A stretch of DNA of 64,000 bases from an uncultured Flavobacteriaceae bacterium (lineage in GTDB: Bacteria; Bacteroidota; Bacteroidia; Flavobacteriales; Flavobacteriaceae), in contig CAJQLB010000004.1 of assembly GCA_905479065.1 (NCBI GenBank), forward strand, positions 1 through 64,000, in the 5' to 3' direction. The notes beneath the pieces are model-generated. The model worked only from the letters and a program-made list of their open reading frames with translations, searched no databases and was not told where the DNA came from. Positions 1 through 64,000 of this stretch are shown one piece after another (the first letter of the stretch is position 1; every line of letters starts with the position of its first letter). The position numbers were made by a program, and so were the translations under genes.

Positions 1-311
1 CTATCTCTGGTACTGGACGTTTCTTCTTACACTTTGAGCCTAATGATGCCTTGTCAAACAAGGGCATAAATCTCAATGAAATAAGTATTAAAGCTATTCA
101 TAACACCAAGCAAATCATCATCTCTGGGCAACTAGCTGAAGATACCAACGTGACTATCTATGATATCAATGGAAAAACAATCTTAAAAACAACCATTGAT
201 GCTTATAACACTACCAACCGTATTGATGTTAAAAACTTAATCACAGGTATCTATTTAGTGCAATTAAACAACAACTCGCAAACTGTCTCCAAACAAATAC
301 TTGTTAAATAA
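1..311 (+). CDS. 3' end of a type IX secretion cargo protein (partial)
   Basis: The window opens inside a gene; reading from base 3 gives about 102 residues up to the TAA at 309-311. They hold the end of a beta-rich domain, then a type A type IX secretion sorting domain: a segment with VTIYDINGKTIL, a GIYLVQL strand and the basic C-terminus QILVK. Such domains direct export through the GldKLMN system and are then cut off while the cargo is attached to the surface. The encoded residues are identical to the end of the next gene, with six differences, all in third codon positions. An ATG at 51 is inside the domain and is not a real start. The functional part of the protein lies outside the window. 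Confidence 0.9.
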   Translation, partial: ISGTGRFFLHFEPNDALSNKGINLNEISIKAIHNTKQIIISGQLAEDTNVTIYDINGKTILKTTIDAYNTTNRIDVKNLITGIYLVQLNNNSQTVSKQILVK

Positions 312-333
312 AAACTCTTAGAATCATTTGAAG

Positions 334-358
334 AAGTCCTTTCTAATTAGAAGGGCTT
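334..358 (+). terminator. Rho-independent terminator of the partial cargo gene
   Basis: An imperfect hairpin, with arms at about 334-342 and 350-358 containing G-T pairs around a loop of seven bases, is followed by a short T run. It lies 23 bases after the stop codon of the partial cargo gene. Confidence 0.65.
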
Positions 359-450
359 TTTGACACCTAAAAACGTATTGAATTCATCGTATTCAATAAT
401 AAAATCTCATCATAATAAGAGTTTTACAAAAATATTTTAAAATACAACCA

Positions 451-482
451 AGTATACATAAATTATGACTGAGTATACATAA
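451..482 (+). repeat. Pair of 11-bp direct repeats upstream of the second cargo gene
   Basis: The 11-mer AGTATACATAA occurs at 451-461 and again at 472-482, exactly 21 bp apart (two helical turns). It contains the palindrome GTATAC. The pair sits 111-142 bp upstream of the cargo gene start at 593, in a 281-bp spacer that otherwise holds only the terminator of the preceding gene. It could be an operator or a relic of the tandem duplication. Confidence 0.45.
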
Positions 483-592
483 GGAAAAAAATAAAAACGT
501 AAAAATTCACATTTTTACCGATGAAATACATAATTAATCGACAAAATGTAATTTTATCATCCCTAAATCTAATATCATAATCCCAACAAGCT

Positions 593-2854
593 ATGTTTTT
601 TTCTGCGCCAAAAAACAAGAGAATATTCCCCTCTATACTATTATTCATAATAGGGGTTTTTGGAATAATCTCCTCTGGATTTTCACAAACTGTTTTATCT
701 GAGGATAATTTTGAATCCAATTTTGGAAATTGGAATGATGGTGGAAATGATGTCCACAGAATGAATGAAAGTTCTATAATCAACTTATCTGATATTGACA
801 CCTATGAATGTGTAGATAACTTATCAGGAAAGGTTGTTAGACTTCGTGACAACAGTGACTCAAATTCTTCTTTAATTTCTAATAAATTTGATTTTTCAAA
901 TTTTAATTCTGTTGCCGTTAGCTATAACTTTTTTGTTGCAAGCATGGAGAACGGAAATGAAGATTGGTTTTTAGAACTCAGCTCTGATAATGGTAATAAT
1001 TGGACCACTATAAAACAGTACGTTAAAGAAATTGATTTCAACAATAATGATTGTGGCTCTGAAAATTTTGGAGTCAAAGAAATAGTCACCTTTAACGCTA
1101 ACAATTATGTATTTAATACTAAAAATAAATTGCGTTTAAGATGTGATGCAAGTAGCAACAATGATTACGTATTTATAGATAATTTAACTGTGACAGGATA
1201 TGAAGATAGTGATACTAATGATTGGTTGGGTTATTCATTTGATTTTGTAACAGAGGCTTCACGATGGTCTAAAAGTGAAGTGCCAAATGCCGATTCTAAC
1301 ATTCGAATTCCATCAGATAAAAAGATTAGAATTAGAGATGACAGAGAATTTAATAATGTTACTATTTCAAGTGATGGAAACTTAACTATTAACTTAGATG
1401 GATCATTGACCGTTCAAAACGATATTGTGAGTGCAGGAATATTTAAATGCTATTCAAATGACGACGAATTTGGAAGTTTAATAGTTAATGGGACTGTGGA
1501 TGGTGTTCTGAACTATCATAGATGGGTTAATAATTGGGAGCCAAATGAAAATGGTAATGACATCATTTCACCTCCTGTTTCAGGTCAAACTTGGAGTAGC
1601 TTTTTAACAGAAAACACTCTGAGTAATGGCACACATCGTATTTATAACAATGGAACACTTTACGCCTTCTATAATTATAATAACGGCTATTATGGCTGGT
1701 CTGACCCCTATTCTAATACCACAGATATAACTCTAGATGTGAGTCAAGGCTATCGTGTTTCTACAGCACAAAATGATAGTCGAACTGTAAAATTTACAGG
1801 TAATGTAGAAACAGGTAATGTCTCTGTGAATTTAAGAAATGTACAAACTCGTTGGAATGTGGTTGGAAATCCTTACCCATCATATGTAAGTCTCAGTGAT
1901 TTTCTTACTGAAAACATAGAAGTTCTTGACGAAAATTATGCGGCTGTTTATGGATATAATGGCATCAATGGAACAGATGGCTGGTCTTATTATAACCTAA
2001 CCAATGCAATTATTAATAATGTAACAATCGCACCAGGACAAGGATTTTATCTAGCTGCTAAATCTGATAATGTAACCGTTACCTTTACGCCTGATATGAG
2101 AACCATCGTTGGAGGTGATGACTTTCTGCAAGATGGACGCTCAACCTCTGACGTGAGTTTCCACAAATTAAGACTTAGTCTTGAAAATGGCAGCCAAATA
2201 AGACACACTGAACTCTACTTCTTAGAAAATAATAACGTGTCTGAAGGATTTGATTCAGGTTACGATACTAATATTTTTGACAGTGGTGACAATTATAACC
2301 TTTATTCTAAATTAGTCACTGATAGCACTGACGAAAAATTAGCCATACAAACACTGCCTCTAGACAATGTCTCTCAAAGTATTGTCCCAATAGGAGTTGA
2401 AGCAGTAACAGGGCAACAAATCACCTTTAGCATTGACGATATAGTCATACCTGATGACGTGGTCATTTACTTGGAAGATCGTGACAAAGATACTTGGACG
2501 CTCTTAAATGATATGACTTCTTACATCGTTGATGTCAATGAAACTATCTCTGGTACTGGACGTTTCTTCTTACACTTTGAGCCTAATGATGCCTTGTCAA
2601 ACAAGGGCATAAATCTCAATGAAATAAGTATTAAAGCTATTCATAACACCAAGCAAATCATCATCTCTGGACAACTAGCTGAAGATACCAACGTCACTAT
2701 TTATGATATCAATGGAAAAACAATCTTAAAAACAACCATTGATGCTTATAACACTACCAACCGAATTGATGTCAAAAACTTAATCACAGGTATCTATTTA
2801 GTGCAATTAAACAACAACTCGCAAACTGTCTCCAAACAAATACTTGTTAAGTAA
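593..2854 (+). CDS. Type IX secretion cargo protein, 753 aa, type A sorting domain
   Basis: A large surface or secreted protein of unknown activity. The N-terminus has a basic stretch and a hydrophobic signal segment (about residues 12-32) ending near GFSQ. A discoidin/jelly-roll-like beta region follows (about 35-200, with FELSSDNG-type and VFIDNLTVTGYE-type strands). A long beta-rich central part contains a WNVVGNPYPSYV motif often seen in flavobacterial surface proteins. The last ~85 residues form a type A sorting domain ending in KQILVK. No catalytic motif was recognised. It is followed by its own terminator. The preceding gene ends in the same domain, so the two are tandem paralogues at least at their 3' ends. 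Function could be adhesion or polysaccharide binding, but that is a guess. Confidence 0.88.
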   Translation: MFFSAPKNKRIFPSILLFIIGVFGIISSGFSQTVLSEDNFESNFGNWNDGGNDVHRMNESSIINLSDIDTYECVDNLSGKVVRLRDNSDSNSSLISNKFDFSNFNSVAVSYNFFVASMENGNEDWFLELSSDNGNNWTTIKQYVKEIDFNNNDCGSENFGVKEIVTFNANNYVFNTKNKLRLRCDASSNNDYVFIDNLTVTGYEDSDTNDWLGYSFDFVTEASRWSKSEVPNADSNIRIPSDKKIRIRDDREFNNVTISSDGNLTINLDGSLTVQNDIVSAGIFKCYSNDDEFGSLIVNGTVDGVLNYHRWVNNWEPNENGNDIISPPVSGQTWSSFLTENTLSNGTHRIYNNGTLYAFYNYNNGYYGWSDPYSNTTDITLDVSQGYRVSTAQNDSRTVKFTGNVETGNVSVNLRNVQTRWNVVGNPYPSYVSLSDFLTENIEVLDENYAAVYGYNGINGTDGWSYYNLTNAIINNVTIAPGQGFYLAAKSDNVTVTFTPDMRTIVGGDDFLQDGRSTSDVSFHKLRLSLENGSQIRHTELYFLENNNVSEGFDSGYDTNIFDSGDNYNLYSKLVTDSTDEKLAIQTLPLDNVSQSIVPIGVEAVTGQQITFSIDDIVIPDDVVIYLEDRDKDTWTLLNDMTSYIVDVNETISGTGRFFLHFEPNDALSNKGINLNEISIKAIHNTKQIIISGQLAEDTNVTIYDINGKTILKTTIDAYNTTNRIDVKNLITGIYLVQLNNNSQTVSKQILVK
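2544..2854 (+). repeat. Second copy of a 311-bp direct repeat (first copy 1-311)
   Basis: Bases 2544-2854 match 1-311 with only six substitutions and no gaps, about 98 percent identity. All six are in third codon positions and are silent. Identity stops at the stop codons: the 3' flanks differ. The true 5' limit of the repeat cannot be seen because copy one runs off the window. Confidence 0.95.
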
Positions 2855-2877
2855 AAAATAATCCATAACATAGTAAA

Positions 2878-2900
2878 AGTCCATCCTAATGAGATGGACT
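2878..2900 (+). terminator. Rho-independent terminator
   Basis: Perfect 8-bp arms AGTCCATC (2878-2885) and GATGGACT (2893-2900) around a 7-base loop, followed by TTT. It ends the cargo gene and lies just before the convergent HTTM gene. Confidence 0.8.
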
Positions 2901-2919
2901 TTTGTATTAATTTATGTTT

Positions 2920-4677
2920 TTAATGATTCAATTGGGAAATATAAGTAGAATCTTTCCAAACAACCCTTCCTAAATTTGTCCAAGGGATGCTGCGACTTTT
3001 TTGATACCTGTCTTTTTCCCAGTTAAAATACATTCTCACTTTTTTGACATAGACATTAAAATTAGCACTGTCTAAATCAATGTCGTTGTTAACACTCCAA
3101 AAAGCCGTAAAATCTCTAACGTAATTATTTAATTGTAGGCTATCAAGAACTCCATCTCGATTTGAATAAAAACTTCGTGTTCGACAAAGGCCTTTTTTAT
3201 AAGACCCTACGGTTCCATTTTCTAAAGTTAATGGTAACCACTTTTCATTAGATTCATCAACATAACTAATCCCAACACTGAAAATTTTTAAATTGGAATT
3301 CATATAATCATAGGTAAAAACATTATGCCGCGTTACTCCAAAAAAAGCTCTAGCTAATCCTTTAATTTGGATATTTGATTCTGGCAAATGTATCTTTCTT
3401 GCAAAATTTGTATCTAATAAAGCGTGCCCCTGTAAGATTACAAACAACAATAATATTGATGCAATAGTCTTAATTTTATAAGATTTTAAATAGGCTTCAT
3501 TATCATCATTGGTAGATTTAATTTTAAAGCTAAATATCAACTTTAATATATTTACAATAATAGCTCTAATTCTAGAAATCCCAATGACTAAGACAAAAGG
3601 CATGCAAAAGGGAATTCTTTTAAAAAGATAAGGCATGATTTGCTTGTAATCGTGAATGTAACTATCAGATACTTTTATATAAATCATTTTACCCTTTACA
3701 GATTTGTTAACCATTAATAGTGTCTTATCACCAAATTTACAGTCAAATGCGTTTAAAACATCAATGCTTAAAAGCAGTTGATACAATTGTTCTGACCAAC
3801 GATAACCTGCCACAACAAATACAGTGGTTTTATGACGATATTGACATTTTAATTTTAAAAATGACCAAAATGAAAATGGTATTAATAAGATATATAAGCT
3901 AAGGAAGGTGAGTTGAAAATAAGTTATTGAAAAACAAAAGAGAATCCCCATATGAAACAACACGCCTACAACAAGCATAATGACTCTAGTACCTCTTCTA
4001 AAACACAAAAAAAGAAAAAGTGTTTCAAAAATTAGTGACAAGTATGTCAATCCTTGAGTCAAAATTTTATTATTCAATAAAAAACTAAAATTATCTCGAG
4101 CAAATTCTGAAGGAATTGAGAAAAATGTCCAAATAGCCATGCCATTTGCCCAATAATCAACAAATAATTTATCAAAAATTGAACTAAAATACATCAAGCC
4201 AAGGGACATAAATACGAGACTGTAATAATTTAAAACAGAAACATTTGATGACCTTATGTTATTTATAGGTGATTGAATTTTAATAATAACTGCATCGATT
4301 GAATAAACCCTCGCAACAGAAATAAACATTAGCAGAAAATTAATGGTTACCATAATATTAAACACATGATTCCCAAAATTATTAATGGTTGCTATAAAGA
4401 CCACAGATAAGACATAATTAATGATGGTCGCAATACGCGTGAATAATCCCATGATAATGTGCCAAATCACAATGAGCCATAGTATTAACACGTACTTATA
4501 ATCAATATTCGAAAAACGTAAATAGGGAATTTCATCAAATATTAAATGCCGATATTTTAATAATTCTAAAACAACACAAAATAAAATACATCCATAAATC
4601 ATGCGAAATATGGCTAAACCTGTCGCATCTACTTTTTTGTTGTAAAATTTTTCTATTGTCTTTAAATATCGCACCAA
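2920..4677 (-). CDS. HTTM-domain membrane protein with a degenerate DCC/DUF393-like part, 585 aa
   Basis: Residues ~11-275 are strongly hydrophobic with several membrane helices and match the HTTM pattern of vitamin-K-dependent gamma-carboxylase relatives: an N-terminal TGLAIFRMIYG motif and FDKLFVDYWANG, whose Lys170 aligns with the catalytic-base lysine of human gamma-carboxylase. Residues ~285-380 resemble a DCC1/DUF393 thiol-oxidoreductase domain (SIDVLNAF and a late RIPFCMPFVLVIG segment), but the CxxC site reads AGYRWSE, so no redox pair remains. One more helix (~402-420) and a soluble C-terminal domain follow. The start is uncertain: TTG at 4677 or GTG at 4674, with no ATG nearby. It is divergent from the peptide-kinase operon, 215 bp away, and may be linked to it. 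The substrate is unknown. Confidence 0.75.
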   Translation of the reverse strand: MVRYLKTIEKFYNKKVDATGLAIFRMIYGCILFCVVLELLKYRHLIFDEIPYLRFSNIDYKYVLILWLIVIWHIIMGLFTRIATIINYVLSVVFIATINNFGNHVFNIMVTINFLLMFISVARVYSIDAVIIKIQSPINNIRSSNVSVLNYYSLVFMSLGLMYFSSIFDKLFVDYWANGMAIWTFFSIPSEFARDNFSFLLNNKILTQGLTYLSLIFETLFLFLCFRRGTRVIMLVVGVLFHMGILFCFSITYFQLTFLSLYILLIPFSFWSFLKLKCQYRHKTTVFVVAGYRWSEQLYQLLLSIDVLNAFDCKFGDKTLLMVNKSVKGKMIYIKVSDSYIHDYKQIMPYLFKRIPFCMPFVLVIGISRIRAIIVNILKLIFSFKIKSTNDDNEAYLKSYKIKTIASILLLFVILQGHALLDTNFARKIHLPESNIQIKGLARAFFGVTRHNVFTYDYMNSNLKIFSVGISYVDESNEKWLPLTLENGTVGSYKKGLCRTRSFYSNRDGVLDSLQLNNYVRDFTAFWSVNNDIDLDSANFNVYVKKVRMYFNWEKDRYQKSRSIPWTNLGRVVWKDSTYISQLNH

Positions 4678-4865
4678 CTATTCATTAGTTTAAAAGATGA
4701 ATCTTCTTGATTTTAGACGTCAAACAAAAACCAATTATCTTATAAAGACAAGGATTTATACGTAGTTATGATATGCAACCTAATCGGCATAATTAACAAT
4801 GATATCGTATTTGCTATGTTAAACACAAAAAGAATAAAATATATGGTAATTTATAGAAATTATAT

Positions 4866-4873
4866 TAATTTTA
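4866..4873 (+). promoter_or_regulatory. Possible -7 box of the peptide-kinase operon
   Basis: TAATTTTA resembles the Bacteroidota -7 element TAnnTTTG except for the last base. It would place the transcript start near 4879-4881, just upstream of the TTG at 4893. No clear TTTG is seen at the -33 position. The rest of the 215-bp divergent spacer holds nothing else recognisable. Confidence 0.35.
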
Positions 4874-4892
4874 GATTCTAAATAACATTGTT

Positions 4893-5051
4893 TTGAGAAA
4901 AAAAAATAAGAATAAAATAACACGTAAAGAAGCTTTAAAGACCATGGGTAAATATGCAGCGATGACGGCAGTTGGAACCTTCATGATCTTAAATCCCAAC
5001 CGAACGCATGCAAATAGTGCCGTTGGTGGCGGAGATAATCCAATTTCTTAA
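4893..5051 (+). CDS. Small exported peptide, 52 aa, candidate kinase substrate
   Basis: The frame runs from TTG (4893) to TAA (5049-5051) and is closed upstream by a stop at 4872. The peptide has a very basic start, a Tat-like or leader-like ITRKEALKTMG segment, a short hydrophobic stretch YAAMTAVGTFMIL (residues 23-35), then NPNRTHA and a tail NSAVGGGDNPIS. A signal-peptidase-like cut after THA would free a 12-residue peptide. The last residue is Ser. The next gene, an HprK-like kinase, starts only 22 bp later, and HprK-like kinases of lasso-peptide clusters phosphorylate a C-terminal Ser of the precursor. An ATG at 4944 would give only 35 residues and cut off the basic leader. No family was recognised with certainty. 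Confidence 0.7.
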   Translation: MRKKNKNKITRKEALKTMGKYAAMTAVGTFMILNPNRTHANSAVGGGDNPIS

Positions 5052-5073
5052 TTAAAAAACTATCAGTTTAAAG

Positions 5074-6177
5074 GTGTCAGAAACATATATCGATGACTAC
5101 ATTTTAGTTTATTTCAATAATTCAAACAGTTATCTAATTTTAGATACTAAAACCTATCCTTTTTACAAAACCTTTAAACTAAATAAAAAAAAGCATGAAT
5201 ACATTGACGCTTTAGATAAAAGTTATCCAATAAATCTCAAAACTTCTTTTTTTAATACGTTTACAGACCTATCAAAAAAAACAAATACTTCTGATCCTTT
5301 TCTTGTTAATAATGACATTGAAATCATCTCAAATAATTCCAAATTTATACAAGTATTTGACCAAGCACTACAAATTAGATATGATTCAATAAAAGCTTTG
5401 AATACTGTTTATGAAAAATTTAGTCACTTAGAAACAATATCTAAACATTGTGACGATACAATAATAGTCTCTTATGATAATTTCGGCTATTCTTTAAAAA
5501 ACAAAAACAATACAGCGTGGCATTGGGATGATAAGAATATCCATTTGTTTCAAGGAAAATTTACTTTTGAACTTTTAAATTGCATACACAATAAAAAAGA
5601 ACCTGAATGGCTTGGAACTTTTCATGCCTCAACTGTTGGTAATGGTAAGGAAGCCATAATGCTAGTTGGCAACTCGGGTAGTGGTAAAAGCACCCTATCA
5701 TCTTTATTAATGTTCTCTGGTTATGATTTAATTGCTGATGATGTGACTCCCATGCTTGGGGAAAACAATCATATTTATGTGCTTCCAGCTGCAATCTCTG
5801 TTAAAGAAAAATCTTTTGAAGCAATAAAGCCTTTTGTAAAAGATTTTGACAAATTACCTGCTCTTTATGTCAATGAGACAAAAGGCCATCAAAAATTTAT
5901 TCCTCCTAAACCCTTAAAAAATCTTAATCAATTAGACTATCCTTGTCGAAATGTTGTACTTGTTCGTTACAGTCACAAACCAATAAAAACCACCCTCAAA
6001 AAAGGTGATATTAAAATAATTTTAGAAGAACTTATTTCTGAATCATGGCTGTCTCATAGTGAATTACACGCAAAATCTTTTATTAAGTGGCTATCAAAAA
6101 TATCATTTCATGAACTCCGTTATCATCATAGTAATGAAGCTATTTCAGTATTTAACAACTTAATCCCTTTAGTGTAA
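5074..6177 (+). CDS. HprK-like Ser kinase, 367 aa, of RiPP-cluster type
   Basis: The C-terminal half has the HPr kinase/phosphorylase core. There is a His (H184) in FHAS fifteen residues before the P-loop, a Walker A GNSGSGKST (199-207), and an acidic pair in LIADDV (D222, D223), the same layout as in HprK. The N-terminal ~170 residues are not recognised. Real HprK acts on HPr of the sugar phosphotransferase system, but here the gene sits between a tiny exported peptide and a nucleotidyltransferase, as kinases of paeninodin-type lasso clusters do. Peptide phosphorylation is therefore the likelier job. The start is GTG 5074, as no upstream ATG is in frame. The capsule-type phosphatase residues of true HprK were not checked in detail. 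Function is inferred. Confidence 0.78.
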   Translation: MSETYIDDYILVYFNNSNSYLILDTKTYPFYKTFKLNKKKHEYIDALDKSYPINLKTSFFNTFTDLSKKTNTSDPFLVNNDIEIISNNSKFIQVFDQALQIRYDSIKALNTVYEKFSHLETISKHCDDTIIVSYDNFGYSLKNKNNTAWHWDDKNIHLFQGKFTFELLNCIHNKKEPEWLGTFHASTVGNGKEAIMLVGNSGSGKSTLSSLLMFSGYDLIADDVTPMLGENNHIYVLPAAISVKEKSFEAIKPFVKDFDKLPALYVNETKGHQKFIPPKPLKNLNQLDYPCRNVVLVRYSHKPIKTTLKKGDIKIILEELISESWLSHSELHAKSFIKWLSKISFHELRYHHSNEAISVFNNLIPLV

Positions 6178-6221
6178 CTACTTAGAGCCTATTTATTATA
6201 TTTACTTTAAATATAAGGTCA

Positions 6222-7298
6222 TTGTTTTCATACGACACAATTCAGCATATTGCAGCCATTTTAAAGTTTGAGAATAATCAAACCTATCTCAAATCTATTT
6301 TAGGAAATTACCATGAAACTGATTGGGAAAAGCTTGTCAAAATTGGAAGTCATCACTTGGTACTCCCACCTATTTATTGTCGTCTAAAACAGAAAAAATT
6401 ATTAGATATTTTACCGAAAGATTTAAATAATTATCTCACTGAATTAACTCAGATAAATAGAAATAGAAACAATGCTGTTTTTGGACAAGTTAAAGAATTA
6501 AGTTCTATACTAAGACAACAAAATATTGAGCACGTTTTTCTAAAAGGTATGGCACTTATATCTGCAAACTACTTTGAAGACATAGGTGAACGCATGATTG
6601 GAGATATTGATATTCTTGTAAAAGAATCCCAATTAAAAGAGGCTGCTTCCTTACTTCTCAGAAACAATTATGAATATAAAACCAGTACTTTTGGAGAAAA
6701 GTATTTTGAGTATCACCATGATTTAAGTTTAATCTCAAAAGATGGGGGGCTCGCTCCAGTTGAGTTGCATCGACATATTCTTCACTCACATTATGACAAA
6801 TTTCTAATCAGTCAAAATGTCTTAGAAAATAAAGAAAATTATCACAATATTTTTATTCCATCAAAATATCATATCCTCGAGAATATCATACTTAATTTTG
6901 AAATTAATGACTACGGGCACATATACAATACAATAGGAATACGGAATATGTATGACTACATTTGTTCTACAAACAGTATTTCTCAAAATATTTTAGAATC
7001 ACTTTTTAAGACAAGTAAATTTCATGCCTTATTTATAAAAAAAACTCATTTTTACTTCAATAATTTTAAAATTTTCGAGCTAAAAAATAATCATAAATTT
7101 ATATTTTACTTATTTGGTATCGCTCAAAAAAAGGTTTTCTTTAAAAATATTCGAAATTATTGGGCAAAATCAAGAATTCTGATGAACATTGTCTCTATTC
7201 GAGTTAAACTATTAATATTAAATGCCAATTACAGAAAAGAGGTATGGAAAGACAGAAATAGGGTAACCAAACTCTTTTTATTCAAACTATTTAAATAA
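6222..7298 (+). CDS. Nucleotidyltransferase family protein (NTP_transf_5 type), 358 aa
   Basis: The polymerase-beta-like core shows FLKGMAL (K108, G109) followed by GERMIGDIDILV, in which R124, D128 and D130 fit the family pattern LKG...R..DIDLLV with its paired metal-binding acids. The flanking helices are rich in Lys, Asn and Ile. The start is a TTG at 6222; no ATG lies nearby in frame. It begins 44 bp after the kinase stop codon and most likely shares its transcript. This family recurs beside HprK-like kinases in lasso-peptide clusters, where its chemistry is not settled. Here it may add a nucleotide or further phosphate to the upstream peptide, which is inference. No cyclase, protease or transporter gene follows. 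Confidence 0.75.
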   Translation: MFSYDTIQHIAAILKFENNQTYLKSILGNYHETDWEKLVKIGSHHLVLPPIYCRLKQKKLLDILPKDLNNYLTELTQINRNRNNAVFGQVKELSSILRQQNIEHVFLKGMALISANYFEDIGERMIGDIDILVKESQLKEAASLLLRNNYEYKTSTFGEKYFEYHHDLSLISKDGGLAPVELHRHILHSHYDKFLISQNVLENKENYHNIFIPSKYHILENIILNFEINDYGHIYNTIGIRNMYDYICSTNSISQNILESLFKTSKFHALFIKKTHFYFNNFKIFELKNNHKFIFYLFGIAQKKVFFKNIRNYWAKSRILMNIVSIRVKLLILNANYRKEVWKDRNRVTKLFLFKLFK

Positions 7299-7374
7299 AT
7301 TAAACTTGACAATATACTAAATTAGAGTCTTAGTTTTAGATTAACTAAAACACAACAGTCATACGATAACTACA

Positions 7375-8166
7375 CTATTTATCTTTATTGTTTTTTGTTT
7401 TTTGTTTTTTGTTTTTTGTTTTTTGTTTTAATGTACCGTTTTTAGAAATATTCTCATTCTCTTGTTGCTTTGTTTCTTGATTGTTCTTATTGGGCTGAAC
7501 TTTTACAGAACTTTTCTTTTTATTTGAGGAAGCTTTTCGAGGTTTTCTTTTGTTACTGCGTTTCTTTTTCTTTGCAATTGGTACCGTGTAGTAGCGATAA
7601 ATGAGCCCAATATTATATTGATAAAAATCGCCAACATATTTCACCTCATTACGAAAACCCTTGTTTGCAATGGCTTGTACTGACACTCCAAAAAATTGTG
7701 ACACCCAATAATTAGCACCAAACGTAACGTTAAATGTTAAAGCACCACCTTCAGCGACATAATGATAACCTGCTCCTAAACCGCCATATAGATCCAAATT
7801 AGTGTCTTCATTATAGAAAATATATTTATCAAAATAGTACTTACCTGTGACGTTTACAGCAAAAAAGTCAAACAATGGATAAACATAACCGTCACCATCC
7901 TCATTTAATCGCTTTAACTCAAAGACATTACTTGTTGTCATTATTGAGAATGACATATCTTCACTAAATCTCCCCTCCAATTCAATGAAATAAGGATTAC
8001 TAAATTCAAATTGATCAACATCCCAAAATATATTGAATCCGTTGCTATTGTCAATAGCATTAAGGCCTCCACTAAATTTTATATAACTTGGTTCTTGAGC
8101 ACATAATACTTGTAAATTGCAAAATAAAATAATAACAAATAAGCCGGGGGATTTCAAGAATCTCAT
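7375..8166 (-). CDS. Outer-membrane beta-barrel protein with Lys-rich tail, 263 aa
   Basis: Residues 1-23 are a signal peptide ending LCAQ. Residues ~24-190 alternate as amphipathic beta strands rich in Tyr, Phe and Gly (for example LDLYGGLGAGYHYVAEGG and YQYNIGLIYRYY), typical of small 8-strand barrels of the OmpA/OmpW kind. From about residue 195 the protein is very basic and of low complexity (KKKKRSNKRKPRK and on), ending in two heptapeptide units KQKTKNK encoded by a 7-bp DNA repeat. There is no sorting domain and no peptidoglycan-binding OmpA domain. The tail may bind wall or nucleic acid on the periplasmic side. Function unknown. Confidence 0.75.
   Translation of the reverse strand: MRFLKSPGLFVIILFCNLQVLCAQEPSYIKFSGGLNAIDNSNGFNIFWDVDQFEFSNPYFIELEGRFSEDMSFSIMTTSNVFELKRLNEDGDGYVYPLFDFFAVNVTGKYYFDKYIFYNEDTNLDLYGGLGAGYHYVAEGGALTFNVTFGANYWVSQFFGVSVQAIANKGFRNEVKYVGDFYQYNIGLIYRYYTVPIAKKKKRSNKRKPRKASSNKKKSSVKVQPNKNNQETKQQENENISKNGTLKQKTKNKKQKTKNNKDK
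7390..7429 (-). repeat. Heptanucleotide tandem repeat inside the C-terminal coding region
   Basis: On the plus strand the unit GTTTTTT occurs five full times plus GTTTT, with no mismatch. The unit is not a multiple of three, so gain or loss of one copy shifts the frame of the last codons of the barrel protein. The present frame ends NKDK then TAG. One shifted frame stops at once at a TAA; the other runs about ten codons further to a TGA. Confidence 0.95.
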
Positions 8167-8405
8167 AAATTTCTAAAAGCTATAAATTTAGATACTTTTT
8201 TGAATTAAAAAAACAATTGGTGCTTAAATTTTATATCAAAAAGTTTATTGATAGTGCTTGAAAAACTGATAAAAAAAAAGAATATTATCAATCATTTAAT
8301 CACTTCGAATAAAAAGCAATTATTAGAAAGCTAGTAACAGTATGTTTGGAGTAATTAGGATTTCTGACAGCACATGTTTTGGCCTCAGAATAAATACGTA
8401 GACTG

Positions 8406-9311
8406 TTAATCGTTGGTAGCTAATACTGAGTTTTTCATTTTATCTAAGTTACGATACTCAAATTGAACTCCCTGTGGTAATTTACGTTCAAGATTGGCAA
8501 AATCACCTTTCACTTGATTATTATTTAACATCAATACTTTGATGCTTTTTAATTCTGCTAATTCCGATGGCACAATACCATATAGCAAATTATCTGAAAG
8601 AATTAACTCCTGTAATCTAGCGAGTTTACCCAGCCCTGAAGGAATTGCACCAAACAATTTATTATCAAATAAACTTAGTTTTTCCAATACGGTTAGGTTT
8701 TGAATAGAACTTGGTATTTTACCCGACAGGTCATTACTGCTTAAATAAATCTCTTTTAAAAGACTCAAATTCCCTATCTCGGCAGGTATAGCACCATTAA
8801 GTTGATTATTAAATAATGCTAACTTTTCTAGTTTTGATAAATTACCAATACTAGCTGGCAAGGACCCGTTAATATTATTCATAAACAATTCTAGATTCAC
8901 TAAGCTCATAAGTTGACCGATTGTTTCAGGTAGCTCTCCTTCTAATTTATTAAAAGCAATATTTAGGGTTTCAAGTTGTTTTAAATTTCCAATACTTGAA
9001 GGAATAACTCCTGAGATATTATTTCTAAAAAGATTAAGGGTTTGAAGATTATGTAAGTGCCCAATTTCAATGGGTAACGTTCCGCTTAAATTATTTAAAC
9101 TTAAATCTATGGCCACTATTGAATTATTTTCAATAGTTAATCCCTGCCATGTTGATACATCAGCCTCAAGATCCCAAGTCTGTGTCCAATAATCACCCTG
9201 AGTGGCATTATAAATAGCCAATAAAGCATTCTTCTCTTTTGTTGATATATGAGCATATGTCATAAGAGAGGTTAGACAAAATAACAATGTAAGTTTTATA
9301 GGTTTTAACAT
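8406..9311 (-). CDS. Exported leucine-rich-repeat protein, 301 aa
   Basis: The ATG at 9311 begins a clean signal peptide (MLKPIKLTLLFCLTSLMTYA); an upstream in-frame extension to 9353 would hide it and was rejected. After a short N-cap (ALLAIYNATQGDYW, then WQGLTI, as in plant LRR receptors) come nine 24-residue repeats with the plant-type pattern L..L.L..N.L.G.IP..IG.L.. . A short acidic-basic tail ends ATND. Such repeats form a solenoid for protein binding. There is no sorting domain, membrane anchor or lipobox, so the protein is probably periplasmic or freely secreted. The gene is alone in its orientation, separated from its neighbours by about 120-240 bp. Partner unknown. Confidence 0.85.
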   Translation of the reverse strand: MLKPIKLTLLFCLTSLMTYAHISTKEKNALLAIYNATQGDYWTQTWDLEADVSTWQGLTIENNSIVAIDLSLNNLSGTLPIEIGHLHNLQTLNLFRNNISGVIPSSIGNLKQLETLNIAFNKLEGELPETIGQLMSLVNLELFMNNINGSLPASIGNLSKLEKLALFNNQLNGAIPAEIGNLSLLKEIYLSSNDLSGKIPSSIQNLTVLEKLSLFDNKLFGAIPSGLGKLARLQELILSDNLLYGIVPSELAELKSIKVLMLNNNQVKGDFANLERKLPQGVQFEYRNLDKMKNSVLATND

Positions 9312-9432
9312 AACAGCTGATTTACGGACTTTTTCAGTTGTTAAATATAGCATATATCAGATGAAACTACAATATTTTTCGATGAAGCGCTTAATTGTAA
9401 GATTTTATTTACAATTTTTTCATTACACCTTA

Positions 9433-9621
9433 CTACTGTTCAATATTTTGAGTCTCTATCTGAATTATCATATTATTTTCAATCTTAAGATCCAACTGGA
9501 TTGGATTACAACAAACTTCACAGTCTTCAATATACGATTGAGAAGTTTGAGAGGTGTCAATAAGCATTGAAACCGTTTCCCAGCAATATGGGCATTGAAA
9601 AAAATATTCTGTCACATTCAT
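9433..9621 (-). CDS. CPXCG-motif cysteine-rich protein, 62 aa
   Basis: This tiny soluble protein has paired Cys motifs: CPYCW (C10, C13) and CEVCC (C35, C38, C39), as in the CPXCG cysteine-rich family, presumably binding zinc. The usual Gly after the first CxxC is Trp here. It starts one base after the stop of the TolC-like gene, so it is the last gene of the efflux operon. The family's role is unknown. Confidence 0.82.
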   Translation of the reverse strand: MNVTEYFFQCPYCWETVSMLIDTSQTSQSYIEDCEVCCNPIQLDLKIENNMIIQIETQNIEQ

Positions 9622-9622
9622 A

Positions 9623-10945
9623 TTAAAATTCCATATTTAACAACTCCCCACTAATTTGTAACACCAAAATCTCGGCAGTTTTCGCCTGATATTTTGCACG
9701 ATTTTCACTCAATTGAGCGTTTAACAAGTTTATCTGAGCCTGTCTAAATTCTATAGACGTTGCTCTACCTATTTTAAATTGTTCATTTGTACGATCAAAA
9801 TTATTTTTTGATGTGATAATATTTGATTCTTGTATGCGGTATATTTCGAGCTTATTTTGATAGTCATCCCAGGCATTATTAAAATCTCTCTCAATAGTGA
9901 GACTAATTTCATTTTTCTGAAGTTCTTGATTTTCTAAATTGATTTTAGCATTCTTGATTCGAGTCATACTAGAGCCTCCATCAAAAAGATTCCATGTCAA
10001 GTTTAGTCCTGTAGAGAATCCTGTATTTGTATTTTGAATCGTAAATGCTAAAGGATTGTCGTTGGACGACTCGTTCCAACCGTAAGATCCAGACAAGCCA
10101 AGTGTTGGCAAATACGTCGATTTGTTCGCTTTGATGTCATAAGTACTAATATTAATATTCTTATCTATTTGTAGGAGATTGACATTATTAGTTTTTAATT
10201 TTGAAAGTAGTATTTCTTTCTTAAGCTGTAATAAAAAAACGACTGTTGTATCAATACTAAATTCTGTTTTCAAGGCGTTCCCCATAACTAAATTCAAATC
10301 GCGTTTTGAACTAATAAGACGCTGTTTTGCTGTAATAATATTAATACTATCGTTGTTAATATCTACTTCTGCATTTAAAACTCCTAATTTATTATTTTGC
10401 CCAAATTCAAACTGATAATTAGCTCTTATTAAACGTTCTTTCGAAATGTCTAACACTTTGGTTAAAGTTTGTAAATTTTCAGTGTTTTGAGCAACCTCAA
10501 AGTATACTGACAACAATTGGGTTATGGTGTTTTCGATGGTTTCCCTAGCTTGTAACTCCGAGAGCTGATAAGCTTCTTTCAAACGCTTGTAATTATAATA
10601 CCTCCCTAAACCGTCAAAAAGTGTATAATTTAAATTGACAGATGCATTGTATCGTTTAGTTTCAACACCGTCTGCCGTTCTAGTTTCTCCATTTACTAAT
10701 TGACCCTCTGTGTTTTGTACATCTAATGTTGCGCCCGCATTTCCCGATAGAGATGGTAAATATCCTGAATTTAAAACATCTGAATTATTTTCAGCAATAA
10801 TGACGTTATTATTTGCAGTTTTGATTCCATAATTATTCTCAAGGGCCAAAGCAATTGCTTCAGATTTTTGTAATATTTGTTGCCCTTGCATCTGTAAACA
10901 AACAAACAAGTATACAATACTGCAAATTCTAATAGTTGAGCTCAT
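9623..10945 (-). CDS. TolC-family outer-membrane channel, 440 aa
   Basis: A signal peptide (residues 1-22, ending MQGQQ) is followed by two homologous halves of long helices and short strands typical of the outer membrane efflux protein family: SEAIALALENNYGIKTANNN near the N-terminus, and in the second half GLNLTWNLFDGG and IEFRQAQINLLNAQ. It would form a trimeric exit duct. Its start overlaps the end of the RND pump gene by 17 bp, which indicates translational coupling. With the pump and adaptor it makes a complete tripartite efflux system from inner membrane to outside. The substrate cannot be told from sequence. Confidence 0.9.
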   Translation of the reverse strand: MSSTIRICSIVYLFVCLQMQGQQILQKSEAIALALENNYGIKTANNNVIIAENNSDVLNSGYLPSLSGNAGATLDVQNTEGQLVNGETRTADGVETKRYNASVNLNYTLFDGLGRYYNYKRLKEAYQLSELQARETIENTITQLLSVYFEVAQNTENLQTLTKVLDISKERLIRANYQFEFGQNNKLGVLNAEVDINNDSINIITAKQRLISSKRDLNLVMGNALKTEFSIDTTVVFLLQLKKEILLSKLKTNNVNLLQIDKNINISTYDIKANKSTYLPTLGLSGSYGWNESSNDNPLAFTIQNTNTGFSTGLNLTWNLFDGGSSMTRIKNAKINLENQELQKNEISLTIERDFNNAWDDYQNKLEIYRIQESNIITSKNNFDRTNEQFKIGRATSIEFRQAQINLLNAQLSENRAKYQAKTAEILVLQISGELLNMEF

Positions 10946-13900
10946 GCTGTTCTTTTATTACGCGTTCTACTTCTTCCTTTGTGATATGTCTCCCCAACCA
11001 CAACCATTTTACCTGCCGCTTTACCCAATTTCCAAAAGAAAGAAAAATAGGTAATATGATGAGAGTCAATACAGTTGCGAATCCAATACCATAAGCTATG
11101 GATACAGCCATTGGAATTAAAAATTGTGCTTGTCTACTTTGCTCAAGAATTAAAGGAGCCAAACCTGCAATAGTAGTTATAGATGTTAAAAAAATAGCTC
11201 TAAAACGAGAACGTCCTGCCTCAAATAATGCGTCATCGTAAGCCATACCTTCTTTGAGATTGTTATTAAATTTTCCAATTAACACCAGACCATCGTTAAC
11301 CATAATACCAATTAAGGCAATTATTCCTAGCATAGATAATATATTTACAGGGAAATCATGAATCCAGTGGCCCCATGCAACTGCAGGCAAACTAAATGGT
11401 ATTAATAGTAATAACATGAGAGGCTGGCTGTAACTTCTGAAGGTAAAAGCAATAACAATATAGATTAGTGCTAAAATGGTAAAGCCAACCGCAGCTAATG
11501 AGTCCATTAATTTGATACGCTCTCTATTTTGTCCTTCATATGATGGCGTTACTGTTGGATATTTAGAAAGTATTTCAGGCATAATTTCATCTCGTACCTC
11601 TGCCATAATATCGGTAGAGCTTGTTTTTTTAGGATTTTTAATGTCGGCCTGGACTTGAATCTCTCTGCGCCCATCTAAATGGTTGATAGCAACATCTCCT
11701 CTTTCAATATTATAAGAGGCAACTTCACTCAACGGCACTTTTTGACCTGTTGGTGTGGTAATTCGCATATTATCTAAATTAACTATTGATGAACGATTGT
11801 CCCTATCATATCGCACCCATACACGTATTTCATCTTGACCTCTTTGAAAGCGTTGGGCTTGAACTCCAAAAAATGCAGCACGTACTTGAAGCATTACATT
11901 TCTTAGGTTCAATCCAAGTGCTTGTGCATTGTCCTTAAGTTGTAAACGTATTTCCTTAATTCCTGCAGGATCATTATCGGTGACATCTTTCAATAATATA
12001 TTGTCCTGAAGTTGTTGTTTGAGCTCTTTTTTAACCGCCTTGAGTTCTGAAATATTACTTCCCAACAATGAAACAGATACAGGAACACCTCCAAAATTTC
12101 CACCACTACCATACACTAAGCTTTCGATCCCTATCATTGGGCCTACAACATCTCTTAGGCGATTTGAGATTAACGTTGTTGTAATTTCGTTTGGACGATT
12201 TTCTCCTGGTAGAAGATTAATAGTTAAAGAAGCAGTCGATGATCCAGGTCCAATATTACGAATCATATTTTCAACCAATGGTTTTTCAGGATTTTCACCT
12301 AAAAATTCATCACTCACTAAATTGGTCACGTCAATTGCGTTATCTTCAATAAACGAAATAACACTATCAGTAACTTTTTCATTAGTCCCATTTGGCATTC
12401 GCAAGGTAATTCTAACTTGATCACTAGCTATTTGAGGAAAAAACGCCCCTCTAATAATACCTCCCTGAAAACTAGCTAAGGTCAGAATCATAAACACTAT
12501 AAAAAATGAAAAGGTTAAAATTTTATATTGTAAACCAAATTTCAACAATGGGCTATATAATCTATCCCTTAGCCATCGCATGATAAAATCACCAAATGTA
12601 TTGATGTACCTTAACTTTGAAAATAGTTTTTGAAATAAAGAGGCAACACCTAATTTTGGTTTATTACTCTGAACTCTTAAAGCCTTGGAATGTGCCAAGT
12701 GCGCAGGTAAAATAATCAACGCTTCGACTAAAGAAACTACTAAGGTCAGTATAACTACGACAGAAACCTCTCCAAAAAAATCACCAATTCTACCGTCTAA
12801 AAACAAAAATATTCCAAACGCTAGTATCGTCGTGGCAATTGCAGATATAATTGCAGGTAATACTTCCATAACACCGTCAATAGCCGCCTCTTCTGGTGAC
12901 TTTCCCTTTTCGTATTGCTGGTATATGTTTTCAGCAATGACAATTCCATCATCTACTAAAATACCAATGACAATAATCATTCCGAATAATGAAAGTACAT
13001 TAATGGTTACATTAAAATAGCTCGCTAACATGAACATTCCAAAAAAAGCAATTGGCAAACCGAAGGCTACCCAAAAAGCTAATCGCGTGTTGAGAAACAA
13101 GGATAAAAATACAAGAACCAATAACATTCCTGCAATAGCATTCTTAGTTAGTAATTCAGTACGCTGAACCAAGGTGATTGACAAGTCACTTATAACATCC
13201 AAGCGTACATTTTCATATTTTTGATTAAATTCCGAGATGTAATTTTTCACCTTCTCTGCGGACGAGATTAAATCTTCAGTATTGGTGCTGGTAATCGTCA
13301 CATTTATAGACTGATTACCATTAAAATAATTTGCATTTGGCGTTTCAGAAAACTGATCTCTTACAACAGCAATGTCTCTCAAACGAATGACACGCCCAGT
13401 AGGATCAGATCTGATAATGACATTTGATAATTTGTCTGCATAATAAGAACGTGCGTTAGCGCGAATGAGGTATTCCTCAGCATTCGTTTTAATGGTTCCA
13501 CCCGTTGTAATCAAACTAGCCTGGTTGATAGCCTGTGATACCTCAGAAAAGGTTAAATTAAATGCTAATAAATTAGCCTCATTAACAGCAATTTCTATTT
13601 CTTCATCAGGATATCCCGTTATATTAATTTGAGAAATTCCCTTTATTCCCCTTAAGTCATTTTCAACTTGTCTCCCTATTTGCTTCAATGTTGCCAGAGG
13701 AATATCACTACCACTAATTGCAAAGGTAATAGTTGGCCTTGCTGGCTCTTGCTTTGCCACTACTAAAGGCTCCATATCAACAGGGAATGACGGAACACGG
13801 TCTACTGCATTTTTGACCTCAAGAAGCATGAAATCAATATCTTTACCTTTTTCAATTTCTACGTTTATATTACCACTATTTTCTCGAGATGTAGATGTAA

Positions 13901-14141
13901 CCCTTTCAACACCATTCAGACCCTTTAGATTGTCTTCTATTTTTAAAATAATCCCCTCCTCTACTTCTTGCGGTGAAGCACCTGGATAAATAACATTGAT
14001 ACTAATATTTTTTGAGTCTGTGAGGGGAAAAAAAGATGATTTCAAATTTACAGCACCAAAAAATCCAAAAATAATAAAGGCGATGACGACAATATTTACC
14101 GCAACACTGTGCTTTATAAAATAACCAATAAGTTTTCTCAT
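10929..14141 (-). CDS. RND efflux transporter, inner-membrane pump, 1070 aa
   Basis: The full-length AcrB/CusA-type fold is present: one N-terminal membrane helix (residues ~9-28), a large periplasmic loop, helices 2-6, a second periplasmic loop and helices 8-12. The proton-relay acids lie in GMIIVIGILVDDGIVIAENIY in helix 4. The mirror motif in the second half, GIIALIGIMVNDGLVLIG, has Asn-Asp as in multidrug rather than heavy-metal pumps. The protein drives substrate export with the proton gradient, together with the adaptor encoded upstream (1 bp gap) and the TolC-like channel downstream. The heavy-metal Met clusters of CusA were not seen, so drugs, bile-salt-like molecules or lipids are likelier cargo. 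Confidence 0.92.
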   Translation of the reverse strand: MRKLIGYFIKHSVAVNIVVIAFIIFGFFGAVNLKSSFFPLTDSKNISINVIYPGASPQEVEEGIILKIEDNLKGLNGVERVTSTSRENSGNINVEIEKGKDIDFMLLEVKNAVDRVPSFPVDMEPLVVAKQEPARPTITFAISGSDIPLATLKQIGRQVENDLRGIKGISQINITGYPDEEIEIAVNEANLLAFNLTFSEVSQAINQASLITTGGTIKTNAEEYLIRANARSYYADKLSNVIIRSDPTGRVIRLRDIAVVRDQFSETPNANYFNGNQSINVTITSTNTEDLISSAEKVKNYISEFNQKYENVRLDVISDLSITLVQRTELLTKNAIAGMLLVLVFLSLFLNTRLAFWVAFGLPIAFFGMFMLASYFNVTINVLSLFGMIIVIGILVDDGIVIAENIYQQYEKGKSPEEAAIDGVMEVLPAIISAIATTILAFGIFLFLDGRIGDFFGEVSVVVILTLVVSLVEALIILPAHLAHSKALRVQSNKPKLGVASLFQKLFSKLRYINTFGDFIMRWLRDRLYSPLLKFGLQYKILTFSFFIVFMILTLASFQGGIIRGAFFPQIASDQVRITLRMPNGTNEKVTDSVISFIEDNAIDVTNLVSDEFLGENPEKPLVENMIRNIGPGSSTASLTINLLPGENRPNEITTTLISNRLRDVVGPMIGIESLVYGSGGNFGGVPVSVSLLGSNISELKAVKKELKQQLQDNILLKDVTDNDPAGIKEIRLQLKDNAQALGLNLRNVMLQVRAAFFGVQAQRFQRGQDEIRVWVRYDRDNRSSIVNLDNMRITTPTGQKVPLSEVASYNIERGDVAINHLDGRREIQVQADIKNPKKTSSTDIMAEVRDEIMPEILSKYPTVTPSYEGQNRERIKLMDSLAAVGFTILALIYIVIAFTFRSYSQPLMLLLLIPFSLPAVAWGHWIHDFPVNILSMLGIIALIGIMVNDGLVLIGKFNNNLKEGMAYDDALFEAGRSRFRAIFLTSITTIAGLAPLILEQSRQAQFLIPMAVSIAYGIGFATVLTLIILPIFLSFGNWVKRQVKWLWLGRHITKEEVERVIKEQHELNY

Positions 14142-14142
14142 A

Positions 14143-15267
14143 TTAATCCTGATTGGTGTTGTTTACATATGGCTTTACTAGCATTCCAGGATAAGCGCCA
14201 GGCACTGGCTTGGCAAGTAAAAAAGTCCCATTTGGAATACCTTTAATAACGACTTTATTATCCCCAAAAAAAACGGGTTTAACAGGGTGTGTCAATAACA
14301 AGGAATCTTTTACAATAAAGACCTCATTTGTGTCTGATAATAAAGCTCTATCAATCTCAATCACATTTTTCTCTTCCTTGGCACCAAGTTGCGCCTCTAG
14401 ATACATCCCTTCCTTTAATACGTCATCTTTTACCTCAATAAAAGCACTAATAGTTTGGGAAGAAAGGTCAACGCTACCATTTATTCTTGAAACTGAACCA
14501 TTGTAAGTTTCTGTTTTCTCCAAATTATGAAGTGTTACTGTTTCTCCAATCTTGAGCAGACTTGCATAATTTCTGCTAACCGCCACTTCCAATTCATAAA
14601 CGCTATCATCTATATACTCGCCTAGTTTTTGCCCACTTCTAATAAGTGAACCCTCTGTTACAAGCGCTTCGGTTAAAATTCCATTGAAGGGTGCAGAAAT
14701 AGCGTACTTGTTTAACCGTTGTTCTAAATTCTTCACATTGTAATAACCCGAAATAATACCTCGGCCAGTTATAAAATACTTTTCTTTTTCGGTAGTCAAC
14801 TCAGGAAGGCTCGGGGTTGTTTTTTTTAAATCTATGTTGTCAATATAGGTTTCCCATTTTTTAAATACATCCGGAAAATCTAATTTCAGATCTGGCATGA
14901 TTGCTGTCAGGGTATTGTAAAAATTACTCTTTGCTGATTGTACATTTGCATAATATTCTGTGTTGTCGATACGAATAAAAACATCTCCCGAATTATATTT
15001 TTGCCCTGCTTTAAACAATCTAGATCCAATTCTAAACACCCCTTGTACCTCTGAAAACAATTCGATGCGTCTTTTGGCGGTAAGACTCCCATTTGCAGGA
15101 ATAATAATTTTAACATTGCCATTTATTACAGTGTCAACAAATACTGTCTTAATTACTTTGGCAGGAATTGGACGTGTTTGTTTTTTACTTTCACTAATAT
15201 TTTTCCCCAAGTACAGGGCTACCAAAATAAAAACAATTCCAAGTACTGATAGTATGATTTTTCTCAT
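14143..15267 (-). CDS. RND efflux adaptor (membrane fusion protein), 374 aa
   Basis: The start is placed at the ATG at 15267 (MRKIILSVLGIVFILVALYL), which begins an inner-membrane anchor. A longer frame to 15297 would start with TTG inside the likely -7 promoter box and was rejected. The order is that of HlyD/AcrA adaptors: barrel-sandwich hybrid half (SLTAKRRIELFSEVQG, GDVFIRIDN), a short helical hairpin, the second lipoyl half (SAPFNGILTEALVTEGSLIRSGQ), a beta-barrel, and a membrane-proximal domain (EGMYLEAQLG). It joins the pump to the TolC-like channel. The gene leads the operon adaptor-pump-channel-CPXCG. Confidence 0.9.
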   Translation of the reverse strand: MRKIILSVLGIVFILVALYLGKNISESKKQTRPIPAKVIKTVFVDTVINGNVKIIIPANGSLTAKRRIELFSEVQGVFRIGSRLFKAGQKYNSGDVFIRIDNTEYYANVQSAKSNFYNTLTAIMPDLKLDFPDVFKKWETYIDNIDLKKTTPSLPELTTEKEKYFITGRGIISGYYNVKNLEQRLNKYAISAPFNGILTEALVTEGSLIRSGQKLGEYIDDSVYELEVAVSRNYASLLKIGETVTLHNLEKTETYNGSVSRINGSVDLSSQTISAFIEVKDDVLKEGMYLEAQLGAKEEKNVIEIDRALLSDTNEVFIVKDSLLLTHPVKPVFFGDNKVVIKGIPNGTFLLAKPVPGAYPGMLVKPYVNNTNQD

Positions 15268-15294
15268 GTCAATTGATGATAATTCTCTAATTGA

Positions 15295-15302
15295 CAAAGT
15301 TA
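15295..15302 (-). promoter_or_regulatory. -7 box of the efflux operon promoter
   Basis: On the minus strand TAACTTTG matches the Bacteroidota -7 element TAnnTTTG exactly. Transcription would start about 20 bases before the ATG at 15267. No good TTTG is seen at -33. Confidence 0.55.
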
Positions 15303-15356
15303 TTTATAAGAAAGACTAAAGACGTTAATAAAAAGCTAAATTAATAACACTTTTGT

Positions 15357-17267
15357 TCATAAAAGTTCTTCTAATGACTCTTGAATTAATTCCCATTCTG
15401 CCATTAACTTGGTTAAATTATTCTTTTTTCTTTCGTAGATTTCAAAAAACTTTGGATCAGAGACAGTTACATCATAATTGACCGCTAATTCAATATCAAT
15501 ATCCTTAATTTCTTTTTCTAATTGACTAATTTCAGACTCTACTTTACTCAGCTTATTGTTGAGAGATTTTAATTTTTTCTGATTTTTATATGATTGCTTA
15601 TTATCCGATTTTGTCTCGGTTTTTTTATGAACTTCCCGTTTCTCAGCCTCACGAAGATTCTCAAGATTGCGTTGCTCTAGAAAGAAATCTATATCCCCCA
15701 GATATTCTTTGATGCGTTGATCTTTGAATTCGTAAATTTTATTATTTAACCCTTGTAAAAAATCTCGATCATGAGATACTAGTATTAAGGTTCCTGAAAA
15801 TTTCATCAAAGCATCTTTAAGGACATTTTTTGATGTAATATCTAAATGATTTGTAGGTTCATCCATGACGAGTACATTTAGAGGTTGCAATAATAATTTT
15901 GCAAGTGCTAAGCGATTGCGTTCTCCTCCCGACAGCACCCTGACATATTTATCGACCTCTTCTCCCCTAAACAAAAAAGAACCTAATATATCTCTTACTT
16001 TTGATCGGTTTGTTTCATTTGCAGCATCAATCATTGTATCTAAAACCGTTTTACTCCCATCTAAGTATTCAGCTTGATTTTGTGCGAAATAACCAATTTG
16101 AACATTGTGACCAAGTTTGATGTATCCGTCATGACTTAAATCTCCAACAATGATCTTTGCTAAGGTCGATTTTCCTTGACCATTTTGACCAACAAACGCG
16201 ATTTTACTATTTCGTTCAACTTGAAGATTTACATTATTTAACACTTGAAGTTCGTCATAGTGTTTTGAAACATTTTGAATATCTATAACAACTTTTCCTG
16301 GCACGACAGATACTGGAAAATTCACAGACATTACGCTGTTATCATCCTGATCTACCTCAATCCTATCAATTTTATCTAATTTTTTAATCAATGACTGCGC
16401 CATCGTAGCTTTCGATGCCTTTGCACGAAACTTTTCTATTAATTTTTCTGTTTGCTCAATTTGTTTTTGCTGATTTTTTTGTGACGCTAATTGCAAGGTT
16501 TTCAGTTCAGCACGCAAGACAAGATACTCGGTGTAAGGTTTTGGATAATCATAAATTTTGCCAAGTGAAATTTCAATTGTTCTATTGGTTATATTATCTA
16601 AAAACATTTTATCATGGGAAACGATGACAACCGCACCCGCATAATTCTTTAAAAATGATTCCAACCAAATAATTGACTCAATGTCTAAGTGATTAGTGGG
16701 CTCATCCAACAACAAAATATCATTTTTTTGAAGCAATAATTTAGCCAACTCAATTCGCATGCGCCAACCACCTGAAAAGGTATCTGTTAATTTGCTAAAG
16801 TCGTTCCGATGAAAACCAAGGCCCTGTAAGATTTTTTCAGTCTCTCCTTGGTAATTATATCCTCCAATTATTTCATATTGATGTTGAACATCATTAACAT
16901 CAATCATTAACTGATTGTAGGCTTCACTTTCATAATCTGTGCGCTCTGCCAACTGTTCATTTATAAAAGTTAATTTTGTTTCTAATTGTTTGATTTCAGT
17001 AAATGCTTCATAAGCCTCCTCTAAAATAGAACGACCGTAAGTAAAATCAATATCTTGTTTTAAAAAACCAAGCTTAATTTCCTTTTCTTCAGCAACCTGA
17101 CCTTCATCAAAATCTAATTCTCCAGCAATAATTTTCAGTAAGGTTGATTTTCCTGCACCGTTTTTACCAATTAAACCAACACGATCTCCTCCTTTTAATC
17201 TAAAAGAAATATTCTCAAATAAATAATCTCCCTGAAACGAGATAGAAAGTTTATGGATATTTAACAT
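15357..17267 (-). CDS. ABC-F family ATPase, 636 aa
   Basis: Two ABC ATPase domains lie in one chain without membrane helices. The first has Walker A GLIGKNGAGKST, signature SGGWRMRIELAKLL and Walker B LLLDEPTNHLD; the second has GQNGQGKST, LSGGERNRLALAKLL and VLVMDEPTNHLD. A linker of charged helices lies between them, and a C-terminal coiled coil (last ~100 residues, KLKSLNNKLSKVESEISQLEKEIKDI) follows. This is the Uup/YfmR-like group, which acts on ribosomes or replication intermediates. The ATG at 17267 (MLNIHKLSISFQGDYLF) is the family-typical start; an in-frame start at 17291 would add eight residues. It is divergent from the DUF983 gene. Confidence 0.9.
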   Translation of the reverse strand: MLNIHKLSISFQGDYLFENISFRLKGGDRVGLIGKNGAGKSTLLKIIAGELDFDEGQVAEEKEIKLGFLKQDIDFTYGRSILEEAYEAFTEIKQLETKLTFINEQLAERTDYESEAYNQLMIDVNDVQHQYEIIGGYNYQGETEKILQGLGFHRNDFSKLTDTFSGGWRMRIELAKLLLQKNDILLLDEPTNHLDIESIIWLESFLKNYAGAVVIVSHDKMFLDNITNRTIEISLGKIYDYPKPYTEYLVLRAELKTLQLASQKNQQKQIEQTEKLIEKFRAKASKATMAQSLIKKLDKIDRIEVDQDDNSVMSVNFPVSVVPGKVVIDIQNVSKHYDELQVLNNVNLQVERNSKIAFVGQNGQGKSTLAKIIVGDLSHDGYIKLGHNVQIGYFAQNQAEYLDGSKTVLDTMIDAANETNRSKVRDILGSFLFRGEEVDKYVRVLSGGERNRLALAKLLLQPLNVLVMDEPTNHLDITSKNVLKDALMKFSGTLILVSHDRDFLQGLNNKIYEFKDQRIKEYLGDIDFFLEQRNLENLREAEKREVHKKTETKSDNKQSYKNQKKLKSLNNKLSKVESEISQLEKEIKDIDIELAVNYDVTVSDPKFFEIYERKKNNLTKLMAEWELIQESLEELL

Positions 17268-17307
17268 TTTTGTAATAAAGGTTACACTCATAAACTTTAA
17301 AAAAGTT

Positions 17308-17315
17308 TAATTTTG
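17308..17315 (+). promoter_or_regulatory. -7 box upstream of the DUF983 gene
   Basis: TAATTTTG matches TAnnTTTG exactly. It would start transcription near 17321-17323, which fits a start codon at 17351 and excludes an in-frame start at 17315. No clear -33 element is seen. Confidence 0.5.
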
Positions 17316-17350
17316 TGTTGTTATTAGGCAGCAAAAATAATCTAAAAAAA

Positions 17351-17734
17351 ATGTTTTTAAAAGGTTTTAAGATTTATAGTATTTTGAAGGGAACTTGTCC
17401 AAAGTGTCACGAGGAAAGCATGTATAAAAATAAAAATCCCTATCAGCTTTCTGATGCTTTATTAATGCATAAAAAGTGTTCAAATTGTCAAACTACCTAT
17501 AAAATTGAACCTTCTTTTTTTTACGGTGCGATGTATGTGAGCTACGCCGTAGGTATTGCATTTGCTATGGCTGCATTTGTGATTTCTTATTTTTTCTTAG
17601 GAAGCAACCGTAATATATCTTTTCTCAGTATTGTTGTAACACTTATTGTTTTCTTACCAATTATATTAAGATTATCTAGAAATATTTGGATCAATATATT
17701 CATTCATTACGATCCAATTTACAGAAAAAAATAG
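17351..17734 (+). CDS. DUF983 family membrane protein, 127 aa
   Basis: The N-terminal part has two CxxC pairs that may bind zinc (CPKCHEE and CSNCQTTYKIEPSFFYGAMY), followed by two membrane helices (AVGIAFAMAAFVISYFFLG and ISFLSIVVTLIVFLPIILRL) and a short basic tail NIFIHYDP. This order is diagnostic for DUF983, a common small family in Bacteroidota and Alphaproteobacteria with no known activity. The start at ATG 17351 follows the promoter box. It converges on the FAD oxidoreductase gene across 31 bp. Confidence 0.85.
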   Translation: MFLKGFKIYSILKGTCPKCHEESMYKNKNPYQLSDALLMHKKCSNCQTTYKIEPSFFYGAMYVSYAVGIAFAMAAFVISYFFLGSNRNISFLSIVVTLIVFLPIILRLSRNIWINIFIHYDPIYRKK

Positions 17735-17765
17735 TAACTCTTTAATTCGATTAGGGCCTGTAGTT

Positions 17766-18809
17766 TCACTCAAAACGATTAGAATTAATTTCTAAATTTA
17801 AAGGCAATTTATGCTCAATAAAATCAAATAATTGTTGTGCAACGTAAGGAGCAATCATAACCCCTCTTGTCCCTAAGCCATTTAAAACATACATGTTGTC
17901 ATAAATTTTGTGTCTTCCAACTAGCGGCCTTCGGTCTTTAACTGTAGGCCGAATTCCAGCAACTTGATTTACAATATCAAAATCACATTTAATAAATTTT
18001 GTTAGCTTAGAAATTAATTCACTCTTTGCTTTTTGGGTAATTGCATTCGTTTTATCTTCCCATTCATAAGTAGCACCAACAAGATAATAATCATTCCCAA
18101 TCGGTATGAGAAACACACTTGATTTCAAAACGTAATCTATTTTTAAATCAGGAGCAAAAATTGTAATTAACTCTCCTTTGGTACCATTTAAGGGTAAATG
18201 ATTGAAATAGGGATTATTTTTTAAACCGAAACCCTCAGCAAAAACAACATGTTTTGTTTTAATCTTGTTATAATTTAAATGATCCTGATGGTGATCAAGC
18301 AAGTTATAATTGAAGGACTCATCAAAGAGCAAACCCTTCTTATCTAATTCTTCCTTGTAGGCTTGAACTAATAAACTTGTGTCAATTCTTCCAGTACGCA
18401 GTACCGTACCAAAACCAAAATCTGCCTTGATACTTGAATTGTCATTTGTTATAATTTTGTGTGATAAAAACTTTGAAAGATTAGGTTTATCAGCAGCCAA
18501 AAACCAATTATTTTGTTCTTGAATGGAATTAAATAATCGCTTTACAGAAATTTTATGATCAAGTTTAATTCCTAAACTGTTTTCGAGACGTTCGTAAATA
18601 GGCATCGCGATATCTAGCTGTTCTTTAGCCTTCCAAACTCCTGTAAAACGTTTTAAAATTACTGGATTATACAATCCACCAGCCACAACTGATGACTGTT
18701 GTGATGCGTCATCTATTATTAAAAAAGTTTTATGTTGTCTCGTTAAAACTTCCGCAAATAAAATTCCTGCAAGTCCTGACCCTACAATTAAGTAATCAAC
18801 ATTGTTCAT
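17766..18809 (-). CDS. FAD-dependent oxidoreductase, DAO type, 347 aa
   Basis: The N-terminal dinucleotide-binding motif VDYLIVGSGLAGILFAEVL (GxGxxG) is followed by an acidic end of the second strand (FLIIDD). The C-terminal GIRPTVKDRRPLVGRH, then YVLNGLGTRGVMIAPYVAQQL, is typical of the D-amino-acid oxidase/glycine oxidase/MnmC-C group. Substrate is unknown; oxidation of an amino acid or amine is likely. The ATG at 18809 is preferred to a GTG one codon upstream. It lies downstream of the gldN terminator and is probably transcribed separately from the gld genes. Confidence 0.85.
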   Translation of the reverse strand: MNNVDYLIVGSGLAGILFAEVLTRQHKTFLIIDDASQQSSVVAGGLYNPVILKRFTGVWKAKEQLDIAMPIYERLENSLGIKLDHKISVKRLFNSIQEQNNWFLAADKPNLSKFLSHKIITNDNSSIKADFGFGTVLRTGRIDTSLLVQAYKEELDKKGLLFDESFNYNLLDHHQDHLNYNKIKTKHVVFAEGFGLKNNPYFNHLPLNGTKGELITIFAPDLKIDYVLKSSVFLIPIGNDYYLVGATYEWEDKTNAITQKAKSELISKLTKFIKCDFDIVNQVAGIRPTVKDRRPLVGRHKIYDNMYVLNGLGTRGVMIAPYVAQQLFDFIEHKLPLNLEINSNRFE

Positions 18810-18877
18810 CACGCAAAAATAACTAAAATGACTTGTTTAGTAATAACTGGACGATTAAATAGTAAAGAATTATTCAT

Positions 18878-18908
18878 AAAAAAACTCCTTATAAATAGGA
18901 GTTTTTTT
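18878..18908 (-). terminator. Terminator of the gld operon
   Basis: A perfect hairpin has arms of twelve bases (18878-18889 and 18897-18908: seven A, ACTCCT core, then AGGAGT and seven T) and a 7-base loop, so it can work on both strands. It lies 22 bp after the gldN stop codon. Confidence 0.85.
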
Positions 18909-18930
18909 ATGAATTGATAAGACTGAGTGT

Positions 18931-19821
18931 TTAATAACTCCACATATCCATCTCAAAATTTCTTATTTTATCTTTCACACGATCAGACTCTAATAACTGC
19001 ATTAAGGCATTGTCACTGATATATTCAGAGATCTTTCTATCGCCCTGAACATTTTCTTCTTGATAGACATAGCCATTAAAACGTCTTGAATTTAATAAGT
19101 GATCGAAAGATAATGGTATAGCACTGTTCTTTTTATTAAATGTTTTAGCCTTATGTAGTGCTTCTCTTGAATCTGGGAAAAAGACCCAAAATAATTCCAC
19201 TAAATCCGGCTTATCAGTATCCATAAAGTTAACATCTGGTGCCACAGGAGCGATGCCTAACAAACGATATTTAAGTTCACTGAGTCGTTTATCAAAATAC
19301 CACAATCCTTTTATACGATACTCCACAATGTCTGCTGCGGTGATATCACGTCGATTGATATATTCAGGTGATAGTGCTTCGCCAGCATTTAATTGCTCAA
19401 TACCTAGTTCAGTAGTATCAATCATTACCATAGCGGCTTCAATATCTTTTAATGTACGTTTTGTATTAAAATAAGAATCATCGTAAATATTTCTGATTGC
19501 GCCACTTTTCACATTTGACATTAAAACATCAAATAATGAACGTCTGTTTGATCCTATGTTGTTTGTGTCAATTGGGTAATACAAAGGAAAATTTACACGT
19601 TCATCTAAAACAACTTTTTCCCAGGTCATACGAGAATATAAAATATCTCTGTCATCTACGTAACCGTATTCTAGGGGCTTGTCATTATCAAGAGCTAACT
19701 GAGCATCTGTTTTTACGCCAATTTCTTGTGGGCTCTTGGCATTTAAAATATTTGCCTGAGAAAAGCCTAATGACATGGTCATAATGGCGAAACTTGTGAT
19801 TATAAATTGTTTTTTCATCAT
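18931..19821 (-). CDS. gldN: Gliding motility / type IX secretion protein GldN
   Basis: The start is placed at the ATG at 19821, which gives a proper signal peptide (MMKKQFIITSFAIMTMSLGFSQ) and 296 residues, the usual GldN size. An open frame runs back to 20001 but overlaps gldM and lacks a leader. The mature part has GldN-like features: VDDRDILYSRMTWEKVVLDERVNFPLYYP split over two lines of conserved strands, GLWYFDKRLSELKYRLLGIAPV and FFPDSREALH. GldN (PorN) forms the periplasmic ring with the lipoprotein GldK at the outer membrane. It is last in the gldK-gldL-gldM-gldN order, 43 bp after gldM, and is followed by a terminator. Confidence 0.93.
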   Translation of the reverse strand: MMKKQFIITSFAIMTMSLGFSQANILNAKSPQEIGVKTDAQLALDNDKPLEYGYVDDRDILYSRMTWEKVVLDERVNFPLYYPIDTNNIGSNRRSLFDVLMSNVKSGAIRNIYDDSYFNTKRTLKDIEAAMVMIDTTELGIEQLNAGEALSPEYINRRDITAADIVEYRIKGLWYFDKRLSELKYRLLGIAPVAPDVNFMDTDKPDLVELFWVFFPDSREALHKAKTFNKKNSAIPLSFDHLLNSRRFNGYVYQEENVQGDRKISEYISDNALMQLLESDRVKDKIRNFEMDMWSY

Positions 19822-19864
19822 ACTAAATTTTATGTTGAGAGACTTTTTTAAAAGACTTTCAATT

Positions 19865-21412
19865 TTAATTGGTAAGCTCGATGATGACAGCTGATACTTT
19901 TTTAAGTATGACGCTAACACCTTGGGCTTTTGCTTCAATATCAAAAATTTGAACATCTGAACCACGCTTTGCCTTACGCAGCGCCGCCTTTGCTCTTCCA
20001 TCTAATTTACTACCGTTAACATTAATGGTTGGCTGTCCTAACACTTTAAATTTAAATCCTGTAACCTTCAACGGAAGGTTGAAATCAAAGTCTTCAAATT
20101 TCGCACCAATAGTTGATATTTCTAACGCATTACGCTGCATTTTTATGTTTCCATCTTCGCCTCTTACTGTTCCTGTTGGTCGAGGTAAATCTTTTATTCT
20201 GAAAGTTGCTTTATCACTTACCTTATCTCCATCAGGTAACGTTCCTGATACATTGATTGTCACTTCTCTACCCTTGATTCGAGTAGCGTCCATCATATAT
20301 TTACCAACTCCTGAAATTTTGGTAAGCCCTTCTGCATTTGCTTGTACTTTATTATCAGACACCCCTGCAAATGAAATGGTCATTGGATTTTTTACCCCAC
20401 GATAAACAACGTTCATTTTATCAGCAGAAATAGTTGCTGAATTTGGTTTTGGAACAACCGCATATGAGCTCTTTATAGGTATTGTAATGGTTTCTCCACC
20501 TTCTACAAATTGAAATTCTCCTGTAATATCTCTTTCTCCTACTGCTCCAGCAGGAAAACTTAACTTTGTTTGACCCGCTTGCATCGCATCTTTGGCAAGT
20601 TCATTCCCATTTACAATAACCTTATCTGCTGTTAATGTGTTATCCTTTTTACCAAGTATAATGGTTCCTGTAAAATTTTCTCCAGAAAAAAAAGCTGTTT
20701 TATCTGGAACAACAATAGCGTCAAAGTTTGTTAGAGATGCTTCGATTTTTAACTTCCCCTGAAGCATTGTAGACATCACCTCAGATTCTGTGGTTTTAAT
20801 GTCGGCTTGCAGTTGTGTCATTTTTGTCAAGGATGCCACTAGAGGAAAACCTCTATAATGATAATCTAGCCAATCTAGTACGTTTCCATCTCTGTTGGTA
20901 ACAGGTTCCGTCGCAAATTTCTTTTCAACATCTGCCGTAATACCAGGATATGTCTCTCCTATAACTTCTTTGATACCATTTCTAAAAGACGCCATTTTAT
21001 TTATAAAATCTTCTCCCTCAGGTTTTAACTTTTCACCAATGAAAAAATAATTATCTAAAAAATCTCCTTTATCCATGATTTCATAATCTTGAGGATCGTC
21101 TAAAGCAGACGTCATTTGACCCTTTAAATCTGCGATATAAGTATTTAAATCATTTGCCAAAGATTGTACTTGCGTTGCTTGGTTTAATAATGGTCTAAAC
21201 TTATCTGGTTGCTCTAGAGCTTGTTGTTCTAAACCAGCAAAGAAATCAGTATTTCTTTGAGCTGCAGCTTGATTAGAATCAACCAGTTTTTCGTTCATTA
21301 ATCCAAATGCTGAAAGCACTTCCTTTGACATATTTAACGCTAACATCGCGATAAAAATCAAATACATCAGATTAATCATTTTTTGCCTTGCGGATAATTT
21401 ACCTCCTGCCAT
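19865..21412 (-). CDS. gldM: Gliding motility / type IX secretion motor protein GldM
   Basis: 515 residues, the normal length. A single membrane helix close to the N-terminus (INLMYLIFIAMLALNMS, residues ~14-30, after MAGGKLSARQKM) anchors it in the inner membrane. The rest is periplasmic: a helical D1 domain, then Ig-like beta domains D2-D4. With GldL it forms the proton-driven motor that powers type IX secretion and gliding, reaching across the periplasm to the GldK/N ring. The helix carries a Glu (SKEVLSAF) near the membrane edge, as in other GldM. It follows gldL by 34 bp. Confidence 0.95.
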   Translation of the reverse strand: MAGGKLSARQKMINLMYLIFIAMLALNMSKEVLSAFGLMNEKLVDSNQAAAQRNTDFFAGLEQQALEQPDKFRPLLNQATQVQSLANDLNTYIADLKGQMTSALDDPQDYEIMDKGDFLDNYFFIGEKLKPEGEDFINKMASFRNGIKEVIGETYPGITADVEKKFATEPVTNRDGNVLDWLDYHYRGFPLVASLTKMTQLQADIKTTESEVMSTMLQGKLKIEASLTNFDAIVVPDKTAFFSGENFTGTIILGKKDNTLTADKVIVNGNELAKDAMQAGQTKLSFPAGAVGERDITGEFQFVEGGETITIPIKSSYAVVPKPNSATISADKMNVVYRGVKNPMTISFAGVSDNKVQANAEGLTKISGVGKYMMDATRIKGREVTINVSGTLPDGDKVSDKATFRIKDLPRPTGTVRGEDGNIKMQRNALEISTIGAKFEDFDFNLPLKVTGFKFKVLGQPTINVNGSKLDGRAKAALRKAKRGSDVQIFDIEAKAQGVSVILKKVSAVIIELTN

Positions 21413-21446
21413 AATTATTAGTTTTGGGTTTAAGAATGGACGTATC

Positions 21447-22085
21447 CTATTTATTCATGGCACTTAACATACCACCATATACTCCGTTTAAGGATGATAA
21501 ATTTGATGCTAATGACTGCATTTGCTCTTTGAGCTTCGCTGCATTTTCTATAGACTCCTCATTAATAGAAGACTGTCTATTAACACTATCTAATTGTACT
21601 TTATACAAACTATTTAACGACTCCATTTGTGCTGCAGCTAATGACATTTCTTCACTGTATTTTTTTGTAGCATTCAATGAATCTACAGTTGGTGTCATGT
21701 TTTTTGCTGCTCCTTCAAAATTTTTGATGCTATCACCAAGGCTTGCCATAAGTTCTCCATCAATTTGAGCTTCTTTTAATAATTCATCTAATTTTTTAGA
21801 CAATAGTCCTTCAGCATCTTTAGATTTTTCTTTCTTACCTGACATTTTACCTCCAGCTAATTCAGGATACACCAGGGCCCAGTCTAAATCGTCATCTACT
21901 GGTTCAAAGGCAGATAATGCGAAAATAATAGCCTCAGTTACTAAACCAATAGTCAACATGACATTTCCTGTAAGTGGCCCAATTTCAAAATGAATAATTT
22001 TAAATAATGCTCCTATAATAACGATTGATGCGCCTAAGCCGTAGGCCATGTTCATAAATTTCTTGCCTCCTTTTGATTGTGCCAT
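21447..22085 (-). CDS. gldL: Gliding motility / type IX secretion motor protein GldL
   Basis: 212 residues. Two membrane helices (MAYGLGASIVIIGALFKIIHF and VMLTIGLVTEAIIFALSAFE) are joined by a short periplasmic loop (EIGPLTGN). The glutamate in the second helix is the one implicated in proton transfer in this family. The cytoplasmic remainder is helical and acidic, with predicted coiled coils (DELLKEAQIDGELMASLGDS). It pairs with GldM as the membrane stator. It lies 31 bp after gldK and 34 bp before gldM. Confidence 0.95.
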   Translation of the reverse strand: MAQSKGGKKFMNMAYGLGASIVIIGALFKIIHFEIGPLTGNVMLTIGLVTEAIIFALSAFEPVDDDLDWALVYPELAGGKMSGKKEKSKDAEGLLSKKLDELLKEAQIDGELMASLGDSIKNFEGAAKNMTPTVDSLNATKKYSEEMSLAAAQMESLNSLYKVQLDSVNRQSSINEESIENAAKLKEQMQSLASNLSSLNGVYGGMLSAMNK

Positions 22086-22116
22086 AATATTTGTTTTAGT
22101 TAAGTTAAGTTAAGTT

Positions 22117-23508
22117 TTATCTTCTTTTAATTTTTTTGCTATTGGTAGCTGCATTTGCCGTCACATCATTACCCATATAATCCTGGACTACACGAAAACC
22201 AATGTAGCTCCTTGCTGAATCTGCATATTCATAATCTCTTGAACTAACTTGCAAGAAATAGGCAACATCTTTCCAAGAACCACCTCTTACGACCTTACGT
22301 TCATTATCTACGTCATTAACGTCAGGGTTCATTGTAGATGTATATTCATAAGATGATGGATCATATGACGCCAATACCCATTCGGATACATTCCCCGCCA
22401 TGTTGTACAGATTATAATCATTGGGCTCGTAAGCATCTGCTTCTACAGTATATAGAGCCTGATCAGCTGCGTAATCTCCTCTTAAAGGTTTGAAATTTGC
22501 CATGAAACAACCACGGTCATTTTTGGTATAAGGACCACCCCAAGGATATGTTGCACCTTGAAGACCACCTCGAGCTGCATACTCCCACTCTGCCTCAGAC
22601 GGCAACCTATATTTATTTACAAAATCTTTGTTTTTAGATTTTTGATAACCATTTTTATAAATAGTTCTCCATTGCGCAAAAGCTTGTGCTTGTTTCCAAC
22701 TTACACCAACGACAGGGTAATCACTGTAGGCTTCATGCCAAAAATAATCGTTGTGCATTGGCTCATTGTAAGAATACGCAAAATCTCTTATCCAAACCGT
22801 AGTGTCTGGATAAACTTCAATTTCTTCTTTTATAATGACATCGCTTCGCTTTAATTCTTTGTATTTAGCGGCAGATTTGATATCCATTGTTTGGAACTGA
22901 AACTTAAATTTTTTGACATCCCAAGTACGCTGTCCATTGTATGATTCTGACATTGGCAGATACATACTATCCATAACTTCCGTATAGTACACATCAGGAT
23001 ATTCGTCTGTATCAAAAATTAAATCAACGTCTTTGTTCAATTTTCTACCTTCATAAAAATCATCTCCTGTTCCTGCATAATTATCCATCATGTACTTTTC
23101 ATAAACTGTCATACCAGTCGTGTCAGCATCTTGAAATGCATATTCACCAATCCCATCTGGATTATCTACTGGGTTTAATCCTTCTTCATCGGCCAAAATT
23201 GCAAGTCGTGTTCGAATAATAGAATCTCTTACCCACTCTACAAATTGACGATACTCACTGTTCGTTATTTCGGTGGCGTCCATGTAAAATGATCGCACGG
23301 TCACTGTCTTAGTCGGTGCATTTTTGACACCTGCTAAATCATCATCAGACTTACCCATAATAAATGAGCCTCCTGGAATTAATTCCATACCATAAGGCTT
23401 TTCTGGATGCCAGTTTTTCCCTTTAACTCCTACAAGTTCTCCCCTGTCACCAGAACCACAACTTGCTAAGACTGCTAATACGGTCGTTAATAAAATCAGC
23501 TTCTTCAT
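22117..23508 (-). CDS. gldK: Gliding motility / type IX secretion lipoprotein GldK
   Basis: 463 residues. There is a lipoprotein signal with LASC at residues 14-17, then a formylglycine-generating-enzyme-like (FGE-sulfatase) fold with its familiar marks: IPGGSFIMG, MDATEITNSEYRQF, YPVVGVSWKQAQAFAQW, YRLPSEAEWEYAARGG, NMAGNVSEWV, KVVRGGSW and YIGFRVV. GldK (PorK) uses the fold structurally in the outer-membrane ring with GldN, not as an enzyme. It leads the gldKLMN transcript. Its upstream region carries three phased palindromic repeats and a possible promoter at about 23555-23586. Confidence 0.95.
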   Translation of the reverse strand: MKKLILLTTVLAVLASCGSGDRGELVGVKGKNWHPEKPYGMELIPGGSFIMGKSDDDLAGVKNAPTKTVTVRSFYMDATEITNSEYRQFVEWVRDSIIRTRLAILADEEGLNPVDNPDGIGEYAFQDADTTGMTVYEKYMMDNYAGTGDDFYEGRKLNKDVDLIFDTDEYPDVYYTEVMDSMYLPMSESYNGQRTWDVKKFKFQFQTMDIKSAAKYKELKRSDVIIKEEIEVYPDTTVWIRDFAYSYNEPMHNDYFWHEAYSDYPVVGVSWKQAQAFAQWRTIYKNGYQKSKNKDFVNKYRLPSEAEWEYAARGGLQGATYPWGGPYTKNDRGCFMANFKPLRGDYAADQALYTVEADAYEPNDYNLYNMAGNVSEWVLASYDPSSYEYTSTMNPDVNDVDNERKVVRGGSWKDVAYFLQVSSRDYEYADSARSYIGFRVVQDYMGNDVTANAATNSKKIKRR

Positions 23509-23554
23509 AATTATACAATCGAGGTTAAATTATCTCTTTCTAAATTTCAGATGG

Positions 23555-23586
23555 TAAACATATTTATATATTTCCACAAAAACAAC
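23555..23586 (-). promoter_or_regulatory. Possible gldK promoter
   Basis: On the minus strand TATGTTTA (23562-23555) resembles TAnnTTTG, and GTTG (23586-23583) lies 20 bp upstream at the -33 place. Both are near matches, not exact ones. The transcript would begin about 40 bp before the gldK ATG. Confidence 0.35.
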
Positions 23587-23600
23587 TTTTTTCGCAAAAA

Positions 23601-23652
23601 AAATGCATTTAATCTGAAAAAAATGCATTTCATCGATAAAAATGGTGCATTT
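23601..23652 (-). repeat. Three phased ATGCAT-type repeats upstream of gldK
   Basis: The palindrome AAATGCATTT occurs at 23601-23610 and 23621-23630, exactly 20 bp apart. A third, partial copy, with TGCATTTCATCG shared with copy two, has its TGCATTT at 23646-23652, 22 bp further. Each is preceded by an A run. They sit 93-144 bp before the gldK start and just upstream of the possible promoter, on one face of the helix, as activator sites would be. Confidence 0.6.
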
Positions 23653-23660
23653 CATCGGAT

Positions 23661-24827
23661 TTACACGCAGTTCTTCTTGAATGCCTTATACCATCGTTCT
23701 GGTATTTTACCACTGCATGCTGCATTGTAATCATCATGCATGCAAGGTAATAACGTGTGCCTCTTCAATTTATTACTATCGTTGGGTAAAAAAGGAATTT
23801 CAATCCACCAACGACCTGTTTTATTACTTTTAAAAAAAATTAACTCTTCATCTTCCACCAAGACAATGAACTTTTGATAACTTTTATCGTCCTTAAAGTT
23901 ATCATCCTTTACTCTACAATTAACACCCTCAATGAAATACCAAATCATTTGTGATACTAGCATCGATGTTGCGTCATCATCTTTAGATGGCTTGTATTCA
24001 TAGATACCAAACGAAGATACTTTATTACTTATTCCTGCATACCTCGATATCGTACAAATTTCTTTACCATCAAAACCGTTTGGAGAATACTTTTGTTTTG
24101 TACTGACTTCAGCAGAACGAATACTTTTCATATCAACACTTACTACATTAGCATCACGCATTACAGGCTCAACTAACTGTAAATTAGTAGAAATTTCACC
24201 AAGACGATAAGCTTCAAAATATAGCTTATCCATAAGATCAATTTCTTCTTGCGAATTAAAATATGTTTGATACCCTAGTGTCGAATAGTTAAATAAATTA
24301 TAAGGCTGTTCTAAAATAACTTTACCTAAAAAGCTGTTATTTTTAATTGGTTTAGACGAATCTCCCAAATCAAAATTACTATCAACATTGACAATATTAA
24401 TCATTGGTGTAACGCCGTCATACGCTCTATAATTTGCGTAGGTAAGATCTTGACTACCTCCAATAATAATTGGAATGATTTCTTTTTTTATTAATGACGA
24501 AATGGTTTCTTGCAAGGCAAAATATGTATCTCCAACTGTCTCTCCACATCTTATATCACCTAAATCAGCAACTGTTGTGAACCAATTACCTGGGAATAAT
24601 GAGTATAATGATTTTCTAATCTCACTTAAGCTTAGATCTTCTCCGATGTAGTCAATATCATTTCGATTTTCAAGCACTCCTACTATCGCGATATTGACTC
24701 CTTCTAAATCGGGAAAACCGTGCTGCTCTGAATGTATTCTTAATTTTCTTCCAAAAACCTGCATCGATAACAACTCATTGTGAGCCAATACCAATTCCTG
24801 AACAGGTGAAACAAAATTGAATGTCAT
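23661..24827 (-). CDS. Arginase/formimidoylglutamase-fold protein with degenerate metal site, 388 aa
   Basis: The ureohydrolase (arginase) fold is recognisable: a central LIKKEIIPIIIGGSQDLTYANY, then NIVNVDSNFDLGD, then NVVSVDMKSIRSAEV, and GLSxxE-like SSFGIYEY. In active enzymes these read GGxH, DAHxD and SxDxDxxDP and hold two manganese ions. Here the His of GGxH is Gln126, DAHxD is DSNFD (149-153), and SxDxDxxDP has Lys234 and no second or third Asp. The metal centre is thus mostly lost. About 80 extra C-terminal residues end WYKAFKKNCV. Three bp separate it from topA; gldK lies downstream. It is probably a non-enzymatic, possibly T9SS-linked protein, an inference from position. Confidence 0.78.
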   Translation of the reverse strand: MTFNFVSPVQELVLAHNELLSMQVFGRKLRIHSEQHGFPDLEGVNIAIVGVLENRNDIDYIGEDLSLSEIRKSLYSLFPGNWFTTVADLGDIRCGETVGDTYFALQETISSLIKKEIIPIIIGGSQDLTYANYRAYDGVTPMINIVNVDSNFDLGDSSKPIKNNSFLGKVILEQPYNLFNYSTLGYQTYFNSQEEIDLMDKLYFEAYRLGEISTNLQLVEPVMRDANVVSVDMKSIRSAEVSTKQKYSPNGFDGKEICTISRYAGISNKVSSFGIYEYKPSKDDDATSMLVSQMIWYFIEGVNCRVKDDNFKDDKSYQKFIVLVEDEELIFFKSNKTGRWWIEIPFLPNDSNKLKRHTLLPCMHDDYNAACSGKIPERWYKAFKKNCV

Positions 24828-24830
24828 AAT

Positions 24831-27317
24831 TTACTTTTTCTTAGATTTTTTTTTCTTAGAAACCTTTTTCTTTGGTGCTTTTGAATCAATATAATCTTTC
24901 GCTTGTTCAAGGGTCATGTCAGACACATCCACCGTTTTGGGTAATTCAATTTTCACTTTACCTTTGATAATATGATGTCTTCCCCATCGTGCTTTTTCTA
25001 CCCTTATGCCCTCTGACTCCCATACGTGAATTAGTTTATCCTTTTCCTTCTGTATTTTATCTTCAATTAATGTAATAATATCATCTTCGGACAAATTATC
25101 CCAATCATATTTCTTGTTAACATTAATGAACATACTATTCCATTTAATAAACGGCCCGAAACGTCCTTTCCCTTTTTGCACAGGCAAATCTCGATAGACA
25201 TATATGGGTGCATCTGCCTTCTCCTTTTCTTGAATCAATTCAATAGCAAGGTCTAATTCTACATCTAAGGGATTTACTCCTTTTGGTAACGAAACGAATT
25301 TCTTTCCAAACTTTACATAAGGTCCGAAACGGCCATTGTTAACTTCAATATCCTCATTTTTATAAACACCTATGGTTTTTGGAAGTTGGAATAAATCCAT
25401 CGCCTCGTCATAAGTAATATTGCTTAATTGCTGTTCAGGTGATAAACTAGCAAAGGACGGTTTCTCCTCATCATCAACGGTCCCTATTTGCACCATAGGA
25501 CCAAACTTACCTAATCTAACGCTTACCTGACGACCAGTTTTTGGGTCTGTTCCTAAAATTCGTTCCCCTGATTCTCGACCTGCATTTGCGGCGACATCTT
25601 CTACTTTTGGATGAAAATTTTGATAAAATGTTTTCATCATTTTTGTCCAATTTTCTTTACCATCAGCAATAGCGTCAAAACTAGCTTCAACTTTAGCTGT
25701 AAAGTTATAATCTAAAATTGATTCAAAATGATTAACAAGAAAATCGGTGACAATCATACCAATATCTGTTGGAACCAGTTTACCTTTATCCGATCCTACG
25801 TTCTCCGATAAATTTTTCTCTAAAATGTCAGTGTTTTCTAACACTAATTGTGTGTAGTTCCTTGGCGCCCCTTCAACACTACCTTTTTCTACATAATTTC
25901 TATTTTGAATGGTAGATATCGTTGGTGCATATGTTGACGGTCGCCCAATCCCTAATTCTTCAAGTTTTTTCACAAGCGATGCTTCTGTAAATCTCGCTGG
26001 CGGTCTGGAATAACGTTCTGTTGCTGAAATAAAAATGTTATGCAGAGACTCGTCTAGTTTTAAAGAAGGCAACATGCCGTCCTTTTCTGCAAATTCATCG
26101 TCCGTACCCTCAAGATAAACTTTTAGGAAACCATCAAACGTGATCATTTCACCATTTGATGAGAATAGGGTATTATGGGTAGAAGCCGAAATTTTGACAC
26201 TTGTGCGCTCTAATTGTGCTTCGCTCATCTGAGATGCAATAGCTCTTTTCCAAATCAGTTCATATAATCGGGCCTGATCCCTGTCTACATTTGCTCTGTG
26301 CTGAGCAAAATTAGTAGGTCGAATGGCCTCGTGTGCTTCTTGGGCACCTTTACTTTTCCCCTTAAAATTTCTTGGCTTACTATATGATTCTCCATAAGCA
26401 CTTTCAATTTCTGCTTGTGCGCCTTTTCGTGCCTCATCAGACAGATTAACACTGTCTGTTCTCATGTAAGTTATGAGTCCTGATTCATACAGACGTTGAG
26501 CGTTACTCATAGTTCTACTAACTGAAAAACCTAATTTCCGTGCAGCTTCCTGCTGCAGAGTTGAGGTCGTAAAAGGTGCAGAAGGCGATTTCTTTGCTGG
26601 TTTTTTATCGAGACTGGCAATTTTAAAAGCAGCCTCTTTATTTGATTCCAAAAAGCTAAGAGCTTCTTCTTTTGATGAAAAATTCTTAGGTAGCTTCGCT
26701 TTAAATTTTTGATTTTTCTCGTTTAAAAATTCTGCATCAATTCTAAATGATGCTATTGGCATAAATTTTTCAATTTGCCTTTCTTTTTCAACAATCAATC
26801 TCACCGAAACTGACTGCACTCTTCCCGCAGAAAGACCACCTTTAACTTTTCGCCACAATACCGGAGACAATTCATAACCTACAATTCTATCGAGAACACG
26901 TCGCGCTTGTTGTGCATCAACTAAATGATAATCAATATTTCTTGGGTTTTCTATGGCGCGTTGAATAGCTCCCTTGGTAATCTCATGAAAAACAATTCGT
27001 TTTGTTTTACTTTTATCTAATTTTAAAGACTCCGCAAGATGCCATGCAATCGCTTCTCCTTCTCTATCCTCGTCACTCGCTAACCACACTGTTTCTGCTT
27101 TCTTTGCTAAGTCCTTAAGCTTTTTTACAACCGCTTTTTTATCTTTGGAAACTTCATATTTTGGCTTAAAATCTCCTTCAACATCAACTCCAAGCTCTTT
27201 CGATGGTAAATCTGCTATATGTCCAAAACTCGACTCAACTTTAAAGTCTTTACCTAAAAACTTTTCAATTGTTTTTGCCTTTGCAGGTGACTCTACAATA
27301 ACTAAATTCTTCGCCAT
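24831..27317 (-). CDS. topA: DNA topoisomerase I
   Basis: 828 residues. The N-terminal Toprim domain (NLVIVESPAKAKTIEKFLG; SDEDREGEAIAWH) is followed by the type IA core with the catalytic Tyr in GLITYMRTDSVNLS and the GRPSTYAPTI motif. The C-terminal part has several topoisomerase C-terminal repeats (GRFGPYVKFG, GRFGPFIKW) without the Cys zinc ribbons of the E. coli enzyme, then a Lys-rich tail KKKVSKKKKSKKK. It relaxes negative supercoils. It is first in a run topA - arginase-like - gldK on the minus strand; whether they share a transcript is unclear. Confidence 0.96.
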   Translation of the reverse strand: MAKNLVIVESPAKAKTIEKFLGKDFKVESSFGHIADLPSKELGVDVEGDFKPKYEVSKDKKAVVKKLKDLAKKAETVWLASDEDREGEAIAWHLAESLKLDKSKTKRIVFHEITKGAIQRAIENPRNIDYHLVDAQQARRVLDRIVGYELSPVLWRKVKGGLSAGRVQSVSVRLIVEKERQIEKFMPIASFRIDAEFLNEKNQKFKAKLPKNFSSKEEALSFLESNKEAAFKIASLDKKPAKKSPSAPFTTSTLQQEAARKLGFSVSRTMSNAQRLYESGLITYMRTDSVNLSDEARKGAQAEIESAYGESYSKPRNFKGKSKGAQEAHEAIRPTNFAQHRANVDRDQARLYELIWKRAIASQMSEAQLERTSVKISASTHNTLFSSNGEMITFDGFLKVYLEGTDDEFAEKDGMLPSLKLDESLHNIFISATERYSRPPARFTEASLVKKLEELGIGRPSTYAPTISTIQNRNYVEKGSVEGAPRNYTQLVLENTDILEKNLSENVGSDKGKLVPTDIGMIVTDFLVNHFESILDYNFTAKVEASFDAIADGKENWTKMMKTFYQNFHPKVEDVAANAGRESGERILGTDPKTGRQVSVRLGKFGPMVQIGTVDDEEKPSFASLSPEQQLSNITYDEAMDLFQLPKTIGVYKNEDIEVNNGRFGPYVKFGKKFVSLPKGVNPLDVELDLAIELIQEKEKADAPIYVYRDLPVQKGKGRFGPFIKWNSMFINVNKKYDWDNLSEDDIITLIEDKIQKEKDKLIHVWESEGIRVEKARWGRHHIIKGKVKIELPKTVDVSDMTLEQAKDYIDSKAPKKKVSKKKKSKKK

Positions 27318-27336
27318 TCTTCAGATTTTAAAGCTA

Positions 27337-27344
27337 CAAATGTA
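27337..27344 (-). promoter_or_regulatory. -7 box of the topA promoter
   Basis: On the minus strand TACATTTG matches TAnnTTTG exactly, 20 bp before the topA ATG, implying a very short 5' leader. No clear -33 TTTG is seen. Confidence 0.55.
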
Positions 27345-27452
27345 GATGAAAAACATTTTAAAAACCTAATTTGTATTGCAATAGGTTGGTCTTAGTGTCA
27401 AGATTTAATAAAACTTTATGATTTACTAACCCCATTTTAAATTTACTGTAAT

Positions 27453-28169
27453 CTATTCAAAACCAACCACATTGCGATAAATGAGGTATGCTGGCAAATA
27501 GATTATGGAGACTGTGAAAAATAATCCAACGCCACATGCAAGAACTCCTAGCATTCCTAAAATTCCCGTCACAATCAACAATCCAAAACTCAAAAACCAT
27601 TTTTTTGTTCCGAGACTAAAACTAATTTTAACAATATCAATTTCTGTCAAATGCGTATTATTTGAAAAAACAATTGCAAAAAATTGTAAAGGCACGAAAG
27701 CATAAACAAAGGGAATAAAGAATAAGTATTGCGTCACTGCTGTTATGACGGCGTGAAAAATTCCTAACATCAGAATTTTCCTAGTATGGCCTGATGAAAA
27801 ATAGTAAAATAAATCATTTTTTGAAGGTTGATTTAAGTCAAGATGCTTACATGACCTGTAAAACCCTGCCAATAGCCCTATGGTCAAGGATGAGACGCAA
27901 ATGGTCAGTGGCAACATATTAAACGAGGTGATGAATGACTGATTAAATACATCAAATTCTTGGCCATAGACTTGTGTTAAAGGGCTAGAAATAATTCCGA
28001 TTGAATTAAACAGAAATGACAGTACAAAACCAAATGAAAATAATATCAATATCATCTTTAAACCGGTTAGCCATATGTCCTTAAATTTTTTTATGCTCTC
28101 ATGTAGCAACTCACCAAAATCTAAATACTCTGCTGAACTTATTTTATGTTGTATGTCAATAAACGTCAT
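27453..28169 (-). CDS. Integral membrane protein of unknown function, 238 aa
   Basis: After a short charged N-terminus (DFGELLHESIKKFKDIW) there are about five or six membrane helices: TGLKMILILFSFGFVLSFLF, LPLTICVSSLTIGLLAGFY, ILMLGIFHAVITAVTQYLF, FIPFVYAFVPLQFFAIVF, WFLSFGLLIVTGILGMLGVL and a last Gly/Val-rich one ending in IYLPAYLIYRN. The layout resembles small membrane proteins common in Flavobacteriia that carry no assigned role. No catalytic motif was found. It lies 130 bp upstream of topA, in the same orientation, and diverges from miaB. Confidence 0.7.
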   Translation of the reverse strand: MTFIDIQHKISSAEYLDFGELLHESIKKFKDIWLTGLKMILILFSFGFVLSFLFNSIGIISSPLTQVYGQEFDVFNQSFITSFNMLPLTICVSSLTIGLLAGFYRSCKHLDLNQPSKNDLFYYFSSGHTRKILMLGIFHAVITAVTQYLFFIPFVYAFVPLQFFAIVFSNNTHLTEIDIVKISFSLGTKKWFLSFGLLIVTGILGMLGVLACGVGLFFTVSIIYLPAYLIYRNVVGFE

Positions 28170-28234
28170 ATGATAAATCTAAATTACTTTTCAAATTTAC
28201 ACAATCCCGTACATTAAAGAAGTGACACTGCCAC

Positions 28235-28267
28235 TTTGTCATAAAAACGAAATAAATCGTATCTTTG
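28235..28267 (+). promoter_or_regulatory. Canonical Bacteroidota promoter of miaB
   Basis: TTTG at 28235-28238 (-33) and TATCTTTG at 28260-28267 (-7, TAnnTTTG) are 21 bp apart. Transcription would start near 28273. This lies downstream of an ATG at 28222, so that ATG cannot be the start of the miaB protein. Confidence 0.75.
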
Positions 28268-28302
28268 CACACTTATTGACCGCTTCAGATTTCAATTTAG
28301 AT

Positions 28303-29748
28303 ATGGAAAAAATTATAGATGAAAAAATACAAGGCCAAACTCTAAGTTTAGAGCAACGCGAATCAAATAAGAGAAAACTCTTTATTGAGAGTTATGGGTG
28401 TGCCATGAATTTTAGTGACAGTGAAATTGTTGCATCAATTTTAGCAAAGGAAGGATTTAACACGACGCAAAAATTAGAAGAAGCGGATCTTGTTTTGGTC
28501 AATACCTGCTCGATAAGAGACAAGGCAGAGCAGACAGTAAGAAAGCGTTTAGAAAAATACAATGCTGTAAAAAAACACAATCCAAAAATGAAGGTTGGTG
28601 TTCTTGGATGCATGGCAGAGCGTCTAAAAAATAAATTTCTCGAGGAAGAAAAAATCGTTGATTTGGTTGTAGGTCCAGATGCCTACAAGGACTTGCCAAA
28701 TCTTATTTCTGAAGTTGAAGAAGGAAGAAATGCTGTAAATGTTATTTTGTCAAAAGAAGAAACCTATGGAGATATTTCTCCTGTTAGACTTCAAAGTAAT
28801 GGTGTTACAGCTTTTGTGTCTATAACTCGTGGATGTGACAACATGTGTACTTTTTGTGTAGTCCCTTTTACAAGAGGACGTGAACGAAGTAGAGATCCAT
28901 TTAGCATAATCGAAGAACTCAACGATTTATCCCAAAGGGGATTTAAAGAGGTTACATTACTAGGCCAAAATGTAGACAGTTATTTATGGTATGGCGGAGG
29001 ATTAAAAAAAGATTTTAATAAAGCAAGTGACCTAGAAAAAGCAACAGCAACTGATTTTGCGAAATTATTAATCATGTGTGCAGAGGCGCAACCAAAAATG
29101 AGAATTCGTTTTTCAACATCTAATCCTCAAGACATGACATTAGATGTTGTGAGAGCAATGTCCAAACACAAAAATGTGTGTAATTATATACATTTACCCG
29201 TGCAAAGCGGTAGCAATCGTATTTTAAAGGAAATGAACCGCCAACATTCCCGTGAGGAATACATTACGCTGATTACTGAAATCAAAAATATATTACCAGA
29301 TTGTACCATATCACATGACCTTATTACTGGTTTTCCAACTGAATCCGAGGAAGATCATCAAGACACCTTAAGTTTAATGGAACAGGTGAAATATTCATTT
29401 GGCTACATGTTCGCCTACTCTGAAAGACCAGGTACAATGGCAGCACGAAAATTAAAAGATGATATTCCCGAAACTATTAAAAAGAGAAGACTTGCAGAGG
29501 TTGTGGCCTTACAGCAAGAGCATAGTAAGTACAGAACAGAAAAATACTTAGATCAAATAGTTGAAGTCTTAATTGAAAAAGAGTCTAAAAAATCATCGGA
29601 GCATTGGTCAGGAAGAACAGAACATAATTCAGTGGCAGTTTTCCCTAAAGAACACTACAACATTGGCGATTTTGTAAATGTCAAAATCATTGATTGCACC
29701 TCTGCTACTTTAATTGGTAATGCCGTTGAATATTCAAAAAACAATTAA
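28303..29748 (+). CDS. miaB: tRNA-2-methylthio-N6-dimethylallyladenosine synthase MiaB
   Basis: 481 residues from the ATG at 28303 (MEKIIDEKIQGQTL), chosen because the promoter lies just upstream. The N-terminal methylthiotransferase domain begins RKLFIESYGCAMNFSDSE and holds Cys residues for one iron-sulfur cluster (also NTCSIRDKAEQ and GCMAERLK). The radical SAM motif RGCDNMCTFCVVPFTRGRERSR binds the second cluster. A TRAM domain closes the protein. It adds a methylthio group to A37 of tRNAs reading codons that start with U. It leads a run with the sigma-54-type activator gene 3 bp downstream. Confidence 0.96.
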   Translation: MEKIIDEKIQGQTLSLEQRESNKRKLFIESYGCAMNFSDSEIVASILAKEGFNTTQKLEEADLVLVNTCSIRDKAEQTVRKRLEKYNAVKKHNPKMKVGVLGCMAERLKNKFLEEEKIVDLVVGPDAYKDLPNLISEVEEGRNAVNVILSKEETYGDISPVRLQSNGVTAFVSITRGCDNMCTFCVVPFTRGRERSRDPFSIIEELNDLSQRGFKEVTLLGQNVDSYLWYGGGLKKDFNKASDLEKATATDFAKLLIMCAEAQPKMRIRFSTSNPQDMTLDVVRAMSKHKNVCNYIHLPVQSGSNRILKEMNRQHSREEYITLITEIKNILPDCTISHDLITGFPTESEEDHQDTLSLMEQVKYSFGYMFAYSERPGTMAARKLKDDIPETIKKRRLAEVVALQQEHSKYRTEKYLDQIVEVLIEKESKKSSEHWSGRTEHNSVAVFPKEHYNIGDFVNVKIIDCTSATLIGNAVEYSKNN

Positions 29749-29751
29749 TCT

Positions 29752-31011
29752 ATGGAGTCAATTCAAGCTATAAAACAACGTTTCGGTATTATTGGAAACG
29801 ATCCCGCACTCAATCGTGCCATAGAAAAAGCTATTCAAGTTGCACCAACTGATATTTCAGTTTTGGTTACAGGTGAGTCAGGAGTGGGAAAAGAAAGTGT
29901 CCCAAAAATAATTCATCAACTTTCGCACAGAAAGCACGGTAAATACATTGCTGTAAATTGTGGAGCAATTCCTGAGGGGACTATTGACAGTGAATTGTTT
30001 GGGCATGAAAAAGGGGCCTTTACTGGTGCTACTCAAACTCGATCAGGTTATTTTGAAGTTGCAGACGGTGGGACAATTTTCTTGGATGAGGTTGGAGAGT
30101 TGCCTCTCACAACACAAGTTCGATTGCTAAGAGTCCTAGAAAACGGTGAATTTATAAAAGTAGGGTCAAGTAAAGTTCAAAAAACAAATGTTCGAATTGT
30201 GGCTGCTACTAACATGGATATGTTTGATGCCATAAAAAAAGAAAAATTTAGAGAAGATTTGTACTACAGGCTGAGTACAATAGATATACACTTGCCCGCT
30301 TTAAGATTGCGAAAAGAGGACATACATCTGTTATTTAGGAAATTTGCTAGTGATTTTGCGTTAAAATACAAGATGCCAACCATAAAGCTTAACACTGAAG
30401 CCATACTGATGCTTGTTAAATACCGTTGGAGTGGAAATATCAGGCAATTGAGAAATGTTGCTGAACAAGTTTCAGTTCTTGAACACAAAAGAGAAATTAC
30501 TCCAGAAATATTAAAAAATTATTTGCCTAATACTGGTCAAAATTTACCCGCTGTCATCAATGCTTCGAAAAAAGAAAGTGACTTCAGTAATGAACGAGAA
30601 ATACTTTATAAGGTGTTGTTCGATATGAAAAGTGATCTCAATGATTTAAAAAAATTGACACTTGAGCTTATGCAAAAAGGAAATACTCAAGATGTACAAA
30701 AAGACAACCAAAGTCTTATTCAAAAAATTTATCGGGAGGATAATGAAAGTGATGACACAAAAGATGATTTAGAAGTTTTATCACTCCCTGAAAAAAATAC
30801 GCAAAATGTTGAGATTATTGAAAATAACACCGATAAATATCATTTTGCTGAGGAAATACAAGAAGAAGAAACGTTATCCCTGCACGACAAGGAACTAGAA
30901 TTAATTAAAAAATCTTTAGAGCGGCACCATGGTAAACGAAAATTAGCAGCTTCAGAACTCGGTATCAGTGAGCGCACTTTATACAGGAAAATTAAACAGT
31001 TTGATCTATAG
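29752..31011 (+). CDS. Sigma-54-type transcription activator without sensor domain, 419 aa
   Basis: The AAA+ activator domain starts almost at the N-terminus: Walker A GESGVGKES (41-49), the sigma-54 contact loop GAFTGA (88-93), Walker B GGTIFLDEVGELP, and the arginine finger region. There is no response receiver, GAF or PAS domain in front. After a ~100-residue charged linker a Fis-type HTH closes the protein (KLAASELGISERTLYRKI). It starts three bases after miaB and is probably co-transcribed with it. The same order miaB - activator - lptE is, as far as I recall, common in Flavobacteriia. It could act through RpoN on unknown genes; its signal is unknown. Confidence 0.9.
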   Translation: MESIQAIKQRFGIIGNDPALNRAIEKAIQVAPTDISVLVTGESGVGKESVPKIIHQLSHRKHGKYIAVNCGAIPEGTIDSELFGHEKGAFTGATQTRSGYFEVADGGTIFLDEVGELPLTTQVRLLRVLENGEFIKVGSSKVQKTNVRIVAATNMDMFDAIKKEKFREDLYYRLSTIDIHLPALRLRKEDIHLLFRKFASDFALKYKMPTIKLNTEAILMLVKYRWSGNIRQLRNVAEQVSVLEHKREITPEILKNYLPNTGQNLPAVINASKKESDFSNEREILYKVLFDMKSDLNDLKKLTLELMQKGNTQDVQKDNQSLIQKIYREDNESDDTKDDLEVLSLPEKNTQNVEIIENNTDKYHFAEEIQEEETLSLHDKELELIKKSLERHHGKRKLAASELGISERTLYRKIKQFDL

Positions 31012-31125
31012 TTTTTAGGGTTATTTTTTTGCAATAAAATTATTTTAATTGAAAAGAAATAACTGAGAATTATACCAAAATTACTAAATGAACATATTAT
31101 ATTTATACCTGAACTTAATATTCAA

Positions 31126-31629
31126 ATGAAAAACACTCACTATACAATATTACTTTTATTTACAATGAGCTTTCAAGGTTGTTGGAAGTATTCTTTTACA
31201 GGAGTGAGTGATTTAAATGCAGACACTTTCCAGGTTAATTATTTTCAAAACACATCAGCTTTAATAGAACCTGGACTAGATCGAGACTTCACTATTGCAC
31301 TTCAAGATTTACTAACCAATCAGACAAGCTTAGGTCTTGTACCCTCAAATGGCGACTTAGTTTATGAGGGCGAAATTACTGAGTATCGTATTTCTCCTAC
31401 GACAGCAACATCTGACAACAGAGCTGCTCAAAATAGACTGACAATTACAGTACAGGTAAGATTTTTTGACACTAATAATCCCGATGAAGACCTTGAGCAA
31501 CGTTTCTCTTTTTTCTATGATTATCCCGGAAGTTCACAACTAGTAGGGAACCAAAAAGATATCGCACATGAAGAAATTTTTGAACGAATTACACAGGATA
31601 TATTTAATGCTACCTTAGCAAAATGGTAA
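31126..31629 (+). CDS. lptE: LptE-like LPS assembly lipoprotein
   Basis: 167 residues. Lipoprotein signal with FQGC (Cys19) is followed by an LptE-type domain: KYSFTGVSDLNADTFQVNYF, then DLVYEGEITEYRISPTT and a final strand-helix FSFFYDYPGSSQL. In Bacteroidota this family is the partner of LptD in the outer membrane, where it helps insert lipopolysaccharide. It follows the activator after 114 bp and precedes the TPR gene by four bases, in a run of envelope and export genes. Confidence 0.85.
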   Translation: MKNTHYTILLLFTMSFQGCWKYSFTGVSDLNADTFQVNYFQNTSALIEPGLDRDFTIALQDLLTNQTSLGLVPSNGDLVYEGEITEYRISPTTATSDNRAAQNRLTITVQVRFFDTNNPDEDLEQRFSFFYDYPGSSQLVGNQKDIAHEEIFERITQDIFNATLAKW

Positions 31630-31633
31630 TCAT

Positions 31634-32542
31634 ATGAATCGTCAAGAATTTTCTGAAATATTAATAAACCCTCATAGTTTAAAAACGGATCAGATTAAAA
31701 AAATCAATTTAATTCTAAATACTTTTCCATATTTTCAATCGGCAAGAGCTATATACCTAAAAGGACTGAAGTCTAATAATAGTTTCAAATACAATCAGGC
31801 ATTAAAAACAACCGCAGCATACACAACAAACAGAAATGTGTTGTTTGATTTTATAACCTCTGATTCCTTCAACCAAAATGATATTTCCCAACAAATTAAA
31901 GAAAGTGTTGCCAATCTTGAAGAAATAGAGGTTTTAGAATTTGAAGATGTTTCATTTAAGAAAAGTGTTGTTGTTGACGATGCCTTGAAACAACATTTAA
32001 GAGACTCTGAAGCTGTTGTAGACCCAAAGCTTTTCAAAGCTAAAAGCACAATAGCTAAACCTACCGAAGATTTAGTTAACACTGTAAAACCCTCAAAATC
32101 AATTGAATTAAAAGCTGAGGAAGAACTCGAGATTGGAAAACCCCTAAATTTTAATAAAAATGAGGTGCATTCTTTTTCTGAATGGTTAAAAATTACAAGT
32201 TTCAAACCCATTAGTAGACCAGGTGAAATAGAGAAAAAAGAACGACCCATCATCAGCCAAAAGTCATTAGAAAAAAAACTAAATCTTATTGATAAATTTA
32301 TTGAGTTAAATCCAAAAATAACACCAATTAGACAAGACCACGAGCTTGCCGATTTAGCTTCAAAAAATTTAATAAAATCAGATGCTTTAATGACAGAAAC
32401 TCTTGCTAGAATTTATTTAGAGCAAAAACAGTACACTAAAGCTATTAAATCTTACGAAATATTAAGTTTGAAATATCCAGAAAAAAGTGGTTTCTTTGCA
32501 GACCAAATTAAAGCAATACAAGTTATACTTGATAAAATATAA
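31634..32542 (+). CDS. TPR-like protein of unknown function, 302 aa
   Basis: A soluble, charged protein without a signal peptide. The N-terminus (FSEILINPHSLKTDQIKKINLILNTFPYFQSARAIYLKGL in two helices) and the C-terminus (LARIYLEQKQYTKAIKSYEILSLKYPEKS, near residues 255-285) look like TPR helices; the centre is low complexity and acidic. It is placed between lptE (4 bp) and secG (6 bp), so co-transcription is likely. Proteins of this kind are widespread in Flavobacteriia at this locus but have no assigned job. A scaffold role in envelope biogenesis is only a guess. Confidence 0.75.
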   Translation: MNRQEFSEILINPHSLKTDQIKKINLILNTFPYFQSARAIYLKGLKSNNSFKYNQALKTTAAYTTNRNVLFDFITSDSFNQNDISQQIKESVANLEEIEVLEFEDVSFKKSVVVDDALKQHLRDSEAVVDPKLFKAKSTIAKPTEDLVNTVKPSKSIELKAEEELEIGKPLNFNKNEVHSFSEWLKITSFKPISRPGEIEKKERPIISQKSLEKKLNLIDKFIELNPKITPIRQDHELADLASKNLIKSDALMTETLARIYLEQKQYTKAIKSYEILSLKYPEKSGFFADQIKAIQVILDKI

Positions 32543-32548
32543 GATACA

Positions 32549-32911
32549 ATGAGTACATTTTCAATTTTTCTAATTTTAATCGTCATCGTCGCCTTTTTAT
32601 TAGTGGTAGTGGTAATGGTTCAAAATCCAAAAGGAGGTGGTTTAGCTTCAACATTTGGAGGAGGTGGTTCTCAGCAAATGGGAGGTGTTAAAAAAACAAC
32701 AGATTTTTTAGACAAAAGCACATGGGCTTTAGCGACACTTCTACTTGCTTTAATTTTAATATCAAATATCGCAATTCCAGGAGCTGGAGGTGACATAGAA
32801 TCCAAAGCCTTGGATGCTGAAGCAACAGAACAAAGTGTGCCTTTACCAAATGCAACTCCAATTAGTTCGCCTGTGGAATCAAATCCTGTTTCCAATGACA
32901 GCAACCAATAG
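32549..32911 (+). CDS. secG: Protein translocase subunit SecG
   Basis: 120 residues. Two membrane helices (FLILIVIVAFLLVVVVMV and TWALATLLLALILISNIAI) flank the Gly-rich loop QNPKGGGLASTFGGGGSQQMGG, the hallmark of SecG. The C-terminal tail is long and acidic, as usual in Bacteroidota. It assists SecYE in Sec export. It follows the TPR gene by six bases and is followed by a strong terminator. Confidence 0.95.
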   Translation: MSTFSIFLILIVIVAFLLVVVVMVQNPKGGGLASTFGGGGSQQMGGVKKTTDFLDKSTWALATLLLALILISNIAIPGAGGDIESKALDAEATEQSVPLPNATPISSPVESNPVSNDSNQ

Positions 32912-32930
32912 CAACAATAGTTAAGAATTA

Positions 32931-32969
32931 AACAAAAAATGCTAACCGTAACGGTTAGCATTTTTTGTT
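32931..32969. terminator. Strong bidirectional terminator after secG
   Basis: Arms of 19 bases (32931-32949 and 32951-32969) are perfectly complementary around a single central base; the core is GCTAACCGT / ACGGTTAGC with A and T runs outside. It ends the miaB-to-secG run before groES. Confidence 0.92.
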
Positions 32970-32990
32970 TTTATTGAGTAATAATGAAAT

Positions 32991-33022
32991 TTTGTCAGTT
33001 CTTAACACATGGCATAATTTTA
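32991..33022 (+). promoter_or_regulatory. groES-groEL promoter
   Basis: TTTG at 32991-32994 and TAATTTTA at 33015-33022 (near match to TAnnTTTG) are 20 bp apart. The transcript would start about 33028, 39 bp before the groES ATG. No CIRCE inverted repeat (TTAGCACTC type) is present, so HrcA control is unlikely here. Confidence 0.6.
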
Positions 33023-33066
33023 GAATAGAGTTTAGAGAATTATTATTAATCAAAACAAACAAAAAA

Positions 33067-33342
33067 ATGGGCTTAAATATTAAACCATTGGCAGACAGAG
33101 TTGTAATTGAACCTGCTGCTGCTGAAACTAAAACTGCTTCTGGAATTATCATACCAGACAATGCTAAGGAAAAACCTCAGCAAGGTATTGTGATGGCTGT
33201 TGGAAAAGGCACAAAAGACGACCCAATAACAGTTGCTGTTGGAGACAAAGTTCTTTATGGCAAATACTCAGGGACAGAGCTTAAGCTAGAAGGAAAGGAC
33301 TATTTAATCATGCGAGAAAGTGATATTCTTGCAATCGTTTAA
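33067..33342 (+). CDS. groES: Co-chaperonin GroES
   Basis: 91 residues from the ATG at 33067 ([17 protein letters not shown]). A longer frame back to 32965 begins in the secG terminator and was rejected. The mobile loop ([21 protein letters not shown]), the GKGTKDDPI turn and the C-terminal [13 protein letters not shown] are all standard. It forms the heptameric lid of GroEL. groEL follows after 20 bp in the same operon. Confidence 0.97.
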
Positions 33343-33350
33343 TCATTTAA

Positions 33351-34994
<1,644 letters not shown>

Positions 34995-35015
34995 ATTCCA
35001 TGAAATAATGAATAT

Positions 35016-35050
35016 AAAAAACGCTTCAAATATGCATTGAAGCGTTTTTT
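35016..35050 (+). terminator. groEL terminator
   Basis: Core arms CGCTTCAA (35022-35029) and TTGAAGCG (35037-35044) are extended by A6/T6 runs around a 7-base loop. It lies about 21 bp after the groEL stop. Confidence 0.88.
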
Positions 35051-35096
35051 TATTGTTTTATATTTTTTACATTTAATGTTTATTATATTCAATATA

Positions 35097-36464
35097 ATGC
35101 ACTTAATTCGAAATATCACATATGTTTTTACGGTGGTGACTTTAATTGTTAGCTGTGATAATGAAACATTTGAGTCACCATCATCATCAATCGATATTGA
35201 CGATGTCATTGAATTGCCTCAAGTGTTTATAAATACAAATGGGCAAGAAATAGTTGATGAACCAAAGATACTTGCAGACATGACTATCACAACCGGTGAA
35301 ACAGTCAACTTTGTTGGTAAAATAGGAATTGAAATACGTGGTTCCTCTTCACAATTTTTTCCAAAAAAACAGTTTGGAATTGAAACCCGAGATGATACTG
35401 GAGAGGATATTGATGTGGCAATTTTAGAATTCCCTGAAGAAGAGGACTGGATTTTAAATGCACCTTACAGTGATAAAACACTTTTTAGGAATGTGTTAAT
35501 TTATGACTTATCAAGAGATATTGGACGTTATGCAAGTCGCGTTGAATTTGTAGAGTTAACCATTAATGATTTATACAATGGTATTTATGTTTTCATGGAA
35601 AAATTAAAAAGAGATGAAAATCGTATTGACATAAACAAACTAAAAGAAGATGAAAATAGTGGTGAAGATGTTACTGGTGGCTATATCCTAAAAATTGACA
35701 AAGCTGATGGTGCAAATGAAACGATTTACACCGACTTCAATGCATTTGCTTCAAACTTCACACCTAATGGTGCCGATGGTGATCAAAAAATTTACTTCAA
35801 TTATGATTATCCAAAAGCAGAAAAAATCACCTTAGAACAACGTACCTACATTAGCACCTACATCAATGATTTTGAAACAGCTTTATATGATGGTAATTTC
35901 GCGGATATGGAAGAAGGGTATGCCAATTATATTGATGTAAACAGTTTTATAGAATTTTTCATATTAAATGAACTTGCTAACAATGTCGATGGCTACAGAT
36001 TGAGCACTTGGCTGACAAAAGAAAAAAATGAGAAATTAAAAATGGGTCCTATTTGGGACTTTAATTTAGCTTTTGGCAATGCAAATTATTGTGGTGGAGA
36101 AAATACCAATGTCTGGGCTTACAAATTCAATGACCGTTGTCCAAATGACTTCTGGCTAATCCCTTTTTGGTGGGAAAAATTAATGGAAGACCCTGCTTTT
36201 GTCATGCAATTAAAAGACAGATGGTTTGAATTACGAAGTGGTCAATTGTCTAATAATGCCATACAAGATAAAATTGATTTTTACGAGACAATATTACAAA
36301 GCTCCTTGAGTATTGATAGAAACTTTAATAGATGGCCTATTTTATCAACCTATATATGGCCAAATAATTTTATTGGCAATACATACGAGGAAGAATTACG
36401 CTACCTAAGAGAATTTATTGAAACCCGAGTTACTTGGCTCGATATTAATATCGCTGATTTATAA
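35097..36464 (+). CDS. CotH kinase family lipoprotein, 455 aa
   Basis: The start is set at the ATG 35097, giving a lipoprotein signal (MHLIRNITYVFTVVTLIVSC, Cys20). An in-frame start at 35037 would lie in the groEL terminator. The CotH core follows: GIEIRGSSSQFFPKKQFGIE, DWILNAPYSDKTLFRNVLIYDLS, FVELTINDLYNGIYVFMEKLK, GGYILKIDKAD, then FIEFFILNELANNVDGYRLSTWLTK and GPIWDFNLAFGN, the last with the DFN-like acid. Such proteins are atypical kinases; Bacillus CotH phosphorylates spore-coat proteins. Spores do not exist here, so the substrate would be another surface protein. It lies alone between groEL and a convergent gene. Confidence 0.85.
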   Translation: MHLIRNITYVFTVVTLIVSCDNETFESPSSSIDIDDVIELPQVFINTNGQEIVDEPKILADMTITTGETVNFVGKIGIEIRGSSSQFFPKKQFGIETRDDTGEDIDVAILEFPEEEDWILNAPYSDKTLFRNVLIYDLSRDIGRYASRVEFVELTINDLYNGIYVFMEKLKRDENRIDINKLKEDENSGEDVTGGYILKIDKADGANETIYTDFNAFASNFTPNGADGDQKIYFNYDYPKAEKITLEQRTYISTYINDFETALYDGNFADMEEGYANYIDVNSFIEFFILNELANNVDGYRLSTWLTKEKNEKLKMGPIWDFNLAFGNANYCGGENTNVWAYKFNDRCPNDFWLIPFWWEKLMEDPAFVMQLKDRWFELRSGQLSNNAIQDKIDFYETILQSSLSIDRNFNRWPILSTYIWPNNFIGNTYEEELRYLREFIETRVTWLDINIADL

Positions 36465-36490
36465 GTGAATTTTAAGTAACCTTGAAGCGC

Positions 36491-37246
36491 CTAATTAATT
36501 TTGAAATTTCGATAAAAATACTCTGCGCGCAAATATGATTTTTCTCCCAAACTATTTAATCTATAGCTTTTTCGGTGAGCGTTAAATTTAATTCCTGAAC
36601 TTTCATCGTATGTTATATTATCAATCCAACTTGTATGATTTGATAGTTCAACTTTATTGGCAACCATCTCAAAAGTATGCGAATCAAAAAAATAAGTCCA
36701 CTTATCAGACATGTTAGTATCGTTTGGATAAATAACATTCACAGCATAAGTTTTTATGTCACCAATGAAAACATTGTCTTTCAAAATTAATTTTGTTCCT
36801 TTACCCAACAATGTAAATGGCTGACCAACAACATACTGTGCCGCAAAAAAACTATTTCTTGCTTCTTCTAGCTCGATAAAAGATGTGACAAGTGAATCAT
36901 TAATTATCTTAGATATTTCGTTATCGTTAAAGGATATGACAATATTCTTTTCATTTTCCTGCCATTTTATAGATCCAGAAAAATTAGTTTTCAAATGAAA
37001 TGATTGCAATTGATTTATCTTATTTTCAACTGTTCCATCTTCAAAAAACAAGGTAGTTTCTTTAACAAAGCTAAGTTGTTTAACTCGTTGCCATGAGGTT
37101 AAGCCACCATGATTTTCAATTGACTTCATTACCACCTCTTCTGCGGTTATTGCAGTGTCACTGCATCCTAACAAAAGAATTTTTAAAGCCACTAAATAAC
37201 AAAATAGCGCCTTGGATAAAAACAACTGCTCCTTAATGTTCCTCAC
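36491..37246 (-). CDS. Lipoprotein of unknown function (DUF6503-like), 251 aa
   Basis: The signal ends in LLLGC (Cys28). The mature part is beta-rich, with MKSIENHGGLTSWQRVKQLSF near the N-terminus and repeated strand pairs, resembling flavobacterial outer-membrane lipoproteins of DUF6503 type. The family name is recalled and not certain. The start is GTG at 37246, overlapping the end of the heavy-metal-binding gene by 14 bp, so translation is coupled. Last gene in the metal group. The ligand is unknown. Confidence 0.65.
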   Translation of the reverse strand: MRNIKEQLFLSKALFCYLVALKILLLGCSDTAITAEEVVMKSIENHGGLTSWQRVKQLSFVKETTLFFEDGTVENKINQLQSFHLKTNFSGSIKWQENEKNIVISFNDNEISKIINDSLVTSFIELEEARNSFFAAQYVVGQPFTLLGKGTKLILKDNVFIGDIKTYAVNVIYPNDTNMSDKWTYFFDSHTFEMVANKVELSNHTSWIDNITYDESSGIKFNAHRKSYRLNSLGEKSYLRAEYFYRNFKIN

Positions 37247-37529
37247 TCGATACTGCTTCCTCCTTATTCAAGTCTTCTTGATTTTTCTTCTTTAACTTCT
37301 TCAAATCCATTTTACAAACAGCACAAGCTCCAGATTCACTATAAGTTTTACCTTGTTCACAATCCATAGGGCACTGGTACTCAGCTACCATCGCAACATC
37401 GGCCCGATCTGCAGCAGTATCAGCCATCACTTCCTGTTCAGCATTATCGGATGCTTCTTTATTTGTTTCTTTACATGAAAGCATTGAAAACACAACACTT
37501 AAACATAATAACACTAGTATATTTTTCAT
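37233..37529 (-). CDS. Heavy-metal-binding-domain lipoprotein, 98 aa
   Basis: A lipoprotein signal with MLSC (Cys19) is followed by an acidic linker and a C-terminal heavy-metal-binding domain: YQCPMDCEQGKTYSESGACAVCKMDLKKL has Cys-Pro-Met-Asp-Cys and Cys-x-x-Cys-x-Met, as in domains tied to copper transport (CusB, CopA). It probably binds copper or a like ion in the periplasm. It lies 18 bp after the HMA gene. Confidence 0.85.
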   Translation of the reverse strand: MKNILVLLCLSVVFSMLSCKETNKEASDNAEQEVMADTAADRADVAMVAEYQCPMDCEQGKTYSESGACAVCKMDLKKLKKKNQEDLNKEEAVSSEEH

Positions 37530-37547
37530 ATCATCACATTTATTTAA

Positions 37548-37904
37548 TTAATTATCCTGATGGTCTTTTACAACCTTCTCATCTCGGTATTTACAGCAGG
37601 CATCTATACTATTATAAATTTCATCTTTTGCCTTCATTTCTTTCGTATCATGACCAACAGCAATAATGTTTTGTTTGATTTCTTTTAAAGTTGTTTTTTG
37701 TTCATCAAAAATTAATTTTAATTCATGAGACTTGACATTCCAATTGGCATATTTAACACCTTTTGTTTTAATAGAAGCTTTTTCAATTCTAGTTTTACAC
37801 ATCATACAAACACCATCTACTTCAATACTAGCTTTGGCATTTTTATTTTGTGCATCTCCAGCTGTTCCTAAAAACAGTAAACTAAGTAATACGATATTTT
37901 TCAT
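37548..37904 (-). CDS. Secreted HMA-domain metal-binding protein, 118 aa
   Basis: A signal peptide (ending GDAQ, residue ~19) is followed by a ferredoxin-like heavy-metal-associated domain. Its metal-binding loop is GVCMMCKTRI (Cys-x-x-Cys, residues ~32-35) and then strand-helix units (GVKYANWNVKSHELKLIF and LKEIKQNIIAVGHD). A second Cys pair lies at DACCKY. It resembles exported copper or mercury chaperones. It lies 5 bp after the TonB receptor, in one operon. Confidence 0.87.
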   Translation of the reverse strand: MKNIVLLSLLFLGTAGDAQNKNAKASIEVDGVCMMCKTRIEKASIKTKGVKYANWNVKSHELKLIFDEQKTTLKEIKQNIIAVGHDTKEMKAKDEIYNSIDACCKYRDEKVVKDHQDN

Positions 37905-37909
37905 AAATT

Positions 37910-40147
37910 TTAATTTATTTTAAACCTTATCCCAGTGTAATACATAGAACCAAAAATTGGTCCATAAACAAAATTTGCATCAAAATTTGAACTAAAAGGG
38001 TTATCAGCACTGATAATAGGATTCGATTGTTTTACGTTTGTTAAATTTTCGCCACCTAAATATACCTCAAATTTATTAGAAAATACTTTTGTTATTTGAG
38101 CATTTAAAGTTGAAAGAGTTGGCGTATAATTTGGTAATTGATAAAGTAATGGACTCGCTTGGGTTGAATAAAAACGCTGCTTACCAAGCCAATTAAACGT
38201 CGTATCAAATTTCCATTGAGAATTATTAACTGTTTTAAGAGTACTGTATGAAATATTTGTAAAAATACGATGTCTTGGTGTTAAAGGCTTCTCTAATTCA
38301 CCCGATTCATACTGGGTTTTTATATCGTAAAATTTATATGCTGCCCTTAAGTCAAACCTTTCAAAAACATTATAATTAAGTTCAATTTGAACACTATTCG
38401 AATAGCTTTTCCCTTTGAGGTTGTAAAAATTTACTTCTTGTGAATTTTCAAAATCAACAACAATCTGATTATTGAAATTAGTACGATAATAATCAATTAA
38501 AACATCAGCTTTTCTATCGAACAAATTAAATCCTTGTAAAAAAGAAACTCCATAATTCCAAGCAATTTCAGGCTCTAGTCCATAAACGGGACCACTCACG
38601 TTTCTAATATTAAATGTTCTTGATGACGCAAACATATTTTGGTTTTCAGCAAATATATTAGCGCTTCGTTTTCCTCTACCAAATGAGGCTCTCAAAGCAG
38701 AACGCTCCCAAGGCGTGTAACGCAAATGAAATCTTGGAGTTATAAAGGTCCCTAACAAATTGTGCGAATCTACTCTAACGCCAGCAGTTAAATTTAAATC
38801 GTCAATGTTATCAAATGTATATTCAAAAAAAGCTCCAAAAGATCTCTCCGTGCGTTTGTAATCATTATCAAGGACCTGCTCATCATAATTGTCATAAGTG
38901 AAAGACACTCCAGTTTTCACTTTGTGTCTTGAATCACCAATAATAGAATTATAGATAATATTTGAATAAATACTCTGGTGTTCAATATCATAATTATTAA
39001 GACCAAAATAGGATTCCTGATTGTGATTACTAAAAGCAAATTGAACACCCAAACTGTGATACGGAATATCAGGATTTACATAACCAAGTTTTCCTGAAAT
39101 TTCAAAACGCTCAGTATCAATTTCACTCCCCCACGAATTGGTGGTAAATTTGTCAGTGTTCGGATTGAAATTTAATTGGCCTGCTTGCTTTTGATCGTTT
39201 AAGATTCTGATGTTTAAAAAACTAACAAATCCATTCTCAAGATCGGTATATTGCCAACGATTCATGACATTAATTTGTTTTTGTAACGGCATGTCTAAAA
39301 ATGAATCATCATTTTTATCAAATTTCTTATCTCTCATATCCCCATGAATGTATAAACCAGAGCTCCACTTTTCATTCAAATTAGTATTAATATGAGTATT
39401 TAGCTCAATTCGACCATTTGCCGAAACATAGGTATTAAAAAAAAGCCTATTATCTTTTGTTGGCTTTTGGAGCTCTGCATTTATCTGACCCGCAATACTC
39501 TCAAAGCCATTTACAACACTCCCTGCTCCTTTTGTGATTTGGATACTTTCCACCCAGGTCCCTGGAATAAAACTTAATCCATAGGCCTGCGACGCACCAC
39601 GAATGGATGGAATGTTTTCTGTAGCTATTAAAATGTAAGGACTTGTAAGCCCCAGCATTTTTATTTGCTTTGACCCAGAGACTGCGTCTGCGAAATTAAC
39701 ATCAATTGAAGGGTTCGTCTCAAAGCTTTCAGCTAAATTACAACAAGCGGCTTTGAGCAATTCTTCACTGCTAATATTAATTATATTTTTTGCTTCAAAA
39801 TAAGAAGTGGCTGAAGCCTTTATTTTACCATTCAAAACCACCTCATCTAAAGTAGCCAACGGCCTCAACCTGTGTTGAATTACGTTTGAATTAGCAATAT
39901 CTAATGTGTCAGTTGAAAACCCAACATAGCTTATTATTAACTTTTTATATTCTTTTTTGTAGGGAATTGAAAACGCCCCATCTATGTCAGTAGAAATTCC
40001 AACAGTAGTATCTAGCCAAAAAATATTAGCTCCTGGTAATGGTATAATTTCATTACTATTATTTGCTTCCAAAACAACACCTTTAAGCTCTGCCTGTGCA
40101 AAAACTAACATTGGTGTAATTAAGAAAATGAAAATTATATGTTTCAT
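37910..40147 (-). CDS. TonB-dependent outer-membrane receptor, 745 aa
   Basis: The ATG at 40147 gives a signal peptide (MKHIIFIFLITPMLVFAQ); a longer frame to 40216 was rejected. A carboxypeptidase-like (CarbopepD_reg) domain follows (ELKGVVLEANNSNEIIPLPGANIFWLDT), then the plug (SFETNPSIDVNFADAVSGSKQIKMLGL) and a 22-strand barrel ending GSMYYTGIRFKIN with a terminal aromatic pattern. With HMA and HYC_CC_PP neighbours it probably imports or exports-associates with a metal such as copper, as do CirA/OprC-like receptors. The specificity is inferred from context only. Confidence 0.9.
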   Translation of the reverse strand: MKHIIFIFLITPMLVFAQAELKGVVLEANNSNEIIPLPGANIFWLDTTVGISTDIDGAFSIPYKKEYKKLIISYVGFSTDTLDIANSNVIQHRLRPLATLDEVVLNGKIKASATSYFEAKNIINISSEELLKAACCNLAESFETNPSIDVNFADAVSGSKQIKMLGLTSPYILIATENIPSIRGASQAYGLSFIPGTWVESIQITKGAGSVVNGFESIAGQINAELQKPTKDNRLFFNTYVSANGRIELNTHINTNLNEKWSSGLYIHGDMRDKKFDKNDDSFLDMPLQKQINVMNRWQYTDLENGFVSFLNIRILNDQKQAGQLNFNPNTDKFTTNSWGSEIDTERFEISGKLGYVNPDIPYHSLGVQFAFSNHNQESYFGLNNYDIEHQSIYSNIIYNSIIGDSRHKVKTGVSFTYDNYDEQVLDNDYKRTERSFGAFFEYTFDNIDDLNLTAGVRVDSHNLLGTFITPRFHLRYTPWERSALRASFGRGKRSANIFAENQNMFASSRTFNIRNVSGPVYGLEPEIAWNYGVSFLQGFNLFDRKADVLIDYYRTNFNNQIVVDFENSQEVNFYNLKGKSYSNSVQIELNYNVFERFDLRAAYKFYDIKTQYESGELEKPLTPRHRIFTNISYSTLKTVNNSQWKFDTTFNWLGKQRFYSTQASPLLYQLPNYTPTLSTLNAQITKVFSNKFEVYLGGENLTNVKQSNPIISADNPFSSNFDANFVYGPIFGSMYYTGIRFKIN

Positions 40148-40250
40148 TGTTTGTGTTTTAAATAATTGAGATTTGAAAAAGTCCCCCTGATGAGAAAAAA
40201 TCAGGCGTTGACGCACAATAGAACAATTTGCGTCGTATTATTTAAAACAA

Positions 40251-40664
40251 TCAGATTAAAAAGTTTTGATTAACAATTAAGCGATTAACTATCAATTTTG
40301 GTGGCGAGTAATCATTAAAACTCTTTTTTGACAAAGGTTCAACACTAACAAGGTGATTAATTGATTGCGTAACTTCAAATAACGCGGTTTGAATATCCAT
40401 GCTCAAGTCATCGAAGTCGTGCATTAACAACTCATCTTGACCGGTCACAATATTCACCTCGTCCTTACAACACATTTTTTTTACAAATCCCTCTAAATCA
40501 ATACTAGAAGAATCCATATTACACTTATTAAGCTCAGAAAAAAGAGCGACGTCTATCAACTTATCACCACAAAAATGCTTTTCAATGGTGAATGACATGG
40601 TTGAGGACAAGACAATAAGTGCCAGAAAGACAGAGAACATCTTATGTAAAAAATGTTTAACCAT
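40251..40664 (-). CDS. HYC_CC_PP family exported protein, 137 aa
   Basis: A signal sequence (residues ~6-26, VFLALIVLSSTMSF) is followed by the motifs that name the family: EKHFCGDKL (the His-x-Cys part), KKMCCKDE (Cys-Cys) and YSPPKL (Pro-Pro). The usual Tyr between His and Cys is Phe. The family is typical of Bacteroidota and usually sits next to TonB receptors and metal chaperones, as here (about 100 bp upstream of the receptor). A metal-binding or metal-sensing role is likely but not shown. Confidence 0.8.
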   Translation of the reverse strand: MVKHFLHKMFSVFLALIVLSSTMSFTIEKHFCGDKLIDVALFSELNKCNMDSSSIDLEGFVKKMCCKDEVNIVTGQDELLMHDFDDLSMDIQTALFEVTQSINHLVSVEPLSKKSFNDYSPPKLIVNRLIVNQNFLI

Positions 40665-40720
40665 AATGCAAATGTATAAAAACTTAATTTAGGCTATCAT
40701 CAATTAATACAGTATTAACA

Positions 40721-41149
40721 TCAATTCTTCAACTTGTTGTAGTAAAAAGCTGGTAACAAAATAATTAGAATCACAGGTTGAATTAAAAATCTTCTCATAT
40801 TAAAGAATAAATAATAATCTTCTTGTTTTGGATTAACCACAAAATAAATAAAAGTAATTACTAGAAAACAATATGATATTACATAAATTAAACTTGCAAA
40901 TTTTACAATCCCTTTATCATTCCACACAATGTAAATAATGACCAATGAAATCAATGAGTTTAACATGTATCGAAGGGTTGTAAATAAGACCAACTTGAAT
41001 GTCTCTCGACGTGGTGAATCAATATATAAGTAATCATTTTTAAAAAAATTTAGATAAGGGTCATAAAATAAATGTTCTTCAAAAAATCTTATTAGAATTA
41101 AACACCCAACACCCAACACTATGAAAAAAAATTTTCTTGTTTTACTCAT
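40721..41149 (-). CDS. Exosortase F-associated membrane protein, 142 aa
   Basis: Four membrane helices with short loops: FFFIVLGVGCLILIRFFEE, LVLFTTLRYMLNSLISLVIIYI, ASLIYVISYCFLVITFIYFVV and FLIQPVILIILLPAFYYNK. The size, composition and position right after xrtF match the exosortase F-system-associated proteins of Flavobacteriia. It overlaps the end of xrtF by 8 bp. Role unknown; it may act with the transpeptidase or help a substrate in the membrane. Confidence 0.8.
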   Translation of the reverse strand: MSKTRKFFFIVLGVGCLILIRFFEEHLFYDPYLNFFKNDYLYIDSPRRETFKLVLFTTLRYMLNSLISLVIIYIVWNDKGIVKFASLIYVISYCFLVITFIYFVVNPKQEDYYLFFNMRRFLIQPVILIILLPAFYYNKLKN

Positions 41150-41693
41150 TTCTCTTATTAATCATATTTAATCTTCTCACCCACTTAACCCATAATAAAA
41201 ACACCATTCCATAAATAATTAGTGGAAAGACTATGGTATGTAAAATTTCATGATATGCAGGATAGTGATAGATGGCCAATGTTATGAGGACTATTCTTAA
41301 TAGATTCATAGAATAAATTAAAATGCTTCCAGCTATAATAAACATCAATGTCGATTGAATGTTATCTGCAAACGCAACAATGAACGAGGTGAATAAAATC
41401 AAAATACTTATCGAATTACAACCCTCAACAATTCTTGCTATATAAGTACCTTCTATGATGAGTTTAAGAGAAGCCTCTGATTCATGTGGAACAATACTTG
41501 ATTGATACCCCAACGAATTAATCAAGTTATCACAATGTTGAGCTACTAAATTAGTTGCGTAATCAGGAAAATATCGAAACCCTGTTGAAAACTCTAAATA
41601 ATATTTGTAAGCAATAGACAACAATGCATATGTGAATAAAAATAGCACAATGAATCTAATAACTAACTTGTATTTTGCGAAATATATTCCCAT
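41142..41693 (-). CDS. xrtF: Exosortase family protein XrtF
   Basis: 183 residues with several membrane helices. The exosortase triad is present: Cys92 in IVEGCNSISI, Arg133 in SMNLLRIVL and His152 in EILHTIVFP. Exosortases cut and sort proteins with a C-terminal motif-helix-basic tag. Here the family is XrtF, found in Flavobacteriia; no cognate tagged protein is visible in the window. It diverges from the GAF gene and is coupled to the associated membrane protein downstream. Confidence 0.9.
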   Translation of the reverse strand: MGIYFAKYKLVIRFIVLFLFTYALLSIAYKYYLEFSTGFRYFPDYATNLVAQHCDNLINSLGYQSSIVPHESEASLKLIIEGTYIARIVEGCNSISILILFTSFIVAFADNIQSTLMFIIAGSILIYSMNLLRIVLITLAIYHYPAYHEILHTIVFPLIIYGMVFLLWVKWVRRLNMINKRNE

Positions 41694-41772
41694 ATGTTTA
41701 AAGTTAAAATTACATAAACTGAAGAGGATTATAAGTATTTTTTAAATACTTTTATCTTAAATTAAAATTACA

Positions 41773-42246
41773 GTGATATTGAAAAACCTAAAAAAAGAAG
41801 TAATCGACATTGTTAATGATCAAAATAACTCCGTTGACGATCGTCTAAAATGCCTATGTAATCTACTTAAACAGCGCATTACTTACTACGATTGGGTAGG
41901 TTTTTATTTCAAAAATGGTGAAAAAAACGAACTCAAACTTGGGCCTTATGCCGGAGAACCAACAGACCACACTATTATTCCTTTTGGAAAAGGTATTTGT
42001 GGCCAGGTTGCTGTTAGTAATGAGAAATTTATTGTTCCAGATGTCTCAGCAGAAGACAACTACATTGCCTGTAGCTTGAGTGTCAAATCAGAAATTGTTG
42101 TTCCTGTTTTTGTAAATGGAGTCAACGTAGGTCAAATTGATATTGATTCTGAATCTGCAAATCCATTTTCTGAAAAAGATGAAGAACTTTTAGAATTTGT
42201 TTGTAGTCAAGTTTCAGGTATTCTACAGTTGTTAACAACTCCCTGA
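41773..42246 (+). CDS. GAF-domain protein, free methionine-R-sulfoxide reductase-like, 157 aa
   Basis: A single GAF domain: WVGFYF, LGPYAG, IPFGKGICGQVA, IVPDVSAEDNYIACSLSVKSEIVVPVF and GQIDIDSESANPFSEKDEE. This closely follows free methionine-R-sulfoxide reductases (E. coli MsrC/YebR), including the Cys in GKGICG and in YIACSL, the presumed nucleophile. The third Cys of the E. coli enzyme (its LGPFQGKIACVRI segment) is missing here. It may therefore reduce free Met-R-sulfoxide with a two-Cys mechanism, or only sense small molecules. The start GTG 41773 is not certain; TTG 41779 is an alternative. It diverges from xrtF. Confidence 0.8.
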   Translation: MILKNLKKEVIDIVNDQNNSVDDRLKCLCNLLKQRITYYDWVGFYFKNGEKNELKLGPYAGEPTDHTIIPFGKGICGQVAVSNEKFIVPDVSAEDNYIACSLSVKSEIVVPVFVNGVNVGQIDIDSESANPFSEKDEELLEFVCSQVSGILQLLTTP

Positions 42247-42251
42247 ATTCG

Positions 42252-42271
42252 TTAAAAAGTCCGTGGGCTTT
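42252..42271 (+). terminator. Weak terminator after the GAF gene
   Basis: A short hairpin (AAAAAGTC / GGCTTTTT with a G-T pair and a 4-base loop) and T run starts 5 bases after the stop codon. Confidence 0.5.
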
Positions 42272-42297
42272 TTAATAAAATAACTATACGGAATTCA

Positions 42298-42305
42298 TAA
42301 ATTTG
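42298..42305 (+). promoter_or_regulatory. -7 box of the purH promoter
   Basis: TAAATTTG matches TAnnTTTG exactly, 22 bp before the purH ATG. The -33 region is AT-rich without TTTG. Confidence 0.5.
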
Positions 42306-42327
42306 ATGGCTTATTAATACATCTATA

Positions 42328-43860
42328 ATGAGCAATACAAAACCTATAACATCGGCCCTTATTTCAGTTTTTAACAAAGAGGGATTACAACCTATTGTTG
42401 AGAAACTAAATGAGCAAAACGTTATCATCTATTCCACTGGAGGAACGCAACAATTCATTAATGAGCTAGGTATTGATGTTGTCCCTGTTGAAGACATTAC
42501 CTCCTACCCGTCAATTCTTGGAGGCAGAGTTAAAACTTTGCATCCTAAAGTGTTTGGAGGTATTCTAAATCGTCAAGATCATGTCAAGGACATGACTGAA
42601 ATATCCGAATTTGAAATTCCACAAATTGATTGTGTTATCGTGGACTTATATCCATTTGAAAAAACAGTAACCTCTGGTGCGTCGAAGCAGGATATTATCG
42701 AAAAAATAGATATTGGAGGTATTTCACTTATTCGAGCAGCTGCAAAAAATTACAATGATGTCATCTGCGTGTCATCTGTACAAGACTATCAAGAATTTTT
42801 GGAGTTAATTACATCTAACCATGGTCATACCACCATCAAAGACAGACGCTATTTCGCAACCAAATCCTTTAATGTTTCTTCTCACTACGATTCAGCTATT
42901 TTCACCTATTTTAATAAAACTCAGGATTTAAATTCACTAAAAATAAGTAACATTGAAGGTAAAGTGTTGCGATACGGTGAAAACCCACATCAAAGTGGCT
43001 TTTTTTATGGAGATTTTGAAGCCATATTTAATAAAATTCATGGAAAGGAACTTAGCTACAATAATCTGCTAGATGTAGACGCTGCAGTAAATCTCATGAA
43101 TGAATTTAAAGAAGAGTTGCCAACATTCGCAATTTTAAAACACAACAACGCGTGTGGTTTAGCCCAAAGAGCATCAATACACGAGGCTTACTTAGATGCG
43201 TTAGCTGGGGACCCGATCTCCGCCTTTGGTGGTATTTTAATCAGTAATACCGAAATAGATAAGACAACCGCTGAAGAAATTCACAAATTATTTTGTGAAG
43301 TTGTAATTGCGCCATCGTACTCCGAAGACGCAATCAACTTGTTAAAAGGTAAAAAAAATAGAATAATTTTAATCCAAAAAAAGATAGCACTTCCAAAATT
43401 AACGGTTAGAACCTGCCTAAATGGTAATTTAGTGCAATACAGAGATGACAAAACTGATTGTTTAGATGATTTAAAATATGCTACCAACAATGCACCATCA
43501 AGTGAAGAACTAGACGATTTATTATTCGCTTCAAAATTGTGTAAACACACCAAATCAAATACCATTGTTCTCGCAAAAAACAAGCAACTTTGTGCAAGTG
43601 GAACAGGTCAAACGAGTCGTGTTGACGCTCTAAATCAAGCGATAAACAAAGCAAAATCGTTTAAGTTTGATTTACAAGGTGCAGTTATGGCTAGTGATGC
43701 TTTTTTTCCCTTTCCTGATTGTGTTGAAATTGCTGATAAAGTGGGGATTTCAGCGATTATTCAACCAGGCGGATCCATAAAAGACCAATTGAGCATTGAT
43801 TATTGCAATCACAACGACATGTCGATGGTGATGACAGGCACAAGACATTTCAAGCATTAA
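42328..43860 (+). CDS. purH: Bifunctional purine biosynthesis protein PurH
   Basis: 510 residues. The N-terminal IMP cyclohydrolase domain (SVFNKEGLQPIV, STGGTQQFI, LGGRVKTLHPKVFGGIL, DLYPFEKTV, IDIGGISLIRAAAKN) is followed by the AICAR transformylase domain (LRYGENPHQSGFF, GKELSYNNLLDVDAA, LKHNNACGLA, GDPISAFGGI, SDAFFPFPD, IIQPGGSIKD, GTRHFKH). It carries out the last two steps of IMP synthesis. It stands alone with its own promoter. The mre cluster starts 120 bp downstream. Confidence 0.97.
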   Translation: MSNTKPITSALISVFNKEGLQPIVEKLNEQNVIIYSTGGTQQFINELGIDVVPVEDITSYPSILGGRVKTLHPKVFGGILNRQDHVKDMTEISEFEIPQIDCVIVDLYPFEKTVTSGASKQDIIEKIDIGGISLIRAAAKNYNDVICVSSVQDYQEFLELITSNHGHTTIKDRRYFATKSFNVSSHYDSAIFTYFNKTQDLNSLKISNIEGKVLRYGENPHQSGFFYGDFEAIFNKIHGKELSYNNLLDVDAAVNLMNEFKEELPTFAILKHNNACGLAQRASIHEAYLDALAGDPISAFGGILISNTEIDKTTAEEIHKLFCEVVIAPSYSEDAINLLKGKKNRIILIQKKIALPKLTVRTCLNGNLVQYRDDKTDCLDDLKYATNNAPSSEELDDLLFASKLCKHTKSNTIVLAKNKQLCASGTGQTSRVDALNQAINKAKSFKFDLQGAVMASDAFFPFPDCVEIADKVGISAIIQPGGSIKDQLSIDYCNHNDMSMVMTGTRHFKH

Positions 43861-43980
43861 TTTTATAAAAAAACAAACTCATTTTAAAGATTTAGATGTT
43901 AAATTATATCGTATATTTTAGTACATTTACAAGCAAGCGTAAACGAACAGTAACAACCCTCACATAACTCATAAAAAAGC

Positions 43981-45009
43981 ATGGGATTTTTTGATTTCTT
44001 AACAGAAGAAATATCCATAGATTTAGGCACTGCAAATACTTTAATTATTCACAATGATAAAGTAGTTGTTGATAGCCCGTCGATCGTTGCTAGAGATCGT
44101 ATTTCTGGAAAAATAATTGCTGTTGGGAAAGAAGCCAATTTAATGCAGGGGAAAACACACGAAAATATCAAAACTATTAGGCCTTTAAAAGACGGTGTTA
44201 TAGCCGATTTTGATGCTTCGGAGCAAATGATTAGCATGTTTATCAAAAATATTCCTGCGCTAAAAAAGAAGCTTTTTACGCCCGCTTTAAGAATGGTTGT
44301 TTGTATTCCCTCTGGTATTACTGAAGTAGAGATGCGTGCTGTTAAAGAATCATGTGAACGCGTAAATGGCAAAGAAGTTTACTTGATACATGAACCCATG
44401 GCTGCTGCCATAGGTATTGGTGTTGACATCATGCAACCAAAAGGAAACATGATTGTTGATATTGGTGGAGGAACTACCGAAATTGCTGTGATTGCCTTAG
44501 GGGGTATTGTATGTGACAAATCTGTTAAAGTTGCTGGAGATGTATTTACAAATGACATCATCTATTACATGCGAACTCAACATAATTTATATGTAGGTGA
44601 CAGAACGGCTGAAAAAATTAAAATACAAATTGGAGCAGCAACTGAAGACCTCGAAATACCGCCAGAAGAGATGAGTGTTCAAGGTCGCGACCTTCTAACA
44701 GGTAAACCAAAACAAGTACAAATATCTTACAGAGAAATTGCAAAAGCTCTAGATAAATCCATTTTACGTGTTGAAGATTCTGTCATGGAGACCCTTTCTC
44801 AAACACCTCCAGAATTAGCTGCTGATATATATAATACTGGCATTTATTTAGCTGGTGGCGGTTCTATGCTTCGTGGTCTCGATAAGCGCCTTTCACAAAA
44901 AACTGATCTTCCAGTTTATATTGCAGAAGACCCTTTAAGGGCTGTTGTTAGGGGCACAGGTATCGTACTGAAAAATCTCCCTAAGTATAAAAGTGTATTG
45001 ATAAAATAG
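43981..45009 (+). CDS. mreB: Rod-shape actin homologue MreB
   Basis: 342 residues, actin fold: phosphate-1 loop IDLGTANTLI, the conserved SGITEVEMRAVKESCERVNGK segment, phosphate-2 NMIVDIGGGTTEIAV and the adenosine motif YLAGGGSMLRGLDKRL. It polymerises under the inner membrane and guides side-wall synthesis by RodA and PBP2, encoded in the same cluster. It is followed by mreC after 13 bp. A possible -7 region TATATTTTA lies about 70 bp upstream, in the 120-bp spacer after purH. Confidence 0.97.
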   Translation: MGFFDFLTEEISIDLGTANTLIIHNDKVVVDSPSIVARDRISGKIIAVGKEANLMQGKTHENIKTIRPLKDGVIADFDASEQMISMFIKNIPALKKKLFTPALRMVVCIPSGITEVEMRAVKESCERVNGKEVYLIHEPMAAAIGIGVDIMQPKGNMIVDIGGGTTEIAVIALGGIVCDKSVKVAGDVFTNDIIYYMRTQHNLYVGDRTAEKIKIQIGAATEDLEIPPEEMSVQGRDLLTGKPKQVQISYREIAKALDKSILRVEDSVMETLSQTPPELAADIYNTGIYLAGGGSMLRGLDKRLSQKTDLPVYIAEDPLRAVVRGTGIVLKNLPKYKSVLIK

Positions 45010-45022
45010 CAACTCTTAACTA

Positions 45023-45841
45023 ATGCAGCAAATCGTTAATTTTTTAATACGGAACAAAAATTTTCTTTTGTTTCTAACGCTCTTTTGTCTATCCTTATTT
45101 TTTACAATACAGTCGCATTCATATCATAAAAGTAAATTTATCAACTCTGCCAATGTCATTTCAGGGGGGACTTATAATGTCATGAATAATATCAATCAAT
45201 ATTTTAATTTAAAAGATGAAAATCGAATACTCCTTAATGAAAACAATCGATTAAAATCATTGCTTTTTAATCAGCAGACTCAAACTACTATCCCTGTAGA
45301 AATAGATTCACTGTTGGAAAAACGATATGTTGTGACTGCTGCTAAAGTGTTAAAAAATAGTTACTCGTTCACCAACAATTACATCACTATTAATAAAGGT
45401 GAAAGGGATGGTATTATTGAAGATTTGGGTGTTGTTTCCTCCCTTGGAGTAATTGGTATAATTGATAAAACCTCAACCAAGTACTCTAGGGTTTTATCTA
45501 TTTTAAATTCAAATTCAAGGGTTAATGCTCAATTAAAAAACACCAATCACTTTGGAACCTTAAAATGGAACGGTCAATCACCAAAAAATGCTCAATTAAC
45601 AGACATTCAAGGTTTAGCAAACATCTCCATCGGTGACACCATCGTTACAAGTGGTAATTCAATAATTTTTCCAAAAGGAATTTTAATAGGGGCTATTACC
45701 TCCTTTAAGTTGATTGAAACTGAAGATGTTTACAATATAAATGTTGAACTTTTTAATGACATGACTAACATGGGACATGTTCATGTAATTAATAACAAGG
45801 ATTCAAATGAGATTCTTAGCTTAAACGAATTGAATGAATAA
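45023..45841 (+). CDS. mreC: Rod-shape-determining protein MreC
   Basis: 272 residues. One membrane helix (FLLFLTLFCLSLFFTIQ, residues ~14-30), a short coiled coil with LKDENRILLNENNRLKSLL, then the two beta-barrel domains of MreC (INKGERDGIIEDLGVVSSLGVIG; GLANISIGDTIVTSG). It links the MreB filament to PBP2 in the periplasm. The end overlaps mreD by 8 bp. Confidence 0.95.
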   Translation: MQQIVNFLIRNKNFLLFLTLFCLSLFFTIQSHSYHKSKFINSANVISGGTYNVMNNINQYFNLKDENRILLNENNRLKSLLFNQQTQTTIPVEIDSLLEKRYVVTAAKVLKNSYSFTNNYITINKGERDGIIEDLGVVSSLGVIGIIDKTSTKYSRVLSILNSNSRVNAQLKNTNHFGTLKWNGQSPKNAQLTDIQGLANISIGDTIVTSGNSIIFPKGILIGAITSFKLIETEDVYNINVELFNDMTNMGHVHVINNKDSNEILSLNELNE

Positions 45842-46340
45842 CATTGTCACAATCAATATTTTGCGCTTTACAATACTCATTTTAGTTCAAGTATTGATTT
45901 TAAACAACATTAATTTTTTGGGCTACATCAATCCTTACGTTTACGTCTTGTTCATTTTGTTGTATCCAATCAAAAATAATCGTTTGGTTTTTATTTTTTT
46001 AAGTTTTTTACTTGGGCTTTTTGTAGACTTTTTTTTAGATTCAGGTGGAGTGAATGCTGCTGCGTGTGTTACTGTAGCATATATGCGGCCACTTATTCTT
46101 AAATTTTCTTTTGGAATGACATATGAACACCAAACAGTTAAGTTTAATAATGCAGAATTTGTCCAACGACTAACGTATTTTACAATTCTAATTTTTATCC
46201 ACCATGCCATCCTTTTCAGTTTGGAGATTTTTAATATTTCATACTTTTTGTTGATTTTAAAAAAATCAATATTTTCAACTGTTTTTACCGCCATACTCTG
46301 TCTTTTAATGACTGTAATCTTTAGCCATAAACGCACATGA
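45834..46340 (+). CDS. mreD: Rod-shape-determining protein MreD
   Basis: 168 residues with five or six membrane helices and a charge-poor sequence; FLGYINPYVYVLFILLYP near the start and LGLFVDFFLDSGGVNAAA in the middle match the MreD family. It overlaps mreC by 8 bp and PBP2 by 4 bp (ATGA), so translation is coupled. It is needed for the elongation complex. Confidence 0.92.
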   Translation: MNNIVTINILRFTILILVQVLILNNINFLGYINPYVYVLFILLYPIKNNRLVFIFLSFLLGLFVDFFLDSGGVNAAACVTVAYMRPLILKFSFGMTYEHQTVKFNNAEFVQRLTYFTILIFIHHAILFSLEIFNISYFLLILKKSIFSTVFTAILCLLMTVIFSHKRT

Positions 46341-48256
46341 GACGATTATTGCTGTTTTCAATCGTGGTCTTAGTAGGATTTGTCTTTTTGACGAGACTGT
46401 TCTATTTGCAAGTTTACTCAAGCGAGCCTTATGATCTTTACAATGACAATGCTATTCGTAAGGTATTTCATTATCCAAAAAGAGGGTATGTCTATGACAG
46501 AAATAACAAACTACTCGTTGCAAATCAACCTTCATATGACGTAATGATTATTCCACGAGAAGTTCTGCCATTAGACACTATTGAATTTTGTTCACTACTA
46601 AAGATTACAAAAAAAGACTTTAAAAAAAAGTTTAAAAAAGCCAATACCTATTCTCCACGACTACCTTCACCATTCGTACCACAGCTATCGAAAAAAGATT
46701 ATGCTGTTCTTTCTGAAAAAATGCGAAAATACGAGGGCTTTTATATTCAAAAAAGATCATTACGTGATTATCAAACAACAATTGGAGCAAATGTTTTAGG
46801 TTTTATAATGGAAACCAATCAGGGAGATATTTCAAAAGACTCTTATTATCAGATGGGTGATTTAATAGGAAAACAAGGAATTGAAGTCGCTTATGAAAAT
46901 AACCTTCGTGGTGAAAAAGGAGTGAAATTCATCCAAAAAGATCGATTTAATAGAGATTTAGGACCCTACAAAAATGGAGAAAAAGACACTATTCCTACAC
47001 CAGGTAAAGACATAACTATTACCATTGATTCTCAATTACAAGAGTATGGTGAATTACTGATGCAAAATAAAATTGGAGGAATCGTTGCAATTGAGCCTAA
47101 GAGTGGTGAAATCTTAGCCTTGGTGTCTGCCCCTTCCTACAATCCCAACATGTTGGTTGGTCGCGAACGATCGAGTAATTACACGAAGCTTTATAATGAT
47201 TCAATACACTTACCGCTAATTGACAAAGGGCTCTTAAGAATGCACGAACCAGGATCTCCTTTTAAATCCCTTGTTGCTCTTGCTGCTTTACAAGAAGGCG
47301 TCATCACTAATAACACTACCGTAACTTGTTACGACGGATACACCTATGGTAGAAATAATCGAAAAATGGGATGCCATTGTGGAGGAGGCACAAGGAACTT
47401 AAATACTGGCATATCTAAATCTTGTAACGCTTATTTTGCTCATGCCTACAGAAAATCTATTGAAAAATATGAGGATGCGACTCATGGAATGGATGTATGG
47501 AGTAATCATATTAAAAGTTTTGGTCTTGGGAATTATTTAGGCTACGATTTAAATATAGGGAAAAAAGGAAATATTCCTGATGGCAACTACTATGACAAAT
47601 GGTACCCTGATTTTAGGTGGCAAGCAACAACCGTCTTGTCAAACGCCATAGGTCAAGGAGAAATACTCGTAACTCCAATTCAGCTAGCCAATATGACCGC
47701 TGCAATTGCAAATAGAGGCTACTTTTACACACCACACATTATTAAATCAATTGACGGAGAAATTATTAATAAGAAATATACTACAAAACATCAAACAACC
47801 ATCAATAAACGTCATTTTGAACCGGTCATTAATGGACTATTTGATGTATACAATAAAGGGACTGCTAGTTTCTTGAAAATTCCTGGAATTGATATTTGTG
47901 GAAAAACTGGAACTGCAGAGAATTTCACAAAAATTGACAATCAAAGGACTCAATTGACCGATCACTCGATTTTTGTTGCTTTTGCTCCAAAAGATAATCC
48001 AAAAATTGCTATCGCAGTTTTAGTTGAAAATGGCTACTTTGGGGCAAGATTCGCTGGACGTATTGCAAGCTTAATGATTGAAAAATACATCAAAGGAACT
48101 ATTTCAAGAACAGATCTTGAGACATGGATTTTAGAGCATTCCTTAGAACATGAATACTCTAAACCTTTTTCAAACAAGCCATTTAAAATAAACGCTAATT
48201 CAAAACTGATGAAGATAAGTGATTCAGAAGTTAAAAAACAAACCCTGTTTAAATAA
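46337..48256 (+). CDS. mrdA: Penicillin-binding protein 2 (elongation transpeptidase)
   Basis: 639 residues. One membrane anchor (LLFSIVVLVGFVFLTRLFYLQVY), then the PBP dimerisation domain (KRGYVYDRNNKLLVANQPSYDV), then the transpeptidase with catalytic Ser-x-x-Lys in EPGSPFKS, Ser-x-Asn in SKSCNAYF and KTGTAEN. It cross-links new peptidoglycan in the side wall together with the glycan polymerase RodA, encoded 7 bp downstream. The product is sensitive to beta-lactams in other species. A Lys-rich low-complexity tail ends the chain. Confidence 0.96.
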   Translation: MRRLLLFSIVVLVGFVFLTRLFYLQVYSSEPYDLYNDNAIRKVFHYPKRGYVYDRNNKLLVANQPSYDVMIIPREVLPLDTIEFCSLLKITKKDFKKKFKKANTYSPRLPSPFVPQLSKKDYAVLSEKMRKYEGFYIQKRSLRDYQTTIGANVLGFIMETNQGDISKDSYYQMGDLIGKQGIEVAYENNLRGEKGVKFIQKDRFNRDLGPYKNGEKDTIPTPGKDITITIDSQLQEYGELLMQNKIGGIVAIEPKSGEILALVSAPSYNPNMLVGRERSSNYTKLYNDSIHLPLIDKGLLRMHEPGSPFKSLVALAALQEGVITNNTTVTCYDGYTYGRNNRKMGCHCGGGTRNLNTGISKSCNAYFAHAYRKSIEKYEDATHGMDVWSNHIKSFGLGNYLGYDLNIGKKGNIPDGNYYDKWYPDFRWQATTVLSNAIGQGEILVTPIQLANMTAAIANRGYFYTPHIIKSIDGEIINKKYTTKHQTTINKRHFEPVINGLFDVYNKGTASFLKIPGIDICGKTGTAENFTKIDNQRTQLTDHSIFVAFAPKDNPKIAIAVLVENGYFGARFAGRIASLMIEKYIKGTISRTDLETWILEHSLEHEYSKPFSNKPFKINANSKLMKISDSEVKKQTLFK

Positions 48257-48263
48257 ATAAGGA

Positions 48264-49544
48264 ATGAGTTTAAACCGTAATCGAAATTTTAAATTCGACT
48301 GGATAACCATTATACTTTTTTTACTACTAATCAGTTTTGGCTGGATCAATATTTTATCTGCATCAGCCCAAGGTGAGGTGTTGAGTTATTTAGATATGAG
48401 CACCCCTTATGGGAAACAATTGGTGTTTATATTATTTACAGTTTTATTAATTATCGTTGTTTTAAGTATCGAGGCAAAGTTTTATGAGCGATTTGCTAGT
48501 ATCATTTATTTAATCTCAATAATGTCATTACTTGGCCTATTTATCTTTGGTAAAACAGTAAATGGGGCAACCTCATGGTACGGTATTGGAGGATTTACAT
48601 TACAACCTAGCGAATTCGCCAAGTTTGCCACTGCACTCGCTGTGGCTAAATATATAAGTGACCTTCAAACAAACATTAAAAACATTAAAGATCAATTAAA
48701 AACTGCTCTCATAATTTTCATCCCTGCATTTCTCATCCTATTACAAAACGATGCTGGTAGCACCCTTGTTTATGCAGCATTTTTCTTTGTCTTCTACAGG
48801 GAAGGTGTACCGCAACTATACTTAATGTTAGTGTTAAGTGTTTTGACACTTTCCATTTCAGTTCTTAAATTCTCAGTAATTTCAGTTTGTATCGTTGTTA
48901 CTCTGATTGTTTTTTTACATCACTTTTTTATCAAAAAAAATAAGAGCTCTTTGTACAAACCTTTTCTCATTTCACTTAGTTGTTTGATATTTAGCTTTGG
49001 AGTTCATTTATTTTACAATAACATTCTTCAAACACATCAACAAAATAGAATAAGCTTGTGGTTGAGGTTAGAAAAAGACCCCGAGAAATTGCAAAAAATG
49101 AAACGTACCATTTCATACAATTTAAATGAATCTGAAAAAGCTATTAGCTCTGGAGGTTTTTCGGGTAAAGGATTTTTAGAAGGAACAAGAACTATTGGTA
49201 AATTTGTTCCCGAACAACACACAGATTACATCTTTAGCACAGTAGGTGAAGAATGGGGGTTTTTAGGAAGTAGTACTGTTGTTATTTTATTTATTTTCTT
49301 AATCTTGAGGGTTCTATACTTATCTGAACTACAAAAATCACAATTCAGTCGTGTTTATGGTTACAGTGTAGCATCCATTTTGTTTTTTCATTTTATGATT
49401 AATATCGGTATGGTCATGGGATTAATCCCAACGGTTGGAATTCCTTTACCATTTTTTAGCTATGGTGGCTCTGGCCTTTGGGGCTTCACGATACTATTAT
49501 TTGTGTTCATAAAATTAGATGCAAATAGAATTAACGAATGGTAA
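48264..49544 (+). CDS. rodA: Rod-shape SEDS glycan polymerase RodA
   Basis: 426 residues with about ten membrane helices. SEDS marks: GATSWYGIGGFTLQPSEFAKFA, LLQNDAGSTLVY, an outer-loop FVPEQHTDYIFSTVGEEWGF and IPLPFFSYGGSGL. It polymerises lipid II into glycan strands. It ends the mre cluster; its TAA directly abuts the TTA of the convergent PLP gene (49542-49547 reads TAATTA). Confidence 0.96.
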   Translation: MSLNRNRNFKFDWITIILFLLLISFGWINILSASAQGEVLSYLDMSTPYGKQLVFILFTVLLIIVVLSIEAKFYERFASIIYLISIMSLLGLFIFGKTVNGATSWYGIGGFTLQPSEFAKFATALAVAKYISDLQTNIKNIKDQLKTALIIFIPAFLILLQNDAGSTLVYAAFFFVFYREGVPQLYLMLVLSVLTLSISVLKFSVISVCIVVTLIVFLHHFFIKKNKSSLYKPFLISLSCLIFSFGVHLFYNNILQTHQQNRISLWLRLEKDPEKLQKMKRTISYNLNESEKAISSGGFSGKGFLEGTRTIGKFVPEQHTDYIFSTVGEEWGFLGSSTVVILFIFLILRVLYLSELQKSQFSRVYGYSVASILFFHFMINIGMVMGLIPTVGIPLPFFSYGGSGLWGFTILLFVFIKLDANRINEW

Positions 49545-50807
49545 TTAAGCAGCCATTTCTTTCAAAGCATTTACTAATACGTCTAATTCTTCGAGAGTAG
49601 TGAACACATTAGGCGAAATCCTGCATCCTTTTACATTCGCATAATTAATCGCGACCGTAAAAATCTTATACTTACTCATCAGTCGTTCAGCTAACTCTTT
49701 TGGTGTCATACTTGCAATCCCCACGTTTGCTATGCCACATGCTCGATGCGAATCTAAAGGTGTATTCACTATAATATCGCTGTAATTTCGAACCTTTGAC
49801 GTCCAATATTCTTGCAAATAACGCATACGTTTTTCTTTACGATCGGCACCTAACATATTATAATAATCAATTGCATTTTCGATCGTTAAATCATGATGAA
49901 CAGGTAAAGTACCTGTGTGATTCAGCTTAACAATATTACCTGGTTCTTGATTGTAGTCAGCAAATAGTGGCCAAAGCGTATCAATATGTTTATCCTTTAC
50001 ATATAACATGCCAACTCCTAACGGAACAGCTAGCCATTTGTGTAAGCTTGATCCGTAATAATCGCACTCTAAATCTTCAATATTAAAATTAAAATGCCCT
50101 ACACAATGAGCTCCGTCAACCATTACTTGAACTCCTTTCTTATGAGCCATCTGACATATTTTTTTTACCGGTAATATTTGTCCAGTAATATTAATCATAT
50201 GACATACCATGAGTAATTTTGTCTTTGGAGTTATTGCTTTGGCATAAATCTCTACAATATCATCGTCAGATTTTGGATGGTTCGGAATTGACACTATTTT
50301 GTTTACAGTACTAAATCTTTTAGCAACTTGTTCAAACATCACTTTCATAGCGCCGTAATCTTGTTCTGCATATATCGCTTCGTCGCCGATGTTCCAATCC
50401 ATACCTTTAATAACCATGTCTAATGATTCTGTTGTATTTCTTGTAATTATTACATTTTTCGCAGTGCTCCCCAAAATATTAGCCAATTTCTCTGACATTC
50501 GTTTTTTATTATCCCACTGAACAGTTCGCATGTAAAAAGAACCTTGGTAGTTTACCATTTTTGCATGTTTGATCATGGCATCTAGCGTCGGGGTAGGGAT
50601 TATATTATAATAACCACTTTCAAGATTAATATAGTCAGGTTTTAACTTATAATCTTGCCTAACCTTTAACCAAAAATCCTCCTTGGCAGCTAGTTTTGAG
50701 GCTGAGTAATTTGAAACATTTTTTAAACTTGTATTTAGGGAACTAGAATAAAGTGGCGTCGCTAAAGCAGCGAGTGATATTTTTTTGATAAAGTCTCTTT
50801 TATCCAT
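49545..50807 (-). CDS. Exported class V aminotransferase-fold PLP enzyme, 420 aa
   Basis: The start is placed at the ATG 50807, which gives MDKRDFIKKISLAALATPLYSSS, a Tat-like leader with Lys-Arg in place of the twin arginine. Upstream in-frame codons to 50942 are hydrophobic and overlap the divergent promoter. The class V fold is clear: NTTESLDMVIKG, VDGAHCVGHFNFN (the Asp that binds the pyridine ring) and YYGSSLHKWLAVPLGVGML with the Schiff-base Lys. The nearest relatives are isopenicillin-N epimerase-like or cysteine-desulfurase-like proteins. The substrate is unknown. It converges exactly on rodA and diverges from DUF1080. Confidence 0.87.
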   Translation of the reverse strand: MDKRDFIKKISLAALATPLYSSSLNTSLKNVSNYSASKLAAKEDFWLKVRQDYKLKPDYINLESGYYNIIPTPTLDAMIKHAKMVNYQGSFYMRTVQWDNKKRMSEKLANILGSTAKNVIITRNTTESLDMVIKGMDWNIGDEAIYAEQDYGAMKVMFEQVAKRFSTVNKIVSIPNHPKSDDDIVEIYAKAITPKTKLLMVCHMINITGQILPVKKICQMAHKKGVQVMVDGAHCVGHFNFNIEDLECDYYGSSLHKWLAVPLGVGMLYVKDKHIDTLWPLFADYNQEPGNIVKLNHTGTLPVHHDLTIENAIDYYNMLGADRKEKRMRYLQEYWTSKVRNYSDIIVNTPLDSHRACGIANVGIASMTPKELAERLMSKYKIFTVAINYANVKGCRISPNVFTTLEELDVLVNALKEMAA

Positions 50808-50933
50808 GATTGACGATGTTTTCTTAAAGGTAATAAAAAATATGTGCCAAAAAATGATGAAATAAAAGAGAACTCGAATGAGAAAGGGTGTTTTTTTGTA
50901 AATTAGAATGTGAAAATCAAAATTAACGAATCT

Positions 50934-51650
50934 ATGAAACAATTTATTCTACTAATCTTCATTGCGATTCTGAGCACTAATTGTAAAAATGACACCGCAT
51001 TAGAGGATGCTAATTGGATTCATCTCTTTGATGGCACATCTACTGAAGGTTGGCGCGCCTATAATGGAGACTCGTTACCCCAGCAATGGATTATTAAAGA
51101 TGGTACTTTGACCTTCGATACTAAAAAAAGACTGGAATCTGAAAAAAAAGGCGGTAACGACATTATTTATGCAAAAGAAGAGTTTGATGATTTTGAACTT
51201 TATTTAGAGTGGAAACTCCCTGTCGGTGGAAACAGCGGAGTTTTTTATCACTTGAAAGAGGGCTATGGTAGTCCTCCTGAAATATCTCCAGAGTATCAAT
51301 TGTTAGATGATTTAGGGTGGGAAAAAATCAATAATGCTACTTTAGAAGAATGGCAAAAAACAGCAGCAGATTACGCCATGTATGTTCCAGATAAGAGGAT
51401 GAAAATCACCAAGAAAGCTGGTGAATGGAACACAACTAGAATAATTTTTACTCCTGAACTTGTGGAGCACTGGCTTAATGGCAAAAAAGTTTTATCCTTC
51501 GTACCATGGTCTGACGATTGGAATGCGCGAAAATCAAAAGGTAAATGGAAAAATTATCCAAATTACGGAACTTCCAAAACAGGGTATATCGGACTTCAAG
51601 ATCATGATAGCCCGTTATGGTTTAGAAATATTAAAATCAAAAAATTATAA
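50934..51650 (+). CDS. DUF1080 (3-keto-disaccharide hydrolase-like) lipoprotein, 238 aa
   Basis: The ATG 50934 gives a lipoprotein leader with LSTNC (Cys17). The mature domain is a concanavalin-like sandwich with the DUF1080 marks WIHLFDGTSTEGWRAYNG, FELYLEWKLPVGGNSGVFYHL, YQLLDD, GEWNTTRIIF and the terminal GYIGLQDHDSPLWFRNIKI. Members hydrolyse 3-keto-sugars or bind glycans. The gene is 13 bp before a Gfo/Idh/MocA oxidoreductase, which could make the 3-keto group; that pairing is known in Bacteroidota. A start at 50910 would be a GTG near the likely -7 box. Confidence 0.88.
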   Translation: MKQFILLIFIAILSTNCKNDTALEDANWIHLFDGTSTEGWRAYNGDSLPQQWIIKDGTLTFDTKKRLESEKKGGNDIIYAKEEFDDFELYLEWKLPVGGNSGVFYHLKEGYGSPPEISPEYQLLDDLGWEKINNATLEEWQKTAADYAMYVPDKRMKITKKAGEWNTTRIIFTPELVEHWLNGKKVLSFVPWSDDWNARKSKGKWKNYPNYGTSKTGYIGLQDHDSPLWFRNIKIKKL

Positions 51651-51663
51651 TTCTTAAATTCTA

Positions 51664-53019
51664 ATGAAAAGAAGACATTTTATAAAAAAATCTGCTTTAT
51701 TATCTTCAACAGTCTTAGTCCCAGTATTAAACTCATGTAAAAGTATTGTATCAAACATTGACACTTCTAACAACAAATACCCTGGACGTGTTAGGTCTGC
51801 TCATATAGGAGTTGGTGGAATGGGACTAGAAGATTTAAAAGCGATCTCCTCTCATGTATCTGTTGATGTTACAGCACTTTGTGACGTAGATTCTAATTAT
51901 CTTGAAATCGCGCATGACATGTTTCCAAAGGCAAAAATATATAAAGACTATCGCGTCATGCTAAAAGAACTCAGGAATGTCATTGATGCAGTAGTCATCT
52001 CAACACCAGATCACACACATGCTCCAGCGTCACTTATGGCGATGGAAATGAACAAAGCCGTTTACTGTCAAAAACCTTTAACGCACCATGTCACAGAGGC
52101 AAGAGCAATGAAAAAATTGGCCTCCGATAGAAATCTAATTACTCAAATGGGTATACAGGTACATTCCTTTTACGATTATAAATTGGCAACTCTACTCATC
52201 CAATCTGGCATTATTGGCAAAGTAAGCACCGTACATGCCTGGTCTCCAAAAAACTGGGGTTTTGATGGTGATATCCCTAAGGGCTCTGATCCAATTCCTG
52301 ATCATTTAGATTGGAATCTTTGGTTAGGTACATCTCCTAAACGCCCTTACAAAGAAGGCTTTTATCACCCTATGAATTGGCGCAAAATATTAGATTATGG
52401 TTGTGGAACTTTGGGCGACATGGGTGTACATATCTTTGATACACCATACAATGCATTGGCATTGGATGTTCCGAGTACCATCAAAACACAATGCCGACAA
52501 CCAACAGGGTTTGGATTCCCTGAAAAAAATGTTGTTACTTATGAGTTTCCTGGCACTAAGTATACGACCAAAAATTTTAAATGGATTTGGTATGATGGCG
52601 AAGGTGCCCCCGCCAAACACAAGGATTTAATGTTACCCAATAACAGTCAACTACATGACCAAGGAGCTATGTTTATTGGAGAAAAAGGAAATCTATATTT
52701 ACCACATTTTGAATTGATGCCTAAACTTATTGTTAATGGGAATTATAAGGAGATAGACACAACAAAGTTTAATTTAGAACCTATTCGAGACTATGAAACA
52801 GAAGCTCCTAAGCACTATCATCAATTTATAGATGCCTGTTTAGGTAAAGATACATGTTCAGCACCCTTTTCATATGCGTCTCGGTTAACCGAAACTATTT
52901 TACTTGGAGTCATTGCTCAGCGTTTTCCAAATACTACTCTGAATTGGGATAGCAAAAATGGAAAATTTGCTGAAGAGGAAGCGAATGTCTTTCTTGATGC
53001 AACATACAGAAATTTTTGA
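51664..53019 (+). CDS. Gfo/Idh/MocA-family oxidoreductase with Tat-like signal, 451 aa
   Basis: The leader MKRRHFIKKSALLSSTVLVP has a twin Arg followed by FIKK, as for Tat export, and ends near a possible lipobox (LNSC). The Rossmann part has the glycine-rich AHIGVGGMGLEDLKAI and the Lys-Pro of VYCQKPLTHHV. The C-terminal half is the alpha/beta dehydrogenase domain with GTLGDMGVHIFDTPYNAL. It probably oxidises a sugar at C3 with NAD(P) in the periplasm, together with the upstream DUF1080 protein. The exact sugar is unknown. Confidence 0.9.
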   Translation: MKRRHFIKKSALLSSTVLVPVLNSCKSIVSNIDTSNNKYPGRVRSAHIGVGGMGLEDLKAISSHVSVDVTALCDVDSNYLEIAHDMFPKAKIYKDYRVMLKELRNVIDAVVISTPDHTHAPASLMAMEMNKAVYCQKPLTHHVTEARAMKKLASDRNLITQMGIQVHSFYDYKLATLLIQSGIIGKVSTVHAWSPKNWGFDGDIPKGSDPIPDHLDWNLWLGTSPKRPYKEGFYHPMNWRKILDYGCGTLGDMGVHIFDTPYNALALDVPSTIKTQCRQPTGFGFPEKNVVTYEFPGTKYTTKNFKWIWYDGEGAPAKHKDLMLPNNSQLHDQGAMFIGEKGNLYLPHFELMPKLIVNGNYKEIDTTKFNLEPIRDYETEAPKHYHQFIDACLGKDTCSAPFSYASRLTETILLGVIAQRFPNTTLNWDSKNGKFAEEEANVFLDATYRNF

Positions 53020-53124
53020 TCTTCAATATTGTTGTATATACTGAAAGTTAAATGATCAATGCAGTCCTTTACTTGGCTTACAATTAAACCTAATTAAGGT
53101 TTTAAATACTTAAAAATATGGCGT

Positions 53125-56100
53125 CTAATCAAATTGTCGTCCAGGAGTATATGGTGCCCCTGCACTTTCCATGGCTTCCTCAAAGATCTTCAGATTACTT
53201 AAATAAGTTGACAAAACTTTTCGAAATTCATCAAATTCGTTTTCAGCAATTTCAATATTTCGTCTCTGTGTCTCTGTCGGATTTTGTCTTGTATCCCAAT
53301 GTCCACTCACAACATTCCAAATTCTAGACTGAAAAGTTGGTGTTGAAGACTCATTCAATCTTTGGCGAATCGGATTACCATACATACGCATTTTCAAATC
53401 TGCTAAGCTTGTTTCAAGTTGTTTTAAATCGGCAAAAAGCTTTGGTCTTAACCCTGAAATTTCAAGAAGCGCAGCATTCATAAACTTTATTCGTTTACTA
53501 GCTTCATCTAATTTTTTTCCTACACTTAATACCTGCCTTAATAACTCACTAGTTTTAACTTGAAATTGGGCAATTACCTCGAAATTGGTGTTTTGGATAG
53601 TGGTAGGAACTGGCTTAATTGTAAACATTTGGGTGTCTGCTAGTTTGTTCAATTTACCATTATGTAACATATAAAGTGTGACACCATATTTACCAGGAGC
53701 AACAAGTGGCCCTTGTGGATTACCTACCCAGGGTGGTTTGAACGCAGGTTGACTAAGATTAATAGGATTTGGAGGAGGCAACCTTAAATCCCAATTAACA
53801 CGATGAAGACCTTTTGCAGATATTCCTTTTATCCAGCGGATAGAATTACCTTCTGCATCACTAACCGACAATAATACTTGAGGTTTATCATCCTGTTCCT
53901 CTTCGAAAAGTTCACTCCATCCAGGAAATGGAATATTGGAGTTCTTATCTTCTAGTAATTTTTCTTCATCCTGACGCTCTGTAGTTGAATTTTTAGGCAG
54001 CTCATTTATTAAGTAAGTAAAAAGTGCACCAAAAGGAGGATTATCAGCTTTAAAATTAGATGTCCCTTGACTTGGCATTCCTTTTGCTTGCATTGGTATA
54101 TTTGGAATATACCACCACGCATCTCTTACAGCAAATAACGTATTGGAGTTATTAATTAATACTTCATTAATATTTCTCAATGGAGAATAGTCATCAAAGA
54201 CGTAAAAACCACGGCCAAAAGATGCTCCAACCAAATCATTGTCTCTAGAATGAAGTTCAATGTCACGGAATGCAATTGTTGGAACTCCAGTACTTAATTT
54301 AACCCAATTAACTCCTTTATTTGGTGAAAAATAGATACCGTACTCTGTTCCTATAAATAATAAATTCTCGTCAATGAAATCTTGTTTAATAACCCATACA
54401 ATCGTCTTATTCGGAAGGTCTCCAGTAATTGATTTCCATGTTAAGCCACGATTATCACTCATAAATAGGTAAGGACGATAATCACCTAACTTATGCGCAT
54501 CGGCACTAGCAAATACCGTTTTTGAATTATGATTGGAGGCTTCAATATCGTTGATAAAAGAACGTTTAGGAACATTTGGAAGATAACTTTGTATCCATTT
54601 TTGACCTCCATTTTCACTTACATGAATCACTCCATCATCAGATCCTGTATACAATAAACCTTCCATTTTTGGAGACTCTGATATCGCTGTCAAGGTAGCG
54701 TACTTTGACATCGCACCTGTATCATAAAGAGCATCTGTACTCCAAACACGATTATCAATTGTTTCCAATTCGTAGCGATTTGTATTTGTTGTTAAGTCTT
54801 TACTTATGGCCTGCCAGGAATGACCTTGATTATCACTTTTCCATAGTCTTTGAGATCCAAAGTAAAGACGATTGGAATTATGAGGACTTATTTGTAGTGG
54901 ACTGTCCCAATTCCAACGCTCAGGTGATTCTGTTGGTTCAGGTTGGGGTTGAATATTTATAATTTCTTTGCTACGGCGGTCAAGACGATGTAATAATCCT
55001 TGCTGAATTTCCATGTAAGCAATGTTTGGATCATTTGGATCAAAAACAGATTCATAACCATCTGCTCCCAAAGGAACATACCAATCTTGATTACGTATTC
55101 CTTCAGTGTTCATTGTGCGTGAAGGCCCAATTAAGGTCCCTAGGTCTTGTGCTCCTCCTACAATATTATAGAACGGCTCCGAATTATCAAGACCCAATTT
55201 GTAAAATTGAGAGATGGGTAGGTTAGAAAAATGTCTCCAAGTTAAACCTTCATCATAAGACTCGTATAACCCACCATCTGTTCCTGCAATTAAATGCTTA
55301 TCATCATCTGGATCAATCCATAAGGCATGATTATCACTATGTTTTTCACGACCTGTCCCCAAATAATTAAAATTTTCACCCCCATCGCGGGTTACGTGTA
55401 AAAACACATCCATTTGATAAACAAGATCTGGGTTATTTGGAGATGCCTCAATCTCTTGATAATAATGTGGGCCTGTTCCTCCAGAAATATAACTGTTCAA
55501 TTTTTCCCAACTTTCCCCCTTGTCGTTGGATCTATAAAACCCTTTTTCTTTGTTATTTGCTTCAATAGTTGCATATACGAGCCGCGCATCTGAGGGCGTA
55601 ACTGCAATCCCGATTTTACCCATATGATTTTTTGGCAAACCAGTATTTAAACGACGCCATGAATCACCTCCATCAGACGATTTATATATCCCTGACTTTG
55701 GTCCTCCGGCTAATAAAGACCATGTATGCCGGCGACGTTGATAAGCTGCAGCATATAAAACTTCTGGAGATGATGGATCAAATTCTATATCAGTAATACC
55801 TGTGTTTTCATCAATTTCTAAGGCTAGTTGCCATGAATTACCACCATCCTCTGTTTTATAAAGCCCACGTTGTCCACCAGCAGACCACAATGGGCCTTCT
55901 GATGCAACAAATACAACATCACTGTTTCTCGGGTCAATTATAATTTTTCCAATATGCTCTGATTTTTCAAGACCCATACGCTGCCAACTTTGACCAGCAT
56001 TTAAGCTTTTATAAATTCCATCGCCCCAACCAACATGGCGACCACTCACATTTTCACCGGTTCCAACCCAAATAATTTCTGAATTATTGGGATCTATAGA

Positions 56101-56403
56101 AACGGTCCCAACTGAATACGAGTTTTGCTCATCAAAAATTGATTCCCATGAAATACCACGATTAACTGTTTTCCATAAACCTCCTGAACCAACGGCAACA
56201 TACCAAGTGCTTTTATCAGCATGACTAACGGCGATATCAGAAATTCTTCCTCCCATGATTGCGGGACCAATACCTCGTAATTGAAAATTAGAAACTGCTT
56301 CAACTATTTCGTCAGAAGAGACTGATTGAGCTAAGGTATAATACGATTGAGATAAAAAAAAAGAAACACAAAACAGAGAGGTAATAAAACGATTTAAAAA
56401 CAT
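53125..56403 (-). CDS. Large BNR/sortilin-like (VPS10-type) beta-propeller protein, 1092 aa
   Basis: A signal peptide (MFLNRFITSLFCVSFFLSQS and on to LAQS) is followed by two seven-bladed-propeller-like regions (~30-700) with many Asp-box motifs SxDxGxxW: SLNAGQSW, TEDGGNSW, SSDGGDSW, SNDKGESW, SYDEGLTW, SDNQGHSW and SDNRGLTW. After about 750 come a region of low complexity, a FlgD-like or Ig-like strand (LHRVNWDLRLPPPNP) and a helical tail. The protein is like exported 'glycosyl hydrolase, BNR repeat' proteins of Bacteroidota, but no catalytic residues were identified. No sorting domain is seen. It converges on the Gfo/Idh gene. Confidence 0.85.
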   Translation of the reverse strand: MFLNRFITSLFCVSFFLSQSYYTLAQSVSSDEIVEAVSNFQLRGIGPAIMGGRISDIAVSHADKSTWYVAVGSGGLWKTVNRGISWESIFDEQNSYSVGTVSIDPNNSEIIWVGTGENVSGRHVGWGDGIYKSLNAGQSWQRMGLEKSEHIGKIIIDPRNSDVVFVASEGPLWSAGGQRGLYKTEDGGNSWQLALEIDENTGITDIEFDPSSPEVLYAAAYQRRRHTWSLLAGGPKSGIYKSSDGGDSWRRLNTGLPKNHMGKIGIAVTPSDARLVYATIEANNKEKGFYRSNDKGESWEKLNSYISGGTGPHYYQEIEASPNNPDLVYQMDVFLHVTRDGGENFNYLGTGREKHSDNHALWIDPDDDKHLIAGTDGGLYESYDEGLTWRHFSNLPISQFYKLGLDNSEPFYNIVGGAQDLGTLIGPSRTMNTEGIRNQDWYVPLGADGYESVFDPNDPNIAYMEIQQGLLHRLDRRSKEIINIQPQPEPTESPERWNWDSPLQISPHNSNRLYFGSQRLWKSDNQGHSWQAISKDLTTNTNRYELETIDNRVWSTDALYDTGAMSKYATLTAISESPKMEGLLYTGSDDGVIHVSENGGQKWIQSYLPNVPKRSFINDIEASNHNSKTVFASADAHKLGDYRPYLFMSDNRGLTWKSITGDLPNKTIVWVIKQDFIDENLLFIGTEYGIYFSPNKGVNWVKLSTGVPTIAFRDIELHSRDNDLVGASFGRGFYVFDDYSPLRNINEVLINNSNTLFAVRDAWWYIPNIPMQAKGMPSQGTSNFKADNPPFGALFTYLINELPKNSTTERQDEEKLLEDKNSNIPFPGWSELFEEEQDDKPQVLLSVSDAEGNSIRWIKGISAKGLHRVNWDLRLPPPNPINLSQPAFKPPWVGNPQGPLVAPGKYGVTLYMLHNGKLNKLADTQMFTIKPVPTTIQNTNFEVIAQFQVKTSELLRQVLSVGKKLDEASKRIKFMNAALLEISGLRPKLFADLKQLETSLADLKMRMYGNPIRQRLNESSTPTFQSRIWNVVSGHWDTRQNPTETQRRNIEIAENEFDEFRKVLSTYLSNLKIFEEAMESAGAPYTPGRQFD

Positions 56404-56474
56404 GACAAGACTTTATTAGTTGTTCAATTTTTTATTTATATCGAAATTTAATAAATAAGATAAGAACAACCAAG

Positions 56475-56500
56475 AAAGGTCTTTACATAAGAGGACCTTT
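56475..56500 (-). terminator. Possible terminator of gldB-gldC
   Basis: A 7-bp stem (56475-56481 with 56494-56500) and a 12-base loop lie just downstream of the gldC stop on the minus strand; the following T run is weak. Confidence 0.45.
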
Positions 56501-56505
56501 GTAGT

Positions 56506-56832
56506 TTATTTTTTAAGCTCGAGTTTCTCCGCAAAGTAATCACAAAAATCTTTCATAGTAGCAGTCATCTTCTCATCCTGAGTGGCACGATAAAAAGTAT
56601 CACTCATTGCCACTAAAGTTTGGTGAAAAAACTGTTTCATTTCATCAATAGGCATATCTTTTGTCCATAAATCTATTCGTAGGGTTTCTTTTGATTTATT
56701 ATCCCAAACTGATAAAAGTATCGCTTTAGCTTCTTCGTCTTGAATACCACCATCTGCTGCCGTCCAAGATAGGTTTTCAGGAACTTTATTGTCATCTAAT
56801 TCTATATTCAACTCTATTTTTGAAGTACTCAT
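56506..56832 (-). CDS. gldC: Gliding motility protein GldC
   Basis: 108 residues, soluble and acidic, without a leader. MSTSKIELNIELDDNKVPENLSW and KAILLSVWDNKSKETLRIDLWTKDM, then QFFHQTLVAMSDTFYRAT, follow GldC. It was named from gliding mutants of Flavobacterium and lies after gldB in them. It starts 9 bp after gldB. Its molecular role is unknown; it may be an accessory that supports GldB function. Confidence 0.92.
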   Translation of the reverse strand: MSTSKIELNIELDDNKVPENLSWTAADGGIQDEEAKAILLSVWDNKSKETLRIDLWTKDMPIDEMKQFFHQTLVAMSDTFYRATQDEKMTATMKDFCDYFAEKLELKK

Positions 56833-56841
56833 GAGATTTTA

Positions 56842-57804
56842 CTATTTACGTGGTTTATATCTTGATTTGCTAAAAATTTCTAAAGCATCCATTTGAAGCA
56901 TCTTATTTAACTTTATATCGTTATTTTTCATAAAGGATCTAACAATTTGCCAACCAACATATTGCCCTAGTCTTCCGGGAGACTCTGAGTCAAACTGTAA
57001 ATTAAACTTAGTAAATGGTGCTGCGTTTATGAATCGCCCTGTTAATTGGGCATTAGTATCGTACAACATTTCTCTCTCAATAAAAAATTCCCACATACTC
57101 TTCTCATTTTGTCGAGCCCAACTTAACTCGTCTTCCGTGTAACCAATCTTTTCCTCGTCAGTTTTAAAAGGAATCATGACATCTTTAAAATAAAGAATTT
57201 TACCAAAATAAATCATCTCATCAACTAATGATTTTCTAGGTGCTTGATAAATTCGTTGCTCTGCGTAAGCAAAAGCTAAATCAGATACAATTTGTGACGC
57301 TTCAAAATTTTGTCTCAAATATTTTTGAATATTTCCGTAAAACTGATGATCTTTTCCTAAATAGGTATCTAGAGCAATTAATGTTATTGAATCTGTTACA
57401 AATACCTTGGTACGGTAATCTATTAAATCAGAAAAGGTAATAACTCTCGGTTCATTAAATGTGGGATAGTAATATTGTAAATGCTTAAAAAACATATTTA
57501 TTTCAGATTCAATTGGCTGAAAGTTTTTATGCACTTTTTGTATTTCCTGAGATAATTGCTGTCGTAAAGTATCTTTTATTCTTCTAATCCAAACAGAATC
57601 TGCAATTGTTCTTGAGAACATGAATGGATAATCTGACATCAGTTTTGACAATGTCTTAGGAGTAGCTTCAGAAAATAATATGTCAAATCGTTCAACATCG
57701 ATACTAACATCGATATCAGCAATTTCCCTTTCTCTTTTAGAGGTATTATTACAAGAAAAACATTGGAACAAAAGACAAACTAAAAAGACTGTTTTGATAG
57801 GCAT
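56842..57804 (-). CDS. gldB: Gliding motility lipoprotein GldB
   Basis: 320 residues from the ATG at 57804 (MPIKTVFLVCLLFQCFSC, lipobox Cys18); a start eight codons upstream is also possible. The mature part has GldB marks: RFDILFSEATPKTLSKLMSDYPFMFS, IGYTEDELSWARQNEKSMWEFFIE and PGRLGQYVGWQIVRSFM, with a Lewis-type zincin-like core suggested for the family. It is essential for gliding. It is co-transcribed with gldC and divergent from nadE. Confidence 0.92.
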   Translation of the reverse strand: MPIKTVFLVCLLFQCFSCNNTSKREREIADIDVSIDVERFDILFSEATPKTLSKLMSDYPFMFSRTIADSVWIRRIKDTLRQQLSQEIQKVHKNFQPIESEINMFFKHLQYYYPTFNEPRVITFSDLIDYRTKVFVTDSITLIALDTYLGKDHQFYGNIQKYLRQNFEASQIVSDLAFAYAEQRIYQAPRKSLVDEMIYFGKILYFKDVMIPFKTDEEKIGYTEDELSWARQNEKSMWEFFIEREMLYDTNAQLTGRFINAAPFTKFNLQFDSESPGRLGQYVGWQIVRSFMKNNDIKLNKMLQMDALEIFSKSRYKPRK

Positions 57805-57856
57805 GATATGGATTGAACTTAATTTCAAATAATTTTTATTACTTCCTTGAAAACTT

Positions 57857-57864
57857 TATTTTTG
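57857..57864 (+). promoter_or_regulatory. -7 box of the nadE promoter
   Basis: TATTTTTG matches TAnnTTTG exactly and lies 41 bp before the nadE start, in the spacer shared with gldB. The -33 element is unclear. Confidence 0.5.
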
Positions 57865-57904
57865 TACTGCAAATGTACTATTCTTTATCATAAAAAAAGT
57901 CCTC

Positions 57905-58693
57905 ATGCAGTTAGAAAAAGTTGTCAATCACATTGTAAATTGGTTAAAAGATTACGCTAATAAATCTGGTGTTAACGGTTTTGTTATCGGCGTCTCTGGG
58001 GGTATTGATTCTGCCGTAACCTCAACACTTTGTGCTCAAACAGATTTACCAGTACTCTGTTTAGAAATGCCTATACATCAAGCAACAAGTCATGTAAGTC
58101 GTTGCCAAGAACATCTGCTATTTTTAAAACACAAGTATACAAATATAAGTGATTGTAAGATAAATTTAACACCTGTTTTTGAAGCTTTTAAATCTGAGGT
58201 CTCCACGAATAGTGACGCTGTGAAAGTAGATATGGCTCTTGCAAATACACGAGCAAGAATGCGCATGCTAACCTTGTACTACCATGCAGGTATACATAAC
58301 TATTTAGTTGCTGGCACCGGAAATAAAGTTGAAGATTTTGGAGTTGGCTTTTATACAAAATATGGTGATGGCGGTGTTGATTTAAGTCCAATAGCAGATT
58401 TATTAAAATCTGAAGTTTATGACATTGGTTCATATTTAGGTGTTCCTGATTCCATAATGAAGGCGCCACCAAGCGACGGTCTTTTTGGTGATACGCGAAG
58501 TGACGAAGACCAAATTGGAGCAAACTATGATGAATTAGAGTGGGCCATGAAAATGGACGATCTTCATAAAAAAATAACTGATTTTTCGGGAAGAGAAAGA
58601 GAAGTGTTTCAAATTTTTAAAAATTATAATTCTAAAAATCAGCATAAAATGATGCCAATTCCTGTGTGTAAAATACCTAATGATTTGAAGTAA
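57905..58693 (+). CDS. nadE: NH3-dependent NAD+ synthetase NadE
   Basis: 262 residues without the N-terminal glutaminase domain, so the enzyme uses free ammonia. The ATP-pyrophosphatase loop GVSGGIDSAVTSTLC, LANTRARMRMLTLYYHA, GTGNKVEDFGVGFYTKYGDGGVDLSPIADL and PSDGLFGDTRSDEDQIGANYDELEWAM are the family marks. It makes NAD from deamido-NAD. The gene stands alone and is followed by the response regulator after 131 bp. Confidence 0.95.
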   Translation: MQLEKVVNHIVNWLKDYANKSGVNGFVIGVSGGIDSAVTSTLCAQTDLPVLCLEMPIHQATSHVSRCQEHLLFLKHKYTNISDCKINLTPVFEAFKSEVSTNSDAVKVDMALANTRARMRMLTLYYHAGIHNYLVAGTGNKVEDFGVGFYTKYGDGGVDLSPIADLLKSEVYDIGSYLGVPDSIMKAPPSDGLFGDTRSDEDQIGANYDELEWAMKMDDLHKKITDFSGREREVFQIFKNYNSKNQHKMMPIPVCKIPNDLK

Positions 58694-58824
58694 TGTTGTC
58701 AATTTTAAGGGATAACCACACGTTGCACTGCTTTTTTTACTACTTTTATGTATCCTCTATCAAAAAACAGCTCCCTCATCTACTTATGTATGAGATTAAT
58801 AGTATTGTATTAAAACAGTAAAAC

Positions 58825-59454
58825 ATGATCAAGGTATTAGTTGCTGACCATCATCCAATTATTAGGACAGGGCTAAAAATGCTTTTAGAATCTTCATCTG
58901 ATATTCAGGTAATAGGCAGTGCTACCACTGGCAAAGAACTTTTTGATGTTGTCGGCCGCACAAAACCTGATATTGTTCTTTCTGAAATTGACTTGCCGGA
59001 GCTAAATGGAATAACAGCGCTTAGAACATTAAAAAAAGAATACCAAGATATTAAAGTCATTATGTTTAGTTCCCACCCAGAAGAAATTTATGCGGTGAGC
59101 TCTATCAAGGCAGGAGCCTCCGGATATCTAACAAAATCCGTTAGTACTCAAACAATAAAAGATGCTATTATGAAAGTCTACAGCGGCGGTATATACATCA
59201 GTAATGACCTAGCGCAACGTTTAACATTTGAAGAGCGCGGAAACAGACCTAGCAAGCTCTACAAAAAACTCTCAACTCGAGAAGTAGAAGTTCTGAAACT
59301 CTTGTCCTCTGGACGCCGTAACAAAGAAATTGCAGAAGAGTTAAATATTAATGAAAAAACCGTTAGTACTTATAAGGCTCGGTTAATGAAAAAATTAAAT
59401 GTCACCAACTTGGTAGATTTGATTAATCAATCCCGACATCTTGAGCTGAATTAA
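58825..59454 (+). CDS. LuxR/NarL-type response regulator with Glu at the phosphorylation site
   Basis: 209 residues: receiver domain (1-~120) and LuxR HTH (KKLSTREVEVLKLLSSGRRNKEIAEELNINEKTVSTYKARLMKKL). The receiver's acceptor Asp is replaced by Glu54 (DIVLSEIDLPELNG), and the acidic pair that binds Mg2+ reads Asp8-His9 (VLVADHHP). The Lys of GYLTKS is kept. Phosphorylation as in normal two-component systems is therefore unlikely; the Glu may mimic the active form. No sensor kinase gene is nearby. The stop codon exactly abuts that of the convergent dnaG. Target genes unknown. Confidence 0.88.
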   Translation: MIKVLVADHHPIIRTGLKMLLESSSDIQVIGSATTGKELFDVVGRTKPDIVLSEIDLPELNGITALRTLKKEYQDIKVIMFSSHPEEIYAVSSIKAGASGYLTKSVSTQTIKDAIMKVYSGGIYISNDLAQRLTFEERGNRPSKLYKKLSTREVEVLKLLSSGRRNKEIAEELNINEKTVSTYKARLMKKLNVTNLVDLINQSRHLELN

Positions 59455-61410
59455 TTATAATACACGATTTAATTTGCGTGATAACAACATTTTTAAATTC
59501 GAGTAATTTAAAACATCCTCCAATATTGTTTTATTAGAGCTTTTTGTGTCTTGGGTTGCTTGTCTAAATTCTGTCACTTTTTGATCAATTAAAAAACATC
59601 GGAGGCTCAAAATAGTCTCATTAACTAATTGTGATATACTGTGACTTTTATCCTTCGGGAAAATATTTTTTCGTTCCCAATCATGTAAGCTATAACGCTC
59701 ATCATTCATTAATATGTTAGTTATTTCACTCGCTGATTTATCATCAACAAGGTTGATAAAACTTTCAAGGGCATAGTCAGGATTTTGATTAAGTGTGTCT
59801 ACAAGTGTGTAATACAATACCTTGAAGTTTTCATTGGTGAATTCCATTTCATCTTCTTGTAAATCTAAATAAATCTTCTCAAATACTTTAGCCTTATGAA
59901 TCGTTGGTTCTAAAATTAATTCACCACTATCAGCTTCTTTTAAAACCAAATCTTCAAACTCCTCAGTTTTGTTGCCGTATAATAATAAAATTTCAATAAT
60001 TTTTCGTTCTAGCTCATACTGAATATTAACTTTTTTTACTGGCTCATTTCGTTGAACAACATCAAACACTTTTTGATTTTTCTTAAAACCTTTATTAGCT
60101 TCTTCAAATGATTTTTTCTTGATTTGTGCTAACGAGCTAAATAACACCTCTTCACTTATATCCATTATTCGAGAACATTCTTGAATATAAATTTCTGTTT
60201 GTATACGATCTGGGATTTTTGAGATACTCGTCACCATATCTCTTATTAATCCTGCTTTTTTTACAGGATCATTCTTAGCATCTTTCATCAATAATGATGC
60301 TTTGTAGGCTATAAAATCTTTTGCGTTATTTTCAAGATATTGTCGGAGCTCCTGCTCAGTTTTTTTACGAGCAAAACTATCGGGGTCTTCACCGTCAGGA
60401 AATGTACATACTTTAACATTCATTCCTTGCTCTAAGATTAAATCGATTCCCCTTAGTGACGCCCTAATACCTGCCTCGTCCCCATCAAAAAGTACAGTTA
60501 TATTTTTTGTTAGTCTATTGATGAGCCTTATTTGATCTGAAGTCAGCGCTGTTCCAGAGGAAGAAACTACATTTTTGATCCCTGTTTGATGAAATTGAAT
60601 AACATCAGTATACCCCTCTACCAAATAACAATTATCTAATTTTGCAATACTTTGCTTCGCGTGATATAATCCATACAAGATTTTACTTTTTTGATAAATA
60701 TCACTTTCAGGTGAATTCAAATATTTAGCGGCTTTTTTATCAGAGGTTAAAATTCGCCCACCAAAACCAAGAACACGTCCACTCATACTTTGGATAGGAA
60801 ACATGACTCTACCCTTAAAACGATCAAAACGCTTCTCTTCTTTAACAATTGTAAGACCAGTTTTTTCAAGATATTCGATGGCGTACCCTTTCTTTAAGGC
60901 CTCATCTGTAAACGCTTGCCACTCGTCTAATGAATAACCCAAACCAAATGTCTCAATAGTCATGTCTGTAAAGCCACGTTCTTTAAAATACCCTTTACCA
61001 ATAGCTTGACCTTTATCAGTTTTTAAAAGTATATTCTTAAAATAGGAACTGGCGAATTCACTGACTAAATACATACTCTCTCGGGCATCAGCTTGAATTT
61101 TGTCTTCATTGGACTGTTCTGTCTCTTCAACCTCTATATTGTATTTCTTTGCAAGATATTTTATTGCTTCTGGATAAGTAAAATGCTCATGCTCCATCAA
61201 AAATGAAACTGACGTACCACCTTTACCACTTGAAAAGTCTTTCCAAATTTGTTTTACGGGTGACACCATGAAACTTGGAGATCTTTCATCACTAAAAGGA
61301 CTAAGACCTTTAAAATTACTACCTGCTTTTTTTAATTGTACAAAATCACCTATTACCTCCTCAACACGGGCTGCATCAAATACTTGGTCTATGGTTGATT
61401 TTGAAATCAA
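59455..61410 (-). CDS. dnaG: DNA primase DnaG, zinc ligands replaced
   Basis: 651 residues. The N-terminal zinc-binding fold is kept in shape (GSNFKGLSPFSDERSPSF and KQIWKDFSSGKGGTSVSFLM) but all four ligands are changed: Ser37 and Ser40 where Cys and His stand, Asp58 and Ser61 for the two Cys. The catalytic RNA polymerase/Toprim domain is normal (FGGRILTSDKKAAKYLNSPESDIYQK, NCYLVEGYTDVIQFHQTG, FDGDEAGIRASLRGIDLILEQG, DPDSFAR). The C-terminal part should bind the DnaB helicase. It makes RNA primers for replication. Loss of the zinc site is, as far as I recall, shared by Flavobacteriia. Confidence 0.95.
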   Translation of the reverse strand: MISKSTIDQVFDAARVEEVIGDFVQLKKAGSNFKGLSPFSDERSPSFMVSPVKQIWKDFSSGKGGTSVSFLMEHEHFTYPEAIKYLAKKYNIEVEETEQSNEDKIQADARESMYLVSEFASSYFKNILLKTDKGQAIGKGYFKERGFTDMTIETFGLGYSLDEWQAFTDEALKKGYAIEYLEKTGLTIVKEEKRFDRFKGRVMFPIQSMSGRVLGFGGRILTSDKKAAKYLNSPESDIYQKSKILYGLYHAKQSIAKLDNCYLVEGYTDVIQFHQTGIKNVVSSSGTALTSDQIRLINRLTKNITVLFDGDEAGIRASLRGIDLILEQGMNVKVCTFPDGEDPDSFARKKTEQELRQYLENNAKDFIAYKASLLMKDAKNDPVKKAGLIRDMVTSISKIPDRIQTEIYIQECSRIMDISEEVLFSSLAQIKKKSFEEANKGFKKNQKVFDVVQRNEPVKKVNIQYELERKIIEILLLYGNKTEEFEDLVLKEADSGELILEPTIHKAKVFEKIYLDLQEDEMEFTNENFKVLYYTLVDTLNQNPDYALESFINLVDDKSASEITNILMNDERYSLHDWERKNIFPKDKSHSISQLVNETILSLRCFLIDQKVTEFRQATQDTKSSNKTILEDVLNYSNLKMLLSRKLNRVL

Positions 61411-61722
61411 GATTGGTGTTTTATGATAATCGTAAAAATAACAAAAACAAAGATAGAAATAACTCGATAAAAAGGTTTTTCAATTATCACAACAATAATA
61501 AATGACCCTTCAATTTACATATAATAGGTCAGCAATATTAAACAAGTACTCGAATGATGGTAAGTAAAAATTAATAAGTATGGAAATTGGAAATATAGGC
61601 GAGTATTTAATTTGAATTATTTAAATTAATATTGGCTGACTTTTTGGAATCAGTTAAAAATGAGTTAAAGACGAAGTTCCTATCGTTCAAAAAAATTAAC
61701 TTAGGTTTAAAATGACACACAA
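61411..61722. other. 312-bp intergenic region between dnaG and the small-protein pair
   Basis: No gene longer than a few codons was found. On the minus strand TATCTTTG (61455-61448), an exact TAnnTTTG match about 38 bp before the dnaG ATG, is the likely dnaG promoter. On the plus strand TTAATTTG (61607-61614) is a weak -7 candidate for the small-protein operon, with about 100 bases of leader. The rest is AT-rich without clear hairpins. Confidence 0.5.
61448..61455 (-). promoter_or_regulatory. -7 box of the dnaG promoter
   Basis: TATCTTTG on the minus strand is an exact match to TAnnTTTG, 38 bp upstream of the dnaG start. A TTGA near 61483-61480 is a poor -33 candidate with 24-bp spacing. Confidence 0.55.
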
Positions 61723-61902
61723 ATGAAAACAATTAACAATTTCGTTTTAAAATGGTATCCTGTTTTACTAGCATTTATCTGCCTATTATACTCAGTAGGC
61801 CTTGGGCTAAATGGTCAAACTGAAGAAGCACAATATTCGGCACATTGGCCAGGAACAATTTTATTATTTGCAATAGCGATCAGACAAAGACGGAAATCAT
61901 GA
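61723..61902 (+). CDS. Small membrane protein, 59 aa
   Basis: ATG 61723 to TGA 61902. The sequence has a first membrane helix (WYPVLLAFICLLYSVGLGL), a short polar loop (NGQTEEAQYSAHWPG) and a second, shorter hydrophobic stretch (TILLFAIAI) before a basic end RQRRKS, so it is probably a two-helix hairpin. Its stop overlaps the start of the next small gene (ATGA), which argues that both are real and translated together. No family was recognised. Confidence 0.6.
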   Translation: MKTINNFVLKWYPVLLAFICLLYSVGLGLNGQTEEAQYSAHWPGTILLFAIAIRQRRKS

Positions 61903-62051
61903 GCTTACAATTTTTTTTAGTTGGCGGAATCATCTTCGCCATTTACATCTATTTTACAATATGGAATATTATATATTCAAGTAAGAAAAACAAAGAAGAG
62001 AATTATCCTAATATTAAAGAGGACTTACAAGACAATAACGGTTCAGATTAA
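61899..62051 (+). CDS. Small membrane protein, 50 aa
   Basis: The start is the ATG at 61899, four bases before the end of the preceding gene, giving MSLQFFLVGGIIFAIYIYFTI, one membrane helix, then SSKKNKEENYPNIKEDLQDNNGSD, a charged tail. An in-frame upstream ATG at 61845 would add residues without leader character and overlap the first gene. Its arrangement resembles small two-protein membrane units of Flavobacteriia, role unknown. Confidence 0.62.
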   Translation: MSLQFFLVGGIIFAIYIYFTIWNIIYSSKKNKEENYPNIKEDLQDNNGSD

Positions 62052-62084
62052 GTTCAGATATTATTTAAGTTAAATATATTGACG

Positions 62085-62110
62085 AAGGGGTGACTATATG
62101 TGCATCCCTT
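62085..62110 (+). terminator. Possible terminator after the small-protein pair
   Basis: Arms AAGGGGTG (62085-62092) and CATCCCTT (62103-62110) pair with one G-T pair around a 10-base loop, followed by a short T-rich run (GTTTGATTTG). Confidence 0.5.
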
Positions 62111-62214
62111 GTTTGATTTGTATAATTAGCAACGATGACTAGTTAAAACAAACAACAACTGTATAGCCATTATGTTTCTCAATGCATCCGTACATTAAGG
62201 TGACCTAAAACAAG

Positions 62215-63192
62215 CTATTTATCCCTTGAAATAACATAATTAACCATCAAAACCAATGCTTCCTTATATTCAGAGTTTGGGTATTTTTTTAAAAGTTCAA
62301 GTGCTTCTAATTGAAATTGCTCCATTTTAGACACAGCATACGCTAAACCTCCTTTTTCTTTAACAAACGCAATTACCTCCTTTACTCTAGCTTTATTTTT
62401 ATTATGTTTTTTAACAGAATTAATAAGCCAATTTTGTTCTTTTTGTGTGCAATTGTTAAGAACATAAATTAATGGTAATGTCATTTTTTGCTCCTTAATG
62501 TCTATCCCTGTAGGTTTTCCGATTTTTTCCTCTCCATAATCAAATAAATCATCTTTGATTTGAAACGCCATACCAATGAGTTCTCCAAATTTCCTCATCT
62601 GCTCCACGTGATTGGTATTGGGCTTGACTGACGCTGCTCCTAAACTACAGCACGCGGCAATAAGTGTCGCTGTTTTTTGTCTAATTATGTCGTAATAAAC
62701 ATCTTCTGTAATATCAAGTTTTCTGGCTTTATCGATTTGAAGTAATTCCCCCTCAACAATCTCTCTTACAGCTACCGAGATAATTTTTAACAAATCATAA
62801 TCATTGTTGTCAATACAAACTAGCATGCCTTTTGACAAGAAATAATCACCAATTAAAACAGCAATTTTATTTTTCCATAGAGCATTAATTGAAAAGAAAC
62901 CTCGTCGTCTGTTACTGTCGTCAACAACATCGTCATGAACCAAGGAGGCCGTGTGGATGAGTTCAATTACTGAGGCACCGCGGTATGTGCGCTCACTAAC
63001 CTCTCCATGATTGACTATTTTAGCAACTAAAAAAACAAACATAGGTCTCATTTGCTTCCCTTTCCGATTAACTATGTAATGTGTAATTCTGTTTAGTAAT
63101 GCCACTTTACTAGACATGGCTAAATGAAACTTTTGTTCAAACAGTTCCATTTCATAGTCGATAGGTTGCTTTATTTGCTCTACTATTTTCAA
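62215..63192 (-). CDS. Polyprenyl diphosphate synthase
   Basis: 325 residues from the TTG at 63192 (family-like start MKIVEQIKQPID); another TTG at 63213 is possible and no ATG is available. The trans-prenyltransferase marks are complete: KGKQMRPMFVFLVAK, the first Asp-rich motif HDDVVDDSNRRRG, and the second KDDLFDYGEEKIGKPTGIDIKEQK. The size suggests the long-chain enzyme for the menaquinone side chain (MK-6 in Flavobacteriaceae) rather than IspA. The chain length cannot be read from the sequence with certainty. Confidence 0.92.
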   Translation of the reverse strand: MKIVEQIKQPIDYEMELFEQKFHLAMSSKVALLNRITHYIVNRKGKQMRPMFVFLVAKIVNHGEVSERTYRGASVIELIHTASLVHDDVVDDSNRRRGFFSINALWKNKIAVLIGDYFLSKGMLVCIDNNDYDLLKIISVAVREIVEGELLQIDKARKLDITEDVYYDIIRQKTATLIAACCSLGAASVKPNTNHVEQMRKFGELIGMAFQIKDDLFDYGEEKIGKPTGIDIKEQKMTLPLIYVLNNCTQKEQNWLINSVKKHNKNKARVKEVIAFVKEKGGLAYAVSKMEQFQLEALELLKKYPNSEYKEALVLMVNYVISRDK

Positions 63193-63269
63193 TTCAAAAT
63201 AATTATACAGCAAAGTTACTAATAATGTCTACAACCAAAAAAAGAAGTGTAATTATTGAAATTCTAATT

Positions 63270-64000
63270 TTAAGTTTTGTTGGCTAATTGTCCGCATGCT
63301 GCATCGATGTCCTTGCCGCGACTTCTCCTAACATTAACAACTATTCTGTTACTCTCTAGAGCACGAGTATACCCATCCAAACTCTCTTGAGAAGCCTGCT
63401 GATAAAGGCCATCATCAATTGGATTGTATTCAATTATATTGACCTTGCTAGGAACATACTTGCAAAACTTCACTAGAGCATCAATATCCTTCTGACAATC
63501 ATTAATTCCCTTCCAAATAACATATTCATAAGTTATTTGTCGATTGGTTTTTTTGTACCAATACTCCAATGCTTCGCGTAACTCAGCTAATGGAAATGTT
63601 TCATTGAAAGGCATAATTGATGTTCTAACATTATCAATTGCAGAATGTAGTGACACAGCCAAATTAAATTTAACTTGATCATCAGCCATTTTTCTGATCA
63701 TTTTTGGAACTCCTGATGTAGAGACAACAATACGCTTTGGTGACATCCCAAGTCCTTCAGGTGATGTGATTTTATCAATAGCTTTAAGAACATTATTGTA
63801 ATTCATAAGTGGTTCTCCCATTCCCATAAAAACAATATTCGACAACGGTCTATTATGATATAATTTACTTTGCTTATCAATGACTACGACCTGATCATAA
63901 ATCTCATCTGGATTCAGGTTACGCATTCTCTTTAAACGAGACGTAGCACAAAATTTACAATCTAAACTACATCCTACTTGACTCGAAACACAAGCCGTTG
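63270..64000 (-). CDS. rlmN: 23S rRNA (adenine2503-C2)-methyltransferase RlmN (partial)
   Basis: The C-terminal ~240 residues; the gene continues beyond the window end. The radical SAM cluster motif CSLDCKFCATS lies at the right edge (VSSQVGCSLDCKFCATSR). Next come NIVFMGMGEPLMNYNNV, RIVVSTSGVPKMIRKM, LAVSLHSAID and IWKGINDCQKD. The C-terminal GKDIDAACGQL holds the second catalytic Cys. It methylates A2503 of 23S rRNA and A37 of some tRNAs. An ATG at 63926 inside the frame is not the start. Confidence 0.95.
   Translation of the reverse strand, partial: TACVSSQVGCSLDCKFCATSRLKRMRNLNPDEIYDQVVVIDKQSKLYHNRPLSNIVFMGMGEPLMNYNNVLKAIDKITSPEGLGMSPKRIVVSTSGVPKMIRKMADDQVKFNLAVSLHSAIDNVRTSIMPFNETFPLAELREALEYWYKKTNRQITYEYVIWKGINDCQKDIDALVKFCKYVPSKVNIIEYNPIDDGLYQQASQESLDGYTRALESNRIVVNVRRSRGKDIDAACGQLANKT

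Follow-up and report, generated by a model that had tools for sequence, protein, structure and literature searches.

A flavobacterial unit of a small peptide, an HprK-like kinase and a nucleotidyltransferase co-inherited with a family of T9SS surface proteins

Introduction

An HprK-like kinase gene and a nucleotidyltransferase gene directly follow a reading frame of only 52 codons at a contig end of an uncultured Flavobacteriaceae bacterium (GenBank assembly GCA_905479065.1, 2.4 Mb; contig CAJQLB010000004.1), and the locus raises the question of whether the small frame is a gene, which residue of its product the kinase may act on and with what the product may cooperate. A preliminary description proposed that the frame may encode an exported peptide modified directly at its C-terminal Ser, in a system stripped of the cyclase, leader protease and exporter of lasso-peptide clusters. 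We followed up this proposal in the window, which here means the whole stretch of 64,000 nucleotides analysed, representing one contig end, and in the genomes of other flavobacteria.

Two kinds of system offer precedents. In lasso-peptide clusters, the His-Lys-Asp-Asp residues of the kinases have been shown to be essential, and PsmN is needed for the attachment of hexoses to phospho-Ser in pseudomycoidin (PMC9266682). The second is the system of linear polyphosphorylated peptides (LPP; LppA/K/B/S/D/N) of Paenibacillus alginolyticus (Bacillota), published in May 2026. There, LppK places up to four phosphates on core Ser3, right after a signal-peptidase-like cleavage, and the authors of the study describe the roles of LppN and of the final peptide as unknown (PMC13381572).

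Results

The small frame is a gene in a conserved unit

The three genes at the centre of the question are as follows.

4893..5051, + strand: small peptide gene, 52 aa, TTG start, ending in GGGDNPIS (profile, alignment, pN/pS)
5074..6177, + strand: HprK-like kinase, 367 aa, GTG start (sequence match, alignment, AlphaFold)
6222..7298, + strand: NTP_transf_5 nucleotidyltransferase, 358 aa, TTG start (PF14907, E=2e-33)

The frames, the TTG start of the peptide, the spacings (22 bp from peptide to kinase and 44 bp from kinase to nucleotidyltransferase) and the residues H184, Walker A 199-207 and D222/D223 of the kinase and D128/D130 of the nucleotidyltransferase were all found where the preliminary description had placed them. 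The 52-codon frame is a real gene, because a profile of the peptide finds relatives beside the same kinase–nucleotidyltransferase pair in other genera and because its pN/pS is 0.056 (602 close pairs). The alignment revealed a leader, ITRKEAxxxMGKYAxxTAxGTFxxLNP (also given as ITRKEAxKKMGKYAALTAxGTFLILNP), followed by a short tail, for example SSPPDPGGNPFD, whose length ranges from about 8 to 50 residues among 112 distinct peptides. The window's own genome holds another copy of the peptide gene, which has decayed (G000:C15:151028-151168, minus strand; locus L114).

When named genomes were scanned with only the window kinase, no relative was returned; the peptide alignment succeeded as the query and matched 178 places, of which 78 loci were read. 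The peptide, kinase and nucleotidyltransferase genes were consecutive on one strand in 67 of these 78 loci, which are not mutually independent and come mostly from draft genomes, and in those 67 the gap from peptide to kinase was 2-35 bp. The remaining loci were extra T9SS–peptide pairs or contig ends. Thus, the expectation that the small frame would recur beside other kinase–nucleotidyltransferase pairs was borne out. The unit is carried by many marine Flavobacteriaceae, with many cultured species among its bearers, including members of Winogradskyella, Psychroserpens and Gelidibacter.

A kinase search in 300 genomes of the same family yielded 28 convincing genomes, the window's own included, and the small frame was intact directly upstream in 21 of the 28 kinase loci (window included), where its product shares the head and ends in a short tail. 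Among the conserved neighbours of the 28 loci, a lasso cyclase and a leader peptidase were absent, and no SipW-like signal peptidase or MsbA-like exporter family was found. The preliminary description was therefore right to group the peptide, with its export-like leader, the HprK-like kinase and the NTP_transf_5 enzyme into a unit, which proved to be conserved and to have no lasso cyclase, leader protease or exporter among its conserved neighbours, and the identification as a lasso cluster was rejected on the lack of a cyclase or leader protease conserved nearby. About 11 of the 28 loci have polysaccharide genes (UDP-glucose dehydrogenase, GDP-mannose dehydratase, flippase) no more than 9 kb away.

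One further gene could be an accessory of the unit.

7375..8166, - strand: possible accessory gene for a predicted secreted protein, outer-membrane-like by appearance, of uncertain membership (neighbourhood clustering)

Its homologues lie directly downstream of the nucleotidyltransferase gene in about 12 of the 28 loci; here it is on the opposite strand, and a short tandem repeat in the gene adds a Lys-rich tail to its product. Nothing in Pfam matched this protein above the cutoff.

The unit includes a T9SS surface-protein gene

The conserved unit also takes in a gene that the preliminary description had missed.

593..2854, + strand: T9SS-secreted surface protein, 753 aa (Por_Secre_tail PF18962, E=1.5e-9; TIGR04183)
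1475..2623, + strand: domain of about 380 aa in the same protein, immediately ahead of the sorting tail (profile across 301 genomes)

The protein matched both profiles above their cutoffs, TIGR04183 with 35.8 bits against 23, indicating a C-terminal sorting domain. In 65 of the 78 loci, a gene for one of its homologues immediately precedes the peptide gene, so the order T9SS gene, peptide, kinase, nucleotidyltransferase recurs in those 65 loci of other flavobacteria. In the window, a gene for an HTTM-domain membrane protein (PF05090, E=1.6e-10; 2920-4677, minus strand) stands between the T9SS gene and the peptide gene, and it is missing from that position in the compared relatives. The contig start (1-314) repeats the end of the T9SS gene (2544-2857) with 98% identity over 314 bp, which represents either a second tandem T9SS gene running off the contig or an assembly break at a repeat.

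The domain of about 380 residues gave no match above noise in Pfam or NCBIfam, and is, as judged by these profile comparisons, an undescribed domain in a T9SS cargo protein. Its AlphaFold model has a pLDDT of 85.8, and a fold search with it returned no PDB match at E<=0.001. Across the 301 genomes, every one of the 28 kinase genomes had the domain at E<1e-23, as did four more, which are incomplete assemblies or contain a decayed peptide. The next match was in G121, a complete genome, at 8e-23, and six further ones were much weaker. The domain can reach nine copies in a genome that has a single kinase; in G158 and G045, there are six to nine.

Kinase and peptide are inherited together

Of the 301 genomes of the family, 27 had both kinase and peptide, 4 had the peptide only, 1 had the kinase only and 269 had neither (p=3.8e-33, a statistic that ignores the kinship of the genomes). 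The single kinase-only genome is a case of a contig end. The co-occurrence persists where the genes are scattered: kinase, nucleotidyltransferase and peptide are on different contigs in G055 and likewise in G150, and the peptides of G123 lie hundreds of kb from the kinase–nucleotidyltransferase pair. In class-wide samples, kinase and peptide were convincing only in the same three genomes, all of which belong to this family.

In other families of the class, weak HprK-like matches were located within a few kb of PqqD genes (G330:C82, G424:C1 and G454:C82); these may represent lasso or HprK-related-A clusters of other Bacteroidia.

A separate observation concerns an exosortase-like protein (PF09721, E=6.5e-4, below the cutoff) encoded in the window together with a small partner gene (40721-41693, minus strand). 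The pair resembles the XrtF pair of Flavobacterium johnsoniae, the substrates of which are unknown (PMC10936215). The exosortase-like protein (41142-41693) was considered as a processor of the peptide and dropped for want of a link between the two.

The kinase may carry its own leader-binding domain

The catalytic H184, K205, D222 and D223 of the kinase, the second of these within the Walker A segment, were invariant among 26 homologues, and the AlphaFold model (pLDDT 91) matched PDB structures with the PEPCK and HPr kinase folds. The kinase is thus predicted to have the HPr kinase/PEPCK fold with a catalytic His, a P-loop Lys and an Asp-Asp pair. Its best NCBIfam match was HprK_rel_A (TIGR04352), at 54.4 bits and hence far short of the cutoff of 200. 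The nucleotidyltransferase retains D128/D130, E181/H183 and D245 invariantly in an alignment of 24 homologues.

The N-terminal part of the kinase could be a domain of its own.

5074..5289, + strand: putative PqqD/RRE-like N-terminal domain of the kinase (secondary structure order, hhalign)

In the PqqD/RRE fold, three strands are followed by three helices. The first 72 or so residues of the kinase are predicted to run beta-beta-beta-alpha-alpha-alpha in the AlphaFold model. When this segment was compared with 31 PqqD proteins by hhalign, the probability was 88.5% with a diverse alignment and 16% with a narrower one; other blocks of the kinase gave less than 1%. The domain had no Pfam match, and a PDB sequence search with its profile returned no PqqD chain. 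A discrete PqqD protein (PF05402) was found neither in the window's genome nor in nine other kinase genomes, among 60 genomes searched. Taken together, these results make it likely that an RRE-like domain is fused to the kinase.

An internal Ser is the better candidate target

Two serine codons of the peptide gene have to be compared.

5016..5018, + strand: codon of Ser42, the likely phosphorylation target (Ser in all intact peptides of the 112 distinct ones)
5046..5048, + strand: codon of the C-terminal Ser52, the target first proposed (not conserved)

The last residue of the 112 distinct peptides was D in 62, N in 11, G in 10, S in only 8 and E in 6, with others making up the rest, and the C-terminal Ser was thus ruled out as the target family-wide, against the preliminary description. 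Ser42 lies seven residues past the LNP motif and two past an A-x-A-like site (A-x-A-x-Ser), and it was found in every intact peptide while the adjacent residues vary. Its codon is AGT in the window, whereas it is TCN in the other 81 of the 82 peptides of the codon set; therefore, the amino acid outlived a change of codon class. The internal Ser42 is, as far as can be read from the alignment, likely the better target.

The four flagged exceptions are decayed copies. The copy at L113 (G296) carries stops, that at L058 (G152) has a stop directly ahead of the tail, that at L111 (G284) is without a start codon and has Tyr in place of Ser, and in the relic copy of the window's own genome the Ser is still readable beyond a stop. 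L177 was flagged by the script only since its motif is LAP, and the Ser is there. A profile search of G284 and G296, with an estimated completeness of 89 and 92%, found no kinase and no nucleotidyltransferase, and the decay of the peptide in these kinase-less genomes hints, in small number, that the peptide is the substrate.

The leader has the appearance of an export signal

Judged by eye, the leader has a basic TRKEAxK stretch, a weakly hydrophobic core and an A-x-A pattern, the last of which follows the core in most peptides; no NCBIfam Tat or signal model matched the peptide. The putative cleavage site is not fixed, as some peptides have V, T or E at -1. TatC was present in 59 of the 60 genomes, with and without the unit alike, and therefore its co-occurrence says nothing on the export route.

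Discussion

On the basis of the conservation and order of the genes, their co-inheritance, the invariant Ser, the catalytic residues and the predicted fold, we consider it probable that the locus encodes a RiPP-like phosphopeptide system coupled to a T9SS surface-protein family. The kinase would bind the leader of about 40 residues, probably by means of the PqqD/RRE-like domain at its N-terminus, and would phosphorylate the invariant Ser, here Ser42, one or several times; the NTP_transf_5 enzyme could add a further group to this phosphate. The Sec- or Tat-type-looking leader would then direct export and be cut off by a general signal peptidase. The remaining modified tail, about 12 residues long and with the Ser near its start, may act outside the inner membrane with the T9SS proteins carrying the domain of about 380 residues. 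Modification would have to precede export, because the kinase and the nucleotidyltransferase have no visible export signal. We infer phosphorylation, extension, export, cleavage and contact with the T9SS proteins by analogy with the precedents.

An unlikely alternative is that the kinase and the nucleotidyltransferase act on a sugar or lipid of a surface polysaccharide, with the peptide being a separate partner of the T9SS protein, such as a chaperone or regulator. The nearby polysaccharide genes and the extra T9SS–peptide pairs without an adjoining kinase would fit such a division, but three observations favour the peptide as the substrate: its Ser is invariant, it has decayed in kinase-less genomes, and the kinase resembles peptide kinases. 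It is improbable that the peptide stays uncleaved as an inner-membrane subunit whose tail lies outside and aids the T9SS cargo, with a role of the Ser other than phosphorylation: the strongly basic N-terminus and the single hydrophobic stretch after it would suit an anchor, and the gene lies directly behind the T9SS gene, but most sequences have the A-x-A pattern past the core, and the co-inheritance of the kinase and the nucleotidyltransferase would be left without an explanation. Phosphorylation of the last residue, in the manner of paeninodin-type lasso peptides, is highly improbable, with a C-terminal Ser in just 8 of 112 distinct peptides, D the commonest end and tails of such variable length, even though the window peptide does end in Ser and lasso kinases are known to act on a Ser in this position (PMC9266682).

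The phosphopeptide system favoured here closely resembles LPP. Both have an HprK-like kinase and an NTP transferase beside a small precursor gene (in 67 of the 78 loci here), a linear peptide with a conserved N-terminus and a variable tail, polysaccharide loci near and, as the motifs suggest, a Ser right after a signal-peptidase-type site (core AQSNWK in LPP, AQAxS-like here). Membership in LPP was nevertheless rejected: the LPP leader motif is YxxPxVLxHQxIxFETxxS, whereas the flavobacterial leader has the ITRKEA-type motif and looks like a true signal peptide, and the flavobacterial loci are without a discrete RRE, a SipW-like peptidase or an MsbA-like exporter in the conserved neighbourhood, with the RRE-like domain apparently fused to the kinase. 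The flavobacterial system is also Gram-negative and co-inherited with T9SS surface proteins. The paeninodin and pseudomycoidin systems (PadeK/ThcoK/PsmK, PsmN) share a His-Lys-Asp-Asp HprK-like kinase with an adjoining annotated nucleotidyltransferase, but their kinases act on the C-terminal Ser and their product is a lasso, whereas the C-terminal Ser is not conserved here. The unit differs from HprK-related kinase A (TIGR04352) in its score of 54 bits against the 200-bit cutoff and in the lack of a PqqD match in the window's genome. The partner protein has the typical C-terminal sorting tail of T9SS type A cargo, from which it is set apart by a domain found almost only in genomes with the peptide.

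The preliminary description had regarded such a unit as not described; this stands for Flavobacteriaceae within the open-licence literature, but not for the mechanism, as the close LPP system has been published for Bacillota (PMC13381572). What is new here is the Gram-negative setting, the lack of separate RRE, peptidase and exporter genes, the tight co-inheritance with T9SS proteins and the undescribed domain of about 380 residues. The chemistry of HprK-like kinases and nucleotidyltransferases on peptides would, by analogy, be extended to Gram-negatives with a signal-like leader, and the kinase may carry its own leader-binding domain.

Within the phosphopeptide reading, the tail peptide could serve as a surface linker or adaptor, with the nucleotidyltransferase linking a sugar to the phospho-Ser; the domain of about 380 residues would bind this conjugate or be joined to it, and the T9SS proteins would thereby be tied to polysaccharide. 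We regard this extension as speculative and rather unlikely; if true, it would represent a peptide-based surface assembly in which one enzyme pair serves several cargo proteins. More broadly, the co-inheritance with one secreted surface-protein family provides a first genetic lead to the function of the phosphopeptide, and the presence of the unit in cultured species makes its purpose directly testable.
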